Virus record (IMG/VR): IMGVR_UViG_3300009184_000044
Coordinates: 1 to 64,000 of that record
Strand: one strand, 5' to 3'
Origin: a virus
Length of the DNA: 64,000 nucleotides
Position numbers and translations under genes: made by a program
Notes under the pieces: model-generated
Database searches by the model: none
What the model was told of the DNA's origin: nothing
What the model saw: the letters and a program-made list of their open reading frames with translations, nothing else
In this document: one piece after another, positions 1 through 64,000 of the stretch
How the letters are laid out: the number at the start of each line of letters is the position of its first letter
How positions within the stretch are numbered: the stretch's first letter is position 1

Positions 1-2541
1 AAAGGTGCTCTAAAAATTCGCTGGGGAACTCCTGGCGACTGGACTCGCTGTGTTCGCCATCTTTCAAAGTATATGGGTGTTCGTGCAAAGGGCTATTGCC
101 AACTTCGCCACAAGGATGCACTTGGATTCTATACTGCTACTCACGCAAAGCTAGATAAGAGCCACAAAAAAGTATTCAGCTCTGACTACGATGAAGCTTT
201 TGCTGGAAGAGTTATTGAGCAATCAGTACTTACTGCTAAAACTAATGAGCTAAAAGCTAGATTTTCTCTTACCGCTGCTGGTGACCCTGCACTAGGTGCA
301 GAGCCAGGTTATGGTGCTCAGTTCTCCATCCCACTAGTTGTCCCGGAGGATATGGAATCTGGCGATGGACGTAAATTCAACCCTAACTCTATAGAGGTTA
401 GAGAGATGCCACTTCCACTTATGTGGCAATACAAGACTGGTGATGGCCACTCTGGGTCTGTTGTAGTTGGACGTATTGATTTCATGGAACGTATTGAAGG
501 TGGAATTGGAAATGCACATGGTGTATTTGACAATGGGCCTTATGGTAAGGAAGCCGAGCGTCTAGTTCGTAATGGATTCCTTCGTGGAGTTTCTGCTGAC
601 CTTGATAAATTTGAAGCAAAAGAAAGTAAAGCGTCTGAGGCTGGAGTCAAGGCTGATACTGAACTTGGTAAAGACAAACTAACAATCAACCACGCTCGAG
701 TTATGGGCGTAACTATCGTACCTAAGCCTGCATTCCAAGAATGCATCATTACTATCGTTGACGGGCCGGAGCCTGTCGAGGAGGAAACTATGATTCCTAA
801 AGATGGAATTTATGAAGAATCTATTGATGGCAACTTAGAGCCTGCAAATAATGCTCTAACCGCATCTGGATTCCTTAGCCACCCAATCCCAGTAACCCCA
901 CCAGAGACTTGGTTTACTAACCCTAAACTGGATAAGGCTACACCACTAACTATTGATGATAGCGGACGTGTCTATGGTCACATTGCTGCTTGGCATGTGA
1001 ACCACATTGGTATGCCAAACGCTACCAAGCCACCTCGCTCTCGTAGCAACTATGCCTACTTCCACACCGGTGTTTGCCGTACCGACACTGGTAAAGATAT
1101 GCCTGTTGGTCAGCTAACTCTTGCTGGTGGACATGCATCTCTTCGTGCAGATGCTGCTCAGGCTGCTAAGCACTATGATGACACTGCTTCTGCTATTGCT
1201 GATGTTCACGCTGGCGAAGACCGCCATGGAATTTGGGTAGCAGGTGCTCTACGTCCTGACGTAAATGAGGCTCAGATTCGTGCTCTGCGCGCATCAGCTC
1301 CTTCTGGAGACTGGCGTCCAATTGGTGGCTCACTTGAACTTGTTGCTGTCTGTCAAGTAAACGTTCCAGGATTCCCTATCGCTCGTGCAATGGTTGCATC
1401 TGGTGAAGTTGTAGCACTTGTTGCTGCTGGTGCTTACGAAATGGCAATGATGAAACTTGACATCGTTGGACAGTTGAACATGAAGTCTAGACTTCTTGGC
1501 GAACTATCTGCTGGTGTTGCTACTTTAAATATTGGCGAGCGTCTTCAGGCCAAACGTCTTGACATGGAGTTTGGCTACATGTCTCGTGACGAGCGTATGA
1601 AACTTGCTGATAAAGGTGAGGCTCTTCCTGATGGCTCATACCCAATTAGTAGCGTCTCTGACCTTCGAAATGCAATTCAGGCTTATGGTCGTTCAAAAGA
1701 ATCTGACCGTGCTAAGGTTCGTAAGCACATTATCAAGCGTGCTGGAAAACTAAAAGCTAGACACCTTATCCCGGCTGAGTGGCAGAGTGCTGCATCTAAT
1801 GAGGCTGCATCTACACTATCCACTATGCGTGACAGAATCTCAGCTTTGACTGCTGCTATCCCTACTCCAGTTGATGTCCCTGACCAGCTGGTTGAGCAGG
1901 TAAAAACTGCTAAGGAAAATGCTGATGCTGAGGCTAAGGCAGAGCAAGACGCTATCGATTTTAGAAAAGATAATCCTGGCGTACCTATGCCGCAGAATGC
2001 AGAACAAGTTTATGACCCTGCTACTGGCCGTATGAAGTACACTGCTAAAACTCAGCCACGCGATAACCGTGGTAAGTTCCGTAAGGTTCTTGCTCGACTA
2101 AAGCAAGACCTTGGTGTTGCTGGTCTTCAGAGTGTTCTCAAGAAAGTTGAAGCAACTGAGAACATGGAGTTTGCTGGAAACTATGCTGAGGCAGATAAGT
2201 CTGCTGGACAGCTGATTGGAATTGTTGACCGCCTAGACTCAGGTGCTCTAGATGCTACTAGCCTAGAGAACGTGCGTACTACCGCAAAAGAACTTGGAAG
2301 TGTTATTGCTAACCTTCCTCTACCTTTTACCAACCAAGCACAAAAGGTTAGGTATAGTGACCTTCCACCTACATTGAAGACCCTTATCGACGATATGGTA
2401 ACTCGTGTGGAGAAGAAGATTGGCAAAAAGGACGCAGATATTGCTACGGCAGAACTGCGTGCGTTTAAGTCTGGAGCAGACGTTTACAGCCAATCTGAGA
2501 TTTCATCTCATTTAGCAACGCTGCTCCGACTCCTTACCTAA
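1..2541 (+). CDS. Capsid maturation protease, C-terminal part (partial at left edge)
   Basis: The reading frame is open back to base 1, so the true start lies left of the window; the ATG at 73 is internal. Around bases 300-790 there is an HK97-type prohead protease (S78/U35-like) core. A candidate catalytic His sits in GDGHSG near base 450 and a candidate Ser in GVSADLD near base 590. A second conserved region follows (about 930-1430, with CRTDTGK and HGIWVAGALRP), then Arg/Lys- and Ala/Glu-rich helices. Proteins of this family cleave the scaffold and capsid N-termini during head assembly. The gene sits directly before the major capsid protein, as expected. Its large size suggests fusion to a portal-associated or MuF-like part. 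The protease role is fairly sure; the function of the C-terminal 500 residues is not. Confidence 0.82.
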   Translation, partial: KGALKIRWGTPGDWTRCVRHLSKYMGVRAKGYCQLRHKDALGFYTATHAKLDKSHKKVFSSDYDEAFAGRVIEQSVLTAKTNELKARFSLTAAGDPALGAEPGYGAQFSIPLVVPEDMESGDGRKFNPNSIEVREMPLPLMWQYKTGDGHSGSVVVGRIDFMERIEGGIGNAHGVFDNGPYGKEAERLVRNGFLRGVSADLDKFEAKESKASEAGVKADTELGKDKLTINHARVMGVTIVPKPAFQECIITIVDGPEPVEEETMIPKDGIYEESIDGNLEPANNALTASGFLSHPIPVTPPETWFTNPKLDKATPLTIDDSGRVYGHIAAWHVNHIGMPNATKPPRSRSNYAYFHTGVCRTDTGKDMPVGQLTLAGGHASLRADAAQAAKHYDDTASAIADVHAGEDRHGIWVAGALRPDVNEAQIRALRASAPSGDWRPIGGSLELVAVCQVNVPGFPIARAMVASGEVVALVAAGAYEMAMMKLDIVGQLNMKSRLLGELSAGVATLNIGERLQAKRLDMEFGYMSRDERMKLADKGEALPDGSYPISSVSDLRNAIQAYGRSKESDRAKVRKHIIKRAGKLKARHLIPAEWQSAASNEAASTLSTMRDRISALTAAIPTPVDVPDQLVEQVKTAKENADAEAKAEQDAIDFRKDNPGVPMPQNAEQVYDPATGRMKYTAKTQPRDNRGKFRKVLARLKQDLGVAGLQSVLKKVEATENMEFAGNYAEADKSAGQLIGIVDRLDSGALDATSLENVRTTAKELGSVIANLPLPFTNQAQKVRYSDLPPTLKTLIDDMVTRVEKKIGKKDADIATAELRAFKSGADVYSQSEISSHLATLLRLLT

Positions 2542-2619
2542 AAAGTAAGGTAAAATTAGTGATAGGTGGAGTGCCTCAGCGTGCTACGTTTTGAGTCCCT
2601 CAGCCTTGACTGTTCACCA

Positions 2620-2637
2620 GGATATCAAAAGATATCC
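2620..2637 (+). promoter_or_regulatory. Stem-loop before the capsid gene
   Basis: GGATATC, loop AAAA, GATATCC: a perfect 7-bp hairpin in the 126-base gap between the protease and capsid genes. No T-run follows, so it is not a typical terminator. It lies about 20 bases before the Shine-Dalgarno TAAGGAGG and could be an mRNA processing or stability element for capsid expression. Confidence 0.5.
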
Positions 2638-2667
2638 GATAACTACAAACTGGCCTAAGGAGGTACA

Positions 2668-4833
2668 GTGGACCAAATCAAATCCCAGCTGGATACACTG
2701 ACAGAACTCGCTGACGAACAAGTCGCCGAACTACAGTCATCTATCATCAGCCAATTTGAAGCGGTTGAGGGCGAAGAACCCACTCCTGAAACAGTTGATG
2801 CTATGACGTCACTTGCTGACGCTTTAGACACCGTCCGTGGTGAGCTTTCACGCCGTGAGGTACTAGCTGCAGAGCTAGCCGCTAAGGCAGCTGAGGCAAC
2901 CGCACGAGTAAAAGGCGAAGACGACGTTCAAACCGATGGAGAGGCAATGACCGACAATTCAGAAACCCCAGAAGCACCGATGGAGGAAGCACCGATGGAA
3001 GAAGTTCCAATGGATGCTCCTGTTGAAGAAGCTCCTGTAGAAGAAGTTCCAGCAGAAGAAATGCCTGCTGAAGAAGTTCCTGCAGAAGGTAGCCCTGAAG
3101 AAGAGGCCGGCGAAACTCCAGTCGAGGAAGATGAAGAGAAGAAGAAGGAAGCTTCTGAATACTCTGCTGAAACCGAGACCGCATCAATTATTGAAGGAGA
3201 TGGCTCAGAGCTATCTACCGAAAGCACACCAGAAGTTGTTGCCGATGCAGCACCTTCAGAACCAACCCACCAAGAAACTATTGCTCCTAACGAGCAGGAA
3301 GGGCAGGCCCCAGTGACCGCCGCAGCTGAAGAGAGCTTTAACGCTCCAGCAGACCGTCAGCCTGTAATCCAAGTAACCGAGGCCCCAGTAGCAATTACTG
3401 CTGGTGCTGACATCCCTGGATACACAGCTGGCTCAACCATTAACGACATGACCGAAGTTGCAGCAGCAATGGAGAAGAGAATTCATTCTCTACGTCGTGT
3501 TAACGGAGGAGATGGAGAGCAGCACATCGTTGCATCTATCACAACCCATTACCCAGAAGAGCGTATTCTTTCAACAGATGCTCTTTCAAACCAGGCTAAG
3601 ATTAACGCAGTTGTAGGCCAGGATGCACTTGTTGCTTCTGGTGGACACGCTGCTCCATTCGAAGTCAAGTATGACATTTACAACATCGGTTCAACCACCG
3701 ACCGTCCAGTACGTGACATGCTACCTAGATTCCAAGCAGACCGCGGCGGTATCCGTTTTGTTACTCCACCTAAGTTTGCTGGTGCAACATACGATAGCGC
3801 AGTAGGTATTTGGACAGCAGGTATCGACCAGTACGGAGCAAACGGACTAACTGCATTGTCACTTAGCGCGACTGCAATTTCTGGTAGCTCAGGTGCATGG
3901 GTAATTGGTGTAACTAGCAACACTATTCCAGTTGGCGCAAAGGTCACCTTTGGTACTGTTGGAACTGCTACAACACTAAGCAACGTCACAGCTAACGTGA
4001 CTGCGTCAACAAGCACCACTATTACCATCGACAGCACTGCTGCACTATCAGGCACTCCGTCTTCTGGTACCGTGTCTCCTGTGACAGTGAAGGGTTCATA
4101 CACTGTAGTTTCAGCTGCTGAAAATACCGTCTCAACTGACGCTATTACTCTACAGCTACAGTTCGGTAACTTGATGACTCGTGCTTACCCAGAGTTGATT
4201 GCTCGTCACAACGAACTTGCTCTAGTACAGCACGCTCGTGAAGCTGAGCAGAACCTACTAAGCAAAATTGGTACAGCTTCTACATCAGTAGTTACTAGTT
4301 CAACAATCGGTCTAGGTCGTGACTTCCTAGTTCAGGTTCGTCGTGCAGCAGTTGCTTACCGTTCACGTCACCGTATCTCCCCTAGCACTCAGCTAAAGGC
4401 GATTGTTCCACTGTGGCTATACGATGCAATGGCAGCAGACCTAACCTTGGCTCTTCCAGGAGATGGAACTATTTCTGTTTCAGCTGCTGAAATCCAGGGC
4501 TACCTAGCTGCAAGCAACGTAACTCTAGTTGGCTCACCAGACCTAAACTCCTTCGGAGCTCAGTCTGGTAGCGGTGCTAGCATTAACGCATTCCCAGCTA
4601 CCTTTGACTGGTACCTATTCGCAGAGGGTTCATTCTTGTTCCTTGATGGCGGTACTCTAGACCTAGGTATCATCCGTGACAGCTCTCTAGTTGGCACAAA
4701 CGACTACAAGATGTTCCTTGAAACCTTCGAGAACATTGCCTTTGTTGGTATCGAATCTCTAAAGATTACTTCAACATACAAGGTCAACGGTGTGACCGCT
4801 GCCGCAGCAACTGCAGTAGCGTATACCGCTTAA
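2668..4833 (+). CDS. Major capsid protein with acidic scaffold-like N-terminal region
   Basis: It has a GTG start with a strong Shine-Dalgarno (TAAGGAGG, 2656-2663). Residues 1-90 are helical (DQIKSQLDTLTEL..). Residues about 100-170 are a highly acidic Pro/Glu repeat built on units such as EEAPMEEVP and EEVPAEE, and the region up to about 230 is also low complexity. From about residue 245 the protein looks like an HK97-fold major capsid protein, with DRPVRDMLPRFQADRGG and a C-terminal TFENIAFVGIESLKITSTY strand pair. An insertion rich in Thr/Ser/Gly/Val (about 400-480) interrupts the capsid domain and looks like an exposed beta domain. The N-terminal part probably acts as a built-in scaffold (delta domain) removed by the upstream protease. 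The capsid assignment is well supported; the cleavage is inferred. Confidence 0.85.
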   Translation: MDQIKSQLDTLTELADEQVAELQSSIISQFEAVEGEEPTPETVDAMTSLADALDTVRGELSRREVLAAELAAKAAEATARVKGEDDVQTDGEAMTDNSETPEAPMEEAPMEEVPMDAPVEEAPVEEVPAEEMPAEEVPAEGSPEEEAGETPVEEDEEKKKEASEYSAETETASIIEGDGSELSTESTPEVVADAAPSEPTHQETIAPNEQEGQAPVTAAAEESFNAPADRQPVIQVTEAPVAITAGADIPGYTAGSTINDMTEVAAAMEKRIHSLRRVNGGDGEQHIVASITTHYPEERILSTDALSNQAKINAVVGQDALVASGGHAAPFEVKYDIYNIGSTTDRPVRDMLPRFQADRGGIRFVTPPKFAGATYDSAVGIWTAGIDQYGANGLTALSLSATAISGSSGAWVIGVTSNTIPVGAKVTFGTVGTATTLSNVTANVTASTSTTITIDSTAALSGTPSSGTVSPVTVKGSYTVVSAAENTVSTDAITLQLQFGNLMTRAYPELIARHNELALVQHAREAEQNLLSKIGTASTSVVTSSTIGLGRDFLVQVRRAAVAYRSRHRISPSTQLKAIVPLWLYDAMAADLTLALPGDGTISVSAAEIQGYLAASNVTLVGSPDLNSFGAQSGSGASINAFPATFDWYLFAEGSFLFLDGGTLDLGIIRDSSLVGTNDYKMFLETFENIAFVGIESLKITSTYKVNGVTAAAATAVAYTA

Positions 4834-4849
4834 TAGTTCCAATTTGGCG

Positions 4850-4877
4850 GGTGGTGCTTCAGAAATGGAGCACCACC
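4850..4877 (+). promoter_or_regulatory. Strong stem-loop after the capsid gene
   Basis: GGTGGTGCT pairs with AGCACCACC over 9 bp around a 10-base loop, 16 bases after the capsid stop. There is no T-run. It may protect the 3' end of abundant capsid mRNA or partly stop transcription into the next gene. Confidence 0.55.
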
Positions 4878-4913
4878 TACCACCAAAACTTTAGATTTAT
4901 TTAAGGATTTCGA

Positions 4914-5795
4914 ATGGCTTTCCCTAAGAATGGCGTGGTAGAGGCACCAAAGATTGTGCCGTCTGCTTTCGGCCTACTCGCTGTAGTCAAGCCTGAAAAC
5001 TCGGCTGACGAGGATATGTGGATTCGCGGTTTCTCACAGGAGTTTGAAACCGAACTTTATTCAGTAAAAAACTTGGACGATACTAATACTACTAGTTCTG
5101 TACTTGTAGCTGAAGGTGTTCCTAACTATTTTACCAAAATTGACCCGTTTTTTATTGAAGTACAAGAAGTTCGTTCGACTCTTGGATTACTAGGTCTTGA
5201 CCGTATTGCACGTCTAACACGTCAAATTGAAGGCATTACTCAAGATGCTATGGAAAAAGAGTTGTGGGACGGTGCAATTCGTAAAGGTGCATCTCACGAT
5301 AACAAGGCTTTATCCTCTTCTACAGCAATTATTGTTAATAGTGGGACTGCTCTCTCTCCTAGGTTAGCACTTGCATACCTAGAGCAACATATTGGTGAAT
5401 ATTCTGAAGCCGGAGAGCAGGGGGTAATTCATATGACTCGAGATATAGCTGCTGCATTATCTAGCAATAACCAAATGCTATTTCACTCCAAAGACGGTGA
5501 CCACCTACAAACTTTTGGTGGTACTCCAGTTGTTATTGGGTCCGGCTATACAGGTAACGGACCTGATGGTGCAACAGGAGCAACTGCCACACATACTAAC
5601 AAATGGATGTACGCAACCGGTACCATGCGTACATATGTAGGTAATGTTGACATCGTAAACGACAATCTGGCACAGGGTTACGACGTGTCCGGAAACAAAA
5701 ATGACATGCGTCTCAAAGCAATCCGCCCTGCTGCAGTTTACTTTGACACATCCATCCACCTAGCTGTCAGAGTCAATCTGACACTATTAACATAA
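4914..5795 (+). CDS. Second capsid-like virion protein
   Basis: This 293-residue protein follows the major capsid gene. The middle (IARLTRQIEGITQDAMEKE, then SPRLALAYLEQHI and GVIHMTRDIAAAL) and the end (YATGTMRTYVGNVDIVNDN, then LKAIRPAAVYFDTSIHLAVRV) have the helix-then-strand plan of HK97-fold coat proteins. Similar proteins are known downstream of the capsid gene in actinobacterial phages and are usually called head or structural proteins. It may form pentamers, decorate the capsid or act at the head-tail interface. The start follows AAGGATTTCG at 4902-4911. It is surely a virion gene from its position; the fold is my reading of the pattern, and no catalytic motif is visible. Confidence 0.6.
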   Translation: MAFPKNGVVEAPKIVPSAFGLLAVVKPENSADEDMWIRGFSQEFETELYSVKNLDDTNTTSSVLVAEGVPNYFTKIDPFFIEVQEVRSTLGLLGLDRIARLTRQIEGITQDAMEKELWDGAIRKGASHDNKALSSSTAIIVNSGTALSPRLALAYLEQHIGEYSEAGEQGVIHMTRDIAAALSSNNQMLFHSKDGDHLQTFGGTPVVIGSGYTGNGPDGATGATATHTNKWMYATGTMRTYVGNVDIVNDNLAQGYDVSGNKNDMRLKAIRPAAVYFDTSIHLAVRVNLTLLT

Positions 5796-5817
5796 CAATT
5801 AAGAAGGAGCAAAGGCA

Positions 5818-7170
5818 ATGCCTACTCAAGACTATGCAGCAAGCATCCAGGGTGTGTCAATCCGTGTCACCCGTCTGGACGCTGCTGGAAACCTACTAAC
5901 CGGCCCGCAGGATAGCTACACTACCTCGGCCTTCATGCGTGTTTCATTTACCCCTGAATATGAAGAGGGCGATGAAATTACCGAAAAGGGTGCTAATGGT
6001 GTTGTATGTGTATCATACAAAGCCCCAGACACTCTAAAGAGAATCACAATGGAACTCGCTATCTGTGAGCCAGACCCAGAGCTTTCTGCTCTACTATCTG
6101 GTGGTCTACTGCTTCGCAAGAACGTTGGAACTACTCTTGACCCTAACAACCAGTCAATCGGTTGGGCTGCTCCAGGTGTTGGAGATGACCCTGCTGGTAA
6201 CGGTGTTGCAGTTGAGGCTTGGTCTCACGCAGTGTCAGGTGGAAAGCGTGCTGGTGTTATGCCTTATTTCCACTGGGTATTCCCATATGCTAAGTTCCGT
6301 CAGTCAGGTGACCGTGTTATTGAAAACGGTCTATTGGCTAATACATTCGAAGGTTATGGCCTTGGAAACGTAAACTTCAAGTCAGGTATCGACGGCCGCT
6401 GGGAGTTCCCTGTTGCTGCAGAGCGTCCATATGCTTACGCACGCAGTTCATGGGCACCTCTTGGTCTTCGTGGACTCTACACTTGGACCGATAACTCAAC
6501 TGACCAGGTTACATTTACTGCGTCTAACGCCCTACAGCCAAGTACAATCACTGTAAGCACTGCTCTACTAGATACCAACGTAGCTAGCCTTAGATTCAGC
6601 AATGACCCTAAGATTGAAATTGGAGACCAGATTTATGTAACTAATGTCGGTAACTCATTCGATGGAACCTACTCAGTTTCTGCTGTTGCTCCATTTACCA
6701 CAACATTTGCTACTGCTAACATAACAAGCAACATACTTAAGTACACTGGTACTAACCTAACTCTAGTTGCTGGTGACGTAATTACTGTAACTGACTACGT
6801 CAATACTGCGCTTAATGGCACTGCAATGACAGTCTTAACTGCTAATACTACTACAGTAACTGTTGCTAAGACCAACGTAGATGTCCCAACAGTAACTGCT
6901 ACAGGTAACGTATCTATTACGAACGCTAGAGTCAGCTATGCTAAGGTAGCATCAAACGTTGCATTGTTCACTGTTGTATCACCTGCGCGTGTTCAGCTAT
7001 CTAACTCTACAACTGAGGTCCGCCCTGCTACTCCAGTTGCAACTGCTACACTTACTCACACTGGAGCTAATGACGAGTTCAACGTTCCTGGTAGCGTAGT
7101 CTATAACCCAGCTAACGTAATTGATAACATTATCGTTGCTAACGAGACTGGCTCAACTGCAGCCAACTAA
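5818..7170 (+). CDS. Probable major tail (tube) protein with added beta modules
   Basis: Residues 1-230 form a single domain (SIRVTRLDAAGN, SFTPEYEEGDEITEK, APDTLKRITMELAIC) resembling actinophage major tail proteins. No other tube candidate lies between the neck genes and the tail assembly chaperones, which supports this role. Residues from about 240 carry two small Thr-rich beta modules of the GDQIYV...FDGTYSVSAV type, also seen in the baseplate proteins, and then a terminal Thr/Val-rich segment. The tube would carry these outside the tail shaft. Shine-Dalgarno AAGGAG lies 11-12 bases before the ATG. An unusual point is its position before the head-tail connector genes. A minor head protein is the main alternative. 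Confidence 0.55.
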   Translation: MPTQDYAASIQGVSIRVTRLDAAGNLLTGPQDSYTTSAFMRVSFTPEYEEGDEITEKGANGVVCVSYKAPDTLKRITMELAICEPDPELSALLSGGLLLRKNVGTTLDPNNQSIGWAAPGVGDDPAGNGVAVEAWSHAVSGGKRAGVMPYFHWVFPYAKFRQSGDRVIENGLLANTFEGYGLGNVNFKSGIDGRWEFPVAAERPYAYARSSWAPLGLRGLYTWTDNSTDQVTFTASNALQPSTITVSTALLDTNVASLRFSNDPKIEIGDQIYVTNVGNSFDGTYSVSAVAPFTTTFATANITSNILKYTGTNLTLVAGDVITVTDYVNTALNGTAMTVLTANTTTVTVAKTNVDVPTVTATGNVSITNARVSYAKVASNVALFTVVSPARVQLSNSTTEVRPATPVATATLTHTGANDEFNVPGSVVYNPANVIDNIIVANETGSTAAN

Positions 7171-7185
7171 TTAGCTAACTGAGTA

Positions 7186-7219
7186 GGGCGGTGCATCCAA
7201 TAACTTGGGTGTGCCGCCC
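7186..7219 (+). terminator. Long stem-loop between tail-tube and adaptor genes
   Basis: A 13-bp stem (GGGCGGTGCATCC with GGGTGTGCCGCCC, with G-U pairs) closes the 8-base loop AATAACTT. It lies 15 bases after the stop codon. No clear T-run follows, so it may be a partial terminator or an mRNA-stabilising element that sets expression of the abundant proteins upstream apart from the connector genes downstream. Confidence 0.55.
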
Positions 7220-7242
7220 GCTTAGTTTCACAATGGAGAATT

Positions 7243-8352
7243 ATGAGTAATAATTTATGGGTTCAGCCAGAAGACCTTGGCGACTATGCTTACTCTGAGT
7301 ATGCCACCGAGGCGGCTCAAACAGCATCGTTTATGCTTTGGGCTATGTCTGGTCGTAAATATACTGGCGTAACAACAGTTACTGAAAGATATACCTGTGT
7401 GCTTAGAAATAATCGCATGGGACCATCAACTAAAACTAATTCTCCTGTACTTTTTGGTGGAGATGTTTACAACATCCCATCAGGAGACTACGATGAGTAT
7501 TCAGAACTCACCGCAGATGGCCTCTCTCCCGACGCCCGCATCCGTCTTCGCGGAAGACCAATTGTAAAAATTATTGCTATGCGTAATAAAACTGGTGCTA
7601 TTTTAGACCCGTCTAGTTATTACCTAGTAGACCATTCAACTATTCACGTTGTTGCTGGTACCCCTTGGACTCCTTGCAATACAGAAATTACCTATACCTA
7701 CGGAACCCCTGTTCCTATAGCCGGAAAGATGGCTGCTAGAACTCTTGCTATGGAGTTTGCCAAACTTTGGGCTGGAGATGATGACTGTGCTCTACCTCAG
7801 CGTGTTACCTCTGTTTCTCGTCAGGGCGTCTCTTACACAATCCTTGACAACCAGGAGTTCATCGATGAACTTCGCACTGGTATCTACGCAATCGACCTTT
7901 TCTTAAAAACAGTAAACCCAGACAATGCCAGACGCAAGGCTAAAGTATTTACTCCTGATGTTCCTCGCGGTCGCCGTTATACAGCAAAGCCTCTATACCT
8001 AACTGCTGATGCAAAGTATGACGTAAACGTTCACGGAGCTACTGCAGGAACTTGGACTTCGGTTGGAACAACATCTAATTTGACCGCTCTTGTAGACGAT
8101 GTTGGCTGGACTCCAGTTGTAACTCTTCGTAACTACGGTGGTACTAAATCTGTAGATTTAGATACAGGAGCAATTAGCGTAAACACAACTACTAACGTTG
8201 TAACCTTTAGCGTCTCTTACGACAAAGCATTTGCAGCAATTGGTATGGTAGACCCTGGGACTTGGACTCTTTACGCAACTAAAACTGTTGCTGGTGTTTC
8301 TACTATCTCACAACTTGCTACTGGTAACTTAACCATAAGAATGTGGCCGTAA
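7243..8352 (+). CDS. Head-to-tail adaptor with C-terminal Ig-like domain
   Basis: The N-terminal 220 residues resemble gp6/gp15-like head-tail adaptors of actinophages: an early helix with ASFMLWAMSGRKYTGV, then a beta region (IRLRGRPIVKIIAMRN) and the helix KMAARTLAMEFAKLWAGDD. The adaptor ring binds under the portal and guides DNA into the neck. Residues from about 245 (KPLYLTADAKYDVNVHG to NLTIRMWP) form an added beta-sandwich-like domain that is not part of a minimal adaptor and probably points outwards as a collar decoration. Shine-Dalgarno GGAG is at 7234-7237. The role is likely; the C-terminal extension is unusual. Confidence 0.65.
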   Translation: MSNNLWVQPEDLGDYAYSEYATEAAQTASFMLWAMSGRKYTGVTTVTERYTCVLRNNRMGPSTKTNSPVLFGGDVYNIPSGDYDEYSELTADGLSPDARIRLRGRPIVKIIAMRNKTGAILDPSSYYLVDHSTIHVVAGTPWTPCNTEITYTYGTPVPIAGKMAARTLAMEFAKLWAGDDDCALPQRVTSVSRQGVSYTILDNQEFIDELRTGIYAIDLFLKTVNPDNARRKAKVFTPDVPRGRRYTAKPLYLTADAKYDVNVHGATAGTWTSVGTTSNLTALVDDVGWTPVVTLRNYGGTKSVDLDTGAISVNTTTNVVTFSVSYDKAFAAIGMVDPGTWTLYATKTVAGVSTISQLATGNLTIRMWP

Positions 8353-8366
8353 AGGTATAAAAATAC

Positions 8367-8864
8367 ATGAGAGACTTAAACGCAGTTGATTCTGAGGCAC
8401 TACGCCTCAAGAATATGCTTGACGGGGTACTGGAACGTGTGCAGAGTGTATATCAAAGCTACAACGTTCCACTACCTAATCGCCAGTATTGGATGATTGG
8501 TGAGCCAGCCTTAGACTGCGAGCAAGTTGTTGTTGCCTTTGACCAGCTATATTTAGGAACTCCGGGAGATGAGATTGCTCAGCCAAACCGATGCAATGTT
8601 CCTCGTAGTGCTACGTTCCGTATTCTAATTGCCAGAGAAGTTGCTGTTGTTGGAGTAAATGGTCGCCCACCGACGGGTGAAAAGATTCAGCAGACTTCTG
8701 TACTACCAACAATTGACGCTTGGATTCTTATGGAGACTGTTCGTGAATTTGATATGTGGGATGAAAGCGGTTATGGTCTTGGCGTTGTTGCTAGCTTAGA
8801 AATTGCTGGACCTGAAGGTGGATTCAACACAGTGGGGCTCAGACTAACGATGGCAGTTCCTTAA
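8367..8864 (+). CDS. Tail terminator-like protein
   Basis: A 165-residue protein with the pattern of actinophage tail terminators: CEQVVVAFDQLYLGTPGDE, then PRSATFRILIAREVAVVG, a helix (IDAWILMETVREFDMW) and a last strand pair ending GLRLTMAVP. Such proteins form a hexamer capping the tail tube and joining it to the neck. It lies 14 bases after the adaptor and one base before the next gene, so the neck genes appear co-translated. A head-tail stopper is the alternative. Confidence 0.6.
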   Translation: MRDLNAVDSEALRLKNMLDGVLERVQSVYQSYNVPLPNRQYWMIGEPALDCEQVVVAFDQLYLGTPGDEIAQPNRCNVPRSATFRILIAREVAVVGVNGRPPTGEKIQQTSVLPTIDAWILMETVREFDMWDESGYGLGVVASLEIAGPEGGFNTVGLRLTMAVP

Positions 8865-8865
8865 A

Positions 8866-9291
8866 ATGGCTGTCTCGAGGTACAGGCTTCAAATATATGA
8901 TTCCAAACTTAACGTATTTTTAAATACCCCTAATTCAGGGGACCGCAAGGATTTGTGGAAGTATATTGAACGCCACCTAAAACTTGCAGTATTTGCATCT
9001 AAAAAAGATGTTGGTGTTAGAACTGGTGCTCTGCGTGCTAGTATTTCTGGATATCATTTGGGAAATGTTACTGGTCAATATGCTGGTGTTCGTGCCGTTA
9101 GACCTTATGCTTTGATGCATCACGAGGGAACTAGACCACATCTTATAAAACCAAACTCAGCTCCTAAATTGGTTTTTATGAGCAAAAGTCGAATTATTAA
9201 AACCTCTCTTGTTCACCACCCAGGAACTAAGCCAAATCCATTCTTACGAAAAAATTTAGATATTCTTGCTGGTATCCGAGGACCTAAATAG
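8866..9291 (+). CDS. HK97 gp10-like neck/tail completion protein
   Basis: A 141-residue protein with the hallmark VGVRTGALRASISGY followed by YAGVRAVRPYALMHHEGTRPH and a terminal FLRKNLDILAG helix. This matches the HK97 gp10-like family of neck or tail-completion proteins, which act at the head-tail joint. The start ATG directly follows the stop of the upstream gene (TAAAATG), so translation is probably coupled. It precedes the tail assembly chaperones as usual. Confidence 0.7.
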   Translation: MAVSRYRLQIYDSKLNVFLNTPNSGDRKDLWKYIERHLKLAVFASKKDVGVRTGALRASISGYHLGNVTGQYAGVRAVRPYALMHHEGTRPHLIKPNSAPKLVFMSKSRIIKTSLVHHPGTKPNPFLRKNLDILAGIRGPK

Positions 9292-9322
9292 GCAATCTCA
9301 GGGCATAGTACAATAGACATAG

Positions 9323-9340
9323 GCGTTATGCAACGCTTTT
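9323..9340 (+). terminator. Weak hairpin with T-run
   Basis: GCGTT, loop ATGC, AACGC, then TTTT. The 5-bp stem lies in the 82-base gap before the tail assembly chaperones. It may lower transcription into the chaperone and tape measure genes. A TACAAT box lies just upstream at 9309-9314 but has no convincing -35. Confidence 0.35.
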
Positions 9341-9373
9341 CTACTACAACTACAAAAGAAAGATACTACTAAG

Positions 9374-9715
9374 ATGGCAAGATTTAAAGATTTTGGTAAA
9401 GGCAAAGACGACGGTTCAGATACTAAAGAACCAATTAAGTTTGCACTTCATGGCGAAGAATTTGTATGCCACCCAAGAATGCAGGGTAAGACCCTATTAC
9501 AGTTCGTAGAGCTGGCTAACTCAGACGATGCAGGAGATTCTGCAAAAATTACCCGAGTTTTCTTTGAAAAAGTTATGTCTGCTGAGACATATGAGCGTTT
9601 CAATACTCTACTTGATGACCCAGACAAGATTGTTTCCGTTGAGACACTTGGTGAAATCATTGGCTGGATTATTGAGGAATATAGCAACCGCCCAAATCAG
9701 CAGCCAGAGGCCTAA
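9374..9715 (+). CDS. Tail assembly chaperone, short form (gpG-like)
   Basis: A small protein (113 residues) between neck genes and the tape measure gene. It has a Lys-rich start, a beta core (PIKFALHGEEFVCHPRM) and helices ending IIGWIIEEYSNRPNQQPEA. This placement and pattern match the first of the two siphophage tail assembly chaperones, which coat the tape measure protein before tube polymerisation. The slippery heptamer CCCAAAT at 9691-9697 lies seven codons before the stop (CCA AAT in frame), so part of the product should be extended into the next frame. Confidence 0.75.
   Translation: MARFKDFGKGKDDGSDTKEPIKFALHGEEFVCHPRMQGKTLLQFVELANSDDAGDSAKITRVFFEKVMSAETYERFNTLLDDPDKIVSVETLGEIIGWIIEEYSNRPNQQPEA
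9691..9697 (+). promoter_or_regulatory. Programmed -1 frameshift site (CCCAAAT)
   Basis: The heptamer is read C CCA AAT in the chaperone frame and fits X XXY YYZ. Slipping back one base gives CCC AAA and then continues TCA GCA GCC in the downstream frame, which is open from 9685 to 10104. The predicted fusion has 243 residues (108 plus 135). This is the standard arrangement for siphophage G/G-T chaperones. Confidence 0.75.
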
Positions 9716-10104
9716 CACTCTGGGCGGTTGACCTCTGGCCGTATGTAAATGGTAAAGCACTAGTGAATGGATTGAAACTTGAAGAGATGGAACTCTCTGA
9801 CATGCTAGACGTCGTTCACTACTTCTATGAAGAAGACCTGAACTACTCTACTGTTGAGCAGGCTCAGATGACTGATGCTAGAAGAATCACCCTGTTTAAG
9901 CAACTTTACAATATTGACTATAAATATGCATCTAATGATGTAAAAAATAAAGTTGCTAGTAATTCTAATTTTGATTATGACTTTGATGACCTTGCTCCAT
10001 TTGACCCTACCAATGCTGAGACAAAACCATTTGTCCCTGCAACTGACATGAATGAAAACTCAAGTACCCCATTTGGCGACATTCTAGATGCTCCAATTAA
10101 TTAG
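9697..10104 (+). CDS. Tail assembly chaperone, frameshift extension (T part)
   Basis: This is the -1 frame part of the chaperone fusion. Translation after the slip reads SAARGLTLWAVDLWPYVNG and runs through KLEEMELSDMLDVVHYFYEEDL to the stop at 10104. A GTG at 9763 could start a 113-residue protein, but no Shine-Dalgarno precedes it, and the coding-like sequence upstream of it (LTLWAVDLWPY) argues that it is made as a fusion. The extended chaperone binds the tape measure protein and tube subunits. The last third is acidic and Asn-rich. Confidence 0.7.
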   Translation, partial: SAARGLTLWAVDLWPYVNGKALVNGLKLEEMELSDMLDVVHYFYEEDLNYSTVEQAQMTDARRITLFKQLYNIDYKYASNDVKNKVASNSNFDYDFDDLAPFDPTNAETKPFVPATDMNENSSTPFGDILDAPIN

Positions 10105-10125
10105 TGATTAGGAGGAGGTGAACAT

Positions 10126-13100
10126 ATGGCAGTAGTCGGTGAAGCAAGAATTACCGTTGTCGCCGACACTACCGGCGTAAAAGAGCAAATTCGTAGAGGT
10201 TTTCGTGGTGCTGCCGCTGAGGCAGAGACTGCTGCTAATGACACATCTAAAGCTTTCAATAAAGGACTGAATAAAAGTCTAGGTGAAGGTGCTCGCGGAA
10301 TGAGTAAATTCCAAAGAGAATCTAAGCAACTAGCTAGCAGTTTCCACGCAGCTATCCGTAGTAGTTATAAACTCCAAGCTGGTATTGGAGCATTGATTCC
10401 AACTTTATCCGCTGTTGGCGGAGGGTTGTTGGCTCTTATTGGAAACTTGGCTGGTGCCGCATCTGCCGGTATAGCACTAGTTGGCATGATGGCTCAGCTA
10501 AAAATTGCAAGCCTAGTCGGTAAGCAAGCTTTTAGTGGGGTAATGCAAGCTGTCAAGGCTGGCGGTACAGCTGCTGGCGGCACTACTAAAACTATTAGAG
10601 AACTTAAAGAAGAAATGCAGCAACTTGCTTTCTCTGCTGAAGAGGCTGCTCTTAGTGAAGAAAAAGCTGCCATGGGGTTGGAAGAAGCTAGGAAAAAACT
10701 TGCTGCGGTCCAGAATCTGCCGCCAAACAACTCAGCTAGGCGTGAGGCCGAACTTGCATATAAAGAAGCTGACCTTGCTTATAGAAAAGCAAAAGATAAA
10801 AATGCTGACCTTCAAGAGCAAATAGCTAACCCTAAGAAAAAGAAAAGTGGCGGTGCAGGAGCCGACCCATATAAAGATTTAACTAAGACACAGAAGGCGT
10901 TTGCTCAATATCTAGTTAGCGTACAGCCTCGAATGAAGGAGCTAAGGGAGGCTGCTGCCTCAAGCTTCCTGCCCGAACTCACTAAACAAATGCAAACCAT
11001 GTTTAAGGGTGGCTTCTTTCAAATGCTCGTTAAGGGGTTTGGAGATGTTAGCAAGGGGCTAGCCAAAGCAACTGGGGGATTTGCAGGAAGTCTTTTTGAC
11101 CCACAAACTAAAGGTAACTTAGGCGAATTTTTTAAGAATAGCGGTACAACCGTTGGAACTCTAGGTAGCACTTTAGGTAAAGCTTTTGGCGGGTTCTTAA
11201 CTTTAATGCGCGCTGTTCAGCCTTTAATTAGTAAATTTAGTCTGTTTTTAAATTCAAAAGCCGACAGCTTTGGAAAAAATATGCAAGGCAATTTTGCCAA
11301 TATTATGCAATTTTTTAGAGATGCCGGAGATGCTGCTGCTGGATGGGGGTCAATCCTAGGTAAAATCTTTGAAAAATTCAAGGGGATGATTAAAGCTAAC
11401 GTTGGACCTGGAACTGGCGGGCAGCTTCTCCTTGACTACTTCAAGCAAGGAACAGACGGATTCCGTGGTTTAGATGGTGCTGCTGGGGAGTTTGCTCGTA
11501 AACAGCACTTCCTAGCTGCTGCTACAAACCTAAAAGCAATTTTAGATAGCGTTAGTAAAATATTTGGTTTTATGTCTGACCTAGGTACTGACCCATCTGT
11601 TGCTAGTTTTTGGAGTATTCTTTCTGAACTAGAGGGGCCGTTATCAGAAATTTTTGCTTCTATTCAGGGTTCTAGCGATGAATTAGCTCGTATGCTAGTT
11701 GCTATTTTAGAGATAGTAGCCTCATTCACTGACTCTGGTCAGTTAAATGCTTACATGAGTATTCTTACAGCTATTTTGAAAACTATAGTTGGCATTATTA
11801 ATGTTTTTAAACCTTTAATTCAAGCAATGGGGCCACTAGTCGGTACTGTTGGAGCTTTAGTTACTACAATGCTTCTTCTATCTAAAGCAACAAAAATTGC
11901 CTATGGAACTTATATGATTTTTAATAAAGTTATGATGTTCTTTACATTCCTGTCAAATGCTCAGAGAATGGCAACTATGGGTAACGTTGTTGCAACCAGC
12001 TTACTAACTCGAACTAAAGCCGCTTTAGTAGCCATGACTACCAAAGAGGGCATAAAAACAATGTTTAATACAATTAAACTTGGAATAGAAGCTATTGCAA
12101 AATATGCAAGCGCTTCTGCCTCTATTGCAATGGGTGGAGCAGCCCAGGTTGCTGCAGTTGGTACAGGAGAGCTTGCTATTGCAGTAAATGCAGCGATTTG
12201 GCCTCTAACACTTATTGTTGCAGCTATTGCCTTAGTTGTAGTTGGAATTATTGCTCTTGTTGGTTGGATGAATCAAATTAAAGCCGACAACATTAAAAAA
12301 GCTAGCAAAGAAATCAATAAAGAATTTGATAACACCAGAGGTAAAATTATTGGTGCTGCTGATGCTCAGCGTATGTGGACTGCATCTCTTCTGGCAGTTG
12401 GCGACGAACAGAAGGGTGGAATCAGAGACATTAAGGACATGGGTAAAGCTCTTAATGCTACTGGTGTTGCTTATGGTAGGGGTGGTACAGGGGCAAGATA
12501 CTACTCTAGAGAAACATATAATGCTAGGGAAGTCATGGATACATACATGACAAGCCTAGCTAAACTAGCTAAAAAGAATCTTCCGGAGGCTCAGCGTCAA
12601 TTCCGTAATTTGGTTGTTTCTAGCGGAATGAACCGACAGGCAACTGAACTTGCAATTACTTCTAATGAAGAGATGGTTAAGTCTCTAGAAAAGCAAGCTA
12701 AAGCAATGGGTGATACCATTATGAATGCTGACGGTACGGTCAATGCTATGAAGGCTGTTGACTATGCTATTGGTGAAGGCTCTTATGTCCGACAAAAAGC
12801 AAGACTAGAGCAACAAAAGTTTGCTGAAACATTTAAGAATGCTGCTAAATCATTTATTGATACAAATGATGCTATGCAAAAAGCAACGGATGAAAAAGGT
12901 AAGTTTAGTTTAACTAAGTATTTGGACAATCTAAAGACCCAGACTGGTGCTCTTACCAACTGGAGAACTAATATCACTAAGCTTAATAGCTTATTCAAGG
13001 ATAAAAAAGCACTTCAAGGTATTATTGCTCAAGGCTCTGCCGGTGCTGATTTAGTTCAGTCTCTAGTTAGTGGTGGTGCAGCTGCCGTTGCTCAGTATAC

Positions 13101-13803
13101 TGCTGTAGGTAAAGCTGCTTCCGGTGCTACTAAAGAAGCTGAAACTCTAGCTGCTGCGTATAGCGGCACCGAAGCTGTATATAATCTACTTAAAAAACAG
13201 TTTACAGGTCAGACAATAGAGAAAATACGAAATGAAATTGAAGGTGGACTAACTGGAATGGAGCTTGCCGCTAAGTATGGGATTAGGGATGCAGACGTAA
13301 TTGCTGAGCAAAAACGTATCCAGGGTGGGGCTGACCTAGCTAAGAGTGTAAATCTTACTGCTCAGTGGGATAAGCAGTCTCTAGCCGATGCAAAAAAAGC
13401 TCTACAGGATGGTCTAGGTAAAACTGAAATCTATGTTAAATCTGCTAAAGATGGTGGATTCTTTTCTGCTGGACTACCTAATGGATTTAAGACTGGTGGT
13501 TTAGTTAGCCGTTTTGCTAATGGCTGGGGTCCTAGCTACACTGGACGTGTTTCTGGACTTGGTACTGCCCGTTCAGACCAAATTCCTGCAATGATTTCAA
13601 ATGGTGAGTTTGTTATGAATGCTCGTGCTACTGCTCAAAATCTTTCACTCTTGACTGCTATGAACAATAATCAAAATGTTTCTGGCATTGGTGGCGGTAT
13701 AAATGTAGTAGTAAATGCTGCTCCTGGAATGGATGAGCAACAGGTTGCGTCCCTTGTAGCATTCCAACTTAGGTCTCAAATGAGGATGGGTGCGACTATC
13801 TAA
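10126..13803 (+). CDS. Tape measure protein
   Basis: A 1225-residue, Ala/Lys-rich, largely helical protein following the tail assembly chaperones, with a strong Shine-Dalgarno (AGGAGGAGGTG). Coiled-coil stretches lie at about 160-250. Hydrophobic segments lie near residues 85-135 and 570-620, with a clear membrane-type helix near 690-715 (LTLIVAAIALVVVGIIALVGW). The C-terminus has a Gly-rich segment (FKTGGLVSRFANGWG) and GTARSDQIPAMISNGEFVMNARAT, a motif common at the end of tape measure proteins. It sets tail length; at roughly 1.5 angstroms per residue the tail would be about 180 nm (inference). No lysozyme or peptidase domain was recognised. Confidence 0.9.
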   Translation: MAVVGEARITVVADTTGVKEQIRRGFRGAAAEAETAANDTSKAFNKGLNKSLGEGARGMSKFQRESKQLASSFHAAIRSSYKLQAGIGALIPTLSAVGGGLLALIGNLAGAASAGIALVGMMAQLKIASLVGKQAFSGVMQAVKAGGTAAGGTTKTIRELKEEMQQLAFSAEEAALSEEKAAMGLEEARKKLAAVQNLPPNNSARREAELAYKEADLAYRKAKDKNADLQEQIANPKKKKSGGAGADPYKDLTKTQKAFAQYLVSVQPRMKELREAAASSFLPELTKQMQTMFKGGFFQMLVKGFGDVSKGLAKATGGFAGSLFDPQTKGNLGEFFKNSGTTVGTLGSTLGKAFGGFLTLMRAVQPLISKFSLFLNSKADSFGKNMQGNFANIMQFFRDAGDAAAGWGSILGKIFEKFKGMIKANVGPGTGGQLLLDYFKQGTDGFRGLDGAAGEFARKQHFLAAATNLKAILDSVSKIFGFMSDLGTDPSVASFWSILSELEGPLSEIFASIQGSSDELARMLVAILEIVASFTDSGQLNAYMSILTAILKTIVGIINVFKPLIQAMGPLVGTVGALVTTMLLLSKATKIAYGTYMIFNKVMMFFTFLSNAQRMATMGNVVATSLLTRTKAALVAMTTKEGIKTMFNTIKLGIEAIAKYASASASIAMGGAAQVAAVGTGELAIAVNAAIWPLTLIVAAIALVVVGIIALVGWMNQIKADNIKKASKEINKEFDNTRGKIIGAADAQRMWTASLLAVGDEQKGGIRDIKDMGKALNATGVAYGRGGTGARYYSRETYNAREVMDTYMTSLAKLAKKNLPEAQRQFRNLVVSSGMNRQATELAITSNEEMVKSLEKQAKAMGDTIMNADGTVNAMKAVDYAIGEGSYVRQKARLEQQKFAETFKNAAKSFIDTNDAMQKATDEKGKFSLTKYLDNLKTQTGALTNWRTNITKLNSLFKDKKALQGIIAQGSAGADLVQSLVSGGAAAVAQYTAVGKAASGATKEAETLAAAYSGTEAVYNLLKKQFTGQTIEKIRNEIEGGLTGMELAAKYGIRDADVIAEQKRIQGGADLAKSVNLTAQWDKQSLADAKKALQDGLGKTEIYVKSAKDGGFFSAGLPNGFKTGGLVSRFANGWGPSYTGRVSGLGTARSDQIPAMISNGEFVMNARATAQNLSLLTAMNNNQNVSGIGGGINVVVNAAPGMDEQQVASLVAFQLRSQMRMGATI

Positions 13804-15653
13804 TGGTTGATTATAAAGAACCTCAGGGGCAAGAAAATTATGTAGTAAGAACGGGCCTTACAAAACTCCCTCAACCGCACCTTACTGGTATGGTTCTTGC
13901 TGGAGATATCCGTATCAACGGGCTAACACTAAACACTATCGATGCTAATAATGTTGTTTGGGTTTGTACAGATATTGAAGGTTGGTGGAATGCATCTGGT
14001 GTTGAGGTTCAAGACTACAAACGTGGTCTTGATGATGGTTCTTATGACGTGCGTGGACGTTGGACTGCTCGTAACCTAACCTTAACTGGCTCTATACTCA
14101 CTCAAACACCATCCCAGGTGCCTGCTGCTCGTCAAAAACTTCTTGAGACATTTAATCTTGTCTACACTGGTGCTTGGTTATTTGTAGATGAGAGTCCTAA
14201 AAAAGCAGCTTATGTGCGTCTTGTTGGTCAGCCAACAGTTACTAATACAAGTGCCCGCGGTCGTATTGATTTTTCTATTCCGCTAAAAGCTGGAGACCCT
14301 ATTAAATATGACTGGAGCGGCTCTGAATCTGGAAATGGTCTTACATCTGTAGGTGTTACTAATTTAATTGCAAATCCTAATTTTGAGACTAATATCACTG
14401 GATGGGTGGCTGGAGATAACGGCACAGTTAGTCGCTCAACGGCTACTGGTACTTTTTATTCTGGTGTAGCATCTTTGAAAATAAGTTCTAATACAGGAAG
14501 CAGCGATTATTGGGCAAACACTAACTCACCATGGCCTCTGGTAACTGCTGGTCAGCCGTACACGGCATCTATTTATGTCCGTTCTGAAGTTTACACAACA
14601 AGAATGCACATATGTATTGACTGGTTAGATGCCTCAAATGCTGTAACAAGAAGTGAGAGCGAAGATTTTTCAATTAATACTTCTTGGAGCCGAGCTTACT
14701 TGACGGCTACGGCACCAGCTAATGCAGTTAAAGCAGCTATAACATTACGCAATTTTAAAGCAGGTACTGGAAGTGAAGCTGTATTTTACGATAATGCTCT
14801 ACTCCATCAAGCATCATCTATTTATTCATATTTTGATATAACTAATGTACCCTTAACTAATCAGGGGAATACTGATGTTGCAGCAACTTTTGTTGTCACA
14901 GCGCCTATAACTGCTCCTGCCTATATAAGAAGTGTTTCTGGCTCAACCACTGAAACTATAAAAATAATTAAAGATTTGCGTGACACTACTTTTAGCACAT
15001 CTAATGTTTCCAGCTCAATACAGGAATCTGGTGTTGCTACTCTAACTATTACAAACCCCTCCGGTACATCTGCTCATGGATTTTTTGTAGGAGACTCTGT
15101 AACTGTAAGTAATACTAACACTTTTAAGTATCATAAATCAAATGTTGTAATTACAGCAATAACCTCAAATACTTTAAGCTATGTTAACCCCGGTCCAACT
15201 ATTACTAGTATTTCTCACTCATCTAACCTAGCTACAGTAACTACAGCTACTGCTCATGGATTATCTGCAACAAATAGTTTTTATATTTCAGGTACAAGTA
15301 ACCCTATTTTTAATGGCGTCTACACTGTATTGAATAAGCTTACAGATACTACATTTACTTTTACTAAAGCAATATCAAATCAGCCGACTAGCTACGAGGG
15401 CACCCTATCTTATCAAATAGCTAGTGCCGACGTGAGTAGTGGTGTGGTTACACTTTTTAAGAATGATACTTTGAGCATTGACACATATAACAATAGCGTT
15501 GAGTACCGTGGTCTTCCTGACAGTTCTCGCTCTATGCTTGATTCCACTATTGACTGGATAAAATTAAAACCTGGAAATAACAGCGTTACTTTTACTAAAA
15601 CTGGTGGGGCTGGCGATGCAGTGGTCAAATACCGCTCTGGCTGGATAGGGTAG
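13803..15653 (+). CDS. Distal tail (Dit-like) protein with carbohydrate-binding and beta modules
   Basis: The start ATG shares its A with the tape measure stop (TAATG). Residues 1-180 resemble the distal tail protein of actinophages (GDIRINGLTLNTIDANNVVWVC, then RGLDDGSYDVRGRWTARNLTL). Residues about 190-340 (NLIANPNFETNITGWV...SLKISSNTG) look like a CBM4/9-type carbohydrate-binding domain. Next come an Ig-like strand set and two FCCH-like modules, each with a Gly-Asp or His-Gly pair and an NG-x-Y strand (one is TTATAHGLSATNSFYISG). It forms the first ring of the tail tip and may touch cell-surface sugars. The Dit part is fairly sure. Confidence 0.72.
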   Translation: MVDYKEPQGQENYVVRTGLTKLPQPHLTGMVLAGDIRINGLTLNTIDANNVVWVCTDIEGWWNASGVEVQDYKRGLDDGSYDVRGRWTARNLTLTGSILTQTPSQVPAARQKLLETFNLVYTGAWLFVDESPKKAAYVRLVGQPTVTNTSARGRIDFSIPLKAGDPIKYDWSGSESGNGLTSVGVTNLIANPNFETNITGWVAGDNGTVSRSTATGTFYSGVASLKISSNTGSSDYWANTNSPWPLVTAGQPYTASIYVRSEVYTTRMHICIDWLDASNAVTRSESEDFSINTSWSRAYLTATAPANAVKAAITLRNFKAGTGSEAVFYDNALLHQASSIYSYFDITNVPLTNQGNTDVAATFVVTAPITAPAYIRSVSGSTTETIKIIKDLRDTTFSTSNVSSSIQESGVATLTITNPSGTSAHGFFVGDSVTVSNTNTFKYHKSNVVITAITSNTLSYVNPGPTITSISHSSNLATVTTATAHGLSATNSFYISGTSNPIFNGVYTVLNKLTDTTFTFTKAISNQPTSYEGTLSYQIASADVSSGVVTLFKNDTLSIDTYNNSVEYRGLPDSSRSMLDSTIDWIKLKPGNNSVTFTKTGGAGDAVVKYRSGWIG

Positions 15654-15656
15654 AAT

Positions 15657-15672
15657 AGTACTAATAAGTACT
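15657..15672 (+). repeat. AGTACT inverted repeat in the gap before the hub gene
   Basis: AGTACT AATA AGTACT is a perfect inverted repeat with a 4-base loop, four bases after the Dit-like stop. It could be a small mRNA hairpin. A TAGAAT box partly overlaps it. Confidence 0.35.
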
Positions 15673-15695
15673 TAAGACGATTACGTTAGGATGTA

Positions 15696-18600
15696 ATGCC
15701 AGATTATATTGTTCCAGTTGGTGATTCAACTGCACCCCGTTATCGTTACTATACAGCAGACCTAGTTACCAATAAGATTATTGGTGAGCTATCGTTAGAA
15801 GACGTTAGTTACGAGCGCAGTTTAAAAAGTCCTGGTAGCTTTGATGGAAAAATTACTGTTACAGAGCAAACTAACTCTTTAGACCTTTATAATGCAACTA
15901 TGCCAGGAAAAACTGCAATTTATGTAGTTAGAAATGATGTATGCGTTTGGGGCGGCATTATTTGGGGTAGAACTTATGACATGATTGGTCGTACCCTTAC
16001 TTTTTCTGCTAGCGAGTTTACTAGCTATCTAAATCACAGAATGATTTGGAAGGCATACTCTCAAACATTTGAAGCCAGACTTGTAAAAGTTAAAAATAAT
16101 AATAATACTTTTGTTTTTATACAATCCACTGGCAAAGTTTTATTGGAGGCTCCGTCTAGGGGCGAAAAAGTTCGCGTTTCGTTTTTACCTGCTAAACTAA
16201 GAAAATACACCGGTACTTATGAAATTTTAGATTTAGATACTGATGGAGCTCCGTCAAATCCGGGGCAAAGTTCATTTTACATTAAGATTCCACCACTTCC
16301 TACCCCGCCTACAGGTACTTATCCCAATGTAACAATAACAATGAAGGTAGATACTTACTCTTTTTTGCGTGATTTAATTACCAATACTTTAAATGATTTT
16401 CAATATATTCAATTTCCTAATGAAGAAATTACTCCTGGAATTAGAGTTCCAATAACAGTTACAAAAAAACAACTAGTAATTAGCGATGACGCTCATGGTA
16501 TTGCTACTTTGACTACGGGGACTGCTCACGGGTTGATTGTTGGCCAACGAATTGAAATATCAAATGTTGATAAATTATTAAATGGTAGATATCTTGTTTC
16601 TGAGATTCCCAGTCCTACTACTTTTACATATGTAATTAGTGACCCTGTAAGTGATTATAATAAACTAAGCCCTATAACTCTTACTAATATTTCTCCAACA
16701 GAGGTTGTCATTCAACAAACTCCAGCTCAATATAGGCAGATTACCAAATACACTGAAGAGTATATAACTCACTTAGAAAGAACCGGCGGATTAGTAGAGC
16801 TTACACTAAACTCTGACCATAAATTTTCTATTGGGGATAAAGTTATTGTAAGTATTGAAGACAAAAAGCCGGCTCTTCAAATTGAAAATGATAAAAAAGT
16901 TAATAGTTTTGACTATGTAAAATATAATAACACTGTTGAAATTAGTGATATTACTTCTAGGAGTATATTTTTTACTGACCCTAATCCAAATCATACAAAT
17001 TCTAAATATGATAGAAAAAAGCAATCTGTTGAAAATATAGAAAATAATATTGTTAAAAATGCTGCAGAAAAAACTATGCTTAAAGTATTTCCGGGCGGAG
17101 CAGTTATCCACGGGTACAACATTGGTGAACAAGTAAAAATAATAAATGTTGACGGCTATAATACTAGCTGGTCTAATCCTATTTTTGATGGCTATGCTGA
17201 AATATTTGAGGTTTCACCTGGTATATCTCATACAATCAACTACTACAAAGTGGTGGTTGACCCTGATATTACTGATGCTACGGAGTATCAAAAAGACACC
17301 CTTGTCTACATATATTTTGATATGGCCGACCCTAAATTTAAAGCTGGAGATGAAATCTTAATTGAGGGGTTAAGCAATGATATGACTACCCCTACTCCTA
17401 TAGATATTAGTTCTCTTAATGGTTATTTTAAAATTGAAGAAGACTCTGCTCCAGATAGTGCTCATGGTAACAGGTACTACGTCTATTTTAGAATGCTTTG
17501 GGAGGCTACTGCATATGTGGGAGCGGGCTCTGGTGGTATTGCATCTGTAAATGGAAAATCTTGGATTGGATACGAACCTGCATATAGTGAAATTAAATAT
17601 GATGTCAGTTTAAAAGAACCGGACGCTCAATCTAGTATTTTACAGGTAAAATATAAAGCTGATGCTGGCGCATCTGCAAATAGGATGGTAGTAAATACTA
17701 CTACTAGACATAGTTTAACTGCAGGCGATTACGTTTCTATTAAGTATTCAAAAACTGAAGACCAAGAAATTTATGGTGCTGACTATGTAAAAGTTATTAC
17801 AGTGCCAGATTTAAATACTTTTAGCTACTCTATTCCAAAGAACTCTAAATCTACAAAAGATAAACCAATCCCTCCTAAAAAAGATACTGATGGATTTGTC
17901 ACAAAAGCTGGACTTGTTACTAGAATAAAGTCTATCATTGGTGCTCCTCAGCCGGTCTCTATCTCTTTCAGTCATGCTGAGTCTAAAGGTGCTAATGAAG
18001 GTGGAACTGTAACATTGTATTCCACTGACCACGGTCTCATGGCTGGTGACTATATTTTTGTTGATGCTGCTAGTAGTAAGTCTGAATTTTTAGAAAATGG
18101 TAGACAATCTGTAAAAATTACTGATACTACTAAAGATACAATTAGCTATAATATTAATGGCGATATCCCGACTACAGACTCCATGGAAATTAGAGGTGTG
18201 GGTTTTGACACTAGTAGTGGGCAAAAAGTTGTATTTTTTGATGTTGTAGAAAAAGGCTCTCAGGTAGCTGCTCGTACAAATACAATTACTAAAATAAAGC
18301 CTAAATGGCATAAAGGTGCTTCAAATAGTAATTATGTAACCTATACAACTTCTGTTGCAACAACGGCAGTAGCTGGGGACAAAGTTACTATCTCTGGACT
18401 AGCTAACGTAGGTAGCATAACTACTAGCACCACAACTGCAACTCCTGCTATGGAATATTTTAAATATACTGCTGGCAGCGTTTTTGATACAACAAAAATA
18501 AAAAAACAACTAGCTAAAACTTTACTTATAAAATTTACGTCTGCTCATGGGTTAAATCCTGACACTGGCTCTGCTGATGATAACGCGCCTAAAACTAAAA

Positions 18601-20843
18601 ATACTATAAAAATGTCGGGATTTATATCAAGAAATGATGTAATGACTGATGTACTTAGAAGTGCTGTTCTAGTTAGTGGTATTCGTTATAATTTAGAGTC
18701 GAGAAACTTAGCATCTGCATTAAATAATAAAGAGTTCCAGGTTTTAATGGTTCCTGATAGTACCTCGTTAATTATCAAAGTCGATATAGGTAAAAAAGAT
18801 TTTGAATCTTTTTCTAGTCTTGTTAGTTCGTACTCTAGCACTGTCTACAATAAAAACTTTGTAACAAATACTTTTAAGAACTTTGCTCAGTTCAATAGGG
18901 CTGGAACTGTTGACTATGTTAGCGGCTCAACGTTCTCCGTAAAATACGACTTTTTATCTGGAAATAGTGGCAATGGCGTAAGTAGTTCGGACGCTATTGG
19001 TACTGAATACATTTTAGCAACTCAGGGAGCTGCTAAGCTAGCTGCATATAATAAGTCAAATATTGCTATTGGCTCTAAACTTAATGTTTTAGGCTTGCAA
19101 GATTATACTTCAACAACAACTAAAAAAGTATTAAAGTTTTCTAAACTGAATGGGCCTCACACAGTTAAAGCCGTTGCAGCTAACTCAAACTATTCTGATG
19201 GAAAAACATCTACTAGAGTGACCGTTGTAAATAACTTAAAAACGGATGATGGTAAGAGTACTTTAGTACTGAATAACCTTCCTTACCCGGACTTTGATGC
19301 TAACTACACTGATGCAAAATACCCTTCACTATCTAAAGCAAAGATTGAAAAATGGCAATCTACTGCTGGAACTGCACGTTTAGATTTTACTAGAACTAAT
19401 GCTCAAGTTCAAGAAATAACGGGAGTCGCTAGAACTGGCTCGCCTGCAATAACCGCTACTTTTACTACTTCTGATTCTCATAAGTTTGTTGTAGGAGATT
19501 TTGTTGAAGTGAGTATTACTGGTAAATCTTCAGCTGCTTTTGAGCAAGGCGGCAGGTCTAGACAACTCACGGCTGTAACCGATACAACTTTTAGCTATAC
19601 AATGACGGCACCTACAAAAATTGTTTATTACTCTATAAGTGATGAAGTTGCTACTCTTTATTTTGCAAATAACTCTCCGCATAACTTAGTAGTTGGCGAT
19701 GTAATAACTGTCTCCGGCATAGTTGCTTCAGTAAATGGCTCTAGAACTATAACTAGCACTGGAGTCAGTAGTATTAGTTTTGCAGTAGCTTCTGGAACTG
19801 CGGACGTTACAAAAGCTAGAAATAATGGAACTATATCTGTAACTAGTTACGTCAATTTTAGCAATAATGGTTATAACGGCTATGCAGTTCCCGGAGCTTT
19901 TATTCAACGTATTCCTACAGTATTTGCAAGAACTTTTGGTGAGTTTCCTCTAAATGCTAAAATTGGAACTTTTGGATACTCTACTAATGAATATAGTGGA
20001 AATGCTATTCAAAACACTCCTATTACCGGAAGCTCGCTAAATACAGTTGCAAGTATATTAGATAAATATAGCAATGGAATTTCAGGCTTTGAGTATAGAG
20101 TTGACTCTAAATTAGAGTATGACACTAAAAACGATGCTCAAAGTAATAAAAACTTTACTAAAACTTTTGTTCTTATTCCAATATTTCCGGCGACTATGAC
20201 TGAATACCTAAATAGTCTACCTAACAATAAACTTGCTACTGGCCAATGGGCACCGCCAGCTGCATTTGGTGCAGATAAAGTTATTTTTGAATACCCTGGA
20301 AATATTACTAACGTAAATATGACTGAAAGTGCGCAAGACTCGGCTACTCGTATGTTTGTATCTTCTAGCAGTAATGGTAGCGGTGCGGGAGAAGTTCCGT
20401 ATGCAGCTGCGTCGGATACTACTTTGCTGGGGGCTGGTTGGCCGCTACTTGATAAAAAAGAAACTGTAACCTACCCTCAGCCTAACAATGCTGGTAATAA
20501 AAATGTTGATGATTTTGGAAACTATGATATAGAGACAGACCTTAACGTTTCTGCAGTTAGATTTTTACATGAATCTAAGCCTCCTCAGGGGGATATTACA
20601 ATAAGTGTAAATGGCTCTATCACTCCTGTTGTTGGCAGCTATAACCCCGGCGATTGGTGTTCTATAATTATTAAAGATAATTTTATAAAAAATCGTCTAA
20701 ATAGTCCACTTGAGCCTAGAAAAGATGTAATTGTTCGTAAAATTGATGCTATTAAAGTTTCAGTTCCAAATAACCCTGCATTCCCAGAAATGATTGATTT
20801 GACACTAGTTCCTGATTGGCAGGTTGACACAATTGGCAAGTAG
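15696..20843 (+). CDS. Giant baseplate hub/minor tail protein with repeated FCCH-like modules
   Basis: Residues 1-130 (SLEDVSYERSLKSPGSFDGK, AIYVVRNDVCVWGGIIWGR, FSASEFTSYLNHRMIW) match the start of the hub-type minor tail proteins of actinophages. The end (VGSYNPGDWCSIIIKDNF...VDTIGK) returns to the same type, so the hub domain is split by about 1,200 residues of insertion. The insert holds at least seven short beta modules, each with a HGL/HNL-VGD-V motif, an NG-Y strand and a final TTFSY-like strand; examples begin near bases 16500, 16800, 17680, 18000, 19450 and 19640. Codons and base use here are more AT-rich than in the capsid genes. No peptidase motif was recognised. Confidence 0.72.
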   Translation: MPDYIVPVGDSTAPRYRYYTADLVTNKIIGELSLEDVSYERSLKSPGSFDGKITVTEQTNSLDLYNATMPGKTAIYVVRNDVCVWGGIIWGRTYDMIGRTLTFSASEFTSYLNHRMIWKAYSQTFEARLVKVKNNNNTFVFIQSTGKVLLEAPSRGEKVRVSFLPAKLRKYTGTYEILDLDTDGAPSNPGQSSFYIKIPPLPTPPTGTYPNVTITMKVDTYSFLRDLITNTLNDFQYIQFPNEEITPGIRVPITVTKKQLVISDDAHGIATLTTGTAHGLIVGQRIEISNVDKLLNGRYLVSEIPSPTTFTYVISDPVSDYNKLSPITLTNISPTEVVIQQTPAQYRQITKYTEEYITHLERTGGLVELTLNSDHKFSIGDKVIVSIEDKKPALQIENDKKVNSFDYVKYNNTVEISDITSRSIFFTDPNPNHTNSKYDRKKQSVENIENNIVKNAAEKTMLKVFPGGAVIHGYNIGEQVKIINVDGYNTSWSNPIFDGYAEIFEVSPGISHTINYYKVVVDPDITDATEYQKDTLVYIYFDMADPKFKAGDEILIEGLSNDMTTPTPIDISSLNGYFKIEEDSAPDSAHGNRYYVYFRMLWEATAYVGAGSGGIASVNGKSWIGYEPAYSEIKYDVSLKEPDAQSSILQVKYKADAGASANRMVVNTTTRHSLTAGDYVSIKYSKTEDQEIYGADYVKVITVPDLNTFSYSIPKNSKSTKDKPIPPKKDTDGFVTKAGLVTRIKSIIGAPQPVSISFSHAESKGANEGGTVTLYSTDHGLMAGDYIFVDAASSKSEFLENGRQSVKITDTTKDTISYNINGDIPTTDSMEIRGVGFDTSSGQKVVFFDVVEKGSQVAARTNTITKIKPKWHKGASNSNYVTYTTSVATTAVAGDKVTISGLANVGSITTSTTTATPAMEYFKYTAGSVFDTTKIKKQLAKTLLIKFTSAHGLNPDTGSADDNAPKTKNTIKMSGFISRNDVMTDVLRSAVLVSGIRYNLESRNLASALNNKEFQVLMVPDSTSLIIKVDIGKKDFESFSSLVSSYSSTVYNKNFVTNTFKNFAQFNRAGTVDYVSGSTFSVKYDFLSGNSGNGVSSSDAIGTEYILATQGAAKLAAYNKSNIAIGSKLNVLGLQDYTSTTTKKVLKFSKLNGPHTVKAVAANSNYSDGKTSTRVTVVNNLKTDDGKSTLVLNNLPYPDFDANYTDAKYPSLSKAKIEKWQSTAGTARLDFTRTNAQVQEITGVARTGSPAITATFTTSDSHKFVVGDFVEVSITGKSSAAFEQGGRSRQLTAVTDTTFSYTMTAPTKIVYYSISDEVATLYFANNSPHNLVVGDVITVSGIVASVNGSRTITSTGVSSISFAVASGTADVTKARNNGTISVTSYVNFSNNGYNGYAVPGAFIQRIPTVFARTFGEFPLNAKIGTFGYSTNEYSGNAIQNTPITGSSLNTVASILDKYSNGISGFEYRVDSKLEYDTKNDAQSNKNFTKTFVLIPIFPATMTEYLNSLPNNKLATGQWAPPAAFGADKVIFEYPGNITNVNMTESAQDSATRMFVSSSSNGSGAGEVPYAAASDTTLLGAGWPLLDKKETVTYPQPNNAGNKNVDDFGNYDIETDLNVSAVRFLHESKPPQGDITISVNGSITPVVGSYNPGDWCSIIIKDNFIKNRLNSPLEPRKDVIVRKIDAIKVSVPNNPAFPEMIDLTLVPDWQVDTIGK

Positions 20844-23800
20844 AAGAATAACTAGAACTAAGAGTTTTAGTTCATATCTATCATCTATTAATGATGAAGT
20901 TTCAGTACTAAAGTCTAGAGACGATACTACTGGATTAGGCCTTGCTAATGGGTCTGTATCTGCAAATTCTCTAGCTGATGAACTATCTTTAGCGTCTAAT
21001 GGAATTCATAGTAGTAATTATATCCCCAACTACGCTGGTTGGCGTATTAGTGGTTCTGGTGTAGCCGAATTTTCTGATGTATTTGTGCGTGGAGATATCA
21101 ACGCTTACTCGGGAACTATCGGTTACTGGAATATCAGCTCTCCTTCTGTTAGTCGTACTTTTGGTGATATCACCCTTTATGGAACTTTTCTTGAAAGTGC
21201 TGCCATTGGTGATTCAGATGTAAATAAAACTAGCGGTACATATGTTGCACTTTTTAAGTCTTATGAGTTGCAACCAAATTTTATTGTTTCTAAATATCGT
21301 AGAGATAATATTGCAACTATTACTACTCCCGGACATGCTTTTCTTTTAGGAGATAAAGTATATGTATCCATTGACGGTGACGTAGATGGCTTTAATGCTT
21401 TAGCTTCTCCAGTATCTATTATTCAAGCTACCGGAGATACTATTAGCTATATCAACGATGGTGTTGATTTTACTAATCTAAACTCTAGCGGCGATGCCGT
21501 TACTAATAATTCAATTGGTACTGTAACTCTTTATAATCCTGATGTTGCTGGTTTATATCTAAAAGACTATTCAAAGCGTGAGTTTGATTATGGATACTTT
21601 TCTAATACTGGTGTTTCTTATACTTCTGCAGAAGATATCAACGTAATTGAAAATCCTAGTTTTGAATATAATAGCGCATATTCTGATACCTCGTGGGCAG
21701 CGGGTGCCGGCCTAACTTTGACTTCTAGCGGCGTTAGTTTATCGTCCTCTTCTGTCTATAGGGGTGGCAGTGCTTTTGGTTTAGGTCTTAACTGGACTAC
21801 TGCAGTTAGTACCTACTTAACTGGAAACATAGACTATACCGCTGGAAAATCTTATAATGTATTTGGTTTAGGTAGAAATTTGTATTTTGGAATTTCAATA
21901 TTTCCTAAATATACTCCAGCGGAGTCGACTATAAGTAGCATACAGACATTTAACTTGACCGGCAATTTTACCTCTGCTACTGCAACTGCTACAACTATTA
22001 CCTACACAGGTAGTGGATTAAATTTTTCTGCTGGTCAGTACATAACTGTTCCTCAGCCGGGAACTGTCGGATTTACAACTAATGCTTCTAGATTCAACAT
22101 TACTAATCAAAAAATAAAAACTGCAAATAGCACAACTGTTACTGTCGAGTTAGCTGGTGCTGCTGTTTCCGAAACGGCTGCAGTGACTGCGTCTACGGGA
22201 CTGTTAAGGGTAATTATTCCCGCTACTAGTCCTTTTACTTCCGGAGATACTGCATTCTTAGACGCTGATGCTGGAGTTTACAATGCCACTTATGGTGAAA
22301 TTACTAATTATTATTCTCCGCATACCATTGCTGATGGTACTCAGGGGTATACATACACTGTTGCGCCTTTTCCAGTGCCTACAACAACAACATTTTATTT
22401 ACAAACAGAGTACGGTTTTACAGAAACAACCGCAACCAATCTTACACTTGAGAGTCATTACAATACTGGTGGTGTTGTTTCTAGAACTCAAAAAATATTT
22501 AAACCATATGAACTTGCTTTAGATTTATCTGCCATTGCTTTTACATACTCTACTGGCTCTGTATCTACTTCAATATCAAATGTGCTTTCTAGCGGCACTA
22601 CCGCACTATGGTCTAGCAGCTCAAGAAATAAATATTTAATAAGTACGGCTAATGACTATATGCTTGGGTATTTAGACTCTACAGTTAAAATACCTGCAAT
22701 GAAAAAGTCTATTTCAACTATTCTCGACGGTGCTAGCATAAATGCTGCATACCTTGCTGCTGATGCAACTGGATATAATCTTAGTTCCGATATTAAAATT
22801 AATATTCCTGGCTGGCTAGTATTGCATGATGGAAATGGGATTGTACCCCCTTCTCCTACTAAATTAGAAACTATTGGTTATATTGCAGACAGCGTTTATT
22901 TATCTACTGCATCTAACTTCTTTTACGGCAATGAGCTAACTAACTACAGATGGTATACCGCTACTACAGATGCTGTAGTTTCAGGACCAAGTCAAGCTTC
23001 TATAGAAGGTACTAAATCTTGGATAGATGTAAACCTAGTAAGTCAATCTGCGCACCTAGACTATTTTGACTACGTTGGTTTTAGAAACAATACATTTGAC
23101 TATACAATGACTGCTCGTCCAGGAATTACTATTTTAGATACAACAGCTACCATTGCTAAGTTTCCCGACTCTGTTTATGAAACTACTACAGTTACCGGTG
23201 GCAAGTATCAATACTCTACTTCTTCTACAACATATAGGAATATATCCCCGTCTCTTAAACTTCTTACTGGCGAGAGGTCTTCTGCCTTTGAACTATCTAC
23301 CCTATCAAAGACTGTTAACTCTTCCGGTACAGAAGATTTTTCTAAAGGTGCAGTTGTTTATGGTGTTTATAATCAAAATGATTCAGGGTCAACTACTATT
23401 TACACTGGCAGCGATAAATTTGTTTGGACGTCCTATACTTCTTTACTAGATAATGAAAATTTAGCGCAAGTTATTTTTGAACCTGATTTAGCTACTTTCA
23501 AACAAAAAGTTTTAGGTTTATCGGGATTTACTGGAAGTACTCTACGTCTAACTACATCTAGTGCTCTTAGTCTTATATCTAGCTCTCATGCTTTGCAATT
23601 GGGAGCAACTGAGTCCGCAAACTTACGAGCTGATAGTAATGAAATACAAGCTGTAACTGCCAGTGTAGCTTCAACAATGTTTTTAAATCGCAGTGGTGGA
23701 AATGTTAATATTGGAAATGCTGCATCTACTATTACAGTTATAGGTGATTTGAAGGTAAATGGTGCTGCTGTCTATGATGGTGGAGTTAGCTATGCTGGAA

Positions 23801-26800
23801 CTGGAACATATGCAAGACTAAGAGCTACCGCTACCGATAGTGTCGGCACTGGTACTCAAGGGTTCCAATTGGGGGCTAATGGCGCTGTAAACCTACAAAT
23901 GGACCGTAATAGTATTCAAGTTTATAGTGGTACTGGTAGTAATAAATCTGCCATAGGTGTAAACTCACTTGGCGGGGATGTCACCATCGGCTCTTCAACT
24001 TCTACAGTTTCTATTCCTGGCACTACATCTTTTGCAAATGTTGATACTACCGGGCATGTTAGTGCTGGTGGTGCAATTTATACATCTACTGGAAATATTA
24101 GAACTTTTAATGGAGATTTATACACATCTTCTGGAAATATCTACACATCTTCTGGAGGATTTACTGGGGATACTATTCGTCTTACATCTACTACGGATGT
24201 TACAGCTATCTCAACTGCTCATGCTTTCCAGATTGGTGCAGCTACTAGCGGAACAGCTAACTTACGCATAGATTCTAATGAAATTGGTGCTTTTACATTT
24301 AATACTCCTAGTACACTAAGCCTAAATAATTTAGGTGGAACTGTTAGTATTGGAAGCACTTCGTCTGATGTACTTATCAAAAAATTGACTGTAGCGGGAT
24401 ATGTAACTAATGCTGCTGATGGAACTTTAGGGACTACTACAAGCATTCCTAAATCTGTGGTTGGTCTTGGTAACGTAGAGAATACTGCCCTCTCTACATG
24501 GGGAGGTTCTACTAATATCACCACAGTTGGGTCAATTAGCGCAGGAACTTGGAATGCCACTGCAATTGCTGATGGAAAAATTGCATCAGCTCTTACAGGT
24601 AAAACTTACAATGGCCTAACAATTACAACTAGCACAGGTACTTTGACAATTGCTGCTAGTAAAACTCTTACCGTAAATAACACAATTGCAATAAGTGCTA
24701 CTAATGACAGCAATAGCGGTCTTAACATTGGGGGTGGTGGAACATTAGGAAGTGCGGCGTTTACAGCATCTACCGCATATATTTCTTCTACACTAATGTC
24801 AGCACTAGGGGATACTATTTACGGTGGAGCTTCTGGTGCAGCTACTAAATTACTTGGAAACACTACTAGTACTAAGAAATTCCTGCGTCAAACTGGTGAT
24901 GGTACTGCTTCAGCCGCCCCTGCCTGGGATACTGTCACAAAAACTGACGTTGGCCTTGGTAACGTAGACAACACAACAGATGCAAACAAGCCAGTCTCCA
25001 CAGCAACTCAGACTGCTCTAGACCTAAAGGCAAACCTTGCTAGCCCTGCATTTACGGGAACTGCAACTAGTACAGGACTAACAGTAAATGGACTACTTGA
25101 AGTGCAGACTGGTGCTGTTCGCGTTGCTTTATTTGGTGGAGATGCTAACGGTTCGATAGAGCTTGGTAAATTAGGGGTATCAACAACACCGTTTATTGAC
25201 TTCCATTCGGGAGCTACAACAACTGACTATGACTCTCGCATTATTGCATCTGGAGGTAATGGAACATCAGGGCAAGGAACATTAACTTACAATGCAGCAA
25301 CACATGTATTTAGTGGAGGTATAAATAACGCAGTATTTACAGGAAATATTCCGACTGTTACTGGCTCTGATGCCGGAAGCGTAAAATATGATACTAATTT
25401 AGTAAATAGAGCATATTTAGATAGTCAAATTATTAATTTAATTTGGAGAGAACAAGTAAAATGTGCAACTACTGCAGCACTAGGTGCTTCAGATAGTAAC
25501 TCTCTCGGTAATCTTCTCGGTGGAACAATCACTCCTACCTACTCTAATGTTTTAGGAACTACAAGTACTGATGGTACTGGATATTTTGGAATAACATCAT
25601 CAACATCTCAAACTATTGCTTCTAGTGGAAGTCTTGTTTTTGCTCTAACTTTAGCTAGCTCACCTCATGCTCTATCTATTGGTCAAAGTGTGCGTATTAG
25701 CGTTACAGATACTCCAAGCACTTATATGGATGGAACTATTACTTTAATAAGCCAATCAAGTATGACTGTCACCATAAATGCTTCTTCCGGCAGTGGAACT
25801 TATAGTACATGGACTATAAGCACTATTAGGTCGACTCTTACAGTAACTCCATCTGTTAACTGGACTCAAGTTACTATTGATGGTCAAAGTCTTGCTATAA
25901 ATGACCGTGTTCTTATTAAAAATCAAACTGCTGCTCTACAGAATGGTATTTATGTAGTAACTGGTATAGGTGCAGTTGGTACTACTACCCCGTTTATATT
26001 TACCAGAGCATTTGATTCTGATTTAGCTTCAGAAAACTTTGTAAGATATGGCGTATATGTTCAATATGGCAGCACTTACTCCGATAAAACCTTTACAAAT
26101 ATTGTAAATGGTGATGTTACAATGGGGACTACTTCCCTTACATTTGCTTTAGCTGGTGGTCTTGCTAATGCAATTGTTCCAACTTCTGGTACATATAGAA
26201 TTCCATATACAAATGCTACTAGAGGGCTTACATATACTAATGCTTCAACTCAGCCTGGGCAGCTTTTGAAGAGTGGTTATGCTGCTCCGGGTGCAAATGC
26301 TCCTGGTTGGTATGATGCAAACCCATTTGAAGTAAAAACAGGAAAAATTGCTTCTGGTGATTGGGATACCAATACAGACGGAGAAGCAACTGTAACTTTT
26401 AATGTTCCTTTTCCAAAAGGCGTTGTGCCAAATATAACATTTACTCCAGTGTCTAGCTCTACTAATTATATTCATTCAGTTACTTTAAAGGCACTTCCAA
26501 ACTATACTGGATTTACAGCCATTATTAGAAGTTGGGATGGTACAAATATAATTACTAGTCAGATTCCAACTACTTACTGGATAGCAACTCAGGGGGGAAG
26601 AACTAGTAAGTCAGCTATTGATATTACTGCTACAAGCGGTAATGGTTCTTTAGTTACAATTACTACTGATACTGCTCATGGATTTATTACTAGTGATAAA
26701 GTCACTATCGCTGGTGTAGTGCCTACTGGCTATAATGGAACTTATACTGTATCTACAAGTTCAACAATTCGATACAACTATTGTTTAAATCCTAATTTTA

Positions 26801-27357
26801 CAACTAACGCAACTAACTGGACTGGAGCTGGTGCTACTGGTCGTGACACTACTCGTTTTTATCAGACCCCAGCCAGTCTTTCTGTAGGTACAGATGGGAC
26901 TGTCTTTACAGCATACTATACTGAATCTAGTTCAAGTAAATATTATTCTGGTGGAGTATATACTTCTAGTGCTTATGTCTATACAGGTTCAGCATGCGGT
27001 GTCACTATTAACATAGATTTCTACAATGGAAATATTCTTTTGAATGGCTCAGTTCAACAGACTTTTGTAATGCCTGCTGCTACTTGGACAAGAGTAAATA
27101 CTGGAGCTGCAACTGCACCAGCTGGTACTAATAAAATAAGACTTTGGATATCTAAGGGTACTGGTGGAGGAATAATGAATATTGATGCTGTATTGATTGA
27201 ACCTGTAGATACTTTAGGAACTTATTTTGATGGACCAACTTTTGGTGGAGCATTTAGTTTTACTTATTCAGATAATACAACTGGTTCAATGACTACAGCA
27301 GGTTATGTGACGTTAGCAGCTGATGATGGTAGAACAGATTATACTGAAGTTACTTAG
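20833..27357 (+). CDS. Giant tail fibre / receptor-binding protein
   Basis: The gene overlaps the hub gene and has no early ATG. I prefer TTG at 20833, nine bases after GGCAGG; the TTG at 20824 is the alternative. The N-terminus (SFSSYLSSINDEVSVLKSR) is followed by a tail-attachment type region (WRISGSGVAEFSDVFVRGDI). The middle holds FCCH-like modules and long Thr/Ser beta regions. Around base 24940 there is a classic fibre motif (GLGNVDNTTDANKPVST). Around 25850-26150 there is a module with RVLIKNQTAALQNGIYVVTG, shared with the fibre at 47461. The C-terminus has another FCCH-like module and a carbohydrate-binding-like domain (NPNFTTNATNWTGAG). It probably carries host specificity. Confidence 0.75.
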   Translation: MASRRITRTKSFSSYLSSINDEVSVLKSRDDTTGLGLANGSVSANSLADELSLASNGIHSSNYIPNYAGWRISGSGVAEFSDVFVRGDINAYSGTIGYWNISSPSVSRTFGDITLYGTFLESAAIGDSDVNKTSGTYVALFKSYELQPNFIVSKYRRDNIATITTPGHAFLLGDKVYVSIDGDVDGFNALASPVSIIQATGDTISYINDGVDFTNLNSSGDAVTNNSIGTVTLYNPDVAGLYLKDYSKREFDYGYFSNTGVSYTSAEDINVIENPSFEYNSAYSDTSWAAGAGLTLTSSGVSLSSSSVYRGGSAFGLGLNWTTAVSTYLTGNIDYTAGKSYNVFGLGRNLYFGISIFPKYTPAESTISSIQTFNLTGNFTSATATATTITYTGSGLNFSAGQYITVPQPGTVGFTTNASRFNITNQKIKTANSTTVTVELAGAAVSETAAVTASTGLLRVIIPATSPFTSGDTAFLDADAGVYNATYGEITNYYSPHTIADGTQGYTYTVAPFPVPTTTTFYLQTEYGFTETTATNLTLESHYNTGGVVSRTQKIFKPYELALDLSAIAFTYSTGSVSTSISNVLSSGTTALWSSSSRNKYLISTANDYMLGYLDSTVKIPAMKKSISTILDGASINAAYLAADATGYNLSSDIKINIPGWLVLHDGNGIVPPSPTKLETIGYIADSVYLSTASNFFYGNELTNYRWYTATTDAVVSGPSQASIEGTKSWIDVNLVSQSAHLDYFDYVGFRNNTFDYTMTARPGITILDTTATIAKFPDSVYETTTVTGGKYQYSTSSTTYRNISPSLKLLTGERSSAFELSTLSKTVNSSGTEDFSKGAVVYGVYNQNDSGSTTIYTGSDKFVWTSYTSLLDNENLAQVIFEPDLATFKQKVLGLSGFTGSTLRLTTSSALSLISSSHALQLGATESANLRADSNEIQAVTASVASTMFLNRSGGNVNIGNAASTITVIGDLKVNGAAVYDGGVSYAGTGTYARLRATATDSVGTGTQGFQLGANGAVNLQMDRNSIQVYSGTGSNKSAIGVNSLGGDVTIGSSTSTVSIPGTTSFANVDTTGHVSAGGAIYTSTGNIRTFNGDLYTSSGNIYTSSGGFTGDTIRLTSTTDVTAISTAHAFQIGAATSGTANLRIDSNEIGAFTFNTPSTLSLNNLGGTVSIGSTSSDVLIKKLTVAGYVTNAADGTLGTTTSIPKSVVGLGNVENTALSTWGGSTNITTVGSISAGTWNATAIADGKIASALTGKTYNGLTITTSTGTLTIAASKTLTVNNTIAISATNDSNSGLNIGGGGTLGSAAFTASTAYISSTLMSALGDTIYGGASGAATKLLGNTTSTKKFLRQTGDGTASAAPAWDTVTKTDVGLGNVDNTTDANKPVSTATQTALDLKANLASPAFTGTATSTGLTVNGLLEVQTGAVRVALFGGDANGSIELGKLGVSTTPFIDFHSGATTTDYDSRIIASGGNGTSGQGTLTYNAATHVFSGGINNAVFTGNIPTVTGSDAGSVKYDTNLVNRAYLDSQIINLIWREQVKCATTAALGASDSNSLGNLLGGTITPTYSNVLGTTSTDGTGYFGITSSTSQTIASSGSLVFALTLASSPHALSIGQSVRISVTDTPSTYMDGTITLISQSSMTVTINASSGSGTYSTWTISTIRSTLTVTPSVNWTQVTIDGQSLAINDRVLIKNQTAALQNGIYVVTGIGAVGTTTPFIFTRAFDSDLASENFVRYGVYVQYGSTYSDKTFTNIVNGDVTMGTTSLTFALAGGLANAIVPTSGTYRIPYTNATRGLTYTNASTQPGQLLKSGYAAPGANAPGWYDANPFEVKTGKIASGDWDTNTDGEATVTFNVPFPKGVVPNITFTPVSSSTNYIHSVTLKALPNYTGFTAIIRSWDGTNIITSQIPTTYWIATQGGRTSKSAIDITATSGNGSLVTITTDTAHGFITSDKVTIAGVVPTGYNGTYTVSTSSTIRYNYCLNPNFTTNATNWTGAGATGRDTTRFYQTPASLSVGTDGTVFTAYYTESSSSKYYSGGVYTSSAYVYTGSACGVTINIDFYNGNILLNGSVQQTFVMPAATWTRVNTGAATAPAGTNKIRLWISKGTGGGIMNIDAVLIEPVDTLGTYFDGPTFGGAFSFTYSDNTTGSMTTAGYVTLAADDGRTDYTEVT

Positions 27358-27373
27358 GATTGGAAAATAAATA

Positions 27374-27502
27374 ATGTTTGTAATTTTAAAAATAACTACT
27401 AATGAGGTGGATGAATTTATTGTATATAATAAACTAACTAATTTAGAGGCTGCTCGATACTCAACTTACGATGAGGCTTTCAAAGACCTTCTATCTAGAT
27501 AG
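27374..27502 (+). CDS. Small unknown protein at the end of the tail operon
   Basis: A 42-residue ORF that starts with FVILKITTNEVDEFIVYNK and ends in the acidic/aromatic YDEAFKDLLSR. It lies 16 bases after the fibre stop and its 3' end overlaps the opposing WhiB gene by 8 bases. The Shine-Dalgarno is weak. The coding-like composition and placement support it moderately. The function is unknown. Confidence 0.45.
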   Translation: MFVILKITTNEVDEFIVYNKLTNLEAARYSTYDEAFKDLLSR

Positions 27503-28052
27503 TTTTCTTTTTACTAGCAGCTTTAGCATCTTTAGCTGCTTGCTTGGCTTTATTTTTTTCTCTAATCTTTTGATTTTTAATCTTATCTCGCTCAGCTTTA
27601 GCTAATCTTTCAGCTAACCAAGCGTGATAAGCATCTACAGCATTTGCACTAGTTCTACTCTGCCATTGAAATTTACAACTAGAGCATTCAACTACACGCA
27701 TAGTCGACCAACGACCTCCGGTTGGACGCTTTACTGTTTTAGTCTTTAGTTTTATTGTTGGTGATGCACAGTAAGCACAGATAGGATACTTACCTCTACG
27801 CATTTCTTGACCTTCCCAGTTAATAGAAAGTGCTCTTCGCATTTCTCCCTGGTCTAATCCGCCCCAAACTCCATACATTTGTTTTTCCTCTAAAGCACTC
27901 TTGACGCAGTCTTTTCTCACGGGACAGGTAAAACATAAACTTTTGGCTTGCTCTTGTTCATACTTTTTATTAGAAAAAAAGAAGTCCATTTTGTCTCTAT
28001 TTTTTAGTTTTCCGCACTCGGCATCTTCATACCATTCAGGATTGGTAATCAC
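27495..28052 (-). CDS. WhiB-family regulator with extra zinc-ribbon and basic tail
   Basis: The N-terminal half is a WhiB domain: C13, C40-x-x-C43 and C49 as iron-sulfur ligands, then the GVWGGLD turn. Residues about 90-140 carry two CxxC pairs (ICAYC and CSSC) like a zinc ribbon, and the last 40 residues are Lys/Ala-rich. WhiB proteins are actinobacterial and act with the main sigma factor; phage versions are known to alter host transcription. The extra zinc ribbon and basic tail are unusual and could bind nucleic acid directly. It is the last gene of the minus-strand replication operon, coupled to the previous gene through an ATGA overlap. Confidence 0.85.
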   Translation of the reverse strand: MITNPEWYEDAECGKLKNRDKMDFFFSNKKYEQEQAKSLCFTCPVRKDCVKSALEEKQMYGVWGGLDQGEMRRALSINWEGQEMRRGKYPICAYCASPTIKLKTKTVKRPTGGRWSTMRVVECSSCKFQWQSRTSANAVDAYHAWLAERLAKAERDKIKNQKIREKNKAKQAAKDAKAASKKKTI

Positions 28053-28396
28053 TCGTCATGCACCTCTACAAAAGTAACGTGTAGAACTTCAGCGACTTCA
28101 TCTCCATTTATGGTTGAGCCGTCATCTTGGCAAAAAGTAAGGTGATAGTTTCCATTTACTTCGCCCGCATATCCTTGGGATATAGCGGCAGAGTCTAAAA
28201 GTTTGAAGGCATCACCTAAAGAGGAAACAACTCCGTCTCTTTGGATAGAGGATGCTAATGCTCGCCTAACGACTTCGTGGTCTAGGTCAACATGGTCGTA
28301 GGTAAAATATATAATCGAGCTATCTTCTAGCTTACGGGGGTAGCTATAGCCATCCCACTCAAACCAAAGCGACTCGCCTTTTCTGGAATCTTTCAT
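28049..28396 (-). CDS. Unknown protein, probably leaderless
   Basis: I chose ATG at 28396 (115 residues) over the GTG at 28441, because a promoter with -10 TACAAT ends 6 bases before this ATG, a leaderless arrangement common in actinobacteria. The protein begins MKDSRKGESLWFEWDGYSY and has mixed helix and strand (IIYFTYDHVDLDHEVVRRAL, then EVLHVTFVEV). I do not recognise a family. It is coupled to the WhiB gene by an ATGA overlap, so this promoter would drive both. Confidence 0.6.
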   Translation of the reverse strand: MKDSRKGESLWFEWDGYSYPRKLEDSSIIYFTYDHVDLDHEVVRRALASSIQRDGVVSSLGDAFKLLDSAAISQGYAGEVNGNYHLTFCQDDGSTINGDEVAEVLHVTFVEVHDE

Positions 28397-28433
28397 GTTA
28401 CGATTGTACCCCGACAAGTCTAACTTGTCAGGG
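28397..28433 (-). promoter_or_regulatory. Promoter with internal inverted repeat (operator candidate)
   Basis: On the minus strand, CTGACA (28431-28426), a 17-base spacer and TACAAT (28408-28403) form a near-consensus promoter. The inverted repeat CCCTGACAAG-TTAGA-CTTGTCGGGG (10 bp with one G-U or T-G mismatch) fills the -35 and spacer. A repressor or activator bound there would control the downstream unknown gene and WhiB. The same repeat could also act as an RNA hairpin for readthrough transcripts. Confidence 0.65.
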
Positions 28434-28455
28434 TGAGTCACCGTGGATTACAAAA

Positions 28456-28665
28456 CTAGATTCTAGAGATACTTCTCTTTACAGTAGCGTAGCAAGTTAC
28501 TTTGTAAGTACCTTCACCCAGCTGAACTTTATACTCTGTATCTACTAAATTATCTAGTGCATCTTCGTCTGATTCTAGAAAAGAAGATATACGTTTTAAG
28601 GCTACTTCTTTTACATCAGTTAGGGTTTTTCCTGTTAGTTCTAATTCAAAAGTTACTTTAGACAT
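28456..28665 (-). CDS. Small unknown protein (69 residues)
   Basis: This protein starts MSKVTFELELTGKTLTDV and continues with a helix and a strand pair (YKVQLGEGTYKVTCYATVKR), giving a compact alpha/beta fold. It overlaps the stop of the upstream gene at one base, so it is translated as part of the operon. No family was recognised. Confidence 0.6.
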   Translation of the reverse strand: MSKVTFELELTGKTLTDVKEVALKRISSFLESDEDALDNLVDTEYKVQLGEGTYKVTCYATVKRSISRI

Positions 28666-29093
28666 TATTGTATTCTCTTTTCTAGTCGGTCTGGTGAATA
28701 GTGGACGCCTTCAAGGTCTGGTTGCTTACCATCAGTTGATTTGAAGATTACATCTCCGTAGCGGATAGCAATAATCTTACCTCTACGTCCGTTGTGGATA
28801 GCACCAGTAGCATCCTTAAAAGCATTAGTTGCAACTCTTACTTCATCGCCAACGACTAGCTGACCTGCTCTAGCCTGTACCCAGACTTCGTCTATACTAG
28901 CCTCAGGCGAGCTTAGAGCCTCATTTAGAGCAAGTTTACTAAACATCTCTACAGCTTCTTTAGCCATATTTGGAGATAGTTTTGTATCTTTGGCCCAAGT
29001 CTCTAGTAAGTTTAGAACAGCGTTTCCTGAACCAACTTTAGCTTTTACTTCTTCTAACTGTTGTCTTACCCAATTAAAATTTACTTCTGGCAT
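28665..29093 (-). CDS. Unknown protein with SH3/KOW-like C-terminal half
   Basis: A 142-residue protein. The N-terminal 75 residues are helical (WVRQQLEEVKAKVGSG, then MAKEAVEMFSKLALNEAL). The second half (AGQLVVGDEVRVATNAF, then GRRGKIIAIRYGDVIFKS) has the VGDEVRV and G-K-I pattern of small SH3/KOW-type barrels that bind RNA, DNA or protein. It shares one base with the glycosyltransferase-like gene upstream. The function is unknown. Confidence 0.6.
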   Translation of the reverse strand: MPEVNFNWVRQQLEEVKAKVGSGNAVLNLLETWAKDTKLSPNMAKEAVEMFSKLALNEALSSPEASIDEVWVQARAGQLVVGDEVRVATNAFKDATGAIHNGRRGKIIAIRYGDVIFKSTDGKQPDLEGVHYSPDRLEKRIQ

Positions 29094-30118
29094 TATTCTG
29101 TTTCTTTCCTTGTTAGTCCTAAAATAGTCTCAAATAGAACGCTATTCTGGGTGTTTGAATTTATTGAATTTAAGTATTCTTCTTTTTGCTTAGTAGCAAG
29201 TAGATATCTATCAAATGCAGTCATATCTTCAATCTCGGATGCTAGAACATTCCAACTATTTCCAATTCTTGAAGACTCTCTCCATTCGGTTGCAATTGGT
29301 GTTAATTCATTCATTGCCTGAGCATAGACGAATGACCACCAAGTGCCTCCTTTACGCCTCTGAGGGGCCACTAGAACGCCTATAGAGTCGGAAATGGTCT
29401 CGGATATCACTTGATTTGTATGGGCTTTAGATGTCCTCATAGGCTCTATAGGGTGGCGAATAGTCCTCCCTATGGCACTAGTCCAGGTGCCGTTTGCCTC
29501 TGTAGTCACCCATCGGTCTGTGGTTGTATAGAATTCTGGAGTAGATTTTGTTATGTATAAAGAGTCTAGGTTTATACCTATAAGCGACTCTGATGCACCA
29601 GTGGGTAGTAACTCTGCTACTGACTCGTTTGTCTTCCATGGGAGGCTTGGGTAAATGGTGGTTGGCCACTTTTCAGATAAAAGTTTTGAGCAAGCATCTA
29701 CTAAGATGTCAAGATATTCTGAAGATAAAGCTAAAGAATACTCGCTACGTTTATTGTAGAAAGCACCAACTAATTTTTCTGGCTGTCTTACAACTGATGC
29801 AAGGCTATGTCCAAGTACCCAGTATTGTGGCGAATCAATCACCAATTTAAGTTTGTCTGAGCCAAATAGTTTTTGAATTACATTCAATGCACCGTATGCT
29901 CTATTGGCACTTATAGCAGTAGGTGGAACAACTCCAACAAATACTGCATCGTATATATCTAAATCTTCCTTTGACCAAATTATGCTGGATGGCATCCACT
30001 CAACGTCGTGCCCATCATTAGTTAGGGACTCATTCAAAGCAGCAAAAAATCCAAAGTTGGTTAGATGTGCTTTTGGGGATACATGGCTAGATGCCATTCC
30101 TGTCAAAAGAATTTTCAT
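29093..30118 (-). CDS. Possible GT-B glycosyltransferase
   Basis: A 341-residue protein whose start, MKILLTGMASSHVSPKAH with FFAALNESLTNDGHDVEW, is the typical N-terminal Rossmann strand of GT-B enzymes. Near the end, GVLVAPQRRKGGTWWSFVYAQAMNELTPI resembles the donor-binding half (Gly-rich turn, then a helix ending before a T-P-I strand). It sits among replication genes rather than beside the fibres, so sugar addition to modified DNA bases is possible, but no base-modifying partner was seen. Other targets are host surface glycans. The family assignment is moderate. Confidence 0.5.
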   Translation of the reverse strand: MKILLTGMASSHVSPKAHLTNFGFFAALNESLTNDGHDVEWMPSSIIWSKEDLDIYDAVFVGVVPPTAISANRAYGALNVIQKLFGSDKLKLVIDSPQYWVLGHSLASVVRQPEKLVGAFYNKRSEYSLALSSEYLDILVDACSKLLSEKWPTTIYPSLPWKTNESVAELLPTGASESLIGINLDSLYITKSTPEFYTTTDRWVTTEANGTWTSAIGRTIRHPIEPMRTSKAHTNQVISETISDSIGVLVAPQRRKGGTWWSFVYAQAMNELTPIATEWRESSRIGNSWNVLASEIEDMTAFDRYLLATKQKEEYLNSINSNTQNSVLFETILGLTRKETE

Positions 30119-30134
30119 GTTTATCCTTAATCAA

Positions 30135-30171
30135 TAGCAGGGGGACACTGCATAGGCAATGCCCCCCGCTA
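30135..30171 (-). promoter_or_regulatory. Stem-loop between SSB-like and glycosyltransferase genes
   Basis: TAGCAGGGGG pairs with CCCCCCGCTA (9 of 10 positions) around a 17-base loop that can pair internally (TGC with GCA). It fills the gap between two same-strand genes. With no T-run after it on the minus strand, a partial terminator or a stabiliser of the abundant SSB-like mRNA is likely. Confidence 0.5.
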
Positions 30172-30180
30172 CCTAGTTGA

Positions 30181-30732
30181 TTAGAACGGAGCGTCTGCCG
30201 AACTCACTGGAGCCGCTGGGGCTGGAGCAGGAGCAGATGCGTACACCGGAGCAGCAGCAGGTGCTGGAGCCGGAGCTGGAGGTGCTACAGGGGCTGATGC
30301 CACTGCGTTAGGAACAACACCATCAACGACTGCTGGGAAATAGTCCTTGATTTCGTTGCTCTTCTTGCCCTGCCAAGTGCGAGAACCTACACGGCCACGG
30401 AAAGAACGGTCACGAAGAGCCGCTTCAATCTGTGCATTAGTTGGGTTCTGGTCGAAGTAAGACTTCGGTAGACCTAGGGATTCCATCTTCTTGAAGAAGA
30501 TACCTAGTGCTGCAGCTGAATCTGGAGAAACAACTAGGTTGTCCCAGATACGACGCTTAGCGTGTGGTCCACCCTGTACTTCGGTGGTGATGGCAAACAT
30601 GGTCTTGCCAGACTGAGACACCTTTGCAGTTGCCTCGATTACCTTCAAGGCATAGTCGCCATCTGGTAGTGGTTCAAAGCTAGAGGTTTCTCCAGCTTCT
30701 TTAACTAGGTCGCTCCAATTGAGTGAACTCAT
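30181..30732 (-). CDS. Single-stranded DNA-binding-like protein
   Basis: A 183-residue protein. Residues 1-130 form a compact beta domain (PLPDGDYALKVIEATAKVSQSGKTMFAITTEV) like DUF669/SSB-type phage proteins. A Pro/Ala linker of about 40 residues follows. The last residues, SSADAPF, resemble the acidic Pro-Phe tip through which bacterial SSBs recruit partners, though with a single acidic residue. It stands beside a Sak4-like ATPase and a Cas4-like nuclease, the usual recombination set. It should coat single-stranded DNA during replication. Confidence 0.7.
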   Translation of the reverse strand: MSSLNWSDLVKEAGETSSFEPLPDGDYALKVIEATAKVSQSGKTMFAITTEVQGGPHAKRRIWDNLVVSPDSAAALGIFFKKMESLGLPKSYFDQNPTNAQIEAALRDRSFRGRVGSRTWQGKKSNEIKDYFPAVVDGVVPNAVASAPVAPPAPAPAPAAAPVYASAPAPAPAAPVSSADAPF

Positions 30733-30744
30733 AGTTTATATTTC

Positions 30745-31515
30745 CTAACTGTTCTGTGTTGGGGTTGGGTTGATAGCCTTCGCTCCGAAGACCATATCGA
30801 GCATTCTTTCAATGCCCAAATCTTGCTGTTCAACGACTTTTCCAAGTCGTCCTTGAACACGTTCACCAGCTTCATATTCTGGTGTACGTTCTACATACAT
30901 ACGACGAACCTTGTATGGAGGTTGCATTGGGTCAGGATTTGGAATCTGCTCCACTGTAACTGCTCCTAGGATGTCATAGAAGTAGGGTGCCTGAATTGCT
31001 AGCTGACCTTGTAGGTAAGGACGGTATACGCCATCCTGACCCTTACGAGCCATAGCAGTCAGTACTACAGCCTCAAGAGGCTGAGTTGGGTGCATTGTAA
31101 GGTCACGCAAGTCACGAAGTAGAGCACCCATGTGGCGAAGTAGTTCGCCCCACTGTTGCATCTTCATTTGCTCGGTACCAGCAATATTGTCCATACACTT
31201 AACCTGCAACTCAGAAATTGAGTCGATGATTAGTGATTTGAACTGGTGCTTTCCAGTTTGTAGCCACTGGAATGCCTTCATAACCACATCATAGTCGCGA
31301 ACACTCACAACTACGGTGTCCCAGGTTCCATCAGCCACAGGTGGCTCTTCACGGATTGGGTCCCAGTACTTTACATTGATTGGGAGGAATCTATGTCCAC
31401 CCTCAACGTCAAGCATTAGGCGTGGGTATGGTGCGGTGACTGCAAGGGTAGATTTACCTACCTTTGACTCGCCATAGACCATCAAGGTCAAAGAACGTTG
31501 TACGTTTGACATCAT
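30745..31515 (-). CDS. Sak4-like RecA-fold ATPase
   Basis: A 256-residue P-loop protein with Walker A GESKVGKST near residue 15 and a Walker B-like KSLIIDSISEL near residue 93. The family (phage nucleotide-binding protein, Sak4-like) promotes single-strand annealing together with an SSB, here encoded just downstream. The start overlaps the stop of the nuclease gene by 4 bases, so translation is coupled. Its role in phage recombination or replication restart is well supported by context. Confidence 0.78.
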   Translation of the reverse strand: MMSNVQRSLTLMVYGESKVGKSTLAVTAPYPRLMLDVEGGHRFLPINVKYWDPIREEPPVADGTWDTVVVSVRDYDVVMKAFQWLQTGKHQFKSLIIDSISELQVKCMDNIAGTEQMKMQQWGELLRHMGALLRDLRDLTMHPTQPLEAVVLTAMARKGQDGVYRPYLQGQLAIQAPYFYDILGAVTVEQIPNPDPMQPPYKVRRMYVERTPEYEAGERVQGRLGKVVEQQDLGIERMLDMVFGAKAINPTPTQNS

Positions 31516-32471
31516 TCACTTCCTTTTTTCTCTTCAGTGTTACCATAGTAGTCATATGGGTTTCCTACCACATATGAATCTTCAATTGCCGCTTCTGCAG
31601 CTGAGCCATCATCTACTAGTGGACAGATGGCAAAGAATTGACACTTCCACTTGCAGTCGCGACTCGGACGAGGATATGCAACCAACTGGTGGTCAACGCC
31701 CTCGTCTAATGCTCTGCGAACTGTGAGCATATCACCTATGCTACCAGTTAAGCGTTTCCAAAACGCACGCAAAGCAAAAATATTATGACGAACTTCCATC
31801 TGCTCGTAGAAAGGTGGCTTTGCATTAGCAGTACGCTTTACCTTTTTTATTAGAGTAAAGATACCACCGTCAGAGCGTTCACCCTCTTTGTTCTGAGCAG
31901 CCTCTAGTGTCATGTATGTAAGAATCTGTTCGTTCATATGTGCAGTTGCACCGAACTCAGTAAAAGAGCCACCAACAGTTTTAAAGTCACGGAACATACG
32001 AGCACCGTCTGACTTGCGACGAACACGCATATCAATCTTGCCTTGAAGTTCTACAGCACCGTCAAACATTGGCATTGAAATAATTTCTTCAGTAGAAATC
32101 ATCTCTAGTTCAGCATCGATACCCTCGTCCTCTACCCATTGTAGATAGCCTTCAAGCATAATACGACCGAGTTCTGCCTCTGCATCTAGGTCAGAAGTAT
32201 CTCGGTAATCATCCATTAGAGTCTTGCGGTCAGCGGCTACTAGATTAGAGTGAGCCTCTAGTAGACCAATCTTGCCCTCGGAAGAATAGTACTGGTCTAG
32301 TGCCTCGTGAATACGAGAACCTAATGCTAGTGGGCCAACAAACTCCTGTTGCTTTGGCTTTAGTCGACGATAATATGCTAACCACCACTTGCGACGGCAG
32401 TCCTTGAATGTTTGAATTTCTGAGTTAGAAACTCTTAGTGGGCCATGCCCGCCTGTGTAATCATATGTCAT
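31512..32471 (-). CDS. Cas4/RecB-like PD-(D/E)XK nuclease
   Basis: A 319-residue protein starting with VSNSEIQTFKDCRRKWWLAY, followed by GSRIHEALDQYY (His of the nuclease core), LQGKIDMRVRR and FRDFKTVGG (the D...DxK pair). The C-terminal cysteines (DCKWKCQFFAICP) and the early C in FKDCRR match the iron-sulfur cluster set of Cas4-type enzymes. It likely resects DNA ends for the Sak4/SSB annealing system. There is no sign of CRISPR context. Confidence 0.8.
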   Translation of the reverse strand: MTYDYTGGHGPLRVSNSEIQTFKDCRRKWWLAYYRRLKPKQQEFVGPLALGSRIHEALDQYYSSEGKIGLLEAHSNLVAADRKTLMDDYRDTSDLDAEAELGRIMLEGYLQWVEDEGIDAELEMISTEEIISMPMFDGAVELQGKIDMRVRRKSDGARMFRDFKTVGGSFTEFGATAHMNEQILTYMTLEAAQNKEGERSDGGIFTLIKKVKRTANAKPPFYEQMEVRHNIFALRAFWKRLTGSIGDMLTVRRALDEGVDHQLVAYPRPSRDCKWKCQFFAICPLVDDGSAAEAAIEDSYVVGNPYDYYGNTEEKKGSE

Positions 32472-32480
32472 GTGTTTACC

Positions 32481-34289
32481 TTACTTAGTCTTCTCTTCTT
32501 TTAGCAATTCGAGAAGTTTGCTCTTATCCCGAACGATTTGTTCGAAATTATCTGCTTTTGTATCTAGTGCCTGAATAACGCGTTCTTCAATTGTATCTTC
32601 GGTTACATAATCAGTGATAATCACTGAGTCGTGAATCTCAGAACCAATACGGTGAACTCGGTCCATGGCCTGTTTGTGGTCAACAAGAGACCATGGTCTT
32701 TGTAGCATAACAAGTCTGCGAGCCGCTGTCAAGGTCACTCCTACACCACCTGCTTGAGCGGTGAATAGAATCCATTTTATACGACCTGACTGGAAATCGT
32801 CAATAGCCTTTTGGCGTTCATCTTCATCTTGAGCACCAGTAATTAATCCATGTTCAATTCCAGCCTTAGTCATACGAGCACTTAGTAATTCAATCAACTG
32901 ACGAGATACAGCACACACTGCAACAGAATCATCTCCGAAGTCGCCTTCATCAATGTCTTCCATTAGAGCATCTACCTTACACGATGGGTCTGACAAAAGT
33001 ATTTTTTCTGCTCCATCTTCTCCAATAGTTACTTCAGCGTATGAGCTAGCCAACTGCAGTAGACGAATAGTTTGAGTCAATGGATTAGGTGCAACTACTG
33101 CCTCGCCTACTCCTGGCTCTTCCTTTTCTAGAAGTGCAATCATATTGTCTCGCATTTGTTTATAGGCTTTAGCCTGCTTAGCTGACATCTCAACATCACG
33201 ACGGTCATTGATAATCTCTGGTAGCCAAGGTAACACACGAGATTTCAACATGCGACGCATGCGAGGATTAATTGCAGCATAGAACTCTTGCTCCATGTGT
33301 GGCTTTACGCCTAGAACCATCATTCCGCCAAAAGCGTTCATCATAGTATTTACCATGCGGTCAATCCACTTGGTTTTGCTAGGCCACTCTTCTGGAGAAA
33401 TCCAGTGCAAGATAGCCCACATATCTAAAACGTTGTTAGCAATAGGTGTACCAGTAAGTGCAAAACGAATATCTGCATCGCCACTTGCAGCAAATAGAGC
33501 ACGACTCTGCTTAGATTTAGGGTCTTTTGAGCGGTGCATCTCGTCTGCAACAATTGCTTTGAAGTCAATAAGATTCAACTCACGCTTATGTGATTCACAG
33601 CGGGAATGTGTAACACGCTCGTCATGTCCACCACAGTCAGGACACTTTGCCAAAGCAATTGAGCCATAAGGTGCTAGACGGGAATGAGTGCGTAGGGACT
33701 CCCAGTTGATTACATAAACATTTGCTGGGTGCTCAAACTGACCACGACGCTGAGTAGCAGTTCCTTTGATAACCTGAACATCAACTCCAGGCCACCATCT
33801 TTCAAACTCACGCTCCCAGTTCTTTTTCAAAGTATTAGGGCAAACGATTAAGGCTGGAAATACATCTTCGCCCTTGTCATGCATAGACTTTAGAGCACGG
33901 ATTGCCTGAGCAGTTTTACCTAGTCCCGGTTCGTCTGCTAAAAGTGCGCGTCTAGCGGTGGATAGGAACTTTACTCCCGCACGCTGATGTGGAAATAGGT
34001 CCTCGTCGCCATCATCTGTAATCTCTAAATCACGAAGTTCATTAGATGGAGTAATACGAGTAGCTACCTCACCAGATGCCCATGCAGCTAGGCTGGGACC
34101 AATTATTAGGTCTTCTCTAAATGTAGAGCGTAGAGCAAGACATCCAGCCCATGAAGTTGGAATACGCCAAACTTGTTCTTTGGCTGACCAAGAGGCTCCA
34201 GGGATACTCTTACATAATTCTTTCAAACGCCATTCGGCATTTATGATGATGTGTTTACCGGAATCATCCAGTTCAACATTTACAGGCAC
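32481..34289 (-). CDS. SNF2-type helicase
   Basis: A 602-residue protein with a short N-terminal substrate domain (residues 1-90). The helicase motifs are LLADEPGLGKTAQ (I), VADEMHRSK (II, DEMH), LTGTPIANN (III), and near the end GVGVTLTAARRLVML and DRVHRIGS (V and VI). A CxxC...C insertion (CPDCGGHDERVTHSRC) may bind zinc. Phage SNF2 proteins remodel protein-DNA complexes or DNA forks. The GTG start has AAAGGATGG ahead of it. Confidence 0.85.
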   Translation of the reverse strand: MPVNVELDDSGKHIIINAEWRLKELCKSIPGASWSAKEQVWRIPTSWAGCLALRSTFREDLIIGPSLAAWASGEVATRITPSNELRDLEITDDGDEDLFPHQRAGVKFLSTARRALLADEPGLGKTAQAIRALKSMHDKGEDVFPALIVCPNTLKKNWEREFERWWPGVDVQVIKGTATQRRGQFEHPANVYVINWESLRTHSRLAPYGSIALAKCPDCGGHDERVTHSRCESHKRELNLIDFKAIVADEMHRSKDPKSKQSRALFAASGDADIRFALTGTPIANNVLDMWAILHWISPEEWPSKTKWIDRMVNTMMNAFGGMMVLGVKPHMEQEFYAAINPRMRRMLKSRVLPWLPEIINDRRDVEMSAKQAKAYKQMRDNMIALLEKEEPGVGEAVVAPNPLTQTIRLLQLASSYAEVTIGEDGAEKILLSDPSCKVDALMEDIDEGDFGDDSVAVCAVSRQLIELLSARMTKAGIEHGLITGAQDEDERQKAIDDFQSGRIKWILFTAQAGGVGVTLTAARRLVMLQRPWSLVDHKQAMDRVHRIGSEIHDSVIITDYVTEDTIEERVIQALDTKADNFEQIVRDKSKLLELLKEEKTK

Positions 34290-34314
34290 TAGGCCATCCT
34301 TTCGTCGCTAATAC

Positions 34315-34320
34315 ATACTA
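34315..34320 (-). promoter_or_regulatory. -10 box before helicase gene
   Basis: Minus-strand TAGTAT lies 25 bases before the helicase start. The same TAGTAT hexamer serves in better promoters elsewhere in the window. No good -35 was seen, because the upstream region is a long T-rich tract. Confidence 0.35.
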
Positions 34321-34363
34321 ACACAAAAAAATAAAACTTATTGCATTTCTTGCTAATATCTTT

Positions 34364-34831
34364 TTATTTTAATAAATCTAGTGGTTTCCAACCAATTTTT
34401 ACTAATCTTAGCAAACCATGTCGGATTGCGTCAAGTGCATGTCCTTCTCCACCTTTGTGCCAATAGCCTAACTTTTTTAGCTTAGGGTTTTCAAACATGG
34501 CTTTGGCATCAGCAGGAGACTGGAAATAGATGTCATCTGGCTCTCTGCCAATGTCCATCATAATCTGCTTTAGGATTCCAATTTGCTCAAGTGAGTATGG
34601 AGCCTGAGAATTTTTTACAGTTTGAGCATTGATAGTAAATCTTTCACAAACGATATCCATCGGCGTGTTGCTAGTTATTGCTAAAGCAAATGCCTCTCGA
34701 ATTGGCTTGGCGTACTCGTTTTGCTGGTACTCCCCAGACCACATCAGGACTGGCTCTTCACCATCTTGATAATCAAACATAGCAATTCCTGTTGCTTTTC
34801 CAGGGTCAATTGCAAGAACAAATTTAGGCAT
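34364..34831 (-). CDS. RuvC-like Holliday junction resolvase
   Basis: A 155-residue RNase H-fold protein: LAIDPGKATGIAMFD (first catalytic Asp), DIVCERF (Glu) and GHALDAIRHGL (last Asp). It would cut recombination or replication junctions before packaging. It overlaps the DNA polymerase gene by 8 bases. Confidence 0.8.
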   Translation of the reverse strand: MPKFVLAIDPGKATGIAMFDYQDGEEPVLMWSGEYQQNEYAKPIREAFALAITSNTPMDIVCERFTINAQTVKNSQAPYSLEQIGILKQIMMDIGREPDDIYFQSPADAKAMFENPKLKKLGYWHKGGEGHALDAIRHGLLRLVKIGWKPLDLLK

Positions 34832-36644
34832 ATTTCTGCCCCCAATTCTCTAGTGGTCCATCTACATCAGCAGTAAGTGGCACTGCCCAACCATCTGTCG
34901 TTGTCATACACTCACGAACAATTTTTTGAATTTCAGCAGCACTTTCGCGTGGCGCATTTAACACAATTTCATCGTGCACTGGAACGATTAGGTATTCAGT
35001 CAAATCTGCTTGGTCTAGTTTTACTAAGTTTGATTTGAAAACTTCAGCTGCTCCACCTTGAATCAGATAGTTCACAAGAGTATATACGCGGTCTTCATCA
35101 CAAGGAAGTCTACGACCAGTCCAAGTATTTACATAGCCTTGACCCTCAGCACGAAGACGACGCATACCAACATCTTCAACTTGTTTTTGAAATCCAATCA
35201 TTCCCGGGAATCTGATATCAAACTCATTAGATACAGCACGCATCTGGTCTTCAGGAACACCAGCAGTCAAAGCCTGCTTAGACACACCTGCGCCATATAG
35301 GCGGCCATAAACTACACCCTTAATAAGGCCACGACGCTTGTCTGACTTTTGCATAGATGGGTCTTGATAAATCTCACGACCAATTTCGGTAAACGGGTCG
35401 GAGCCAGTTGCATCAGCAAGGTTGAACAAGTTGATAAGGTTAGGGTCTTTAGACATAGACGCAAACATACGGAACTCGACTTGGTCTAGGTCTGAGGTAA
35501 TAATTACATGGTCATCATCTTTAGGTAAAAATGCACGACGGACAGTGTCATCACCTTTAGGCAGTGTTTGCAGGGCAGGGTTCTGAATAGACATACGACC
35601 GGTACGGGCACCAAGAGTTTTTACTGATGGGTGAACAAAACCATTGACGTTGTCATTGATGAAATTGGAGAAATAAGTGGATGCAAGTTTATCTGCCTTA
35701 CGTTGTTTTAGAACTGTCTCAGCTAGCATCTTTACTTCAGGTGAGCCATCGCGAACAAGCATCTTTAGTTGGTCTGCTGATGCTGACTTATTTCCTGATG
35801 GAGTAGTTTCGGTAATCATTGCACCCATAGCCTCTAGCTGACGAACCAGCTGAGCATTACTAGTGATAGACATTCCGTTGTAGTTCTTTTTACCCCACTC
35901 TTTTACCTGCTCGGTGTACTGCACAAGTTCGTCATACTTCTTTTTCGAATAGTCGAGGTCTAGACGGGCACCATTGAGTTCCATGCGAGTAACGATGCGA
36001 CGAGTATTCATTTCAAGTTCATAGGCTTGGCTGTAAGGCTTACCCGGACCGCACTTTTCCCAGAACTGCTCGAATAGTTTCATTGTAAGAACAGTGTCAA
36101 GAGCACCATAAGCCCAGTAGGGTTCAAAGTTGATTGGAACAGTCCCCCAAGTCCATCCATTTTTAGATAGAGATACATCAAGATTAGACTGCAAAGCAGC
36201 AGCACGCCCATCTACATAATCAGATGTAAGACGTTTTAGTGCACCAGAACCGAGTGGGTCAATTAGGTGCGCCATAATCATTGTGTCGTGAGCACGGTCC
36301 CATGGCATTTTCCAACGCGACTGAACATCAAACCAACGAGCTTCAAAAGCGATATTGTGGCAAACTATCTGACCATCAAATTTATCCATTGATTCATAAA
36401 AAACACCAGCCCATTCATTCCAAGGAATAGACCATCCAGTTTGACCATCGCCAACTTGTACAAGTCTTATTTGTCCGTGCCACGGGGATAATGCATCGTC
36501 ACGCTTCCCCCCGGGAAGTTCTCCAGTTTCAATGTCTACAGCAATGGCATTGTGTGGACGTCTTTCGCTCAGCCATGAAATAAAATTTGATGCTTGTTGT
36601 GAACTATCAACTAGTTCTAACTTGACGTCGCCGAGTCCAGCCAT
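34824..36644 (-). CDS. Family A DNA polymerase with 3'-5' exonuclease
   Basis: I start at ATG 36644 (606 residues), because AAGGAC precedes it by 6 bases; an upstream in-frame ATG would lie in the promoter region. The exonuclease motifs are AVDIETG (D37, E39), IVCHNIAFEARWFD and YGALDTVL. The polymerase motifs are SDLDQVEFRMFA (A), DKRRGLIKGVVYGRLYGAG (B) and VPVHDEIV (C). There is no 5' nuclease domain, as usual for phage enzymes. It is the main replicative polymerase of the window, in a minus-strand operon with helicase, nuclease, resolvase and SSB. Confidence 0.92.
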   Translation of the reverse strand: MAGLGDVKLELVDSSQQASNFISWLSERRPHNAIAVDIETGELPGGKRDDALSPWHGQIRLVQVGDGQTGWSIPWNEWAGVFYESMDKFDGQIVCHNIAFEARWFDVQSRWKMPWDRAHDTMIMAHLIDPLGSGALKRLTSDYVDGRAAALQSNLDVSLSKNGWTWGTVPINFEPYWAYGALDTVLTMKLFEQFWEKCGPGKPYSQAYELEMNTRRIVTRMELNGARLDLDYSKKKYDELVQYTEQVKEWGKKNYNGMSITSNAQLVRQLEAMGAMITETTPSGNKSASADQLKMLVRDGSPEVKMLAETVLKQRKADKLASTYFSNFINDNVNGFVHPSVKTLGARTGRMSIQNPALQTLPKGDDTVRRAFLPKDDDHVIITSDLDQVEFRMFASMSKDPNLINLFNLADATGSDPFTEIGREIYQDPSMQKSDKRRGLIKGVVYGRLYGAGVSKQALTAGVPEDQMRAVSNEFDIRFPGMIGFQKQVEDVGMRRLRAEGQGYVNTWTGRRLPCDEDRVYTLVNYLIQGGAAEVFKSNLVKLDQADLTEYLIVPVHDEIVLNAPRESAAEIQKIVRECMTTTDGWAVPLTADVDGPLENWGQKYA

Positions 36645-36672
36645 ATTTGTGTCCTTAAATGTCTTTGTGTAT

Positions 36673-36701
36673 ATGTTATACCCTAGGGGTACATAATGCA
36701 A
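36673..36701 (-). promoter_or_regulatory. Promoter before DNA polymerase
   Basis: Minus strand: TTGCAT (36701-36696), a 17-base spacer, TAACAT (36678-36673); an overlapping TATAAC box gives a 15-base spacer. It lies in the 60-base gap before the polymerase start and fits the TTGCAT element also used at 55437. Confidence 0.45.
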
Positions 36702-36704
36702 GTC

Positions 36705-37175
36705 TTACGGAATAATCTCTATCTTGTAAATGGTAGCAATTTTTTCATCAGACTTTGATGCCTCTTCTAGAAGACGCTGAGCTACGTTTGTTAAATAGCG
36801 AGCACCACCGTCATCATATTTATAAAGAGCATCTAGGACTGCAGTTGGTTCATCACTAACCTGAGCCCAATAGCGATTCTTTTCAGGGAATACTAGTTCA
36901 GCTTCTTGAGTTGGATAGCACTCTTCGCATGAGATAGCTTGTTCCGAGACATTGTTTACTGAAATTTCTTGAAGTCCATAGCGTTTAACTAGCGGGCAAG
37001 CCGCACCATGAAATACTAAAGAAACTCCAATTCTAGAAAGAATATACGAGCCACTCTCTGTTCTGTACAGTTTAAATTCAATCCATCGAGTAGCCCCTCT
37101 TTTGAATGAAGAGGATTCTCCTAGTAGGGAGCCATCGAACTGTAAAGTTCTGGCTCCATCCCTAACCTCAATCAT
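36705..37175 (-). CDS. Unknown protein with cysteine cluster
   Basis: A 156-residue protein with an N-terminal beta region (RDGARTLQFDGSLLGESSS, RWIEFKLYRTESGSYILSR), a middle with AACPL and ISCEECYPTQ (a possible metal site of C plus CxxC), and helices at the end. It sits between the polymerase and a coiled-coil protein in the replication operon. The regular pattern suggests a real conserved protein, but I do not recognise a family. Confidence 0.6.
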   Translation of the reverse strand: MIEVRDGARTLQFDGSLLGESSSFKRGATRWIEFKLYRTESGSYILSRIGVSLVFHGAACPLVKRYGLQEISVNNVSEQAISCEECYPTQEAELVFPEKNRYWAQVSDEPTAVLDALYKYDDGGARYLTNVAQRLLEEASKSDEKIATIYKIEIIP

Positions 37176-37420
37176 TATTTATCAATAGCAGTTTTTGCTT
37201 TTGCTGAATCTACTAAAGCAAGTTTTTCTTCTAGCTCAACAACTTTAGCTTCTAGGTCAGCGTTACGCTTACGTTCAAAGGTTACTAATGCTTCAAGCTC
37301 AGTTGTAGCATTCATTGCTCTACCTAGCTGGTCGCGAGTCAAAGATAGTACGTTATTTACATACTCTAGCTCAGGATTTGGGGTTGGGGTTGTGGTTGGG
37401 GTTGATGCGTCTTGAGACAT
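37175..37420 (-). CDS. Small coiled-coil protein
   Basis: An 81-residue protein with a Thr/Pro-rich start (ASTPTTTPTPNPEL) and then one long helix with heptad character (LEALVTFERKRNADLEAKVVELEEKLALV). It shares one base with the next gene. It is probably a scaffold or partner of replication proteins; the function is unknown. Confidence 0.6.
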   Translation of the reverse strand: MSQDASTPTTTPTPNPELEYVNNVLSLTRDQLGRAMNATTELEALVTFERKRNADLEAKVVELEEKLALVDSAKAKTAIDK

Positions 37421-37475
37421 ATTGTCTTTCCTAACTTGTCGTGTGGGGCATTACATATCTATTGTATAGCTGTTT

Positions 37476-38672
37476 TTATAGTCTTACTGGGATGACCGAT
37501 AAGAATTCTCTAGGTGAGTAGTCTCCACCTAAAACCATGGTTAGTAGGCCGGGCTTTGACTCTAGGCCAGCAATATCTCTGAACCACTCTGAGCCGGGGT
37601 CTGTGGTCGGGGCTTGTACCCAAAGGCGATGCCCGATATCCATACATTTGAAATTGTGAAAATGCCCTGAAATCCAAACATCTGCATTACCTAATGCTGT
37701 CTGTCCAGCAGATTGCCCAGATAAATACTTTAAAGCATCTCTAGATTGATGTCCGTGAAATAACCCGAGCATAGTTCCGCAAATATCTACAGTTAGGGTT
37801 TGATGCCCAGATGCTGGGTACCTAAACTCTATGTGTTGCAATGCAGGGTTTTCTGCACAAGCATCTTGAACTGCTGATGCAATTTCCACGTTCCAACCAT
37901 CGGCTGGGTCTGCTGCAACTTGACGAGTAACTTCATCATGGTTTCCATTTACTACTGGAATAATCATGCGTTCTGCTAATGGGGCCAAAGATTTAATTTG
38001 AGCCATAAGTAAACGACGTGCAACACGCACTTGCTCAGTTAGGCCTAGGTCGGAGGCTGCTTGACCTTGCAAACGTCCATTCTGACTTGTAAGACCTTCA
38101 ACATGGTCTCCTGGAAGTGCAAGAGTAATTGTTCCTAGATTTAGACCAAGTTTTTTATATCTGTTATAGCGGTCTACTGCTGCTTCAGTTAGGTGGAGGA
38201 TGCGGTCTATTGACTGCTGTGTACCCTGACCATTTGCTTTTTTACCAATTTGCTGGTCGCTAGGTGCAATTAAAAATGAACCATTTCCAGTTGATTGTTT
38301 GATACCTTTTTCTGGACGCCACTTACGGACTTCATCAATAAGTTTTTCAGCATCTAATCTGTCAACTAAAGATGTCCCAACTGGAAGTAAATTTACACGG
38401 ACGGACTCTAGCCACTCACCGTGATAAGTCTGCCATTTACCTCTACGCATAGAAGTAACTGTCCAATCATTTGGATTCAATTCAAATTCTTGAAGAATAG
38501 TTTTAGCGTCAGGAATCTCTGCTGATGGGCGAGGCTTAGAGATTACAAACCCACCTCTTGAATCATCAACGTCCATACGAGGACGCCAGTCCTCAGGTGT
38601 ATTTAACGCTTTAATATCAGAACCAGTTCGTCCTGGTTCAACTAGTTTTTTTAATTTGTCGTCTAGGCTCAT
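37476..38672 (-). CDS. Calcineurin-like metallophosphoesterase
   Basis: A 398-residue protein. Residues 1-120 are a non-catalytic N-terminal part. From about 130 the metal-binding motifs appear in order: APSDQQIG, LPGDHVEG, VNGNHDE, LFHGHQ and SGHFHN. Such enzymes cleave phosphoesters in nucleic acids or nucleotides, and versions in actinophage replication operons are common. It is coupled to the preceding HTH-like gene by an ATGA overlap, hinting at a joint DNA-related job. The substrate is unknown. Confidence 0.8.
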   Translation of the reverse strand: MSLDDKLKKLVEPGRTGSDIKALNTPEDWRPRMDVDDSRGGFVISKPRPSAEIPDAKTILQEFELNPNDWTVTSMRRGKWQTYHGEWLESVRVNLLPVGTSLVDRLDAEKLIDEVRKWRPEKGIKQSTGNGSFLIAPSDQQIGKKANGQGTQQSIDRILHLTEAAVDRYNRYKKLGLNLGTITLALPGDHVEGLTSQNGRLQGQAASDLGLTEQVRVARRLLMAQIKSLAPLAERMIIPVVNGNHDEVTRQVAADPADGWNVEIASAVQDACAENPALQHIEFRYPASGHQTLTVDICGTMLGLFHGHQSRDALKYLSGQSAGQTALGNADVWISGHFHNFKCMDIGHRLWVQAPTTDPGSEWFRDIAGLESKPGLLTMVLGGDYSPREFLSVIPVRL

Positions 38673-38938
38673 TGCTGAGTTTTTCTAGCACAGGGGCATG
38701 ATTCTGAACGATGTCTATCAATCGAGCTTTTTGAGATATCAAATCCTTCTTCACGAAAAATCTTATATAATTCTCCACTAGAGATACGCCCCGGAAAATC
38801 AAGGGAAACGTTCAAAATTGATTCCAATTGTGTTTTTTCTTCTTTAGTGATTTTATCGCTAATTAGAAGAAGTCCAACTTTACAAACAGTTGTTGCCGCT
38901 TGAACGCTTGCTGCTTTTAGTCTGGTAGATAGAGACAT
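38669..38938 (-). CDS. Small HTH-like protein
   Basis: I chose ATG 38938 (89 residues) because GAAAGGAATAGT precedes it; an upstream ATG at 38968 would add 10 residues without a good ribosome site. The C-terminal half (GRISSGELYKIFREEGFDISKSSIDRHR) reads like a helix-turn-helix ending in a Cys pair (SCPCARK). It may guide the overlapping phosphoesterase to DNA. The function is unproven. Confidence 0.6.
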   Translation of the reverse strand: MSLSTRLKAASVQAATTVCKVGLLLISDKITKEEKTQLESILNVSLDFPGRISSGELYKIFREEGFDISKSSIDRHRSESCPCARKTQQ

Positions 38939-39011
38939 ACTATTCCTTTCGTACTTTGTAAATGTCATTTAGATTCTACTACAAACCTTAAAGGGTTTGT
39001 CTAGTGTTTTG

Positions 39012-39356
39012 CTAACTTGCTTTTCGGCGTGTCCTTTTTACTTTAATGTCTACTGGAGTGGGGGTTTCAGTATATCCTGGATTTGATGATAGTAAGAGTT
39101 GCTTAATAAATTTGACTTCTACTGATGTTTCTTTTGCCGAATCGGATGTTTGGTGGACTTGGTCGGCAAGTGAGCTTCCGCCATTTGGCCAAAGCTGATG
39201 CTCGACTCGGTCTAGTCTTTCTGAGATAGTTCTACCTTTTGCATCTAAACCAATAGAGTCATTGATTTTTCGTACTAGTCTATATGTTGCAACAATTCCA
39301 CCAATAATTACACCAATTGCGGTGATTGTTGCTGAGACTGTAAGAATAGTGTCCAT
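39012..39356 (-). CDS. Single-pass membrane protein (DUF2746-like)
   Basis: I chose ATG 39356 (114 residues): a TATAAC box ends 8 bases upstream, which fits a leaderless start; ATG 39362 is the alternative. One membrane helix at the N-terminus (ILTVSATITAIGVIIGGIVATY) is followed by a helical region with LDRVEHQLWPNGGSSLADQV and a basic C-terminus (KVKRTRRKAS). It resembles the DUF2746 family of actinophages, sometimes called holin-like. Its site next to replication genes also allows membrane anchoring of the replisome. Confidence 0.6.
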   Translation of the reverse strand: MDTILTVSATITAIGVIIGGIVATYRLVRKINDSIGLDAKGRTISERLDRVEHQLWPNGGSSLADQVHQTSDSAKETSVEVKFIKQLLLSSNPGYTETPTPVDIKVKRTRRKAS

Positions 39357-39362
39357 TGGCAT

Positions 39363-39599
39363 GAGTTATACTGATATTCCTAGTAGATGCGGTTAGTTTC
39401 GTTTCTACAATTTTACCCTATTTGGGTCGCCCTGATTCGGCAGGTTGTTAGGTCAGCCACTTTCGGTCAGTAGTGCTTTTTGCACTTTTTAAAAATTAAG
39501 CCATTTAGTGCTTGCAACTGACTGCTCTTCGTGTATCATGTTGTAAGCAGACACGGGAGAAATTATGAATTTATACAAAGACACAGAGGTTCGATAGTC
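39363..39599. promoter_or_regulatory. Divergent control region, replication origin candidate
   Basis: This 237-base region separates the minus-strand replication operon from the plus-strand primase. It holds GGTCAG direct repeats (39451 and 39465), a small hairpin AGTGC-TTTTT-GCACT followed by T and A tracts (39472-39495), a plus-strand promoter (TTGCAA 39512-39517, 16-base spacer, TATCAT 39534-39539) and a minus-strand TATAAC box (39370-39365). Repeats plus an AT-rich tract beside the primase fit a phage origin, but this is only suggestive. Confidence 0.45.
39565..39597 (+). CDS. Possible 10-residue leader peptide
   Basis: ATG at 39565 follows GGGAGA and encodes MNLYKDTEVR, then stops two bases before the primase ATG. 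Such a tiny ORF could couple or tune translation of the primase. It may equally be chance. Confidence 0.3.
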   Translation: MNLYKDTEVR

Positions 39600-42221
39600 A
39601 TGTCATCATGGGAATCAGCAAGTAACGGCCGCCTGAAAAAAGGTGCCGAATGGTATGCCAAAAACGATTGGAAAATTCTTCCTGTTCATGGTATTGATGA
39701 CGGTGGTCGCTGCACTTGCAATAGTCAGCATGGCGACTCTAAAGATATTGGTAAACACCCAGCTATAGGTGAGTGGAATGTAAACGCTACTAATGAAATA
39801 CATAGCATTGATGCGTGGTGGGATAAAAACTCTAATTACAATGTTGGTGTTTTTTGTGCCCCGTCTGGATTCTTTGTAATTGATATTGACCCTCGCTCTG
39901 GTGGGACTGATAGTTTTGACGAGTTTGAGCGTTTAGTTGAGGGAGCACTCCCTCCTACTGTTGAAGCTATTACTGGTGAATACAGCATTGCTGGAAAAAT
40001 TGTTCGTGGTCGCCACCTCTACTACAAAGCAGATTCTGAAGAACAGTTAGTTGGAAATCTTTTAAAAGCTGGTCTAAAAGGTATTGATATCAAGCACAAT
40101 GGTTATGTTCTTGTTGCTCCATCACGCCACTTCTCTGGCACTACATATGACTGGGCTCCTGGTAAGGCTCCTTGGGAAATCGAGATGGCGCAGGCACCAG
40201 AAGAACTCTTAGGATTTTTACGAAAGAATAAGCGTACATCTACTAGCTATTCCGAAGGTACTTGGGACTGGATGGGTGGTCTTGAGGTCTCTGGTGAGAA
40301 AGTTGATATTGAAGGTCTTCTTGAGAATGGTATTGATGAAGGTTCTCGTGCAGTAGAAATTTATCGTCTTGCTTGTGCACTTGCAAATAAGTTTGGAACT
40401 ACTCCAGATGCTCGCATGATGATTGAGACAATGATGATTCGTTTCAATCACGAGAAAGTTCGCCCTCCTATGGAGTTAGAGGGTCCAAACTCCCTACTAA
40501 TGCATACTCGTCGTGCAATTGATTTTATTGCTAGTACTCCAAAAACTGAACGTATCTGGCCAGGATTGAATGGTTGGGAGCAAGGTAAGAAGTGGGCAGA
40601 GCAGTCGCAGGCTGAGAGTAATGCTTTAATTGCTGCAAGTTCTTCTGATGACCCTCACTCTGCACCAGTTGCTAATGCTGTTGGTGCTGCTGTTACTCGT
40701 ATGGTTTCTGATGGAATGTCTGCTCGTGGAGCAGCTAGCGGTGGCAACATAGATGTTCCTGATGACCCTGATGCTATTGACGCAGAGGATGGTGGTACTC
40801 CAGGATTTCGTACACTTACCGATGTTGGTAATGGTCGTCGTCTAATTGACACCTATGGCTCTGCTGTTCGCTATACTCCCGGGCTTGGTTGGTTTCACTG
40901 GGACGGTCAATACTGGAAACCAGATGTTGAAGAACTCGAAATTAGTGAACTTGCAAAACGTATCTCTCCAATTATTGCTAGTGAAGTTTCCAACTACGAT
41001 GATGGTGCTCAGCAGAAAAAGCAGGATATTGTCAAGTGGGCACAGCAGGCAAAATCAAATAGTCGTCTTGTAAATATGGTCAAGAGTGCCAACTCCGATA
41101 CTCGTATTGTTGTTGGCGTAAAGCAGTGGGATGGGGATTCCAACATGCTTGGTGTCTCTAATGGTGTCATTGACTTGCGTACTGGTGAACTACTTCGTGG
41201 TAGACCGGACTTATATATCACGCGTCGTGCTCCAGTTGCCTACACTCCAGGACTTCGTAATGTTCGTTGGGAGCAATTTATTGATTTTGCTACTGGTGGA
41301 GATAAAGAACTTCAGGACTGGCTACAGCGCGCAGTTGGATATACGCTGAGTGGATTTAAGACTCAGGATATTATGTTCTTAGTTTATGGTCCTCCGGGTT
41401 CCGGTAAAAACACGTTTGTTGAAACTATTGTTAAAGCTCTTGGAACTCAGGAGTATGCATGGCCTCTTGACTCAAGCGTACTTGCTCAAGGAGATGGTCG
41501 TGCTAATCAGTCTGACCAGTACCACTGGGCTGAGTTGCGTGGTCGTCGTATGATTTGGGTTGACGAGTTGCCTGAAACAGAACGTCTAAAAGAAAACTCA
41601 GTAAAAAAGTTGACTGGTTCATCTGAAATTTCAGCACGTTCTCCTGGTGAAAAACCGTTCACATTCGAGGCTCAGGGTAAGTTGTGGGTTACTACAAACC
41701 ACAGACCTATTATTTCCGATGACGCTATGTGGCGTCGTCTGCGTCCTATTCCTCTAACTAATGTCCCTCAAAACCCTAACCCAGATTTGAAGGCTTACCT
41801 ACATGACCCTGATGGCGGACTACCTGCTGTCCTTTCATGGGCTGTTGAAGGTGCTGTAAAGTATTTAAACTCTAGCGAGAGAGACCCTCTTGGCTGGTGT
41901 TCTGCTGTTCGTGAAGCTGCTGAAATCTATCGTAAGAATGAAGACCGTATTGGTCTATTCTTAGATGAAGAAACAAAGCAGTCTGAGGGGACTTCTCTTA
42001 CTGTTAAGGCTTTGTATGGTGTATACCGTCTATGGAGTGATGACCGTGGTGAACGTCCTATGTCTCAAATTGCATTCCATCGTAAACTTGCTGACCGTGG
42101 GCTATCTGTTGAAGGCCAGGGCTCTAGAGCAGAAATTTTAGGAATGATGTTACTACCTAAAGCTGTTGTCAATACTGGGGTTGATTGGAGTACTGCTACT
42201 AGATTCGCTAAGAACTTTTAG
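39600..42221 (+). CDS. Primase-polymerase / D5-like helicase
   Basis: I chose ATG 39600 because the frame's GTG at 39531 lies in the promoter. The product has 873 residues. Residues 1-210 are a bifunctional Prim-Pol (AEP) domain: KILPVHGIDDGG, GVFCAPSGFFVIDIDPRSGG (metal DxD) and VRGRHLYYK (His). Residues about 440-600 form a D5_N-like linker. A superfamily 3 helicase follows with VYGPPGSGKNTF (Walker A), MIWVDELPE (Walker B) and LWVTTNHRP (sensor). The enzyme primes and unwinds DNA at forks, serving the polymerase across the divergent region. The call is strong. Confidence 0.9.
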   Translation: MSSWESASNGRLKKGAEWYAKNDWKILPVHGIDDGGRCTCNSQHGDSKDIGKHPAIGEWNVNATNEIHSIDAWWDKNSNYNVGVFCAPSGFFVIDIDPRSGGTDSFDEFERLVEGALPPTVEAITGEYSIAGKIVRGRHLYYKADSEEQLVGNLLKAGLKGIDIKHNGYVLVAPSRHFSGTTYDWAPGKAPWEIEMAQAPEELLGFLRKNKRTSTSYSEGTWDWMGGLEVSGEKVDIEGLLENGIDEGSRAVEIYRLACALANKFGTTPDARMMIETMMIRFNHEKVRPPMELEGPNSLLMHTRRAIDFIASTPKTERIWPGLNGWEQGKKWAEQSQAESNALIAASSSDDPHSAPVANAVGAAVTRMVSDGMSARGAASGGNIDVPDDPDAIDAEDGGTPGFRTLTDVGNGRRLIDTYGSAVRYTPGLGWFHWDGQYWKPDVEELEISELAKRISPIIASEVSNYDDGAQQKKQDIVKWAQQAKSNSRLVNMVKSANSDTRIVVGVKQWDGDSNMLGVSNGVIDLRTGELLRGRPDLYITRRAPVAYTPGLRNVRWEQFIDFATGGDKELQDWLQRAVGYTLSGFKTQDIMFLVYGPPGSGKNTFVETIVKALGTQEYAWPLDSSVLAQGDGRANQSDQYHWAELRGRRMIWVDELPETERLKENSVKKLTGSSEISARSPGEKPFTFEAQGKLWVTTNHRPIISDDAMWRRLRPIPLTNVPQNPNPDLKAYLHDPDGGLPAVLSWAVEGAVKYLNSSERDPLGWCSAVREAAEIYRKNEDRIGLFLDEETKQSEGTSLTVKALYGVYRLWSDDRGERPMSQIAFHRKLADRGLSVEGQGSRAEILGMMLLPKAVVNTGVDWSTATRFAKNF

Positions 42222-42241
42222 TAGTGTGTTAGGATGTTTAT

Positions 42242-42322
42242 ATCACTTATAGTGATGTAAGATATAAATGTGCTGCTCGGGAGAGAGGTACAGCGGGGGT
42301 TGAGAGAGATACTCAGCCCCCG
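42242..42322 (+). promoter_or_regulatory. Inverted repeat plus strong hairpin after primase
   Basis: Two elements lie in the 125-base gap. ATCACT-TAT-AGTGAT (42242-42256) is a perfect palindrome that could be an operator. CGGGGGTTGAG pairs with CTCAGCCCCCG (42294-42304 and 42312-42322; 11 bp with one G-U) around AGAGATA. No T-run follows; the hairpin lies close to the ribosome site (AAAAAAGG) of the next gene and may act as a partial terminator or translation control. Confidence 0.5.
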
Positions 42323-42346
42323 TACACTTAAAGAAAAAAGGTCATA

Positions 42347-43117
42347 ATGAAAGTTTTTATTGCAACCCCAATGTACGGTGGCATGGCAAAGAGCGTCTAT
42401 ATTGCAGGTCTTTCTGATTTGATTAAAGAGCTTTCTGCCAGAGGGCACAGCGTTTCTCATACATCTATTACAAACGAAAGTCTAATAACTCGTGCAAGAA
42501 GCACTCTTGCAAATGAATTTATGAAGACCGATTTTGATGCTTTGCTTTTTATTGATGCAGACCATGGTTTTTCTGCAGAAGACGTTGTAGCAATGGTTGA
42601 GTCTGGTAAAGATTTAATTGGTGCTCCGTACCCTATGAAGGCAATTAACTGGGAAAATGTGCGAAAAGCAGCTCTTGCTGGTAAAGAGAATCTAGAAATA
42701 TACTCCGGTCTTTTTGCTATTAACTTTTTAGATGAAGAGCAAACTTTTAAAGCCAACGAGCCTTTTAAAGTAAAAGATGTTGGCACCGGTATGATGTTTA
42801 TTCGTCGAAATGTTTTTGAAAAGATGAAAGAAGTTTGTAGCGCATATAAATACAACACTATTGGCGATAATATACCTTTTGGTCAGGATATGATTGAGTA
42901 TTTTAAGACTATGATTACCCCAGAGCCTGAGAGCATATTGCTATCTGAGGATTATGCTTTCTGCCACATTTGGCGTGAGCTTGGGGGAGAAGTTTGGGCG
43001 GCCCCGTGGGTTCGTATTTCTCACGCGGGAGAATACAACTTTACTGGAATGCTTCTTGCGACTTTAGAAATTAATCAGGTTGATTCTGTAGAAGAACCTA
43101 AAAAGAAGAAAAAATAG
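42347..43117 (+). CDS. GT-A glycosyltransferase-like protein
   Basis: A 256-residue protein beginning VFIATPMYGGMAKSVYIAG, with LLFIDADHGFSAEDVVAMV as the metal and nucleotide-sugar DxD site and GTGMMFIRRNVFEKM followed by LSEDYAFCHIWRELGG as acceptor-side motifs. This is the pattern of family 2-like GT-A enzymes found in many phages. The C-terminus is Lys-rich. It may glycosylate DNA, virion fibres or the host envelope; the target is not visible. The nearby fibre operon with sulfation genes makes virion decoration plausible. Confidence 0.72.
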   Translation: MKVFIATPMYGGMAKSVYIAGLSDLIKELSARGHSVSHTSITNESLITRARSTLANEFMKTDFDALLFIDADHGFSAEDVVAMVESGKDLIGAPYPMKAINWENVRKAALAGKENLEIYSGLFAINFLDEEQTFKANEPFKVKDVGTGMMFIRRNVFEKMKEVCSAYKYNTIGDNIPFGQDMIEYFKTMITPEPESILLSEDYAFCHIWRELGGEVWAAPWVRISHAGEYNFTGMLLATLEINQVDSVEEPKKKKK

Positions 43118-43191
43118 TAAAATCTTTCTGCCGTCAATGCCGTCAAAGTGTGAGATAATTAAGACATAACTTCACCGCCAGAAATGGAATT

Positions 43192-43353
43192 ATGTCTGAA
43201 ATTCCTAAAAATAAGTCCAATGTATGCTATGTTTGCAAAGAACGTTTTGTAGTAGATATTTTAGCTCGTTGCTGTGAAATGAAGCATGAAGGTATTGTCT
43301 TTGAGAGACGTCCTGAGCAGGAACCTGGACCTAAACATAAACCTAAACTTTAA
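43192..43353 (+). CDS. Small zinc-finger-like protein
   Basis: A 53-residue ORF: NVCYVCKERF, then ARCCEMKHEG, giving a CxxC...CC-x-x-x-H set able to bind zinc, and a basic Pro-rich tail (EPGPKHKPKL). The short start context has GGAA before the ATG. It converges with and overlaps the opposing DUF2061-like gene by 11 bases. It is probably real; the function is unknown. Confidence 0.55.
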   Translation: MSEIPKNKSNVCYVCKERFVVDILARCCEMKHEGIVFERRPEQEPGPKHKPKL

Positions 43354-43522
43354 CAGCCTTTTTCCAAAGTTTTTCAAATACCCAGTAAGTAAAGATTTTA
43401 AACAAAACCTCTAGCCCTACAATCTGAGCGGCAGTTTCAAACTTATGAGTGACAGTTAAGGCAATTAAAAAAGTTATTAGACTCTGCCAAACTCTGTAAA
43501 TTATAGATTTTAGTAAAATCAT
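43343..43522 (-). CDS. DUF2061-like small membrane protein
   Basis: A 59-residue ORF: MILLKSIIYRVWQSLITFLI, then ALTVTHKF, an AAQIVGLEVLFKIFTYWVFEKLW segment and a basic end. Two membrane helices and the R-x-x-x-S-x-x-T-F-L-I-A and G-x-E-V-x-x-K-x-x-x-Y pattern resemble DUF2061. Its ATG overlaps the stop of the APS kinase fusion (ATGA), so it is translated with it and should belong to the sulfation cassette. Confidence 0.65.
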   Translation of the reverse strand: MILLKSIIYRVWQSLITFLIALTVTHKFETAAQIVGLEVLFKIFTYWVFEKLWKKAVKV

Positions 43523-44265
43523 AGTCCTAATTCTGCACGCTTTTTAGTTGCCGAGATAGCCTGAAGTTCTGGACTTAGTTCTATCTTTTCAATTAAATAG
43601 CCAACGTCACGCCCATAAACGATGTTTGTGATGTTTGGCAAACGCATCTTTAGAGTGTCTGGCTGTTCTGGAATGAACTCAACTACTTGGTGAAAAGTTA
43701 GAGGGTCTTTCTCCGAGGTGTCGTGAGTGTTACGGATGCCGATAAGAACTTGCTTGGTTCTGTTATGTGCTTCTTCTTTTAGGGCTTGATGACCTTCATG
43801 CCATGGTTGATAGCGACCTAGCATTAGTGTTGTTGGAGCAGACCAGTCAAATAAGCCAAACTTACTAATTACCTCGTCGGCCATCTCTTTATCTGACTTC
43901 CATTCGTAAAAAGTGTGGTCAGCATCAATTACAGGAATCCACATAGCGTCGGTGTCAGCAAAACGACTAGAAGCAATAGTGTTCATTACAATTTTGATGT
44001 TTGGGATACCAAAGGCTTTACGAGTCGCTTTGGTCGGACAGATGAAATCAACAATAACGGTATGACCTTGCTTAGATAGCAATCTAGCCATTTCACCTAG
44101 GCGACGAGCATTTTCTGCTCTGTCCTTTTCGCTAAAGCCAAGGTCAGAGTTTAGAGTGGAGCGGACCTCGTCTGCATTGAGGTGAATAGCGTTTAGACGC
44201 TCTTTTAGAGCTTCAGCTAGAGTTGTTTTACCTGAGCCTGGTAGTCCTAGGATTTGAATAATCAT
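43519..44265 (-). CDS. APS kinase fused to a nucleotidyltransferase domain
   Basis: A 248-residue protein. Residues 1-115 match adenylylsulfate kinase: GLPGSGKTT (Walker A), HLNADEVRSTLNSDLGFSEKDRAENARR and VIVDFICPTKATRK (the FISP-like loop). Residues about 140-248 form a cytidylyltransferase-like domain with LMLGRYQPWHEGH (HxGH motif) and ISATKKR near the end. The first part makes PAPS from APS. The second could act like a small ATP sulfurylase or an NMN/glycerol-phosphate-type transferase; at about 110 residues it is far smaller than normal ATP sulfurylase. The gene overlaps both the sulfotransferase and the DUF2061-like genes, so all three are co-translated. Confidence 0.8.
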   Translation of the reverse strand: MIIQILGLPGSGKTTLAEALKERLNAIHLNADEVRSTLNSDLGFSEKDRAENARRLGEMARLLSKQGHTVIVDFICPTKATRKAFGIPNIKIVMNTIASSRFADTDAMWIPVIDADHTFYEWKSDKEMADEVISKFGLFDWSAPTTLMLGRYQPWHEGHQALKEEAHNRTKQVLIGIRNTHDTSEKDPLTFHQVVEFIPEQPDTLKMRLPNITNIVYGRDVGYLIEKIELSPELQAISATKKRAELGL

Positions 44266-45101
44266 TGTAGTTTTGCCTTTGCGTAATTATATATTTCTAA
44301 GTCTAATGCGTTATTAGCGTATATAAGGTCGATGTCGGCCTGTGTGAGCAAGGCTTTTAGGGACTGAGTTGTGTAGGTAGTACCGTCTAAGTCGGTATAG
44401 CTACTAAAATTTACATACGGAGCGTCTGTTTTTGCCATTATTTCTGCGTTTATATCCAAATACTCTTGCTTGATATCTACTTTATGATTGTCAAGAATCC
44501 ACTGAAAAACTTTATCCATAAATTCACTATGTTTTTCAGTAATGCCTAGTATGGTTATTTTATCTACAGTGCTTTTAGCAATTTCTAGAGATGTAGAATC
44601 TTCAAGAAACCAGTCTTTATAGTAATCTTTATACATTTCTGCCCTATTAAGTTCTATTAAGGAACCGTCTTCTCTATAGACAGACACATTATTTATTCTA
44701 AAAGAGTCGTCGTCTATTTGACTAGATAAAAATCTAGTAACTAAATTATTTTTTGAATAGTCAGAATCTTCTAATAAGTAATAACACATTTTTTCATAGA
44801 TTGAATTTAAATTTTTATACGGTTCTTTTTCTTGAAGTTCATTATTCATAAGTAGCCAAATAAAATTACTTACTACCCTGTCTAAGGGCTCTCTAATTAG
44901 GCAAGCACTTTCTATCTCTGGATATTCTGTAAGTGGTTTAATACCAAAATGACCATGAATGTAGGCAAACTTTTTGTAGTCATATATGCCGAATGGTGAG
45001 TATGGGTATGAAAGAATGTTCTTAAGATTAAGTAATCTAGCAATTGTTCTTACTGCTAATCCGCCAGTTTTGGGTATATGTAGCATGTAAAGTGTTTTCA
45101 T
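44262..45101 (-). CDS. PAPS-dependent sulfotransferase
   Basis: A 279-residue protein with LHIPKTGG (residues 7-14, the 5'-phosphosulfate loop) and CLIREPLDRVVSNFIW (about 67-82, the 3'-phosphate site), the hallmark of sulfotransferase family 2-type enzymes. It would transfer sulfate from PAPS to a sugar or protein. It lies 8 bases after the beta-propeller gene of the fibre operon and overlaps the APS kinase gene by 4 bases. Fibre glycans or host surface polysaccharide are likely acceptors. The base composition is more AT-rich than neighbours, which suggests recent acquisition. Confidence 0.82.
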   Translation of the reverse strand: MKTLYMLHIPKTGGLAVRTIARLLNLKNILSYPYSPFGIYDYKKFAYIHGHFGIKPLTEYPEIESACLIREPLDRVVSNFIWLLMNNELQEKEPYKNLNSIYEKMCYYLLEDSDYSKNNLVTRFLSSQIDDDSFRINNVSVYREDGSLIELNRAEMYKDYYKDWFLEDSTSLEIAKSTVDKITILGITEKHSEFMDKVFQWILDNHKVDIKQEYLDINAEIMAKTDAPYVNFSSYTDLDGTTYTTQSLKALLTQADIDLIYANNALDLEIYNYAKAKLQ

Positions 45102-45109
45102 ATTGACTC

Positions 45110-46351
45110 CTAAGTAAATATGTAGTATGAATCAAGAACTGTAGATGTGCTAGTTTGAGTGAAAGTATTAGTAGACCATCCCGCTATAGTTCCAGCAGTA
45201 GGGGAATTTCCATATCCGGATGTTGTTGTAGCAAATGGACTAATGGATGTAGTAGCAGTTGAGGTAGTAGTGTAAGAAACTAATGAAGTTGTCACTGCTG
45301 TTCCACTTGTTGTAACTGGACCCCAAACAACTCCATCTGTCTTAAGTTTTGCTGCTGCAGATATAGAACCGATGTTTACTAAAATATCTCCATCTGATGT
45401 AAGTCTTAGGTTTGAGGCAATTGTTGAGTACACTGAACCAGCAGAAATGCTTCTAGCCCAGTTGAGGGTTCCATCTGAGTTTAGTTTTACTATAGGGCTA
45501 ATATTTGTACTGCTAACTGAACCAGATAAAAAGTAAACATTTCCAGAAGCATCTATATCGAGTAAAGCACTTGCACTCCACTTAGTGTAGTTTCCTCCTG
45601 TGGGGACACTTTTTCTCCAAGTAGCAGTGAGACTGGAGTTAAATTTATACACATATTGACTAGAAACTCCATAAATATTTCCAGAAGCATCCCACTTAAG
45701 TGTTTCATGGGCCCAATTATATACTGCAAGTTTTGTTAAAGTTGGACTAAGTTTAAAGGTACCTGATATATTATAAACCCATACATTTCCGGATGGGTCT
45801 ACTCCTGAAATTCTGTATATCGCATACCCAAGATAGGTGCTGTACGCCATGGAACCATCAGATTTATTTAGAGTAACTACATAGCCGTCATCTGTGTCTT
45901 TTGAAAATGCTGCTTCGTGATTAATTGCTGTTACTAATTGAGTGCTATTTAAAATTAAAATTGGTAGTGGACCATTTTGATTAGCATAAGTTGTTGCTTT
46001 TTTAGACCAAACAACGCTACCATCGCTGAGACTAAGTGCTGTAACTACTGGCATAGCAGATGAATTTATAGTTGAAATGTATATATTTGAAGAATCTATT
46101 GCAAAATATGCGCCTAAACCTGACAACCCTCCATGGGTTTTTGCCCACTGGAAAACTCCATCTTTAGAATATTTATATAGATATCCGCTATTTGAAACAT
46201 AGACATTTCCAGAAGAATCGCTAATAATATCTCTAGCAGCAAAAGTATTACCATTTGCTTCTACTGACCTTGGAAAAACAAAATATTTATTGACAATACC
46301 TACAACAGCACTTTTAAGGCTGCCAATCAATCCAGCAACTGCACCAGACAT
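45110..46351 (-). CDS. Beta-propeller-like fibre-associated protein
   Basis: A 413-residue protein. An N-terminal helix (AVAGLIGSLKSAVVGIVNKYF) is followed by six or so repeats with D-x-SGNVY-V, VYKFN and DG-x-x-W-A-R elements (SDSSGNVYVSN, DPSGNVWVYN, DASGNIYGVS, DASGNVYFLS). This is the signature of PQQ/NHL-type beta-propellers. It ends in a Thr/Ser-rich tail. As part of the fibre operon it could be a receptor-binding head. It shares a base with the fibre gene upstream. The propeller reading is well supported; the ligand is unknown. Confidence 0.68.
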   Translation of the reverse strand: MSGAVAGLIGSLKSAVVGIVNKYFVFPRSVEANGNTFAARDIISDSSGNVYVSNSGYLYKYSKDGVFQWAKTHGGLSGLGAYFAIDSSNIYISTINSSAMPVVTALSLSDGSVVWSKKATTYANQNGPLPILILNSTQLVTAINHEAAFSKDTDDGYVVTLNKSDGSMAYSTYLGYAIYRISGVDPSGNVWVYNISGTFKLSPTLTKLAVYNWAHETLKWDASGNIYGVSSQYVYKFNSSLTATWRKSVPTGGNYTKWSASALLDIDASGNVYFLSGSVSSTNISPIVKLNSDGTLNWARSISAGSVYSTIASNLRLTSDGDILVNIGSISAAAKLKTDGVVWGPVTTSGTAVTTSLVSYTTTSTATTSISPFATTTSGYGNSPTAGTIAGWSTNTFTQTSTSTVLDSYYIFT

Positions 46352-47451
46352 TATGTAAGACCGTTACCGCTAATAATCCAAGAAGTAGAAGTAATTTTTA
46401 CTGCGGTAGCCATACCGTAAGCAGCTAAAGTTCTAGTCCCTGTAGTTCCAGGACCTGCTAGGTACATAGTATCAGTCGTAATTGCAATGCTGACAGATAC
46501 GGTTGCTAAATTTATAAACGTAATTGTTGTACCAATTTGGTAACCAACGCTACCATTTGCAGGAATAGTTATTGTTTGAGAAGCAGTGGTTCCAGAGAAA
46601 TAAATATGCTTGCCGGCATCTGATGCTACAAGTGTATAAGATGCAGTTTTAGCATTCTGTGGCATACCCATAAATCCAGCAGTAGTTGCTGATGTTGTAG
46701 CTACAGCATCTGCTGGAGTAATAGTAGGGGTTGTACCAAATACTAGGGCACCAGAGCCAGTATCATCTGAGATAACAATTGCCAGTTGAGCTGAAGTTGT
46801 AGAAGCAAACTGGCCTAGACCGGTTCCTGTTAAGCCTAGACCTGTGGTCGGGTGGACGTGGTCTGCTCGTGCAGCCGTAGTTGCTGTACCAACTGCTGCA
46901 GTTCCGGATGCAGAAGGAGTTGTTGAACTTAGTCCAGTAATGCTATTGAATGAGGTTCCGCTTATTATTCCTGCAGAAAAAGCTCCCGATGCATCTCTGG
47001 AAACAATTGTTGATGCTGTATTTATATCTGTAGCGTTAGTTGCAATAGAGATAGTGTCGGTGCTTGCTGTACCCGTAATACTTATTCCAGTACCGGCAGT
47101 GAATGTTAAAGTGTCGGTTGTTGATGAGGCTATAGGGTTAGTTCCGGAAGGGACGGAAATGGTACTAAAAGAGTTTGATGCAGAACCGCCACCAACTAAG
47201 CTAGTTCCTACAGATGCAGCACCACTAGTGATGTCAATATAGTATCCACGATTTGTATTTCCAGTTTCAAAAATACGAAGTTGATTTCTAAAAACGTCAA
47301 TTGTTACGCCAGTAGTTAGAGTTGTATTGGTTATTGCTTTAGCGAGGTCAATCTGACCGCCCTCATCACCGACTGAATTAGTTGATTTCAGGAAGCCAGT
47401 GGTAGAGATATCGCCATCAGCGGTTATACCAGTTCTAAAAAATCTAGCCAT
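46351..47451 (-). CDS. Tail fibre protein
   Basis: A 366-residue fibre: start ARFFRTGITADGDISTTGFL, a Thr/Ser/Gly-rich shaft, the common fibre motif TTAARADHVHPTTG, and a C-terminal domain (LVASDAGKHIYFSGTTASQTITIPANG) of a type frequent at phage fibre tips. It sits between the large fibre and the propeller gene in one operon. Confidence 0.72.
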   Translation of the reverse strand: MARFFRTGITADGDISTTGFLKSTNSVGDEGGQIDLAKAITNTTLTTGVTIDVFRNQLRIFETGNTNRGYYIDITSGAASVGTSLVGGGSASNSFSTISVPSGTNPIASSTTDTLTFTAGTGISITGTASTDTISIATNATDINTASTIVSRDASGAFSAGIISGTSFNSITGLSSTTPSASGTAAVGTATTAARADHVHPTTGLGLTGTGLGQFASTTSAQLAIVISDDTGSGALVFGTTPTITPADAVATTSATTAGFMGMPQNAKTASYTLVASDAGKHIYFSGTTASQTITIPANGSVGYQIGTTITFINLATVSVSIAITTDTMYLAGPGTTGTRTLAAYGMATAVKITSTSWIISGNGLT

Positions 47452-47460
47452 AGACTAATC

Positions 47461-50400
47461 CTAGCCGATAATTACGTATCGATATCCAGTTAGTGATATG
47501 CCGGTAGGGGAGAATGTAGTAATTCCGCTTGCTGTTGTAACATCAACTTCAACTTGAACGCCTCCTGAGTCGAATAGCTGAGCAACTACACCATTAGTAA
47601 ACCCGTGGTTTACGGTAACTGCTGTGCCGGAAGTGACTGTAGTAAAGGTACCTGTTACTTTACGAGCAATAGTAGGAGTTACTGCAGCAGCATAAGTGGT
47701 GACTGTTGTATCAGCGCTTACAGGAAGGTCGGAGTAAGCAGCTTGGCTGATTGCAGTACCGTTACCTTTTAGGAGACCCGTTACGCTAGTAGTAAGTGTA
47801 AGTGCTGGTGTTGCACCTCCGCTAGAGCTACCTGTAAAGCCATTAGCAGAGACAACTGATACAGCAGTTACTGTTCCTGTTCCGTAAGCAACAGTATCTG
47901 TAGAAAGGGTTCCATCAGTGGCAATCTTTACAAATCCAGCAGTAGGTCCAGCAGCAACAACGGTAGGAAGTTTAACTGTTCCAGTTATAGTAGTTGTAAC
48001 ACTAGATTGACCAATAGAAATTGCAGCAGGTGCTGCGTAAGCGTTAGAAGTTCCAGCAGCATTTCTAGTACCGATTAAGATGCTTCCAGCAGTCGAGCTA
48101 GTTCCAGTTGCATAACCAACATCTACAAGTACGTTACCTGATGTTGCAGCAACACCTGTACCTGTTGCAATACCTGTACCTATAATTACGTTTGCAGTTA
48201 CTGCAGTGGCACCGGATGTGACGTTTATACTTCTAAATGTTGCGGTAGCTGTGTCTATTGTCAGCTGTGAACCGCTAATTGTTACACCAGCAGTGTTTGC
48301 TGTTCCAATAGAGATTGTACCTTTAGTGGAACCATTTCCAGCATTAATTGTAACGTTTCCACCGGTACCGGCTGTAATGTTAGCATCACCAGCGGTAATA
48401 GCTACGTTACCACCTGTTGTTGCAAGAGTACCCACGGTTGCAGTACCAGCAAGAATATTAACGTTACCAGCGGTAGCGGTTGAGCCAGCTCCAGTAGCGC
48501 TACCACCTCTAACGTTTACTGTTCCACCGGTACCTGTTGTTGTTGAAGTTGTGTTACCTGCGTTGACGTTAACGGAGAATCCGTTACCGCTTACAGCTGC
48601 TGCTGAGACAGTAAGAGTACCTCCTGATGCAACAAACATATTTGTGTTGGATGTGGTGCTAACAGTTGGAGCAGAAAGAATGGTTGTAGTAAGAGTTCCC
48701 GTACTTGGTAGATAACTTAGTGGCAAAGTTACAGCGTTTAGAAGTAAGTTTTTTGAACCTGTACCGCTAGTAGTAAACACAGGGTAGTATGTAGTGGCGG
48801 CGGTAGTTTCAGTAGCGGTGACGGTAGTTGAGTTACCAGCGTTAGTTGCGTTGGTAACAGTGCTTGCACCAATTGCAGTTGCAATTTCTGCACCTGTAGC
48901 AATAGCTAGAGTTCCGTTAGTAGAACTTGTTTTTAGTAGACCATCGGTAGCAAAGGCAGCAGCACCAAGTTTTACAGTTCCATTAATTGTTGTGGTTGGT
49001 GTTCCAGCATTAGTACCAATTATGATGGTTGTTGTGCTACCTGTAGCACCAGCGGTACCAATGTTTATTGCCTTGGTACCTGAAGACATAGCACCAGTAC
49101 CAATATTTATTGCACCAGTTGTGAAAGCAGTTCCTGTAGCTATGTTCACATTTCCAGTGGTTAATGCAGAAGCTACGTTTAAATCACCTGTTGTGCTGTT
49201 ATTAAAAAAGTTAAGACTTTGATTAACAGCCGACATATTCAAGTTGAAGTTGTTGCTACCAAGAATTATTGCACCAGTTGGAAGTAGCTGAGTAGCGTAT
49301 AAATATCCGCTGTAATTAAGTCTTGTAGTACCGGATGGTGCTGTGGTTGAACCATCAAATTGACCAGTGGTTGGTGTTGTGCCGTTATAGACTACAAATG
49401 ATGAAGAAGCTGAACCTGCTGTTACACCAACGCTTCCAGGTAATGTTCCAGAGGAAACGTTAGATGCGTTTAGAGATGTAAGAGTTGCACCGGAACCAAC
49501 AAAACTGGTTGCAGTAAGAGCACCAGTAGAAGCAACATAGCTAATTGCGTTAGCGTTAGAGTTTTGAGCTAGAGCCTTGAATCCAGTTGTAACGCTTGGA
49601 GACATTACAAGATAGTAAGTTCCTGAGACGGTTTCAGTTACGTTTGCGTTATTAGTGTTTGTAACGGCGTTAGTGCTAATAAGAGTTGTAACATCTGTAC
49701 CAGATGCAGCAGTAAAAGCACCTGTACCGTTACCCTTAAGGATTCCTGTTAGGGTGCTAGCTCCTGTACCACCGTTAGCAACAGGTAATACTCCACCAGT
49801 TGTTCCAGCGAACTGAGCCCAAGTGATATTGTCGGTACCAATTTTAATGGCGTTGGTTGGGGTAGTAGCAGTACCTGTGGAGTTCATTGCCCATGTGCTA
49901 CCACCGTTTACAGTTCCAGATGTGACATAAGCTAGGTCTCCTGGGAATACTTCACCAGCAACGCTGTTGTCGAAGTCAGTTGCACGGGTAAGTGTAACGT
50001 TTGCTCCAGGAGTTCCAGTTACTGTATAGATACCGTTTTGCTTTTGGTCAGTCTGGTTTTTTAAAAGAACTCGGTTAGCTGCAGCTAAAGTTACACCATC
50101 AATTTGAGCGGTTGTAAATACAAATGTTGCACCTTGACCCGTACCTTGTGAGGCATCAGAAGTACCGGCTGTGTAGGTACCTGTAATAGCTGCAGTAGAT
50201 GCAACTAGAACAGCAGCGTGTACGTTGAATCCTGCTTGAGAGTTTGCAATAGATGTATCTACATAGGTAGTTGTTGCAAGGGTACCTGTTGCTGCAGGAA
50301 GAGTGAGTGTTCCTGAAGCAGTAGTATTTGCTACTAATGTGGTACTTCCACTAGTTCCTTGGAATACTGCTCCAGTGCTTTGAATAGTAGGAGAGGTAAA

Positions 50401-50967
50401 AGTTTTGTTAGTTAGTGTCTGGGAACCAGTTAGGGTTGCCACGGTTGAGTCAATTGCAATAGTTACAGCTGCGGAACCTGTGTATGGACTGGAGCCTGTG
50501 CTAGCTTGAAGGCCTGTTCCGATAGTTAGTCCGAAAGGGTTTGCAGCAGAGATAGTTATGTTTGAGGCACCTGTAAAGCCAACCCCATTTATATTTGCTC
50601 CAGGAGAAAGAGCAGCGGCTGTGGTAGCAGATGTGGCAGTATCTGCGTTACCTTGAAGAGCACCAACAAAAAGTGTTGATGTGATTGAGGTCATACCTGC
50701 AAGGGTAGTTACAGCACCAGAAGAGTTCCCAATTGTGTACTGAGTTGTACCTACATATAATGAACTACCGCCTGTAGCAACAGTCTGCCAAGCTGAACCG
50801 TTATAGACTCTTAGGGTGTTTGCAGTTGAGTCAAACTGTAGTCGTCCACCTACTAGGTTGGCAGCACCAGTGATAGCGTCTATTGAGCTGCCCGATAGTC
50901 TACCTACAACAAAGTTTTGTAGTTCATTGACATTTAGGTTAATTGGGGTAAGAAAATTACGAGCCAT
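47461..50967 (-). CDS. Large tail fibre protein
   Basis: A 1168-residue fibre. The N-terminus (ARNFLTPINLNVNELQNFV, LQFDSTANTLRVYNGSAW) is a virion-attachment type. The middle includes RVLLKNQTDQKQNGIYTVTG, shared with the giant fibre at 20833, and VLPVANGGTGASTLTGILKG, a common fibre motif. The shaft has many short repeats such as INIGTGAMSSGTKAINIGT and NVNILAGTATVGTL. The C-terminus (TVNHGFTNGVVAQLFDSGG) is a compact tip domain. It is AT-poorer than the main tail operon and antisense to it. Confidence 0.78.
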   Translation of the reverse strand: MARNFLTPINLNVNELQNFVVGRLSGSSIDAITGAANLVGGRLQFDSTANTLRVYNGSAWQTVATGGSSLYVGTTQYTIGNSSGAVTTLAGMTSITSTLFVGALQGNADTATSATTAAALSPGANINGVGFTGASNITISAANPFGLTIGTGLQASTGSSPYTGSAAVTIAIDSTVATLTGSQTLTNKTFTSPTIQSTGAVFQGTSGSTTLVANTTASGTLTLPAATGTLATTTYVDTSIANSQAGFNVHAAVLVASTAAITGTYTAGTSDASQGTGQGATFVFTTAQIDGVTLAAANRVLLKNQTDQKQNGIYTVTGTPGANVTLTRATDFDNSVAGEVFPGDLAYVTSGTVNGGSTWAMNSTGTATTPTNAIKIGTDNITWAQFAGTTGGVLPVANGGTGASTLTGILKGNGTGAFTAASGTDVTTLISTNAVTNTNNANVTETVSGTYYLVMSPSVTTGFKALAQNSNANAISYVASTGALTATSFVGSGATLTSLNASNVSSGTLPGSVGVTAGSASSSFVVYNGTTPTTGQFDGSTTAPSGTTRLNYSGYLYATQLLPTGAIILGSNNFNLNMSAVNQSLNFFNNSTTGDLNVASALTTGNVNIATGTAFTTGAINIGTGAMSSGTKAINIGTAGATGSTTTIIIGTNAGTPTTTINGTVKLGAAAFATDGLLKTSSTNGTLAIATGAEIATAIGASTVTNATNAGNSTTVTATETTAATTYYPVFTTSGTGSKNLLLNAVTLPLSYLPSTGTLTTTILSAPTVSTTSNTNMFVASGGTLTVSAAAVSGNGFSVNVNAGNTTSTTTGTGGTVNVRGGSATGAGSTATAGNVNILAGTATVGTLATTGGNVAITAGDANITAGTGGNVTINAGNGSTKGTISIGTANTAGVTISGSQLTIDTATATFRSINVTSGATAVTANVIIGTGIATGTGVAATSGNVLVDVGYATGTSSTAGSILIGTRNAAGTSNAYAAPAAISIGQSSVTTTITGTVKLPTVVAAGPTAGFVKIATDGTLSTDTVAYGTGTVTAVSVVSANGFTGSSSGGATPALTLTTSVTGLLKGNGTAISQAAYSDLPVSADTTVTTYAAAVTPTIARKVTGTFTTVTSGTAVTVNHGFTNGVVAQLFDSGGVQVEVDVTTASGITTFSPTGISLTGYRYVIIG

Positions 50968-50975
50968 TTAGGTTC

Positions 50976-51425
50976 CTAAGATAGGTAAGCAAAACCGGTA
51001 AAAGCTTCGCTAAAGGTTACGGTAAGGGAGTCATTATCGATATATTTAATGGTACCTTCTACGGTAAAGTCTGCAGTATCTGTTGTTGTGATGCTTGGTT
51101 TGTAGCCCAAATTGTGAGTTATATTCCATGTATATGATACCGCATTTTGAGTATGCTTATAAAAGACGGGTTGCGTCTCTCCGGGTATTCCTTGAGGGCC
51201 TTGCGGTCCTGTAGGTCCGGTTGGGCCTGTGCTTCCGGCTGAGCCGGTTGGTCCGGTTGGGCCTGTGCTTCCGGCTGAGCCGGTTGGTCCGGTTGGGCCT
51301 GGAATTCCTTGAGGACCACCCTGAGAGACCTCGACGTGAGTAATCTGCTCTTGAACAATAATCTTGTTCTGGTCTTGTTTATCAACAATAATTCTTAGGG
51401 GTTGGTCATCGCTATCTAGTGGCAC
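50976..51425 (-). CDS. Collagen-like virion protein
   Basis: A 149-residue protein with about 15 Gly-X-Y triplets at residues 40-90 ([18 protein letters not shown]...), flanked by an N-terminal beta part ([22 protein letters not shown]) and a C-terminal tip ([19 protein letters not shown]). It should form a triple-helical stalk in the second fibre operon. It shares one base with the upstream gene. The collagen segment carries a 36-base tandem repeat. Confidence 0.75.
51214..51300 (-). repeat. 36-base tandem repeat in the collagen-like gene
   Basis: Two identical 36-base units (51214-51249 and 51250-51285) plus 15 bases of a third. Each encodes four Gly-X-Y triplets ([12 protein letters not shown]). 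The copy number could change by slippage and alter stalk length. Confidence 0.85.
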
Positions 51426-51796
51426 TATCGAGTCACCTCAGCTTTTACAACAAAATTTCCTTCTACAAGTCGGGTCACTTCACCACCTGCAGATACCAGC
51501 TCTAAGTCATAAACATATTGACCTGGAGTTAGACCAGCAGTTGTCGCAGCAGATAATATAAGAGTTACCTGACCTTTAGTTTCCGCGGTAGTTCCAAGAG
51601 TAATTTTACCATTGACTGTGGTAAGGTCTATAATTGTAGAAGTAGAAGTTACACTTGAACGAACTTGCATACGAGCTGTATATCCATTTAGGTCGATGGC
51701 TTTTTTGGCAGAGTCAGTCCAAGTCAAGGTACGACGAAATGTGGCACCCTGATTACACAGGAAGTTGTGAAGTCCGGCTGGCCCGCAGCAGCTCAT
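51425..51796 (-). CDS. BppU-like baseplate/fibre anchor protein
   Basis: A 123-residue protein: [29 protein letters not shown], then [24 protein letters not shown] and [21 protein letters not shown]. This beta-sandwich pattern resembles the N-terminal domain of baseplate upper proteins (BppU type) that anchor fibres. An odd start (MSCCGPAG) has two Cys. It is the first gene of the second fibre operon. Confidence 0.6.
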
Positions 51797-51956
51797 AATG
51801 CCTCATTTCGGAATAAAGATGTAGTCTCCTATATTTTACAACAGTTTTGAGATACTAAGACTGGCTTAGGGTGTAGTATGCTTACATACGGCTACAAATC
51901 CTAAAAATGTTTTTGAAATGCTACGGCCAATTATTGGTGAAGAAAGGTGATAAACC
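51797..51956. promoter_or_regulatory. Divergent promoter region between fibre and nucleotide operons
   Basis: 160 bases between the minus-strand fibre operon and plus-strand DUF3039 gene. On the plus strand TAGTAT lies at 51874-51879; on the minus strand TAAAAT and TAGTAT-like boxes occur. No -35 with good spacing was found, so the exact promoters stay unassigned. AAAGGTG serves as ribosome site for the DUF3039 gene. Confidence 0.4.
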
Positions 51957-52184
51957 ATGTCTCAGGCTGAAGTTCTAGATAGAACTGATACAAACGACTC
52001 AGATTCAGATGACCATTACGCTCATTATGCAAATGCTGCTAAGGTTACCGAGGGGTATATTATGGGAACTCCAGTAATAGCCCTATGCGGAATAGAGTTT
52101 ATACCCTCTAGAGACCCTGAAAAACTAAGGATTTGCCCGATTTGCAAAAAAATTGTAGAGGCACTATTCTTGAATCACGAGTAA
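51957..52184 (+). CDS. DUF3039-like zinc protein
   Basis: A 75-residue protein with DDHYAHYANAAKVTEGYIMGTPVIALCG and IPSRDPEKLRICPICKKI. It matches the actinobacterial DUF3039 family (HYAHY...ALCG...DPEK..CP-x-CK), with Cys residues fit for zinc. The function is unknown; presence in this phage supports an actinobacterial host. It lies before the ribonucleotide reductase operon, separated by 71 bases. Confidence 0.75.
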   Translation: MSQAEVLDRTDTNDSDSDDHYAHYANAAKVTEGYIMGTPVIALCGIEFIPSRDPEKLRICPICKKIVEALFLNHE

Positions 52185-52255
52185 TACTCGCCTCTTAGGA
52201 GTCGAGGTATACTAGTATTCCTATCAATCACTCCCACCAAAGGCGGTATATCCCC

Positions 52256-54289
52256 ATGTTTTCATTCAAGTTAAATGAAGAGTTCGTAGCGGAGTATAAG
52301 CAAAAAGAATCACCTTTTGGTTACAAAGATGCCGCTGGCAACTCTGTAGGCGAAATAACTTTCTTACGCACATACTCCCGTAAAAAAGAAGATGGCACCA
52401 AGGAAACTTGGTCAGAAGTTTGTGAGCGTGTTACTAATGGTACATATTCAATCCAGAAAGACCACGCTAAGCAGAACCGTCTGCCATGGTCAGATGCTAA
52501 GGCTGCTGCCTCGGCTAAAGAATTTTTTGACTCTTTATTCCGTCTCAAGTGGTCTCCTCCAGGTCGTGGTCTTTGGGTCATGGGAACTAACATTGTAAAC
52601 GTTCAGAAGAACTCGGCTGCTTTGCAGAACTGTGCTTTTGTGTCTACTTTGGAAATGACCAAAGCAAACCCGGGTAAGCCTTTTGCATTCCTAATGGAAG
52701 CCTCGATGCTGGGTGTGGGTGTGGGCTTTGATGACAAGGGTGCTGATAAGAACTTTGAAATTTATACTCCTGGAGATGTCCAGACTTATGTTATTCCTGA
52801 CACTCGTGAGGGTTGGCAGGAGAGCACTGTTGCTCTAATTAACTCATTCCTAAAAGCAGACCAAGCAAGCCTAGAATTTGATTACAGTGAAATTCGTCTA
52901 TACGGTGCACCTATTGCTACTTTTGGTGGAACTGCGTCTGGACCAGACCCTTTGATTGCTCTACACAACAAAATTCGTGAAATTTTTAATGGTCGTGCGG
53001 GTGAGCTTTTGACTACTATTGATATTGCAGATATTGGTAACCTAATTGGTCGTTGTGTTGTATCTGGAAACGTTCGTCGTTCAGCTGAGCTACTAATTGG
53101 TCGCATTGACGATGACAACTTCCTAAATCTAAAAAACGCTGAAAAGTTCCCTGAGCGTAACTCTTACGACTCCGAGAACCCGGGTTGGGGTTGGATGTCA
53201 AACAACTCAGTAATGGTAAATGTTGGTACTGACTTCTCAAAAATTATTGATGGAATTATCCTTAACGGTGAGCCGGGTGTTATTTGGGAAGATGTGTCTA
53301 AGGCTTATGGTCGTCTAGGCGACCCAATAAACAACAAGGACCACCGAATCATGGGCTACAACCCTTGTGCAGAGCAGAGCCTTGAAAGCTACGAAATGTG
53401 TACTCTTGTTGAGACTTATCTAAACCGCCACGAAAGTAAGGAAGACTACCTTCGCACTTTGAAGTTTGCCTACCTATATGCTAAGACTGTAACTCTTCTA
53501 CCTACTCACTGGGAAGAAACTAATGCTATCATGCAGAGGAACCGCCGTATCGGAACCTCGATGTCTGGTATTGCCAACTTTGCTGACCGCAAGGGTCTTC
53601 CAGAACTTCGTACTTGGATGGACGAGGGCTATGCGGTCGTTAAGAAATATGATGTTACTTACTCTGAGTGGTTAGGTATTCGTGAGTCAATCAAGACTAC
53701 AACTGTAAAACCATCAGGTACTGTATCTATCTTGGCTGGAGAATCTCCGGGCGTTCACTGGACTCCAGGTGGTAAGTTCTTCAACCGTGCAATTCGTTTT
53801 GGTAATGATGACCCTATGTTGACGTTGTTCAAGATGGCTAACTACACTGTTGAGCCTGATGTATCTAACCCTGACCACACAACTGTTGTTTATTTCCCAA
53901 TCAAGTCATTGGCAGAGCGTGCAGAACGAGACGTAACTATTTTTGAGAAGATGGCACTTGCTGCAACTGCTCAGCGTTATTGGTCAGATAACTCTGTGTC
54001 TGTAACTATCTCGTTTGACCCTGAGACAGAAGCTAAGCACGTTGAGTCTGTACTTCATATGTATGATGGTCAGCTAAAAACTGTATCGTTCTTGCCTTCA
54101 GGTAATATGACTTACCCTCAGATGCCTTATACGCAAATTACTGAAGAAGAATATGAAGCGTCAGTGTCAAAACTATTCCCTATCTCTCTTGATGGTATCT
54201 ATCAAGGTCTTGGTGTTGATGCTATTGGCGAAAGTTATTGCGTAACAGATGCATGTGAAATCAAGTTGATTGTAGAAAACCAGAAGTAA
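52256..54289 (+). CDS. Class II (B12-dependent) ribonucleoside-triphosphate reductase
   Basis: A 677-residue monomeric-type RNR. Key motifs are NVQKNSAALQNCAFVST (redox Cys), GNVRRSAELLIG, MGYNPCAEQ (the active-site Cys and Glu in NPCAEQ), TVKPSGTVSILAGESPGVHW, and a C-terminal Cys pair (ESYCVTDAC). The class II reading rests on similarity to Lactobacillus-type RTPR and the absence of an NrdF/NrdB gene nearby. It makes dNTPs for phage DNA and would need host adenosylcobalamin. The start follows AAAGGCGG. Its stop overlaps the NrdH-like start (TAATG). Confidence 0.85.
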   Translation: MFSFKLNEEFVAEYKQKESPFGYKDAAGNSVGEITFLRTYSRKKEDGTKETWSEVCERVTNGTYSIQKDHAKQNRLPWSDAKAAASAKEFFDSLFRLKWSPPGRGLWVMGTNIVNVQKNSAALQNCAFVSTLEMTKANPGKPFAFLMEASMLGVGVGFDDKGADKNFEIYTPGDVQTYVIPDTREGWQESTVALINSFLKADQASLEFDYSEIRLYGAPIATFGGTASGPDPLIALHNKIREIFNGRAGELLTTIDIADIGNLIGRCVVSGNVRRSAELLIGRIDDDNFLNLKNAEKFPERNSYDSENPGWGWMSNNSVMVNVGTDFSKIIDGIILNGEPGVIWEDVSKAYGRLGDPINNKDHRIMGYNPCAEQSLESYEMCTLVETYLNRHESKEDYLRTLKFAYLYAKTVTLLPTHWEETNAIMQRNRRIGTSMSGIANFADRKGLPELRTWMDEGYAVVKKYDVTYSEWLGIRESIKTTTVKPSGTVSILAGESPGVHWTPGGKFFNRAIRFGNDDPMLTLFKMANYTVEPDVSNPDHTTVVYFPIKSLAERAERDVTIFEKMALAATAQRYWSDNSVSVTISFDPETEAKHVESVLHMYDGQLKTVSFLPSGNMTYPQMPYTQITEEEYEASVSKLFPISLDGIYQGLGVDAIGESYCVTDACEIKLIVENQK

Positions 54290-54513
54290 TGATAATCGTA
54301 TACAGCAATCCGAACTGTGTTGCATGTGAGCAGACTAAAAGATTTCTAACTCTAAAAGAGATTCCTTTTGAATCTAAGATGATTCAAGATAGCCCAGAGG
54401 TGTTTGCTCTAATTGAGGAAAAAGGATACGCATCAGCACCAGTGGTTGTTGCTGGTGAAGACAACTGGGCTGGATTTAGATTAGATAAACTTAACTCACT
54501 AGTTAAGGAATAA
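54289..54513 (+). CDS. NrdH-like glutaredoxin
   Basis: A 74-residue thioredoxin-fold protein with the redox motif CVAC (C10, C13), a conserved YASAPVVV cis-Pro strand, and a GFRLDKLNSL end like NrdH (G-F-R/D-x-x-L). It should reduce the ribonucleotide reductase encoded just upstream, with which it shares one base. Confidence 0.82.
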   Translation: MIIVYSNPNCVACEQTKRFLTLKEIPFESKMIQDSPEVFALIEEKGYASAPVVVAGEDNWAGFRLDKLNSLVKE

Positions 54514-54515
54514 AA

Positions 54516-54713
54516 ATGCCTACATATGAATATAAATGTGAAACCCACCCTGAAGACCAAGAACATCGGTATGTAGAGGTTAGAGCTATCACAGCTGAGG
54601 AACCAAAAGACCTGATTTGCAAAGTTGAGGGATGCGGTGCTAAACTAAATAAAATATTCTTTGCTCCGCCAATTCACTTTGGTGATGGTTTTGGAGGAAG
54701 TACATTTAGATAG
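54516..54713 (+). CDS. FmdB-like zinc-ribbon protein
   Basis: A 65-residue protein starting MPTYEYKCETH and containing DLICKVEGCGAKLNKIFFAPP, the pattern of the FmdB/CxxC-CxxC regulatory zinc ribbons, although the first pair is degenerate (C then H). It is co-transcribed with the RNR genes. The function is unknown. Confidence 0.6.
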   Translation: MPTYEYKCETHPEDQEHRYVEVRAITAEEPKDLICKVEGCGAKLNKIFFAPPIHFGDGFGGSTFR

Positions 54714-54726
54714 AGAGTAGAGTCCC

Positions 54727-55065
54727 ATGCTAGAAAACCTTATACCTAAGGATTACCCTGATTTTGAAGAGCATGGAACCCCTCCTTGTGCTGAGTCATT
54801 CCCGGATGCATTCTTTACGACAGACAAGAGTGAATCTTCTGTCTTGAGAAATGGCAAAGTTTCTATGAAAACTTGGGCTAGGTATGACTATGAAAAAGAG
54901 GCTAAAGCTATCTGTGCTGAATGTCCTTACAAAAAAGCCTGTCTAGAGTTTGCCCTAAAGTATTCAGAAATTGGTATCTGGGGTGGAACTACTGAGCTAG
55001 AGCGTAGAAGAATGCGACCAGCTCATAATTTAGGTTCAACTAGCCAGCCTCGTCCTAGAGTATAA
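54727..55065 (+). CDS. WhiB-family regulator (second copy)
   Basis: A 112-residue WhiB protein: C21, C63-x-x-C66 and C72, then IGIWGGTTELERRRMR. It is shorter and more typical than the WhiB at 27495 but has a long insertion between C21 and C63. It should bind an iron-sulfur cluster and affect transcription of phage or host genes. It lies 13 bases after the FmdB-like gene. Confidence 0.85.
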   Translation: MLENLIPKDYPDFEEHGTPPCAESFPDAFFTTDKSESSVLRNGKVSMKTWARYDYEKEAKAICAECPYKKACLEFALKYSEIGIWGGTTELERRRMRPAHNLGSTSQPRPRV

Positions 55066-55124
55066 TAGAAACATGCCCTTGGGAGAGGGAGGCTTAAACC
55101 CCAAACTCAACCCTAGGGAGATAT

Positions 55125-55394
55125 ATGAAACTCGTTTTGATGATTTTCAAGAGAACTATTGCTCTTGTAATTCTAAAAGTCAGTGCTGTTCTTGCTGCTG
55201 GTTCTATTGGTGGCGTTGAACTATGGAAGTCAGCTTTGATTGCTGCTTTCGTTGGAATCATGGAAGTTGCAGAGTCTTTGGCTCGTGCTTACGTCGTAGA
55301 TGGCGTTCTAGACCATGATGAAATCAACATCGCTTTTGCTAGCTCTGCTGAGGCAGCTTTGGCTGAGACCAAGAAAAGCTCAACTAAAGAATAA
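55125..55394 (+). CDS. Small membrane protein, holin-like
   Basis: An 89-residue protein with two hydrophobic segments (MIFKRTIALVILKVSAVLAAG and LWKSALIAAFVGIMEVAESLA), then an acidic/Ala-rich soluble end (VLDHDEINIAFASS). Size and layout fit a holin or antiholin, but no endolysin is near, so the lysis role is a guess. AGGGAGA precedes the start; a terminator follows. Confidence 0.5.
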   Translation: MKLVLMIFKRTIALVILKVSAVLAAGSIGGVELWKSALIAAFVGIMEVAESLARAYVVDGVLDHDEINIAFASSAEAALAETKKSSTKE

Positions 55395-55413
55395 TTAAGT
55401 TCTTTACAACTTG

Positions 55414-55438
55414 CCCCTCGCTTGTCGGGGGGTTTGTT
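55414..55438 (+). terminator. Rho-independent terminator
   Basis: CCCCTCG, loop CTTGT, CGGGGGG (7 bp with one T-G pair), then TTTGTT. It ends the RNR/WhiB/membrane protein operon. Confidence 0.75.
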
Positions 55439-55465
55439 GCATTAAAGGGGAATGTTTGCTAGTAT
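55437..55465 (+). promoter_or_regulatory. Promoter TTGCAT-17-TAGTAT
   Basis: TTGCAT (55437-55442), a 17-base spacer and TAGTAT (55460-55465), directly after the terminator. It should drive the next small genes and the tmRNA. The TAGTAT -10 recurs in the window. Confidence 0.7.
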
Positions 55466-55492
55466 GTTTGAGTTATCTAACAAAGGAGTAAT

Positions 55493-55726
55493 ATGTCATA
55501 CGACGAATGGATTGCCTTAGGTATTGCTAATGGCTGGACTGGTCCAGCAGTTTGCTATACGCACGATGGGCTACCTACATCAGCGGCTGAAGATGACGAA
55601 TTTGAGGTGGGCGACCCATGCATTCACATTCTGCGTCTTTACGATGATGCTGAAGTAAAGCAAGCAGTTCAGGAAAATCATTCTCCATCAGTGTGGCGTG
55701 CTACAAATGATGGAATTGATGTATAA
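55493..55726 (+). CDS. Small unknown protein (77 residues)
   Basis: It starts SYDEWIALGIANGWTGPAVCYTHDGLPTS and is acidic, with VGDPCIHILRLYDDAE in the middle. Such small proteins with a GWTGPxVCxxHDG signature occur in other actinophages; the function is unknown. AAAGGAGTAAT precedes the ATG. Confidence 0.65.
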   Translation: MSYDEWIALGIANGWTGPAVCYTHDGLPTSAAEDDEFEVGDPCIHILRLYDDAEVKQAVQENHSPSVWRATNDGIDV

Positions 55727-55737
55727 TAGGAGTTATT

Positions 55738-55872
55738 ATGGCAAAAGGTAAAAGTGGCGCAAAGCCAGTACCAGAAGTAAAAAGTTCTGGTAGACAAAAC
55801 GGTAAGGCGTCTAAAAAGCGTCCTAAAGTTTTTGATAAAGAAAAGCGTAAGCTAGTAACAAAACAAAACTAA
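55738..55872 (+). CDS. Small basic protein (44 residues)
   Basis: A Lys/Arg-rich peptide (MAKGKSGAKPVPEVKSSGRQ, then KKRPKVFDKEKRKLV) with AGGAG 5 bases before the ATG. It may bind nucleic acid. It lies 11 bases before the tmRNA and probably shares its transcript. Confidence 0.55.
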   Translation: MAKGKSGAKPVPEVKSSGRQNGKASKKRPKVFDKEKRKLVTKQN

Positions 55873-55883
55873 ATAGTGAACAA

Positions 55884-56183
55884 GGGGATGACTGGTTTCG
55901 ACAGTTGTCTTGATGTTAGTGAAGCAAGCAGAAACGGCCACGCATTCTTAAAGTGTGGTAAAACAATAAATGCTGAACGTACTTCCGCATTCGCTCTAGC
56001 CGCGTGATTTAATCGCAACGCTTAGGCCCCTGACAAAGCACTAGTTCTAGGTGGGCAGTCAGGTTTTAAATAAATAGAACAACCCTCTCGTAGTGCCCTG
56101 CAATACCGTGGTTGGTAAAACCTAAGCTTGTAGAAGAATAACTGAATGTCAATTGGACCGGGGTTCGATTCCCCGCATCTCCA
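55884..56183 (+). ncRNA. ssrA: tmRNA
   Basis: The 5' end GGGGATGACTGGTTTCGACA and the 3' end with a T-arm (CCGGGGTTCGATTCCCCG) and CATCTCCA are diagnostic. GGGGATG pairs with CATCTCC (one G-U) as the acceptor stem. CCA is not encoded. The tag frame 55972-56004 reads AERTSAFALAA then TGA. The ALAA ending suits proteolysis by ClpXP-type proteases, and FALAA endings occur in actinobacteria. A phage tmRNA would rescue stalled ribosomes during heavy expression. Confidence 0.92.
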
Positions 56184-56241
56184 CGCTTGTAGACAGAGGA
56201 GCGTAAAGCGGTCTACCCGTCCTAGGCAACGGAATCTCCAA

Positions 56242-56313
56242 GGACTGGCGTAGCCAAGGTGCTACGAGTCGATTCGGTAAGTAGTAGTCGGTAGTGCAAA
56301 TCTACACAGTCCA
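56242..56313 (+). ncRNA. tRNA-like element without clear anticodon arm
   Basis: Exactly 72 bases. GGACTG pairs with CAGTCC as an acceptor stem with a following A; TAGC-CAAGGT-GCTA is a D-arm; GTAG-TGCAAAT-CTAC is a T-arm with a UUCAAAU-like loop. In the middle no 5-bp stem with a 7-base loop forms, so this may be a decayed tRNA or a tRNA mimic. The GTCCT at 56219 can also pair with AGGAC at 56241, which would break the acceptor stem. Confidence 0.4.
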
Positions 56314-56348
56314 CTCATGTAACATAAAACTATCTGGGAGGATACAAC

Positions 56349-56756
56349 ATGAAGAATAAAGTAGTAATAACATTAGTAACACTAGTAAGCCTAGTTGTAG
56401 GTGGAGTGGCAACAGCAATGTTTTTGCCTAAGCCATTTAGCGACCTTACCGTAGAAAAAGAGATTCCACAGCCTCTTGACTCCAAGGAGCGTGCTATATG
56501 GTCAAAGGAGCACTTTTTAAAGATACTCAAGGAAGATTTCCCTGCAACCACAGAGAATTTCTCTGACGAATTTTTGCTAGAAGGAACTCTTGATGTATGT
56601 CGCATTGGTGATTTGTCATACAGTTCTATTGCCGAAGATGTATCAAACAAGTTTGGCGTTCCTACTAGCCATCAGTTTGTTGATAGTTACATCGGATTCT
56701 CGGTGATTTACTTCTGTCCACAAGAAGATAACATCATTTGGGTAATCAAGAAGTAG
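56349..56756 (+). CDS. Secreted/membrane-anchored DUF732-like protein
   Basis: A 135-residue protein with an N-terminal membrane or signal helix (VVITLVTLVSLVVGGVATAMFL). The rest (LEGTLDVCRIGDLSYSSIAEDVSNKFG, then IGFSVIYFCPQE) shows the C...yCP pattern of actinobacterial DUF732 proteins, with two Cys for a disulfide outside the membrane. It may modify the infected cell's surface. GGGAGG precedes the start. Confidence 0.6.
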   Translation: MKNKVVITLVTLVSLVVGGVATAMFLPKPFSDLTVEKEIPQPLDSKERAIWSKEHFLKILKEDFPATTENFSDEFLLEGTLDVCRIGDLSYSSIAEDVSNKFGVPTSHQFVDSYIGFSVIYFCPQEDNIIWVIKK

Positions 56757-56764
56757 TAAAATAA

Positions 56765-57230
56765 ATGTGAGTGATTCGCCCCTCGTCACTCTTGTAACTT
56801 CGGGTAGTATCTCGTTGCTATCGCAAGGGGCACTTTTAGGCTCTTTACTGCTGAGTCCACAAGACCAACCAGCAGAGCGAAAGCTTGAGACGACCCGCAA
56901 GGGTGGGAACCTCTGGAACCAAGGTCCAAACTTGGGAAAGGTCAGTACTAGGTCTTCCAAATTTGGCGTGTCGAATTTGACAAGATTCAAATCTTTTGAT
57001 ACGCTGTAAGCAACAAGTTCTCGACGGAGAACTTGGAGTATGGCAGAATCGCTCCCACCGCCAGTGGGGGAGAAATGCAGTCTTGGCTCTTAGCGGAGTG
57101 GTTTAGCGACCAAACAAGATGTCTGCTCAAAGCGGTACTTAGAGAACCGCTGGCTAGGCAGTGATGGTAAAACGCAGTCCATCTACTCACACTAACCCCT
57201 TCCACTTCATTGTTGGTAAGGGGTTTTTAC
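56765..57230 (+). ncRNA. Large structured non-coding RNA (about 460 bases)
   Basis: No credible ORF occurs between 56757 and 57337. The stretch is dense in perfect stems: GAGTGA/TCACTC (56769, 56786), GCCCCT/AGGGGC (56778, 56826), ACCC-GCAA-GGGT (56893), CCAAG/CTTGG (56919, 56931), GCGTGTC/GATACGC (56966, 56998), CAAGTTCTC-GACG-GAGAACTTG (57014-57035), AGCGGT/ACCGCT (57131, 57146). It ends at a strong terminator. It is not tmRNA, and I see no RNase P or SRP hallmarks. The size and phage setting beside tmRNA recall the GOLLD/ROOL class of large RNAs, but I cannot match a family by eye. Confidence 0.65.
57194..57228 (+). terminator. Rho-independent terminator of the non-coding RNA
   Basis: AACCCCTT pairs with AAGGGGTT (57194-57201 and 57218-57225), with further CCA/TGG pairing inside, followed by TTTTT. 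Confidence 0.8.
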
Positions 57231-57237
57231 TTTAATC

Positions 57238-57266
57238 TTGTATAAATTTAGGATTAAGGTTATAAC
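57238..57266 (+). promoter_or_regulatory. Promoter candidate TTGTAT-17-TATAAC
   Basis: After the terminator, TTGTAT and TATAAC are spaced by 17 bases. It would drive the nuclease-like gene at 57338. Positions are by eye, accurate to about a base. Confidence 0.45.
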
Positions 57267-57337
57267 TAATTTGAGTTGCAAATCTTTGTACAGGATGATA
57301 CCTTATGATTATTACCTATAAAGATAAGGAGAATACA

Positions 57338-57748
57338 ATGACTGACGGATACCAACCAGACTTTGACCATGATTTAGAGCGTGGAAAGGTAGGGGAGAGC
57401 TTACTTGGGACGTTCCTTGGCGACTTGGCTGATGGAGCTAAATTTGAAGTAAAGACTGACTACCTTGCTAAAGAGTATGGAAACTTCTACATAGAATGCC
57501 AGCAATTTAACTGGTCGGATGAATCAGACCTTCGGGACTCTGGGATTAGAACAACTAAAGCGGAGTGGTGGGTCTGTGCTGGTCCGAACGCTAATGGGAT
57601 GCTTGTTATACGTACTTCGGACTTGAAAGACTTGATTGAGGAAAAAGGTTACTCTTTAGGTAAGCAGCGAATAACTAATGACTTCACTAATGGCAGTTAT
57701 GGCTACAAAGTAAAAGTCGTCGACGTGCTTAAGAAATTAGGGTTCTAA
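57338..57748 (+). CDS. Putative PD-(D/E)XK nuclease-like protein
   Basis: I chose ATG 57338 (136 residues), since AAGGAG lies 6 bases before it; ATG 57305 is an alternative. The order GKVGESLLGTFLG, FEVKTDY, GNFYIECQQFN, GIRTTKAEWWVC matches a small endonuclease fold: an early helix with Glu, E-x-K, then a strand with Glu. It may be a junction- or recycling nuclease. It shares one base with the next gene. The assignment is from pattern only. Confidence 0.5.
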   Translation: MTDGYQPDFDHDLERGKVGESLLGTFLGDLADGAKFEVKTDYLAKEYGNFYIECQQFNWSDESDLRDSGIRTTKAEWWVCAGPNANGMLVIRTSDLKDLIEEKGYSLGKQRITNDFTNGSYGYKVKVVDVLKKLGF

Positions 57749-58188
57749 TGAGTAATAATGTAAACTGGAGTGAGCTACTTGCAAAGTTGCCTAAGAGTGC
57801 TGAGACTGAAAAGCCTTTAGGTGGTAAGTATGCAGTGTCTACTTGGACTGACCGTAAATGCTCGATTAGACATCGTACTGCTGAAGCTTTTTTGAAGTGT
57901 TCATCTAGCTGGACCCATAATGGTGAAAAACTTACAAAGAATTTCCGCTACTTTACTGGCTTTGGCCAGTGGATTGTAATGCACTCGCATTACTCTGGCG
58001 ACTACTACACTGAGCACAACAACAAGTATCTAAACCATGGGCACATGATTGAGAACGTCTATATGTTTGAAACCTATGAGCAAGCCAGTCAGTACATAAC
58101 AGGTCGGATAGATAAAGACTGTTTTGAGGGAGATTGCAATGGATACTGTAGGGGGCTTAATACAAAAATTATTCACATTAAGCTATAG
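57748..58188 (+). CDS. Unknown protein (146 residues)
   Basis: Rich in Tyr, His and Cys (FKTG-free; includes GQWIVMHSHYSGDYYTEHNN and KDCFEGDCNGYCRG). The cysteine trio near the end could bind metal. It overlaps the nuclease-like gene by one base, so the two may act together. No family was recognised. Confidence 0.6.
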   Translation: MSNNVNWSELLAKLPKSAETEKPLGGKYAVSTWTDRKCSIRHRTAEAFLKCSSSWTHNGEKLTKNFRYFTGFGQWIVMHSHYSGDYYTEHNNKYLNHGHMIENVYMFETYEQASQYITGRIDKDCFEGDCNGYCRGLNTKIIHIKL

Positions 58189-58199
58189 TCATATTTTTG

Positions 58200-58296
58200 T
58201 GATACAATAATCTTAGATATGCCAATTGGGTATCTATAAACCAGCTGGTCTTCGGACAGCGAAGACTAGCGTTATTCTCGTCTAAGGAGAGAAAAC
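58200..58296 (+). promoter_or_regulatory. Extended -10 promoter and structured leader of hsp20 gene
   Basis: TGATACAAT (58200-58208) is an extended -10 box. The leader has three hairpins: GATATGCC/GGGTATC (58216-58234); CTGGTCTTCG-GACAG-CGAAGACTAG (58245-58269, 10 bp with one G-T); and a weak TTCTC/GAGAA (58275-58279 with 58289-58293) that encloses the Shine-Dalgarno AAGGAG (58284-58289). The last is what a simple RNA thermometer looks like. Confidence 0.55.
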
Positions 58297-58791
58297 ATGA
58301 TACACCCTGAAACAAATCCTCACGACCCGTGGGGAAAGCAGTGGGTACCAACTAAAAAGGTATCCGCACCTAAGGTAATCACTATTGATGACCTATTCCC
58401 ACGCATTGAGCGTTGGGGAATCGGATGGGAGCCCGTCCTTCAGTCGCTACGCACTGTAGCCGAAACCAAGCCAAACTACCCTCCATACAATATCGTCAAG
58501 GATGGCGACAAGTATGAAATCGTTATGGCTGTTGCTGGGTTCAAGAAGGACCAAATCGATGTTGAACTAACTGGTAGAGACCTAGTCGTGTCCAGTGCAG
58601 TTGATGTTGAAAAGGCAGATATCCGCGACGTAATCCACCAAGGCATTGCTCAAAGGAACTTCAAAGTAACCTTTTCGCTTGCTGAGCATGTTGAAGTGAA
58701 GTCAGCGAAACTTGCTGATGGACTTTTGACTATTAAGCTAAAGATGGAACTTCCGGAAGAAAAAAAGCCGAAAGTCTTTGAGATTGAATAA
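58297..58791 (+). CDS. Hsp20-family small heat shock protein
   Basis: A 164-residue protein. Residues 1-60 are a variable N-terminal arm; residues 64-155 form an alpha-crystallin domain (YNIVKDGDKYEIVMAVAGFKKDQIDVELTGRDLVVSS, then FKVTFSLAEHVEVKSAKLADGLLTIKL with the A-x-x-x-G-x-L motif). It is closest to bacterial IbpA-type chaperones, also known in cyanophages. It should hold unfolding proteins, perhaps during virion assembly. Confidence 0.88.
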   Translation: MIHPETNPHDPWGKQWVPTKKVSAPKVITIDDLFPRIERWGIGWEPVLQSLRTVAETKPNYPPYNIVKDGDKYEIVMAVAGFKKDQIDVELTGRDLVVSSAVDVEKADIRDVIHQGIAQRNFKVTFSLAEHVEVKSAKLADGLLTIKLKMELPEEKKPKVFEIE

Positions 58792-58806
58792 TTTCTAAAT
58801 TGAAAG

Positions 58807-58829
58807 CCCCGCTTAGGCGGGGTTTTCTT
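58807..58829 (+). terminator. Rho-independent terminator after hsp20
   Basis: CCCCGC, loop TTAG, GCGGGG, then TTTTCTTTTT. A clear terminator. Confidence 0.9.
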
Positions 58830-58848
58830 TTTGGGGTAAACTATAGTT

Positions 58849-59508
58849 ATGGAAACTCTTGACCCTGGCTTAGCCCTCTTATATGCACGCGTTTCTACGC
58901 AGTTGCAGGTGAATGATGGCGTATCGCTGGATGTACAGGAAAGGCAGTTGATTACAGCTGCTGAGTTCCACGGATTCACTCGTTGGGAAATTATTCGTGA
59001 GGAAGGTCGTTCTGGTAAGAGTATTACTGGTAGACCTGCCCTTACAGCCGCCCTTAGTCGCCTAGAGACTGGTGATGCTCAGGCATTGTTCGTTACTCGT
59101 ATTGACCGCCTAGCTCGTAGCACAACGGACTTCTTGGACATCGTTGATAGGGCAAACAGGAAAAATTGGCGTTTGATTATGCTAGACCTAAATCTAGACA
59201 CTTCTTCTTATCAGGGGCGTTTCGTGGTTACGATTATGTCTGCTTTGGCTGAGATGGAGCGTGGAATCATTTCTGCTCGTCAAAAGGACATCCACAAGGA
59301 TAGACGAGACCGCGGGGTGAAGTGGGGCGTTGATATGGGCCCTAAGAATAAAACTCCTGAAGAAGTAAAGAATAGGGTATACTCCGAACGAAGTCGTGGC
59401 CGCACCTATCGTGATATAGCTAACGGACTGAATGCTGATGGGATATTGGGGCAAAATGGGGGAAAGTGGTACCCGACCACAGTAAAGAATTTGTTGGATA
59501 ACGAGTAA
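58849..59508 (+). CDS. Serine recombinase (resolvase/invertase type)
   Basis: A 219-residue protein. The catalytic domain has ALLYARVSTQLQ (Ser nucleophile in YARVST), FVTRIDRLARST (the R-x-D-R-L-x-R motif) and SALAEMERGIISARQ, followed by the long helix. A C-terminal HTH-like part (SRGRTYRDIANGLNADGI) recognises DNA. It lacks the large zinc-ribbon domain of phage serine integrases. It could invert or resolve DNA, or act as a short integrase. A TAAACT box 6 bases before the ATG suggests a leaderless transcript. Confidence 0.82.
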   Translation: METLDPGLALLYARVSTQLQVNDGVSLDVQERQLITAAEFHGFTRWEIIREEGRSGKSITGRPALTAALSRLETGDAQALFVTRIDRLARSTTDFLDIVDRANRKNWRLIMLDLNLDTSSYQGRFVVTIMSALAEMERGIISARQKDIHKDRRDRGVKWGVDMGPKNKTPEEVKNRVYSERSRGRTYRDIANGLNADGILGQNGGKWYPTTVKNLLDNE

Positions 59509-59538
59509 CTATAGATTGCATGTGCTAGTATTTTCTCT

Positions 59539-59805
59539 ATGAATAGTGAAAATAAAGTAACATCTAAGCTTGGCAAAGTAGTTGCTGATGCATTAGATAC
59601 TAGAGAAAAGATGCAAATCGCTACAGAGAACGCTATAGATGCTTCTTTTGCTATGGGAATTCAAATTGGCATCGATGAAGAACGTCAGAGAATTATTGAG
59701 TGGATTTCAGAGAATCGCTCAACATTTGAGTTTGATGGCGGTGGCACTATGCATCGAGACCACTTCCGCTCTGAGGATTTGATTCGTTTTATTTCTGGAG
59801 AGTAA
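59539..59805 (+). CDS. Small unknown protein (88 residues), probably leaderless
   Basis: TAGTAT ends 7 bases before the ATG and no Shine-Dalgarno is present. The helical protein (DALDTREKMQIATENAIDASFAMGIQIGIDEERQRIIEWI) resembles the two proteins that follow it (G-x-x-x-G/A-x-E-x-x-R-I-I), so the three may be related. It overlaps the next gene (TAATG). Confidence 0.6.
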   Translation: MNSENKVTSKLGKVVADALDTREKMQIATENAIDASFAMGIQIGIDEERQRIIEWISENRSTFEFDGGGTMHRDHFRSEDLIRFISGE

Positions 59806-59984
59806 TGCATCAGGAGAACGCTAGGTCATTTGTTCTTGGCTTTGAAGCTGGTGAAGCTTCAGAACAATTACGCATTCTTAAGTTGCTAGAAAATAGACGC
59901 AAAGAGTATGTTGCAAAACATTACATTGATGGTATACTAGAAATGGACGAGCTTATTGCTCTAATCAGAGGAGAGAATGAATGA
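59805..59984 (+). CDS. Small unknown protein (59 residues)
   Basis: A helical protein, starting MHQENARSFVLGFEAGEASE and including QLRILKLLENRRKEY. It is framed by overlaps at both ends (TAATG and ATGA), which supports it as a real gene. It shows the same G-x-x-x-G-x-x-x-x-x-R-I-L element as its neighbours. Confidence 0.6.
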   Translation: MHQENARSFVLGFEAGEASEQLRILKLLENRRKEYVAKHYIDGILEMDELIALIRGENE

Positions 59985-60178
59985 GTAACCCAGAAAACGG
60001 AGCCGCTCGTAATACTATGAGTGAGTTTGAACGCCAGTGTTATGACTGGGGTTGGGCGGATTCTAAAGAACGCATAATCAAACTGTTAGTAGAGGCAGAT
60101 ACTACTCACCTAAATGCTGAAGGGCTAAAGGGTTGGTATTTTGCACTCGGCCTTATTGAGGGAGAGACTGATGAATGA
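59981..60178 (+). CDS. Small unknown protein (65 residues)
   Basis: Its middle CYDWGWADSKERIIKLLVEAD repeats the pattern of the two preceding proteins (aromatic-Gly, then E-R-I-I-x-L-L). It is coupled by ATGA upstream and overlaps the next gene by 8 bases. The function is unknown. Confidence 0.6.
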   Translation: MSNPENGAARNTMSEFERQCYDWGWADSKERIIKLLVEADTTHLNAEGLKGWYFALGLIEGETDE

Positions 60179-60374
60179 AGAGATAACTAAAAAAGAGATA
60201 GTAGCATTTGTGCTAATTGTTGTTGCAATGCTTGGGTGCTTAGCCTATGGGTTCTTCCTGCTCAAGGGGAATCAAAAGCCGACACCTACTCCTACCCCTG
60301 TCTCCTGTTGGGAACAATATGAAGACGCTGGGGAAGAGACTGCTATTCAGATGTGTGAGGGTGAAGGTGAGTAA
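60171..60374 (+). CDS. Small single-pass membrane protein
   Basis: I chose ATG 60171 (67 residues). The membrane helix is IVAFVLIVVAMLGCLAYGFFLL, followed by a Thr/Pro linker and a C-x(n)-C tail (CWEQYEDAGEETAIQMC) that could form a disulfide. It overlaps both neighbours. The function is unknown. Confidence 0.6.
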   Translation: MNEEITKKEIVAFVLIVVAMLGCLAYGFFLLKGNQKPTPTPTPVSCWEQYEDAGEETAIQMCEGEGE

Positions 60375-60525
60375 AGAACTAAAGATGTTGCTTATCACCA
60401 TGGCACTATTTATTGGTGGCATTGTGTACATGTATGTAAGTCAGCACTATAAATGTGAAACTATTAGGTATCAAGACTTGGGTGGAACGCACTCCAAGGA
60501 TGTATGTGAGTGGGTAAATCAGTGA
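60367..60525 (+). CDS. Small single-pass membrane protein
   Basis: GTG at 60367 with GAGG six bases before it gives 52 residues: a membrane helix (LKMLLITMALFIGGIVYMYV) and a short tail with two Cys (HYKCETI, DVCEWV). It pairs with the membrane protein upstream by overlap; the two may act together, for example like small paired spanin or holin subunits, but this is speculation. Confidence 0.5.
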   Translation: MSKELKMLLITMALFIGGIVYMYVSQHYKCETIRYQDLGGTHSKDVCEWVNQ

Positions 60526-60644
60526 ACTATGTAGTTTGTCAGCATGACCTGACGCACCAATATGCTAAGCATGAGTGTGATGGGTGCTGTGCTCAGTATT
60601 TTCTAAAGCCAATTGAGGAAAGTGAAGATGCCAGCCGCACCTAA
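60522..60644 (+). CDS. Small Cys/His protein (40 residues)
   Basis: GTG at 60522 overlaps the previous stop (GTGA). It reads VVCQHDLTHQYAKHECDGCC, a Cys/His cluster able to bind zinc. It overlaps the peptidase-like gene in another frame. It is supported mainly by overlap and composition. Confidence 0.45.
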   Translation: MNYVVCQHDLTHQYAKHECDGCCAQYFLKPIEESEDASRT

Positions 60645-61008
60645 TCCAAAAAAGAAATCATCTATTCCAACCAGCATCAAGGTTGGTACACAAGTATTTG
60701 CAGTTATTGAACGTTCCCCTGATATAGATGGAATGCTTAGCGATGGCACTTATGGCTATACGCTAGACGAGAAGAATCTAATTGTTATAAGTTCTGATAT
60801 ACACAAGACTAAAAAGCAAATTACTCTCCTACATGAGATTCTGCACGCTTGTCGCATGGTGTTTGATAACTCACTAAAGCCGAAGAAGTCAGATGATTTT
60901 GAAGTCTGGGAGCATTACTTTATTGGAACTGTTGAGCACTCGTTGTTGTTAGTGTTTTCGCAGAACAAAGGTCTAGTGGAGTGGCTACTAGAAGATTCAG
61001 AGCTTTGA
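60628..61008 (+). CDS. Zinc metallopeptidase-like protein
   Basis: ATG 60628 with GAGGAA ahead gives 126 residues. LLHEILHACRMVF is a HExxH zinc site (HEILH), with a downstream EVWEHYFIGTVEH helix that may supply the third ligand. Single-domain proteins of this kind are frequent in phages and plasmids (IrrE-like). It may cut a host regulator or immunity protein. The target is unknown. Confidence 0.65.
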   Translation: MPAAPNPKKKSSIPTSIKVGTQVFAVIERSPDIDGMLSDGTYGYTLDEKNLIVISSDIHKTKKQITLLHEILHACRMVFDNSLKPKKSDDFEVWEHYFIGTVEHSLLLVFSQNKGLVEWLLEDSEL

Positions 61009-61021
61009 TAGAATTTAGGCT
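61009..61021 (+). promoter_or_regulatory. Leaderless -10 box before the methyltransferase
   Basis: TAGAAT (61009-61014) ends 7 bases before the ATG at 61022. No Shine-Dalgarno lies between. Confidence 0.45.
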
Positions 61022-62596
61022 ATGACGAAATTTTATGACGCAAACGGTGCTGTGGTTTACAACGGAGACTGTTTAGAAGTACTCCGTGGGTTGGAAGATA
61101 ACTCAGTAGATTCAATTGTTACTGACCCTCCATATGGACTTAGCAATACAGACCCAGACCATGTCGTCGAGGCTATCTCAAAGTGGGCTACTGGAGAACG
61201 TGATTTTACGCCCGCAGGTAAGGGCTTTATGGGTAAAGCGTGGGATGCATTTGTTCCACCTCCTGCTGTGTGGGATGAATGTTTTAGAGTGCTAAAACCT
61301 GGTGGTCATATGTTGGTGTTTGCTGGAAGTAGAACGCAGGACCTAATGGGGTTATCTGTGCGTATGGCTGGATTTGAAATTCGCGATGGTATCGCATGGA
61401 TTTATGGCTCTGGGTTTCCTAAGAGTATGGATATAAGTAAAGCAATTGATAAGTCTGCTGGTGCAGAACGAGAAGTTGTTGGAAGTAAAAGGATGGTTGG
61501 AAGTGCAGCCCAAGACTGGTCTGAAAAAGGCGATAAGTTATTTGCTGGTAATACCAGTAGCGTTGGTGTTCCTGCTCGTGATATCCCTATCACAGCTCCA
61601 TCTACCGAGATGGCGAAAGAGTGGGAAGGATGGGGAACGGCACTAAAGCCTGCCCTTGAACCTATCATTGTTGCTCGTAAGCCTGTTAGTGAAAAGACTG
61701 TAGCTGCAAATGTTTTGAAGTGGGGTGTCGGTGGAATCAACATTGATGGCACTCGTGTTGGTAATGAAGAAGTAGTAATCAATACTTTTGATAACGGTGC
61801 TAAGCCTTTTGGAGATGCTGTTGGTGAACCTTATACAGGTCGCAAGAGTGTTGGTCGTTGGCCGGCAAATGTTATGTTTACGCACGCAGAAGATTGCGTA
61901 GAGGTTGGCACTGCTGTAGAAATTATTAGTAATCACAACGCACCTCAAGGTACGTTTGCTGGTGGAGACCCAAATAGAGGTTCTGATACTTCTGAGTATC
62001 GTGATTATGAGGTCGCTACTGCTGTATTTGAATGCGTAGATGGTTGCCCTGTTAAGGAAGTAAACAGACAGAGCGGTATCAGTAAGAGTAGAGCTGGAAA
62101 GATGGCTGTACCTGATATTCGTTCTGGTAAGTATGGTTCTGAGTATGGTGCTAGAGAAGATATTGATGGAACTGTCAGGGGTTTTGATGATGCTGGCGGT
62201 GCTAGTAGATTCTTCTATACTGCAAAGGCTAATAAGAAAGACCGCAATGAAGGTCTAGAGCATTTGGAAGAAGTCTCTGTTGGTAGTTATGATGGCAATA
62301 TTGATAGTGAGGGAACTCGTAAACTAGGTGCTGACCCTGCTAAACCTAACAAGCCTGGACATAACTTCCACCCAACTGTAAAGCCTACGTCGCTTATGCG
62401 CGAGTTGGTAAGACTGGTAACTCCTAAGGGTGGAATTGTGTTGGACCCATTTACTGGTAGCGGAAGTACAGGTAAAGCTGCTATACTTGAGAGATTCCAG
62501 TTTGTTGGTATTGAACTGACTTCTGAGTATCTACTAATTATTGAAGGTCGCTTGAACCACGCCGCTAAACAAGTTGACGGGGAGTTAGATTTTTAG
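61022..62596 (+). CDS. DNA methyltransferase (beta class)
   Basis: A 524-residue enzyme: VVYNGDCLEVL and SIVTDPPYGL (motif IV, DPPY) near the start, a long middle region, and LDPFTGSGSTGKAAI (motif I, the AdoMet site) near residue 480. The order IV before I is that of beta-class N4-cytosine or N6-adenine methyltransferases. The middle part (200 residues) is a target recognition domain. With no partner endonuclease seen, it is an orphan modifier, probably protecting phage DNA from restriction. Confidence 0.85.
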   Translation: MTKFYDANGAVVYNGDCLEVLRGLEDNSVDSIVTDPPYGLSNTDPDHVVEAISKWATGERDFTPAGKGFMGKAWDAFVPPPAVWDECFRVLKPGGHMLVFAGSRTQDLMGLSVRMAGFEIRDGIAWIYGSGFPKSMDISKAIDKSAGAEREVVGSKRMVGSAAQDWSEKGDKLFAGNTSSVGVPARDIPITAPSTEMAKEWEGWGTALKPALEPIIVARKPVSEKTVAANVLKWGVGGINIDGTRVGNEEVVINTFDNGAKPFGDAVGEPYTGRKSVGRWPANVMFTHAEDCVEVGTAVEIISNHNAPQGTFAGGDPNRGSDTSEYRDYEVATAVFECVDGCPVKEVNRQSGISKSRAGKMAVPDIRSGKYGSEYGAREDIDGTVRGFDDAGGASRFFYTAKANKKDRNEGLEHLEEVSVGSYDGNIDSEGTRKLGADPAKPNKPGHNFHPTVKPTSLMRELVRLVTPKGGIVLDPFTGSGSTGKAAILERFQFVGIELTSEYLLIIEGRLNHAAKQVDGELDF

Positions 62597-62602
62597 TAGT
62601 AT
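62574..62602 (+). promoter_or_regulatory. Promoter TTGACG-17-TAGTAT
   Basis: TTGACG (62574-62579), a 17-base spacer, TAGTAT (62597-62602). It lies over the methyltransferase stop and should drive the DUF2637 gene, whose ribosome site is AAAGGAAA. Confidence 0.75.
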
Positions 62603-62640
62603 AGTGGCGTAATAAGAAACAAAAACAAAAGGAAAACACA

Positions 62641-63300
62641 ATGACTTATGAAGAAAATGACCCTCGTAACTTCTATGAGAAGTTTCCTGAGGAACTAATG
62701 CCCCCTTTGAATGCTGGTGGTGCTGCTATCCCTGTTCCAGAGTTTGGACCATTGCTTGGAGTTGTAACTCCTCCTCCAAGTTCTCCTAAGCCTGCATCAG
62801 TGCGTGAAATATTTGATGCTCGTCGAGACGAAATTGTCGCTGCCCCTAAGGTTGTAGTAAAGAAAAAGTCTGCTCGTATCAATCCAGATGCTATTCCTGT
62901 ATTGGCAACGGCTGTTATTTTGGTTGCGTTGTTGATGATTACATCATTCAGCGTTTCGTTCAGTGGTATCTATGCTGTATCTGCTTGGACTGGACTTCCT
63001 GGATTCTTACAGTGGCTACCAGCTATTTTTATCGACGCTGCTATTTTGGCTTATACAATCTCTTTGGTTGTATTCAAAGCTAGAGGTGAAAGCACATGGA
63101 GAACTTTTGCTGGTCTAACTGCATTCGCTACTGTATCTGTTGTTGCAAACATTGCACATACTCTTTCATTCTGGGATGGCTCTCTTGCTGACTTCCGTGC
63201 TTGGGTTGGTGTGCTAATTACTGCATCTGCACCTATTGCTGTATTGCTTGCATCAGAAGAAATTACTCGCTTGGCTTTTGAAAAGCCAGATAGTGAGTAG
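62641..63300 (+). CDS. DUF2637-like membrane protein
   Basis: A 219-residue protein with a Pro-rich cytoplasmic N-terminus (LGVVTPPPSSPKPAS), basic stretch and four membrane helices (VLATAVILVALLMITSFSVSF, LPAIFIDAAILAYTISLVVF, LTAFATVSVVANIAHTL, VLITASAPIAVLLAS). It matches the actinobacterial DUF2637 family, seen in mobile elements and related to SpdB-type transfer proteins. The role in a phage is unclear; superinfection control is one possibility. Confidence 0.75.
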   Translation: MTYEENDPRNFYEKFPEELMPPLNAGGAAIPVPEFGPLLGVVTPPPSSPKPASVREIFDARRDEIVAAPKVVVKKKSARINPDAIPVLATAVILVALLMITSFSVSFSGIYAVSAWTGLPGFLQWLPAIFIDAAILAYTISLVVFKARGESTWRTFAGLTAFATVSVVANIAHTLSFWDGSLADFRAWVGVLITASAPIAVLLASEEITRLAFEKPDSE

Positions 63301-63304
63301 TCGG

Positions 63305-63856
63305 ATGCTAATTGGTTTAGCGGGGTATGCTCGCTCTGGTAAAGACACACTTGCTGATGACCTAGTTCAAAATGCTGACTATACAAAGATTGCTTTTGCT
63401 GACCCTATGCGTGAGGCATTGGTTCGTCTAAACCCAACTATTGAGGTTGGTGGATTCAAGCTGGCTAAGTTGGCTACTGCTGTAAATGTTTTTGGCTGGG
63501 AAGAATTGAAAAAGATAAGCCCAGATATTCGTGGACTAATGCAAAGACTAGGAACAGAAGTTGGTCGTCAGATGTTTGGCGAAGACTTTTGGGTTCAGCA
63601 GACTATGAAACGAGTTGCAGAAGTTTCTGGAAACTGTGTTGTGTCTGATGTTCGCTATCCTAACGAGGCTCAGGCTATTAGAGATGCTGGTGGTATCTTG
63701 ATTAGAATTGAACGTAATGGCGTAGACGCACCTAATGACCATACTTCTGAAACTGCTTTGAGCTCATTTGAGTTTGATTATGTTTTGAGGAATGATGAAA
63801 GTATTGAGTATTTTCTACGCAATGCTAAATCCGTCCTTATAGAAGTGCTAAACTAA
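63305..63856 (+). CDS. Deoxynucleoside monophosphate kinase-like protein
   Basis: A 183-residue P-loop kinase: LIGLAGYARSGKDTLADDL (Walker A), AFADPMREALVRL, RLGTEVGRQMFGEDFWVQQ and VVSDVRYPNEAQAI, a typical pattern of T4 gp1-like dNMP kinases. It phosphorylates dNMPs, working with the ribonucleotide reductase in dNTP supply. A GTG at 63293 overlapping the previous stop is an alternative start. Confidence 0.8.
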   Translation: MLIGLAGYARSGKDTLADDLVQNADYTKIAFADPMREALVRLNPTIEVGGFKLAKLATAVNVFGWEELKKISPDIRGLMQRLGTEVGRQMFGEDFWVQQTMKRVAEVSGNCVVSDVRYPNEAQAIRDAGGILIRIERNGVDAPNDHTSETALSSFEFDYVLRNDESIEYFLRNAKSVLIEVLN

Positions 63857-63888
63857 TTTCAAATTTACTAATAGAACAAGAGACTAAA

Positions 63889-64000
63889 ATGCGTGAACGC
63901 TACATTCGTAAGCTACAAAAGAATCGCCACTTGGCTGAGATTAGTTTTAATATCTTGGCAAATGTAACGTTCAAGAACCTAACTGCTCGTGAGCGTAAGC
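63889..64000 (+). CDS. Unknown protein, N-terminal part (cut by window edge)
   Basis: The frame starts MRERYIRKLQKNRHLAEISF and stays open to the window end. It is basic and helical at first. Not enough is visible to assign a family. Confidence 0.45.
   Translation, partial: MRERYIRKLQKNRHLAEISFNILANVTFKNLTARERK

Follow-up and report, generated by a model that had tools for sequence, protein, structure and literature searches.

Gene group between 43343 and 45101 and its fibre-region neighbours

The window, meaning the whole stretch of DNA analysed, covers 64 kb out of a 68,393-base virus record, and its left part encodes portal, major head, tail and tape-measure families. Three adjoining genes on the minus strand, which encode a sulfotransferase (ST), a fusion of a kinase with an HxGH nucleotidyltransferase-like domain (KN) and a small membrane protein, follow a group of fibre genes. 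The features of the locus are as follows:

44262-45101, minus: sulfotransferase (ST), 279 aa, Sulfotransfer_2-like, under purifying selection
45060-45080, minus: HIPKTGG motif of the ST, of the 5'-phosphosulfate loop type, from sequence
44868-44894, minus: R70-x7-S78 of the ST, of the PAPS 3'-phosphate site type, from invariance across lineages
43519-44265, minus: KN, kinase and HxGH nucleotidyltransferase-like fusion, 248 aa, phrog_10255
43852-44265, minus: kinase part of KN, residues 1-138, from Foldseek; P-loop GLPGSGKT at 44224-44247
43519-43851, minus: HxGH domain of KN, residues 139-248 and stop, with GRYQPWHEGH, YGRDVGY and ISATKKR, from profile and Foldseek
43343-43522, minus: DUF2061 small membrane protein, 59 aa, PF09834
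45110-46351, minus: gene immediately 5' of the ST, 413 aa, in the fibre region; candidate target
46351-50967, minus: two fibre-like proteins of 366 and 1168 aa, rich in GILPVANGGTG-type repeats, the longer being phrog_2647
50976-51796, minus: collagen-like fibre protein and L-shaped-fibre-assembly-like protein (PF01391; phrog_3304, phrog_1084)

Neighbouring genes of the group overlap by four bases, ST and KN at 44262-44265 and KN and DUF2061 at 43519-43522, and the ST begins eight bases past the stop codon of the fibre-region gene that precedes it. A preliminary description of this DNA had placed three overlapping minus-strand genes between 43343 and 45101 as a continuation of a fibre operon. 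Its coordinates are exact, the order is kept in relatives, and the motifs it named (HIPKTGG, REPLDRVVSN, GLPGSGKTT, DRAENARR, FICP and HxGH, here HEGH) are all present in the sequences. Pairwise pN/pS values are 0.16 for the ST, 0.07 for KN and 0.16 for DUF2061 when compared with locus L085, and 0.55, 0.15 and 0.13, respectively, when compared with the diverged phage L098. These low values (0.07-0.55) indicate purifying selection, so that none of the three genes is a chance open reading frame. Homologues of the 413-aa gene likewise lie upstream of the ST in seven relatives (cluster 19), and L098 encodes a protein similar to its product; Pfam and PHROG profile searches gave no family match for the 413-aa protein. 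Promoter and terminator scans gave results no better than chance level. Facing the group on the plus strand, at 42347-43117, is a phrog_1574 protein which by eye appears to be small and glycosyltransferase-like.

Families and predicted folds of the sulfotransferase and the fusion protein

The window ST reaches 20.2 bits against Sulfotransfer_2 (PF03567), which is 1.8 bits below the cut-off of 22, while a relative in L001 that is 37% identical to it scores 27.3 bits over positions 11-251 of the 252-position model and passes the cut-off. R70 and S78 are invariant across four ST lineages, as is every residue of HIPKTGG except T12, and the R-x7-S spacing is common to seven ST clusters near KN genes. 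In sulfotransferases this spacing binds the 3'-phosphate of PAPS, the group which distinguishes PAPS from APS. Judged by its sequence, the window ST appears to be a remote member of the Sulfotransfer_2 kindred, having a HIPKTGG start and the R-x7-S expected of a PAPS site, which agrees with the PAPS-type sulfotransferase family proposed in the preliminary description. It stands apart from the family in its score and in having no solved relative by sequence, as the window ST family retrieved nothing from the PDB; a search of annotated phages with the window ST gave no match either.

KN matches the Pfam family APS_kinase (PF01583) with 75.6 bits at a cut-off of 21.1, but only over positions 4-91 of the 152-position model. 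The likeness spans the first ~85 residues, which hold the P-loop and the N-terminal substrate block of APS kinase (R35, F44, R49 and N52 of DxxR...GF..DR.EN); the C-terminal part typical of APS kinases is cut down, and in the KN family alignment a short GRFxDTN-type segment stands in its place. The curated apsK equivalog (TIGR00455) gives 79.3 bits, below its cut-off of 138.7, and the match to the phrog_10255 "kinase" runs end to end (3.9e-58, residues 1-247, model 2-229 of 230). An AlphaFold2 model of KN built from 43 viral relatives has a mean pLDDT of 93.5, and the first 49 PDB matches that Foldseek returned for its kinase part are all APS kinases or PAPS synthetases, the best with target-normalised TM-scores up to 0.76. 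The kinase part of KN is thus predicted to have the APS kinase fold, a point on which the preliminary description had made its reading depend. The APS kinase-nucleotidyltransferase fusion which it proposed stands as regards kinase family, fold and HxGH site, with the reservation that the kinase match covers the N-terminal half only.

The HxGH domain of ~105 residues has its best profile match in the NMN adenylyltransferase MJ0541 (5.8e-10). Modelled alone (pLDDT 93.7), it is nearest in Foldseek to NMN and phosphopantetheine adenylyltransferases, with weak E-values of 0.0017 or higher and TM-scores on the query of 0.67-0.68 to 1m8g and 1ej2. GRxQPxHxGH, R178, YGRxVG and SxTxxR are invariant in this domain across the KN family. 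Like NadM-type NMN adenylyltransferases (MJ0541, 1f9a; TIGR01527), it has GRxQPxHxGH, with GRYQPWHEGH aligned to the GRFQPFHxGH-type site of NadM, and a terminal ISxTxxR. Unlike them, it is about 25 residues shorter between the two halves that align with MJ0541, has the invariant R178 and YGRDVGY, and falls far short of a full-length family match to NadM (22.5 bits against a cut-off of 181.2). Judged against the curated cut-offs, KN does not qualify as a standard apsK or as a standard NMNAT.

This kinship with NMN adenylyltransferase is one reason to consider a role of KN in nucleotide or cofactor metabolism, in which a kinase step followed by an adenylyltransferase step would yield an NAD-like or other nucleotide-activated metabolite and the nearness of the ST would reflect shared accessory regions. 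The predicted kinase fold, which is specifically that of APS kinase, and the ~25 residues missing relative to MJ0541 speak against it. The gene neighbourhoods described below bear on both sides of this alternative, which overall is considered unlikely.

The identity of the HxGH domain as an ATP sulfurylase, an activity for which the preliminary description proposed a test, found no support, as ATP sulfurylase (PF01747) is neither among the profile matches of the domain nor among its best 50 structural matches; this identity was rejected on profile and fold, which point to NMN adenylyltransferase instead. The domain does contain a GRD motif, which we take to recall ATP sulfurylase. KN also resembles animal PAPS synthetase (PAPSS) in the order of its parts, a kinase followed by a domain of the HxGH nucleotidyltransferase superfamily, and in its proposed product, but has 248 residues rather than about 600 and an HxGH domain with no detectable relation to ATP sulfurylase. 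A rather doubtful proposal can be built on this, namely that the ~105-residue domain is a minimal ATP sulfurylase which evolved independently; KN would then be a complete 248-residue PAPS synthetase with which phages equip hosts devoid of their own sulfate activation for the sulfation of proteins or virions.

Linkage of ST and KN in other phages

Viral contigs are rich in KN relatives, two scans having confirmed more than 580 matches each. Among cellular sequences there was one full-length match, on a Chitinophagaceae MAG contig; it is the only one in 198 Bacteroidota genomes, whose other matches are nearly all confined to the kinase half. Cultured phages with KN include Stenotrophomonas, Xanthomonas and "Clavibacter" phages. 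Among relatives of the window ST, a fibre-region gene is followed by the ST, then by KN and in nearly all cases by DUF2061 (L084 has a different small gene), and the triad recurs behind fibre-like genes in L098, whose ST is 42% identical. Homologues scattered away from fibre genes, which the preliminary description had named as evidence against its reading, are therefore not what is seen among these relatives.

Of the 157 loci found with KN as bait, 41 have a motif-positive ST no more than 5 kb from KN (31/80 close and 10/77 distant loci; seven R-x7-S ST clusters), a count from which the ST-like cluster LPRTGS (L109 and others), which is devoid of R-x7-S, was left out. In phage records, a Pfam ST match was found in 11/33 KN-positive (6 above cut-off) versus 1/17 KN-negative cases. 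Searches with two Pfam ST families detected no ST in four cultured Casjensviridae phages that carry KN, and DLP_6 carries KN together with a distant ST.

The reverse test used as baits ST genes and control genes (luciferase-like and glycosyltransferase) which were all taken from KN loci, so that ascertainment is alike for ST and controls. In the case of the LPRSGST-type ST, a family unrelated to the window ST and found in another phage group, KN or its kinase half follows directly in 74/79 loci; in the case of the HIPKTAG-type ST, a third family, KN lies downstream in 49/56 loci, mostly one gene away and mostly at 557 bases. The control baits retrieved KN far less often (luciferase-like 22/80, glycosyltransferase 11/78). 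Removal of close copies leaves small counts with some remaining dependence between loci, in which the LPRSGST-type ST has its partner adjacent in 8/11 loci, compared with 5/38 for luciferase-like and 0/19 for glycosyltransferase baits (Fisher p 3e-4 and 3e-5), and the HIPKTAG-type ST has it within the locus in 16/19 cases, compared with 15/38 and 2/19 for the controls (p 0.002 and 1e-5). The pairing of ST and KN is not due to chance. The ST predicts KN well, while a recognisable ST is not required by KN; KN genes that lack one would be explicable by unrecognised PAPS users, by host sulfotransferases or by another function of KN.

The LPRSGST loci further show which part of KN the ST is paired with. 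In 36 of the 74 loci only a short kinase devoid of the HxGH domain is present, which makes the kinase the shared partner of the ST and counts against the cofactor alternative, as does the far more frequent retrieval of KN by ST baits than by control baits. Kinase-only forms directly behind the ST are mostly of 128-186 aa (L180 at 10819-11262, L199, L209 and others); one and the same position is taken in some loci by a kinase that has the HxGH domain and in others by one that lacks it, and a few of the short forms may be cut by contig ends. The gene order here is fibre-like gene, phrog_7759 gene, ST, kinase and lysis-type genes, the last by inspection. In L012 (4148-4999, scanned) and, by sequence similarity, in L016, L056 and L078, the ST is fused to a phrog_7759 N-terminal domain; elsewhere a free-standing phrog_7759 gene lies between the fibre and ST genes.

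Some of the wider surroundings of KN favour the cofactor alternative, as does the lack of a recognisable ST near most KN loci. In T4-like relatives, sequence inspection places KN near SAM synthetase, APRT, PurA, MazG and ThyX genes, and in Casjensviridae it lies near MazG-like and NADAR-like genes. In the Stenotrophomonas phage L089 (5553-5996 and 5989-6729), there is an overlap between KN and a gene with a NADAR-like annotation, which offers a lead for this alternative. Other accessory genes of KN loci (L077, L048, L061 and others) encode Asp/Asn hydroxylase (PF05118) and luciferase-like monooxygenase (PF00296) or, by inspection, tryptophan-halogenase-like and SGNH-like proteins.

The third gene is a genuine member of DUF2061 (PF09834; 46.5 bits, cut-off 23.1, whole model 1-52 of 52), as the preliminary description had supposed; its inclusion there as a member of the sulfation route fares less well, for it is specific to neither ST nor KN. 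DUF2061 lies directly downstream of KN in 60/80 close and 18/77 more distant KN loci, is found in 0/79 LPRSGST-type loci and is present in 50/80 loci of the luciferase bait, only 21 of which also have KN. A search of annotated phages and plasmids gave no match. Literature on cellular DUF2061 concerns the iron response, not sulfur (PMC12442407, PMC3751524). A role as sulfate carrier or required partner is unsupported given its absence from the LPRSGST loci and its frequent occurrence without KN, and DUF2061 is best described simply as a frequent neighbour.

Proposed function, published viral cysC genes and the likely host

What is directly established at this locus are families, predicted folds, motifs, the operon and the conserved co-occurrence; all chemical activities and the target are what we infer from them. 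It appears moderately probable that KN and ST form a sulfation cassette, in which KN supplies PAPS and the ST sulfates a phage product, plausibly a fibre. The kinase domain of KN would 3'-phosphorylate adenosine 5'-phosphosulfate (APS) to PAPS, and the ST would transfer sulfate from PAPS to that product, for which a fibre protein encoded just upstream, or its glycan, is the most plausible candidate. The HxGH domain, whose part is the least certain step, probably contributes to forming the adenylylated substrate (APS) where the host is unable to do so. Linkage of ST and kinase in unrelated ST families, behind fibre-like genes, counts for a sulfation cassette. Against it count the many KN loci devoid of a recognisable ST, the shortened C-terminal part of the kinase, the NMNAT-like HxGH domain, the cyanophage STs that have no kinase, and the fact that all baits come from KN loci, many of which are close relatives.

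These cyanophage sulfotransferases (S-SRM01, S-SKS1 and S-SCSM1) are related to the LPRSGST family but differ in that the genomes of S-SRM01 and S-SKS1 carry no APS-kinase-like gene. In S-SRM01 the ST adjoins a glycosyltransferase and a nucleotide-sugar epimerase, and glycosyltransferases also lie near some KN genes. This raises the somewhat unlikely possibility that PAPS is made for the ST but that the target is a host-surface glycan or a small molecule, serving superinfection exclusion or masking, and not the virion. Sulfotransfer_2 enzymes of known function act mostly on carbohydrates, which would suit such a target. By contrast, the position of the ST directly behind fibre-like genes in several lineages, with fusion to phrog_7759 in some, argues for a product of the phage, as does the kinship of the LPRSGST family, which among solved structures is closest to polyketide-pathway and protein-tyrosine sulfotransferases.

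The viral cysC genes described so far from lakes and oceans have been assigned to sulfate assimilation. In freshwater, 62 phage cysC genes were annotated, found to be strongly transcribed in situ and read as assimilatory (PMC10914622), and viral CysC in hadal sediment was likewise read as sulfate assimilation (PMC9529941). Like KN, these are APS-kinase-like genes borne by aquatic phages, possibly of the same family; unlike them, KN is coupled to sulfotransferases and is not accompanied by a PAPS reductase above cut-off in the phage records searched. On the published reading, KN would be a cysC-type auxiliary metabolic gene boosting assimilatory sulfate reduction of the host. This is very improbable for KN, as it sits with the ST and as a search for PAPS reductase in 50 phage records, of which 33 are KN-positive, gave no match that reached the cut-off; an assimilatory role was rejected on the latter ground. 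As unrelated phages keep the pairing of ST and KN, viral "cysC" genes may instead serve sulfate decoration rather than sulfur assimilation. If a large class of them feeds phage sulfotransferases near fibre genes, their biogeochemical interpretation would be mistaken for this class, and phages would have a further, new way of modifying their products, possibly one that tunes host recognition. Phage cysC (PMC10914622, PMC9529941) and phage sulfotransferases are known already, separately, and the cassette itself is a novel combination of known parts. The earlier claim that such a route is undescribed in actinophages can thus be kept for the linked ST-kinase cassette, of which no published report was found in the open PMC literature (weak evidence of novelty), but not for its parts.

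The host of the window phage is marked as actinobacterial by a WhiB-like protein (27495-28052, minus), recognised by script and by eye, with no profile score, from a single C...CxxC...C match and a GVWGG motif; WhiB-like genes are regarded as an actinophage mark (PMC10202952). The cassette is thus probably carried by a phage of a freshwater actinobacterium, with acI as a candidate host. Genomes of acI actinobacteria are devoid of assimilatory sulfate reduction, the whole pathway being absent (PMC5301498), so that a phage of a host of this kind would need its own PAPS source; together with the WhiB-like protein, this would explain why such a source is phage-borne. It also means that, absent reductases, PAPS would lead nowhere in assimilation. 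Elsewhere in the window, the phage encodes a tmRNA (55884-56184, plus) with the tag peptide AERTSAFALAA and a class II (B12-dependent) ribonucleotide reductase (52256-54289, plus). A serine recombinase with resolvase and recombinase domains (58849-59508, plus) suggests a possible temperate or mobile history.

Follow-up and report, generated by a model that had tools for sequence, protein, structure and literature searches.

The manA RNA class was proposed by Weinberg et al. (2010) as a riboswitch candidate located in 5′ UTRs (PMC2864571), and it has stood on riboswitch-candidate lists since 2010. The cis-regulatory label has been repeated for the copy in S-CREM1 (PMC9964418), as well as by the authors describing the Bifidobacterium megaplasmid pMP7017, on which tmRNA, tRNAs and manA are found together (PMC10832533). 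Also known as phage-borne structured RNAs near tRNA islands are GOLLD and ROOL, whose function is unexplained and which are much larger, with GOLLD members often exceeding 800 nt (PMC12286853). Our search of the open literature, which was incomplete in its coverage, returned no paper treating manA as a stand-alone RNA. The tRNA cluster of phage T4 yields the stable RNAs species 1 and 2, likewise unexplained, which are cut from the phage tRNA precursor; no open paper on these was found in our literature search.

Herein, we analysed a stretch of viral DNA of 64,000 nt (IMG/VR record IMGVR_UViG_3300009184_000044, positions 1–64,000; referred to as the window), which has a G+C content of 42 %. The first large ORF has matches among portal and head-protease families, its nearest counterparts being those of lake phage DSL-LC01 and of Microbacterium phages; as such, we take the window to belong to an actinobacteriophage, the hosts of which are perhaps freshwater actinobacteria. 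The isolated relatives DSL-LC01, Pumpernickel, Big4 and Mimi carry neither of the two RNAs, element B and manA, that are described below.

An RNA array downstream of the phage tmRNA

The locus is centred on a gap of 548 nt, extending from the stop codon of the upstream gene (56756) to the next ORF (57305), in which no supported gene was found. The features identified in and immediately upstream of it are as follows.

55884–56184, + strand: tmRNA with tag AERTSAFALAA (ARAGORN; Rfam RF00023, 115.6 bits)
56187–56314, + strand: element C, an unregistered conserved stretch right after the tmRNA (conservation; Rfam negative)
56766–56835, + strand: element A, interleaved stems, unsupported as a conserved RNA
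56838–56960, + strand: element B, a structured RNA of ~123 nt (~20 contigs, covariation, model match 155.7 bits)
56848–56853/56870–56875, + strand: element B hairpin CTGCTG/CAGCAG
56862–56866/56951–56955, + strand: element B pseudoknot AGACC/GGTCT
56893–56904, + strand: element B GCAA hairpin
56977–57005, + strand: candidate manA promoter TTGACA-17-TACGCT (9 of 12 consensus letters)
57011–57193, + strand: manA-class RNA (Rfam RF01745; covariation)
57014–57022/57027–57035, + strand: manA P1, a 9-bp stem with a GACG loop
57036–57040/57184–57188, + strand: manA long-range closing helix GAGTA/TACTC
57194–57229, + strand: intrinsic terminator AACCCC...GGGGTTTTTA (−14.6 kcal/mol), followed by a T run

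Folding the + strand of the gap gave −169.2 kcal/mol, with a z-score of −5.1 that was matched by none of 100 shuffles (the − strand reached −3.1), in agreement with the structured RNA that an initial annotation had placed in this gene-free region. The 9-bp stem with its GACG loop, the GCAA hairpin, the terminator and the tmRNA neighbour named in that annotation were all found, and its proposal of a free-standing RNA beside the tmRNA holds; that of a single large RNA does not, as two independent conserved elements are present with a candidate promoter between them. The gap is a modular array of two separate structured RNA genes, element B and a divergent manA, which are found apart in relatives and, in one contig (L022), in reversed order. 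That two small phage RNA genes within a shuffling tRNA/tmRNA array account for the locus as a whole is, in our judgement, probable.

Within the gap, manA was the sole Rfam match at gathering and permissive thresholds alike. This part of the sequence falls under RF01745, and the remainder, including element B, had no match. A scan of the whole window using fast filters missed manA, which was recovered by the permissive scan of the gap. Using the tRNA models of ARAGORN and Rfam no tRNA was detected in the gap, and neither element B nor manA matched them.

At the 5′ end of the gap, the GAGTGA/TCACTC and GCCCCT/AGGGGC stems, from which a pseudoknot or conformational switch had been suggested, do exist and are interleaved. 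Such a pair was, however, present somewhere in all of 100 shuffles of gap-length sequence, and in 20 of 3000 shuffles of the 79-nt piece that carries it, which folds unremarkably (z −1.58). This piece was kept by no relative examined. With interleaving at chance level in the gap and no conservation of the piece, the switch was rejected.

Element B, which gave no Rfam match, seems to be a phage RNA not described before. It recurs in about 20 phage contigs, in many of which it abuts tRNA or tmRNA genes. Its structure is testable. Aligning 20 copies revealed 24 cells with changes on both sides of a pair, against 7.4 in shuffles, and the alignment backs the hairpins plus the AGACC/GGUCU pseudoknot; at one pseudoknot pair, 12 copies have G-C and six have A-U. 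Hairpin positions tolerate changes in stem length with pairing retained. An AGGCU/GGUCU closing stem showed no both-side changes, and was replaced by the pseudoknot. In the window and in L009 the element is located upstream of manA, and in L022 downstream of it. L040 and L043 have it between tRNA-Leu and tRNA-Asn, whereas in L004 and L005 it comes immediately after the CCACCA end of tmRNA; a close relative, L046, has element B without manA at the same place.

The upstream member of the array is the tmRNA, and element C, directly 3′ of it, is 84–99 % identical in about ten contigs, in the same position. This stretch had no Rfam match at E ≤ 10 and was not called by ARAGORN, and its 3′ half (GGACTGG..CAGTCCAC) looks tRNA-like. 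It adjoins the 3′ side of tmRNA in L042, L044, L186 and L189 also, and in L046 a different tRNA-like element occupies its place. Element B would probably share a transcript with tmRNA and element C, from which tRNA-type processing would release it.

Structure and transcription signals of the manA RNA

The match to RF01745 (57017–57193, E 4 × 10−13) covers the full model (1–192) and scores 55.4 bits against a gathering cut-off of 55.2; the window RNA thus belongs to the class by score, by a margin of 0.2 bits. It shares with RF01745 the 5′ hairpin, the long-range closing helix and the multibranched core, but represents an actinophage subtype with a GAGUA/UACUC closing helix and two hairpins bearing paired UUAGCG loops, and is followed by a terminator rather than by coding sequence. 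The pMP7017 copy is alike in residing on an actinobacterial replicon, beside tmRNA and inside a tRNA array, but scores 41.5 bits, which is below the cut-off.

Relatives of manA were gathered by pattern scans of viral contigs. An alignment of 19 actinophage-type sequences showed changes on both sides in 30 of the 46 pairs, with 164 such cells compared with 52 in shuffles. The closing helix is invariant in this set, partly because the search patterns include it; across groups it is GAGTA/TACTC in the window and GGGAG/CTCCC in most marine members, with GGGTG/CACCC in three marine members, one exception apart. The covarying pairs, together with these paired differences between groups, therefore support the structure of the class, and the covariation in related phages that the initial annotation had proposed to look for is seen in both manA and element B. 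In the actinophage-type alignment, the same UUAGCG-type loop sits on two adjacent hairpins (alignment A2, columns ~85–88 and 100–103), which perhaps represent a doubled binding site. Outside viral contigs, blastn found no match to the manA domain in plasmids, and pattern scans of bacterial genomes gave none for the actinophage type and three contigs for the marine type. Against phages, blastn of the 5′ part returned chance matches only.

The candidate promoter has a TG one base upstream of its −10 box and implies a start at about 57012. In the window it scores only nine of 12 letters, a value also reached by 12 of 300 shuffles; visual inspection showed similar boxes at the corresponding position in L009 and L188. 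For marine manA, a promoter of at least 10 of 12 letters with its start at P1 was found in 65 of 77 non-redundant loci against 24 of 1540 shuffles, and a terminator after manA in 26 of 75 loci against 16 of 401 control places. Of 17 actinophage-type loci, 10 had a tRNA no more than 60 nt downstream of manA and five a terminator, giving one or the other in 15. Transcription of the window manA (~57011–57193) probably begins at its own promoter and ends at its own terminator. Many marine copies were additionally observed to have a recurrent terminator-like hairpin, AGACCTAAGATGCAACTC..GAGT-GGGCAGATGGTCTTTTT, ~20–50 nt on the 3′ side, the inner loop of which is conserved (L109, L111, L115, L140, L145 and others).

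manA among tRNA genes and competing readings

In phage ACG-2014f, manA (2481–2691) lies a single base from tRNA-Arg (ending at 2479) on one side and from tRNA-Asn (starting at 2693) on the other, and the GenBank record annotates neither of these tRNAs. The layout in S-B05 is tRNA-Arg (end 2486), manA (2488–2698) and tRNA-Thr (start 2700); S-H68 resembles ACG-2014f with different tRNAs, and S-CREM1 carries manA between tRNA-Leu and tRNA-Asn. In L018 the flanking genes are tRNA-Asn and tRNA-Asp, and many actinophage contigs have tRNA-Asn together with tRNA-Asp or tRNA-Gly. The regions in which tRNA genes are missing from the GenBank annotation are 2406–2764 of L055 (ACG-2014f) and 2412–3290 of L056 (S-B05). 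Unannotated phage tRNAs may explain the apparent 5′-UTR position of manA. The reading that every manA sits in a tRNA array was rejected, as the majority of marine copies have no tRNA beside them.

We consider it quite unlikely that, in this phage, manA controls the downstream gene in cis as a riboswitch within its 5′ UTR, the role originally proposed for the class (PMC2864571). Such a role would accord with the 43 of 70 marine loci in which an ORF begins within 60 nt of manA, and a promoter at the manA start is equally compatible with a 5′-UTR element. In disagreement with this, however, a strong terminator directly downstream of the window manA separates it from the next ORF, 112 nt away, for which no known function was found, and most actinophage copies, as well as those of several isolated cyanophages, have a tRNA on their 3′ side. 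Furthermore, downstream ORFs are mixed, comprising 33 families in the 70 loci (among them ssDNA-binding protein, transaldolase and Hsp20), with no common function found among those annotated. Across its relatives, manA begins either immediately behind a tRNA or at a promoter, and its end frequently coincides with a tRNA or a terminator; its sequence context therefore suggests a stand-alone phage RNA rather than a 5′-UTR riboswitch, at least in this phage. For the marine copies, a cis role is a possibility, since they are mostly away from tRNAs and, in many cases, an ORF begins within 60 nt.

A single RNA spanning 56766–57230, whether or not it is cut later, is unlikely. The full-length fold (z −5.1) with a 5′/3′ closing stem (TGTGAGT/ACTCACA) would fit it, and no terminator was found between element B and manA; against this, the stem competes with a manA helix that is conserved, whereas the 5′ piece is not, a candidate promoter lies between the two RNAs, and these occur separately, with their spacing altered or their order reversed (L022, L004, L040). 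To a giant RNA of the GOLLD or ROOL type we give practically no credence. The resemblance of setting pointed out in the initial annotation is real, in that the locus is a phage tRNA/tmRNA array as reported for these families (PMC12286853), but family identity was not borne out: Rfam returned only manA and tmRNA, whether gathering or permissive thresholds were applied, the gap has no sequence or structure match to either family, and the stretch is far shorter than GOLLD, members of which are often above 800 nt (PMC12286853).

Under the preferred reading of two separate RNA genes, both RNAs are most likely made as discrete molecules that act in trans during infection; we infer their transcription, processing and trans action from sequence. 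In relatives, the enzymes trimming the adjacent tRNAs would instead release manA from a tRNA precursor. The target might be the translation or RNA machinery served by the neighbouring tRNAs and tmRNA, a guess from the company that these RNAs keep. By description, they would be akin to T4 species 1 and 2 as RNAs released from a phage tRNA precursor. More tentatively, and short of probable, manA and elements B and C may form a guild of trans-acting RNAs in phage tRNA/tmRNA arrays, acting on translation or RNA turnover, with the riboswitch label wrong class-wide. Should manA be a stand-alone RNA released by processing, the hunt for its ligand has been misdirected, and the annotations copied into phage and plasmid genomes need correction.

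Two further loci were noted. In S-CREM1 (L047), the RNA cluster that contains manA also has a wcaG RNA (3246–3343), 47 nt upstream of tRNA-Met; it too is filed as cis-regulatory, and may deserve the same re-examination. In Rhodococcus phage Francesca (L002, 4241–4400), a long unannotated stretch between two tRNA-Lys genes is possibly another structured RNA.
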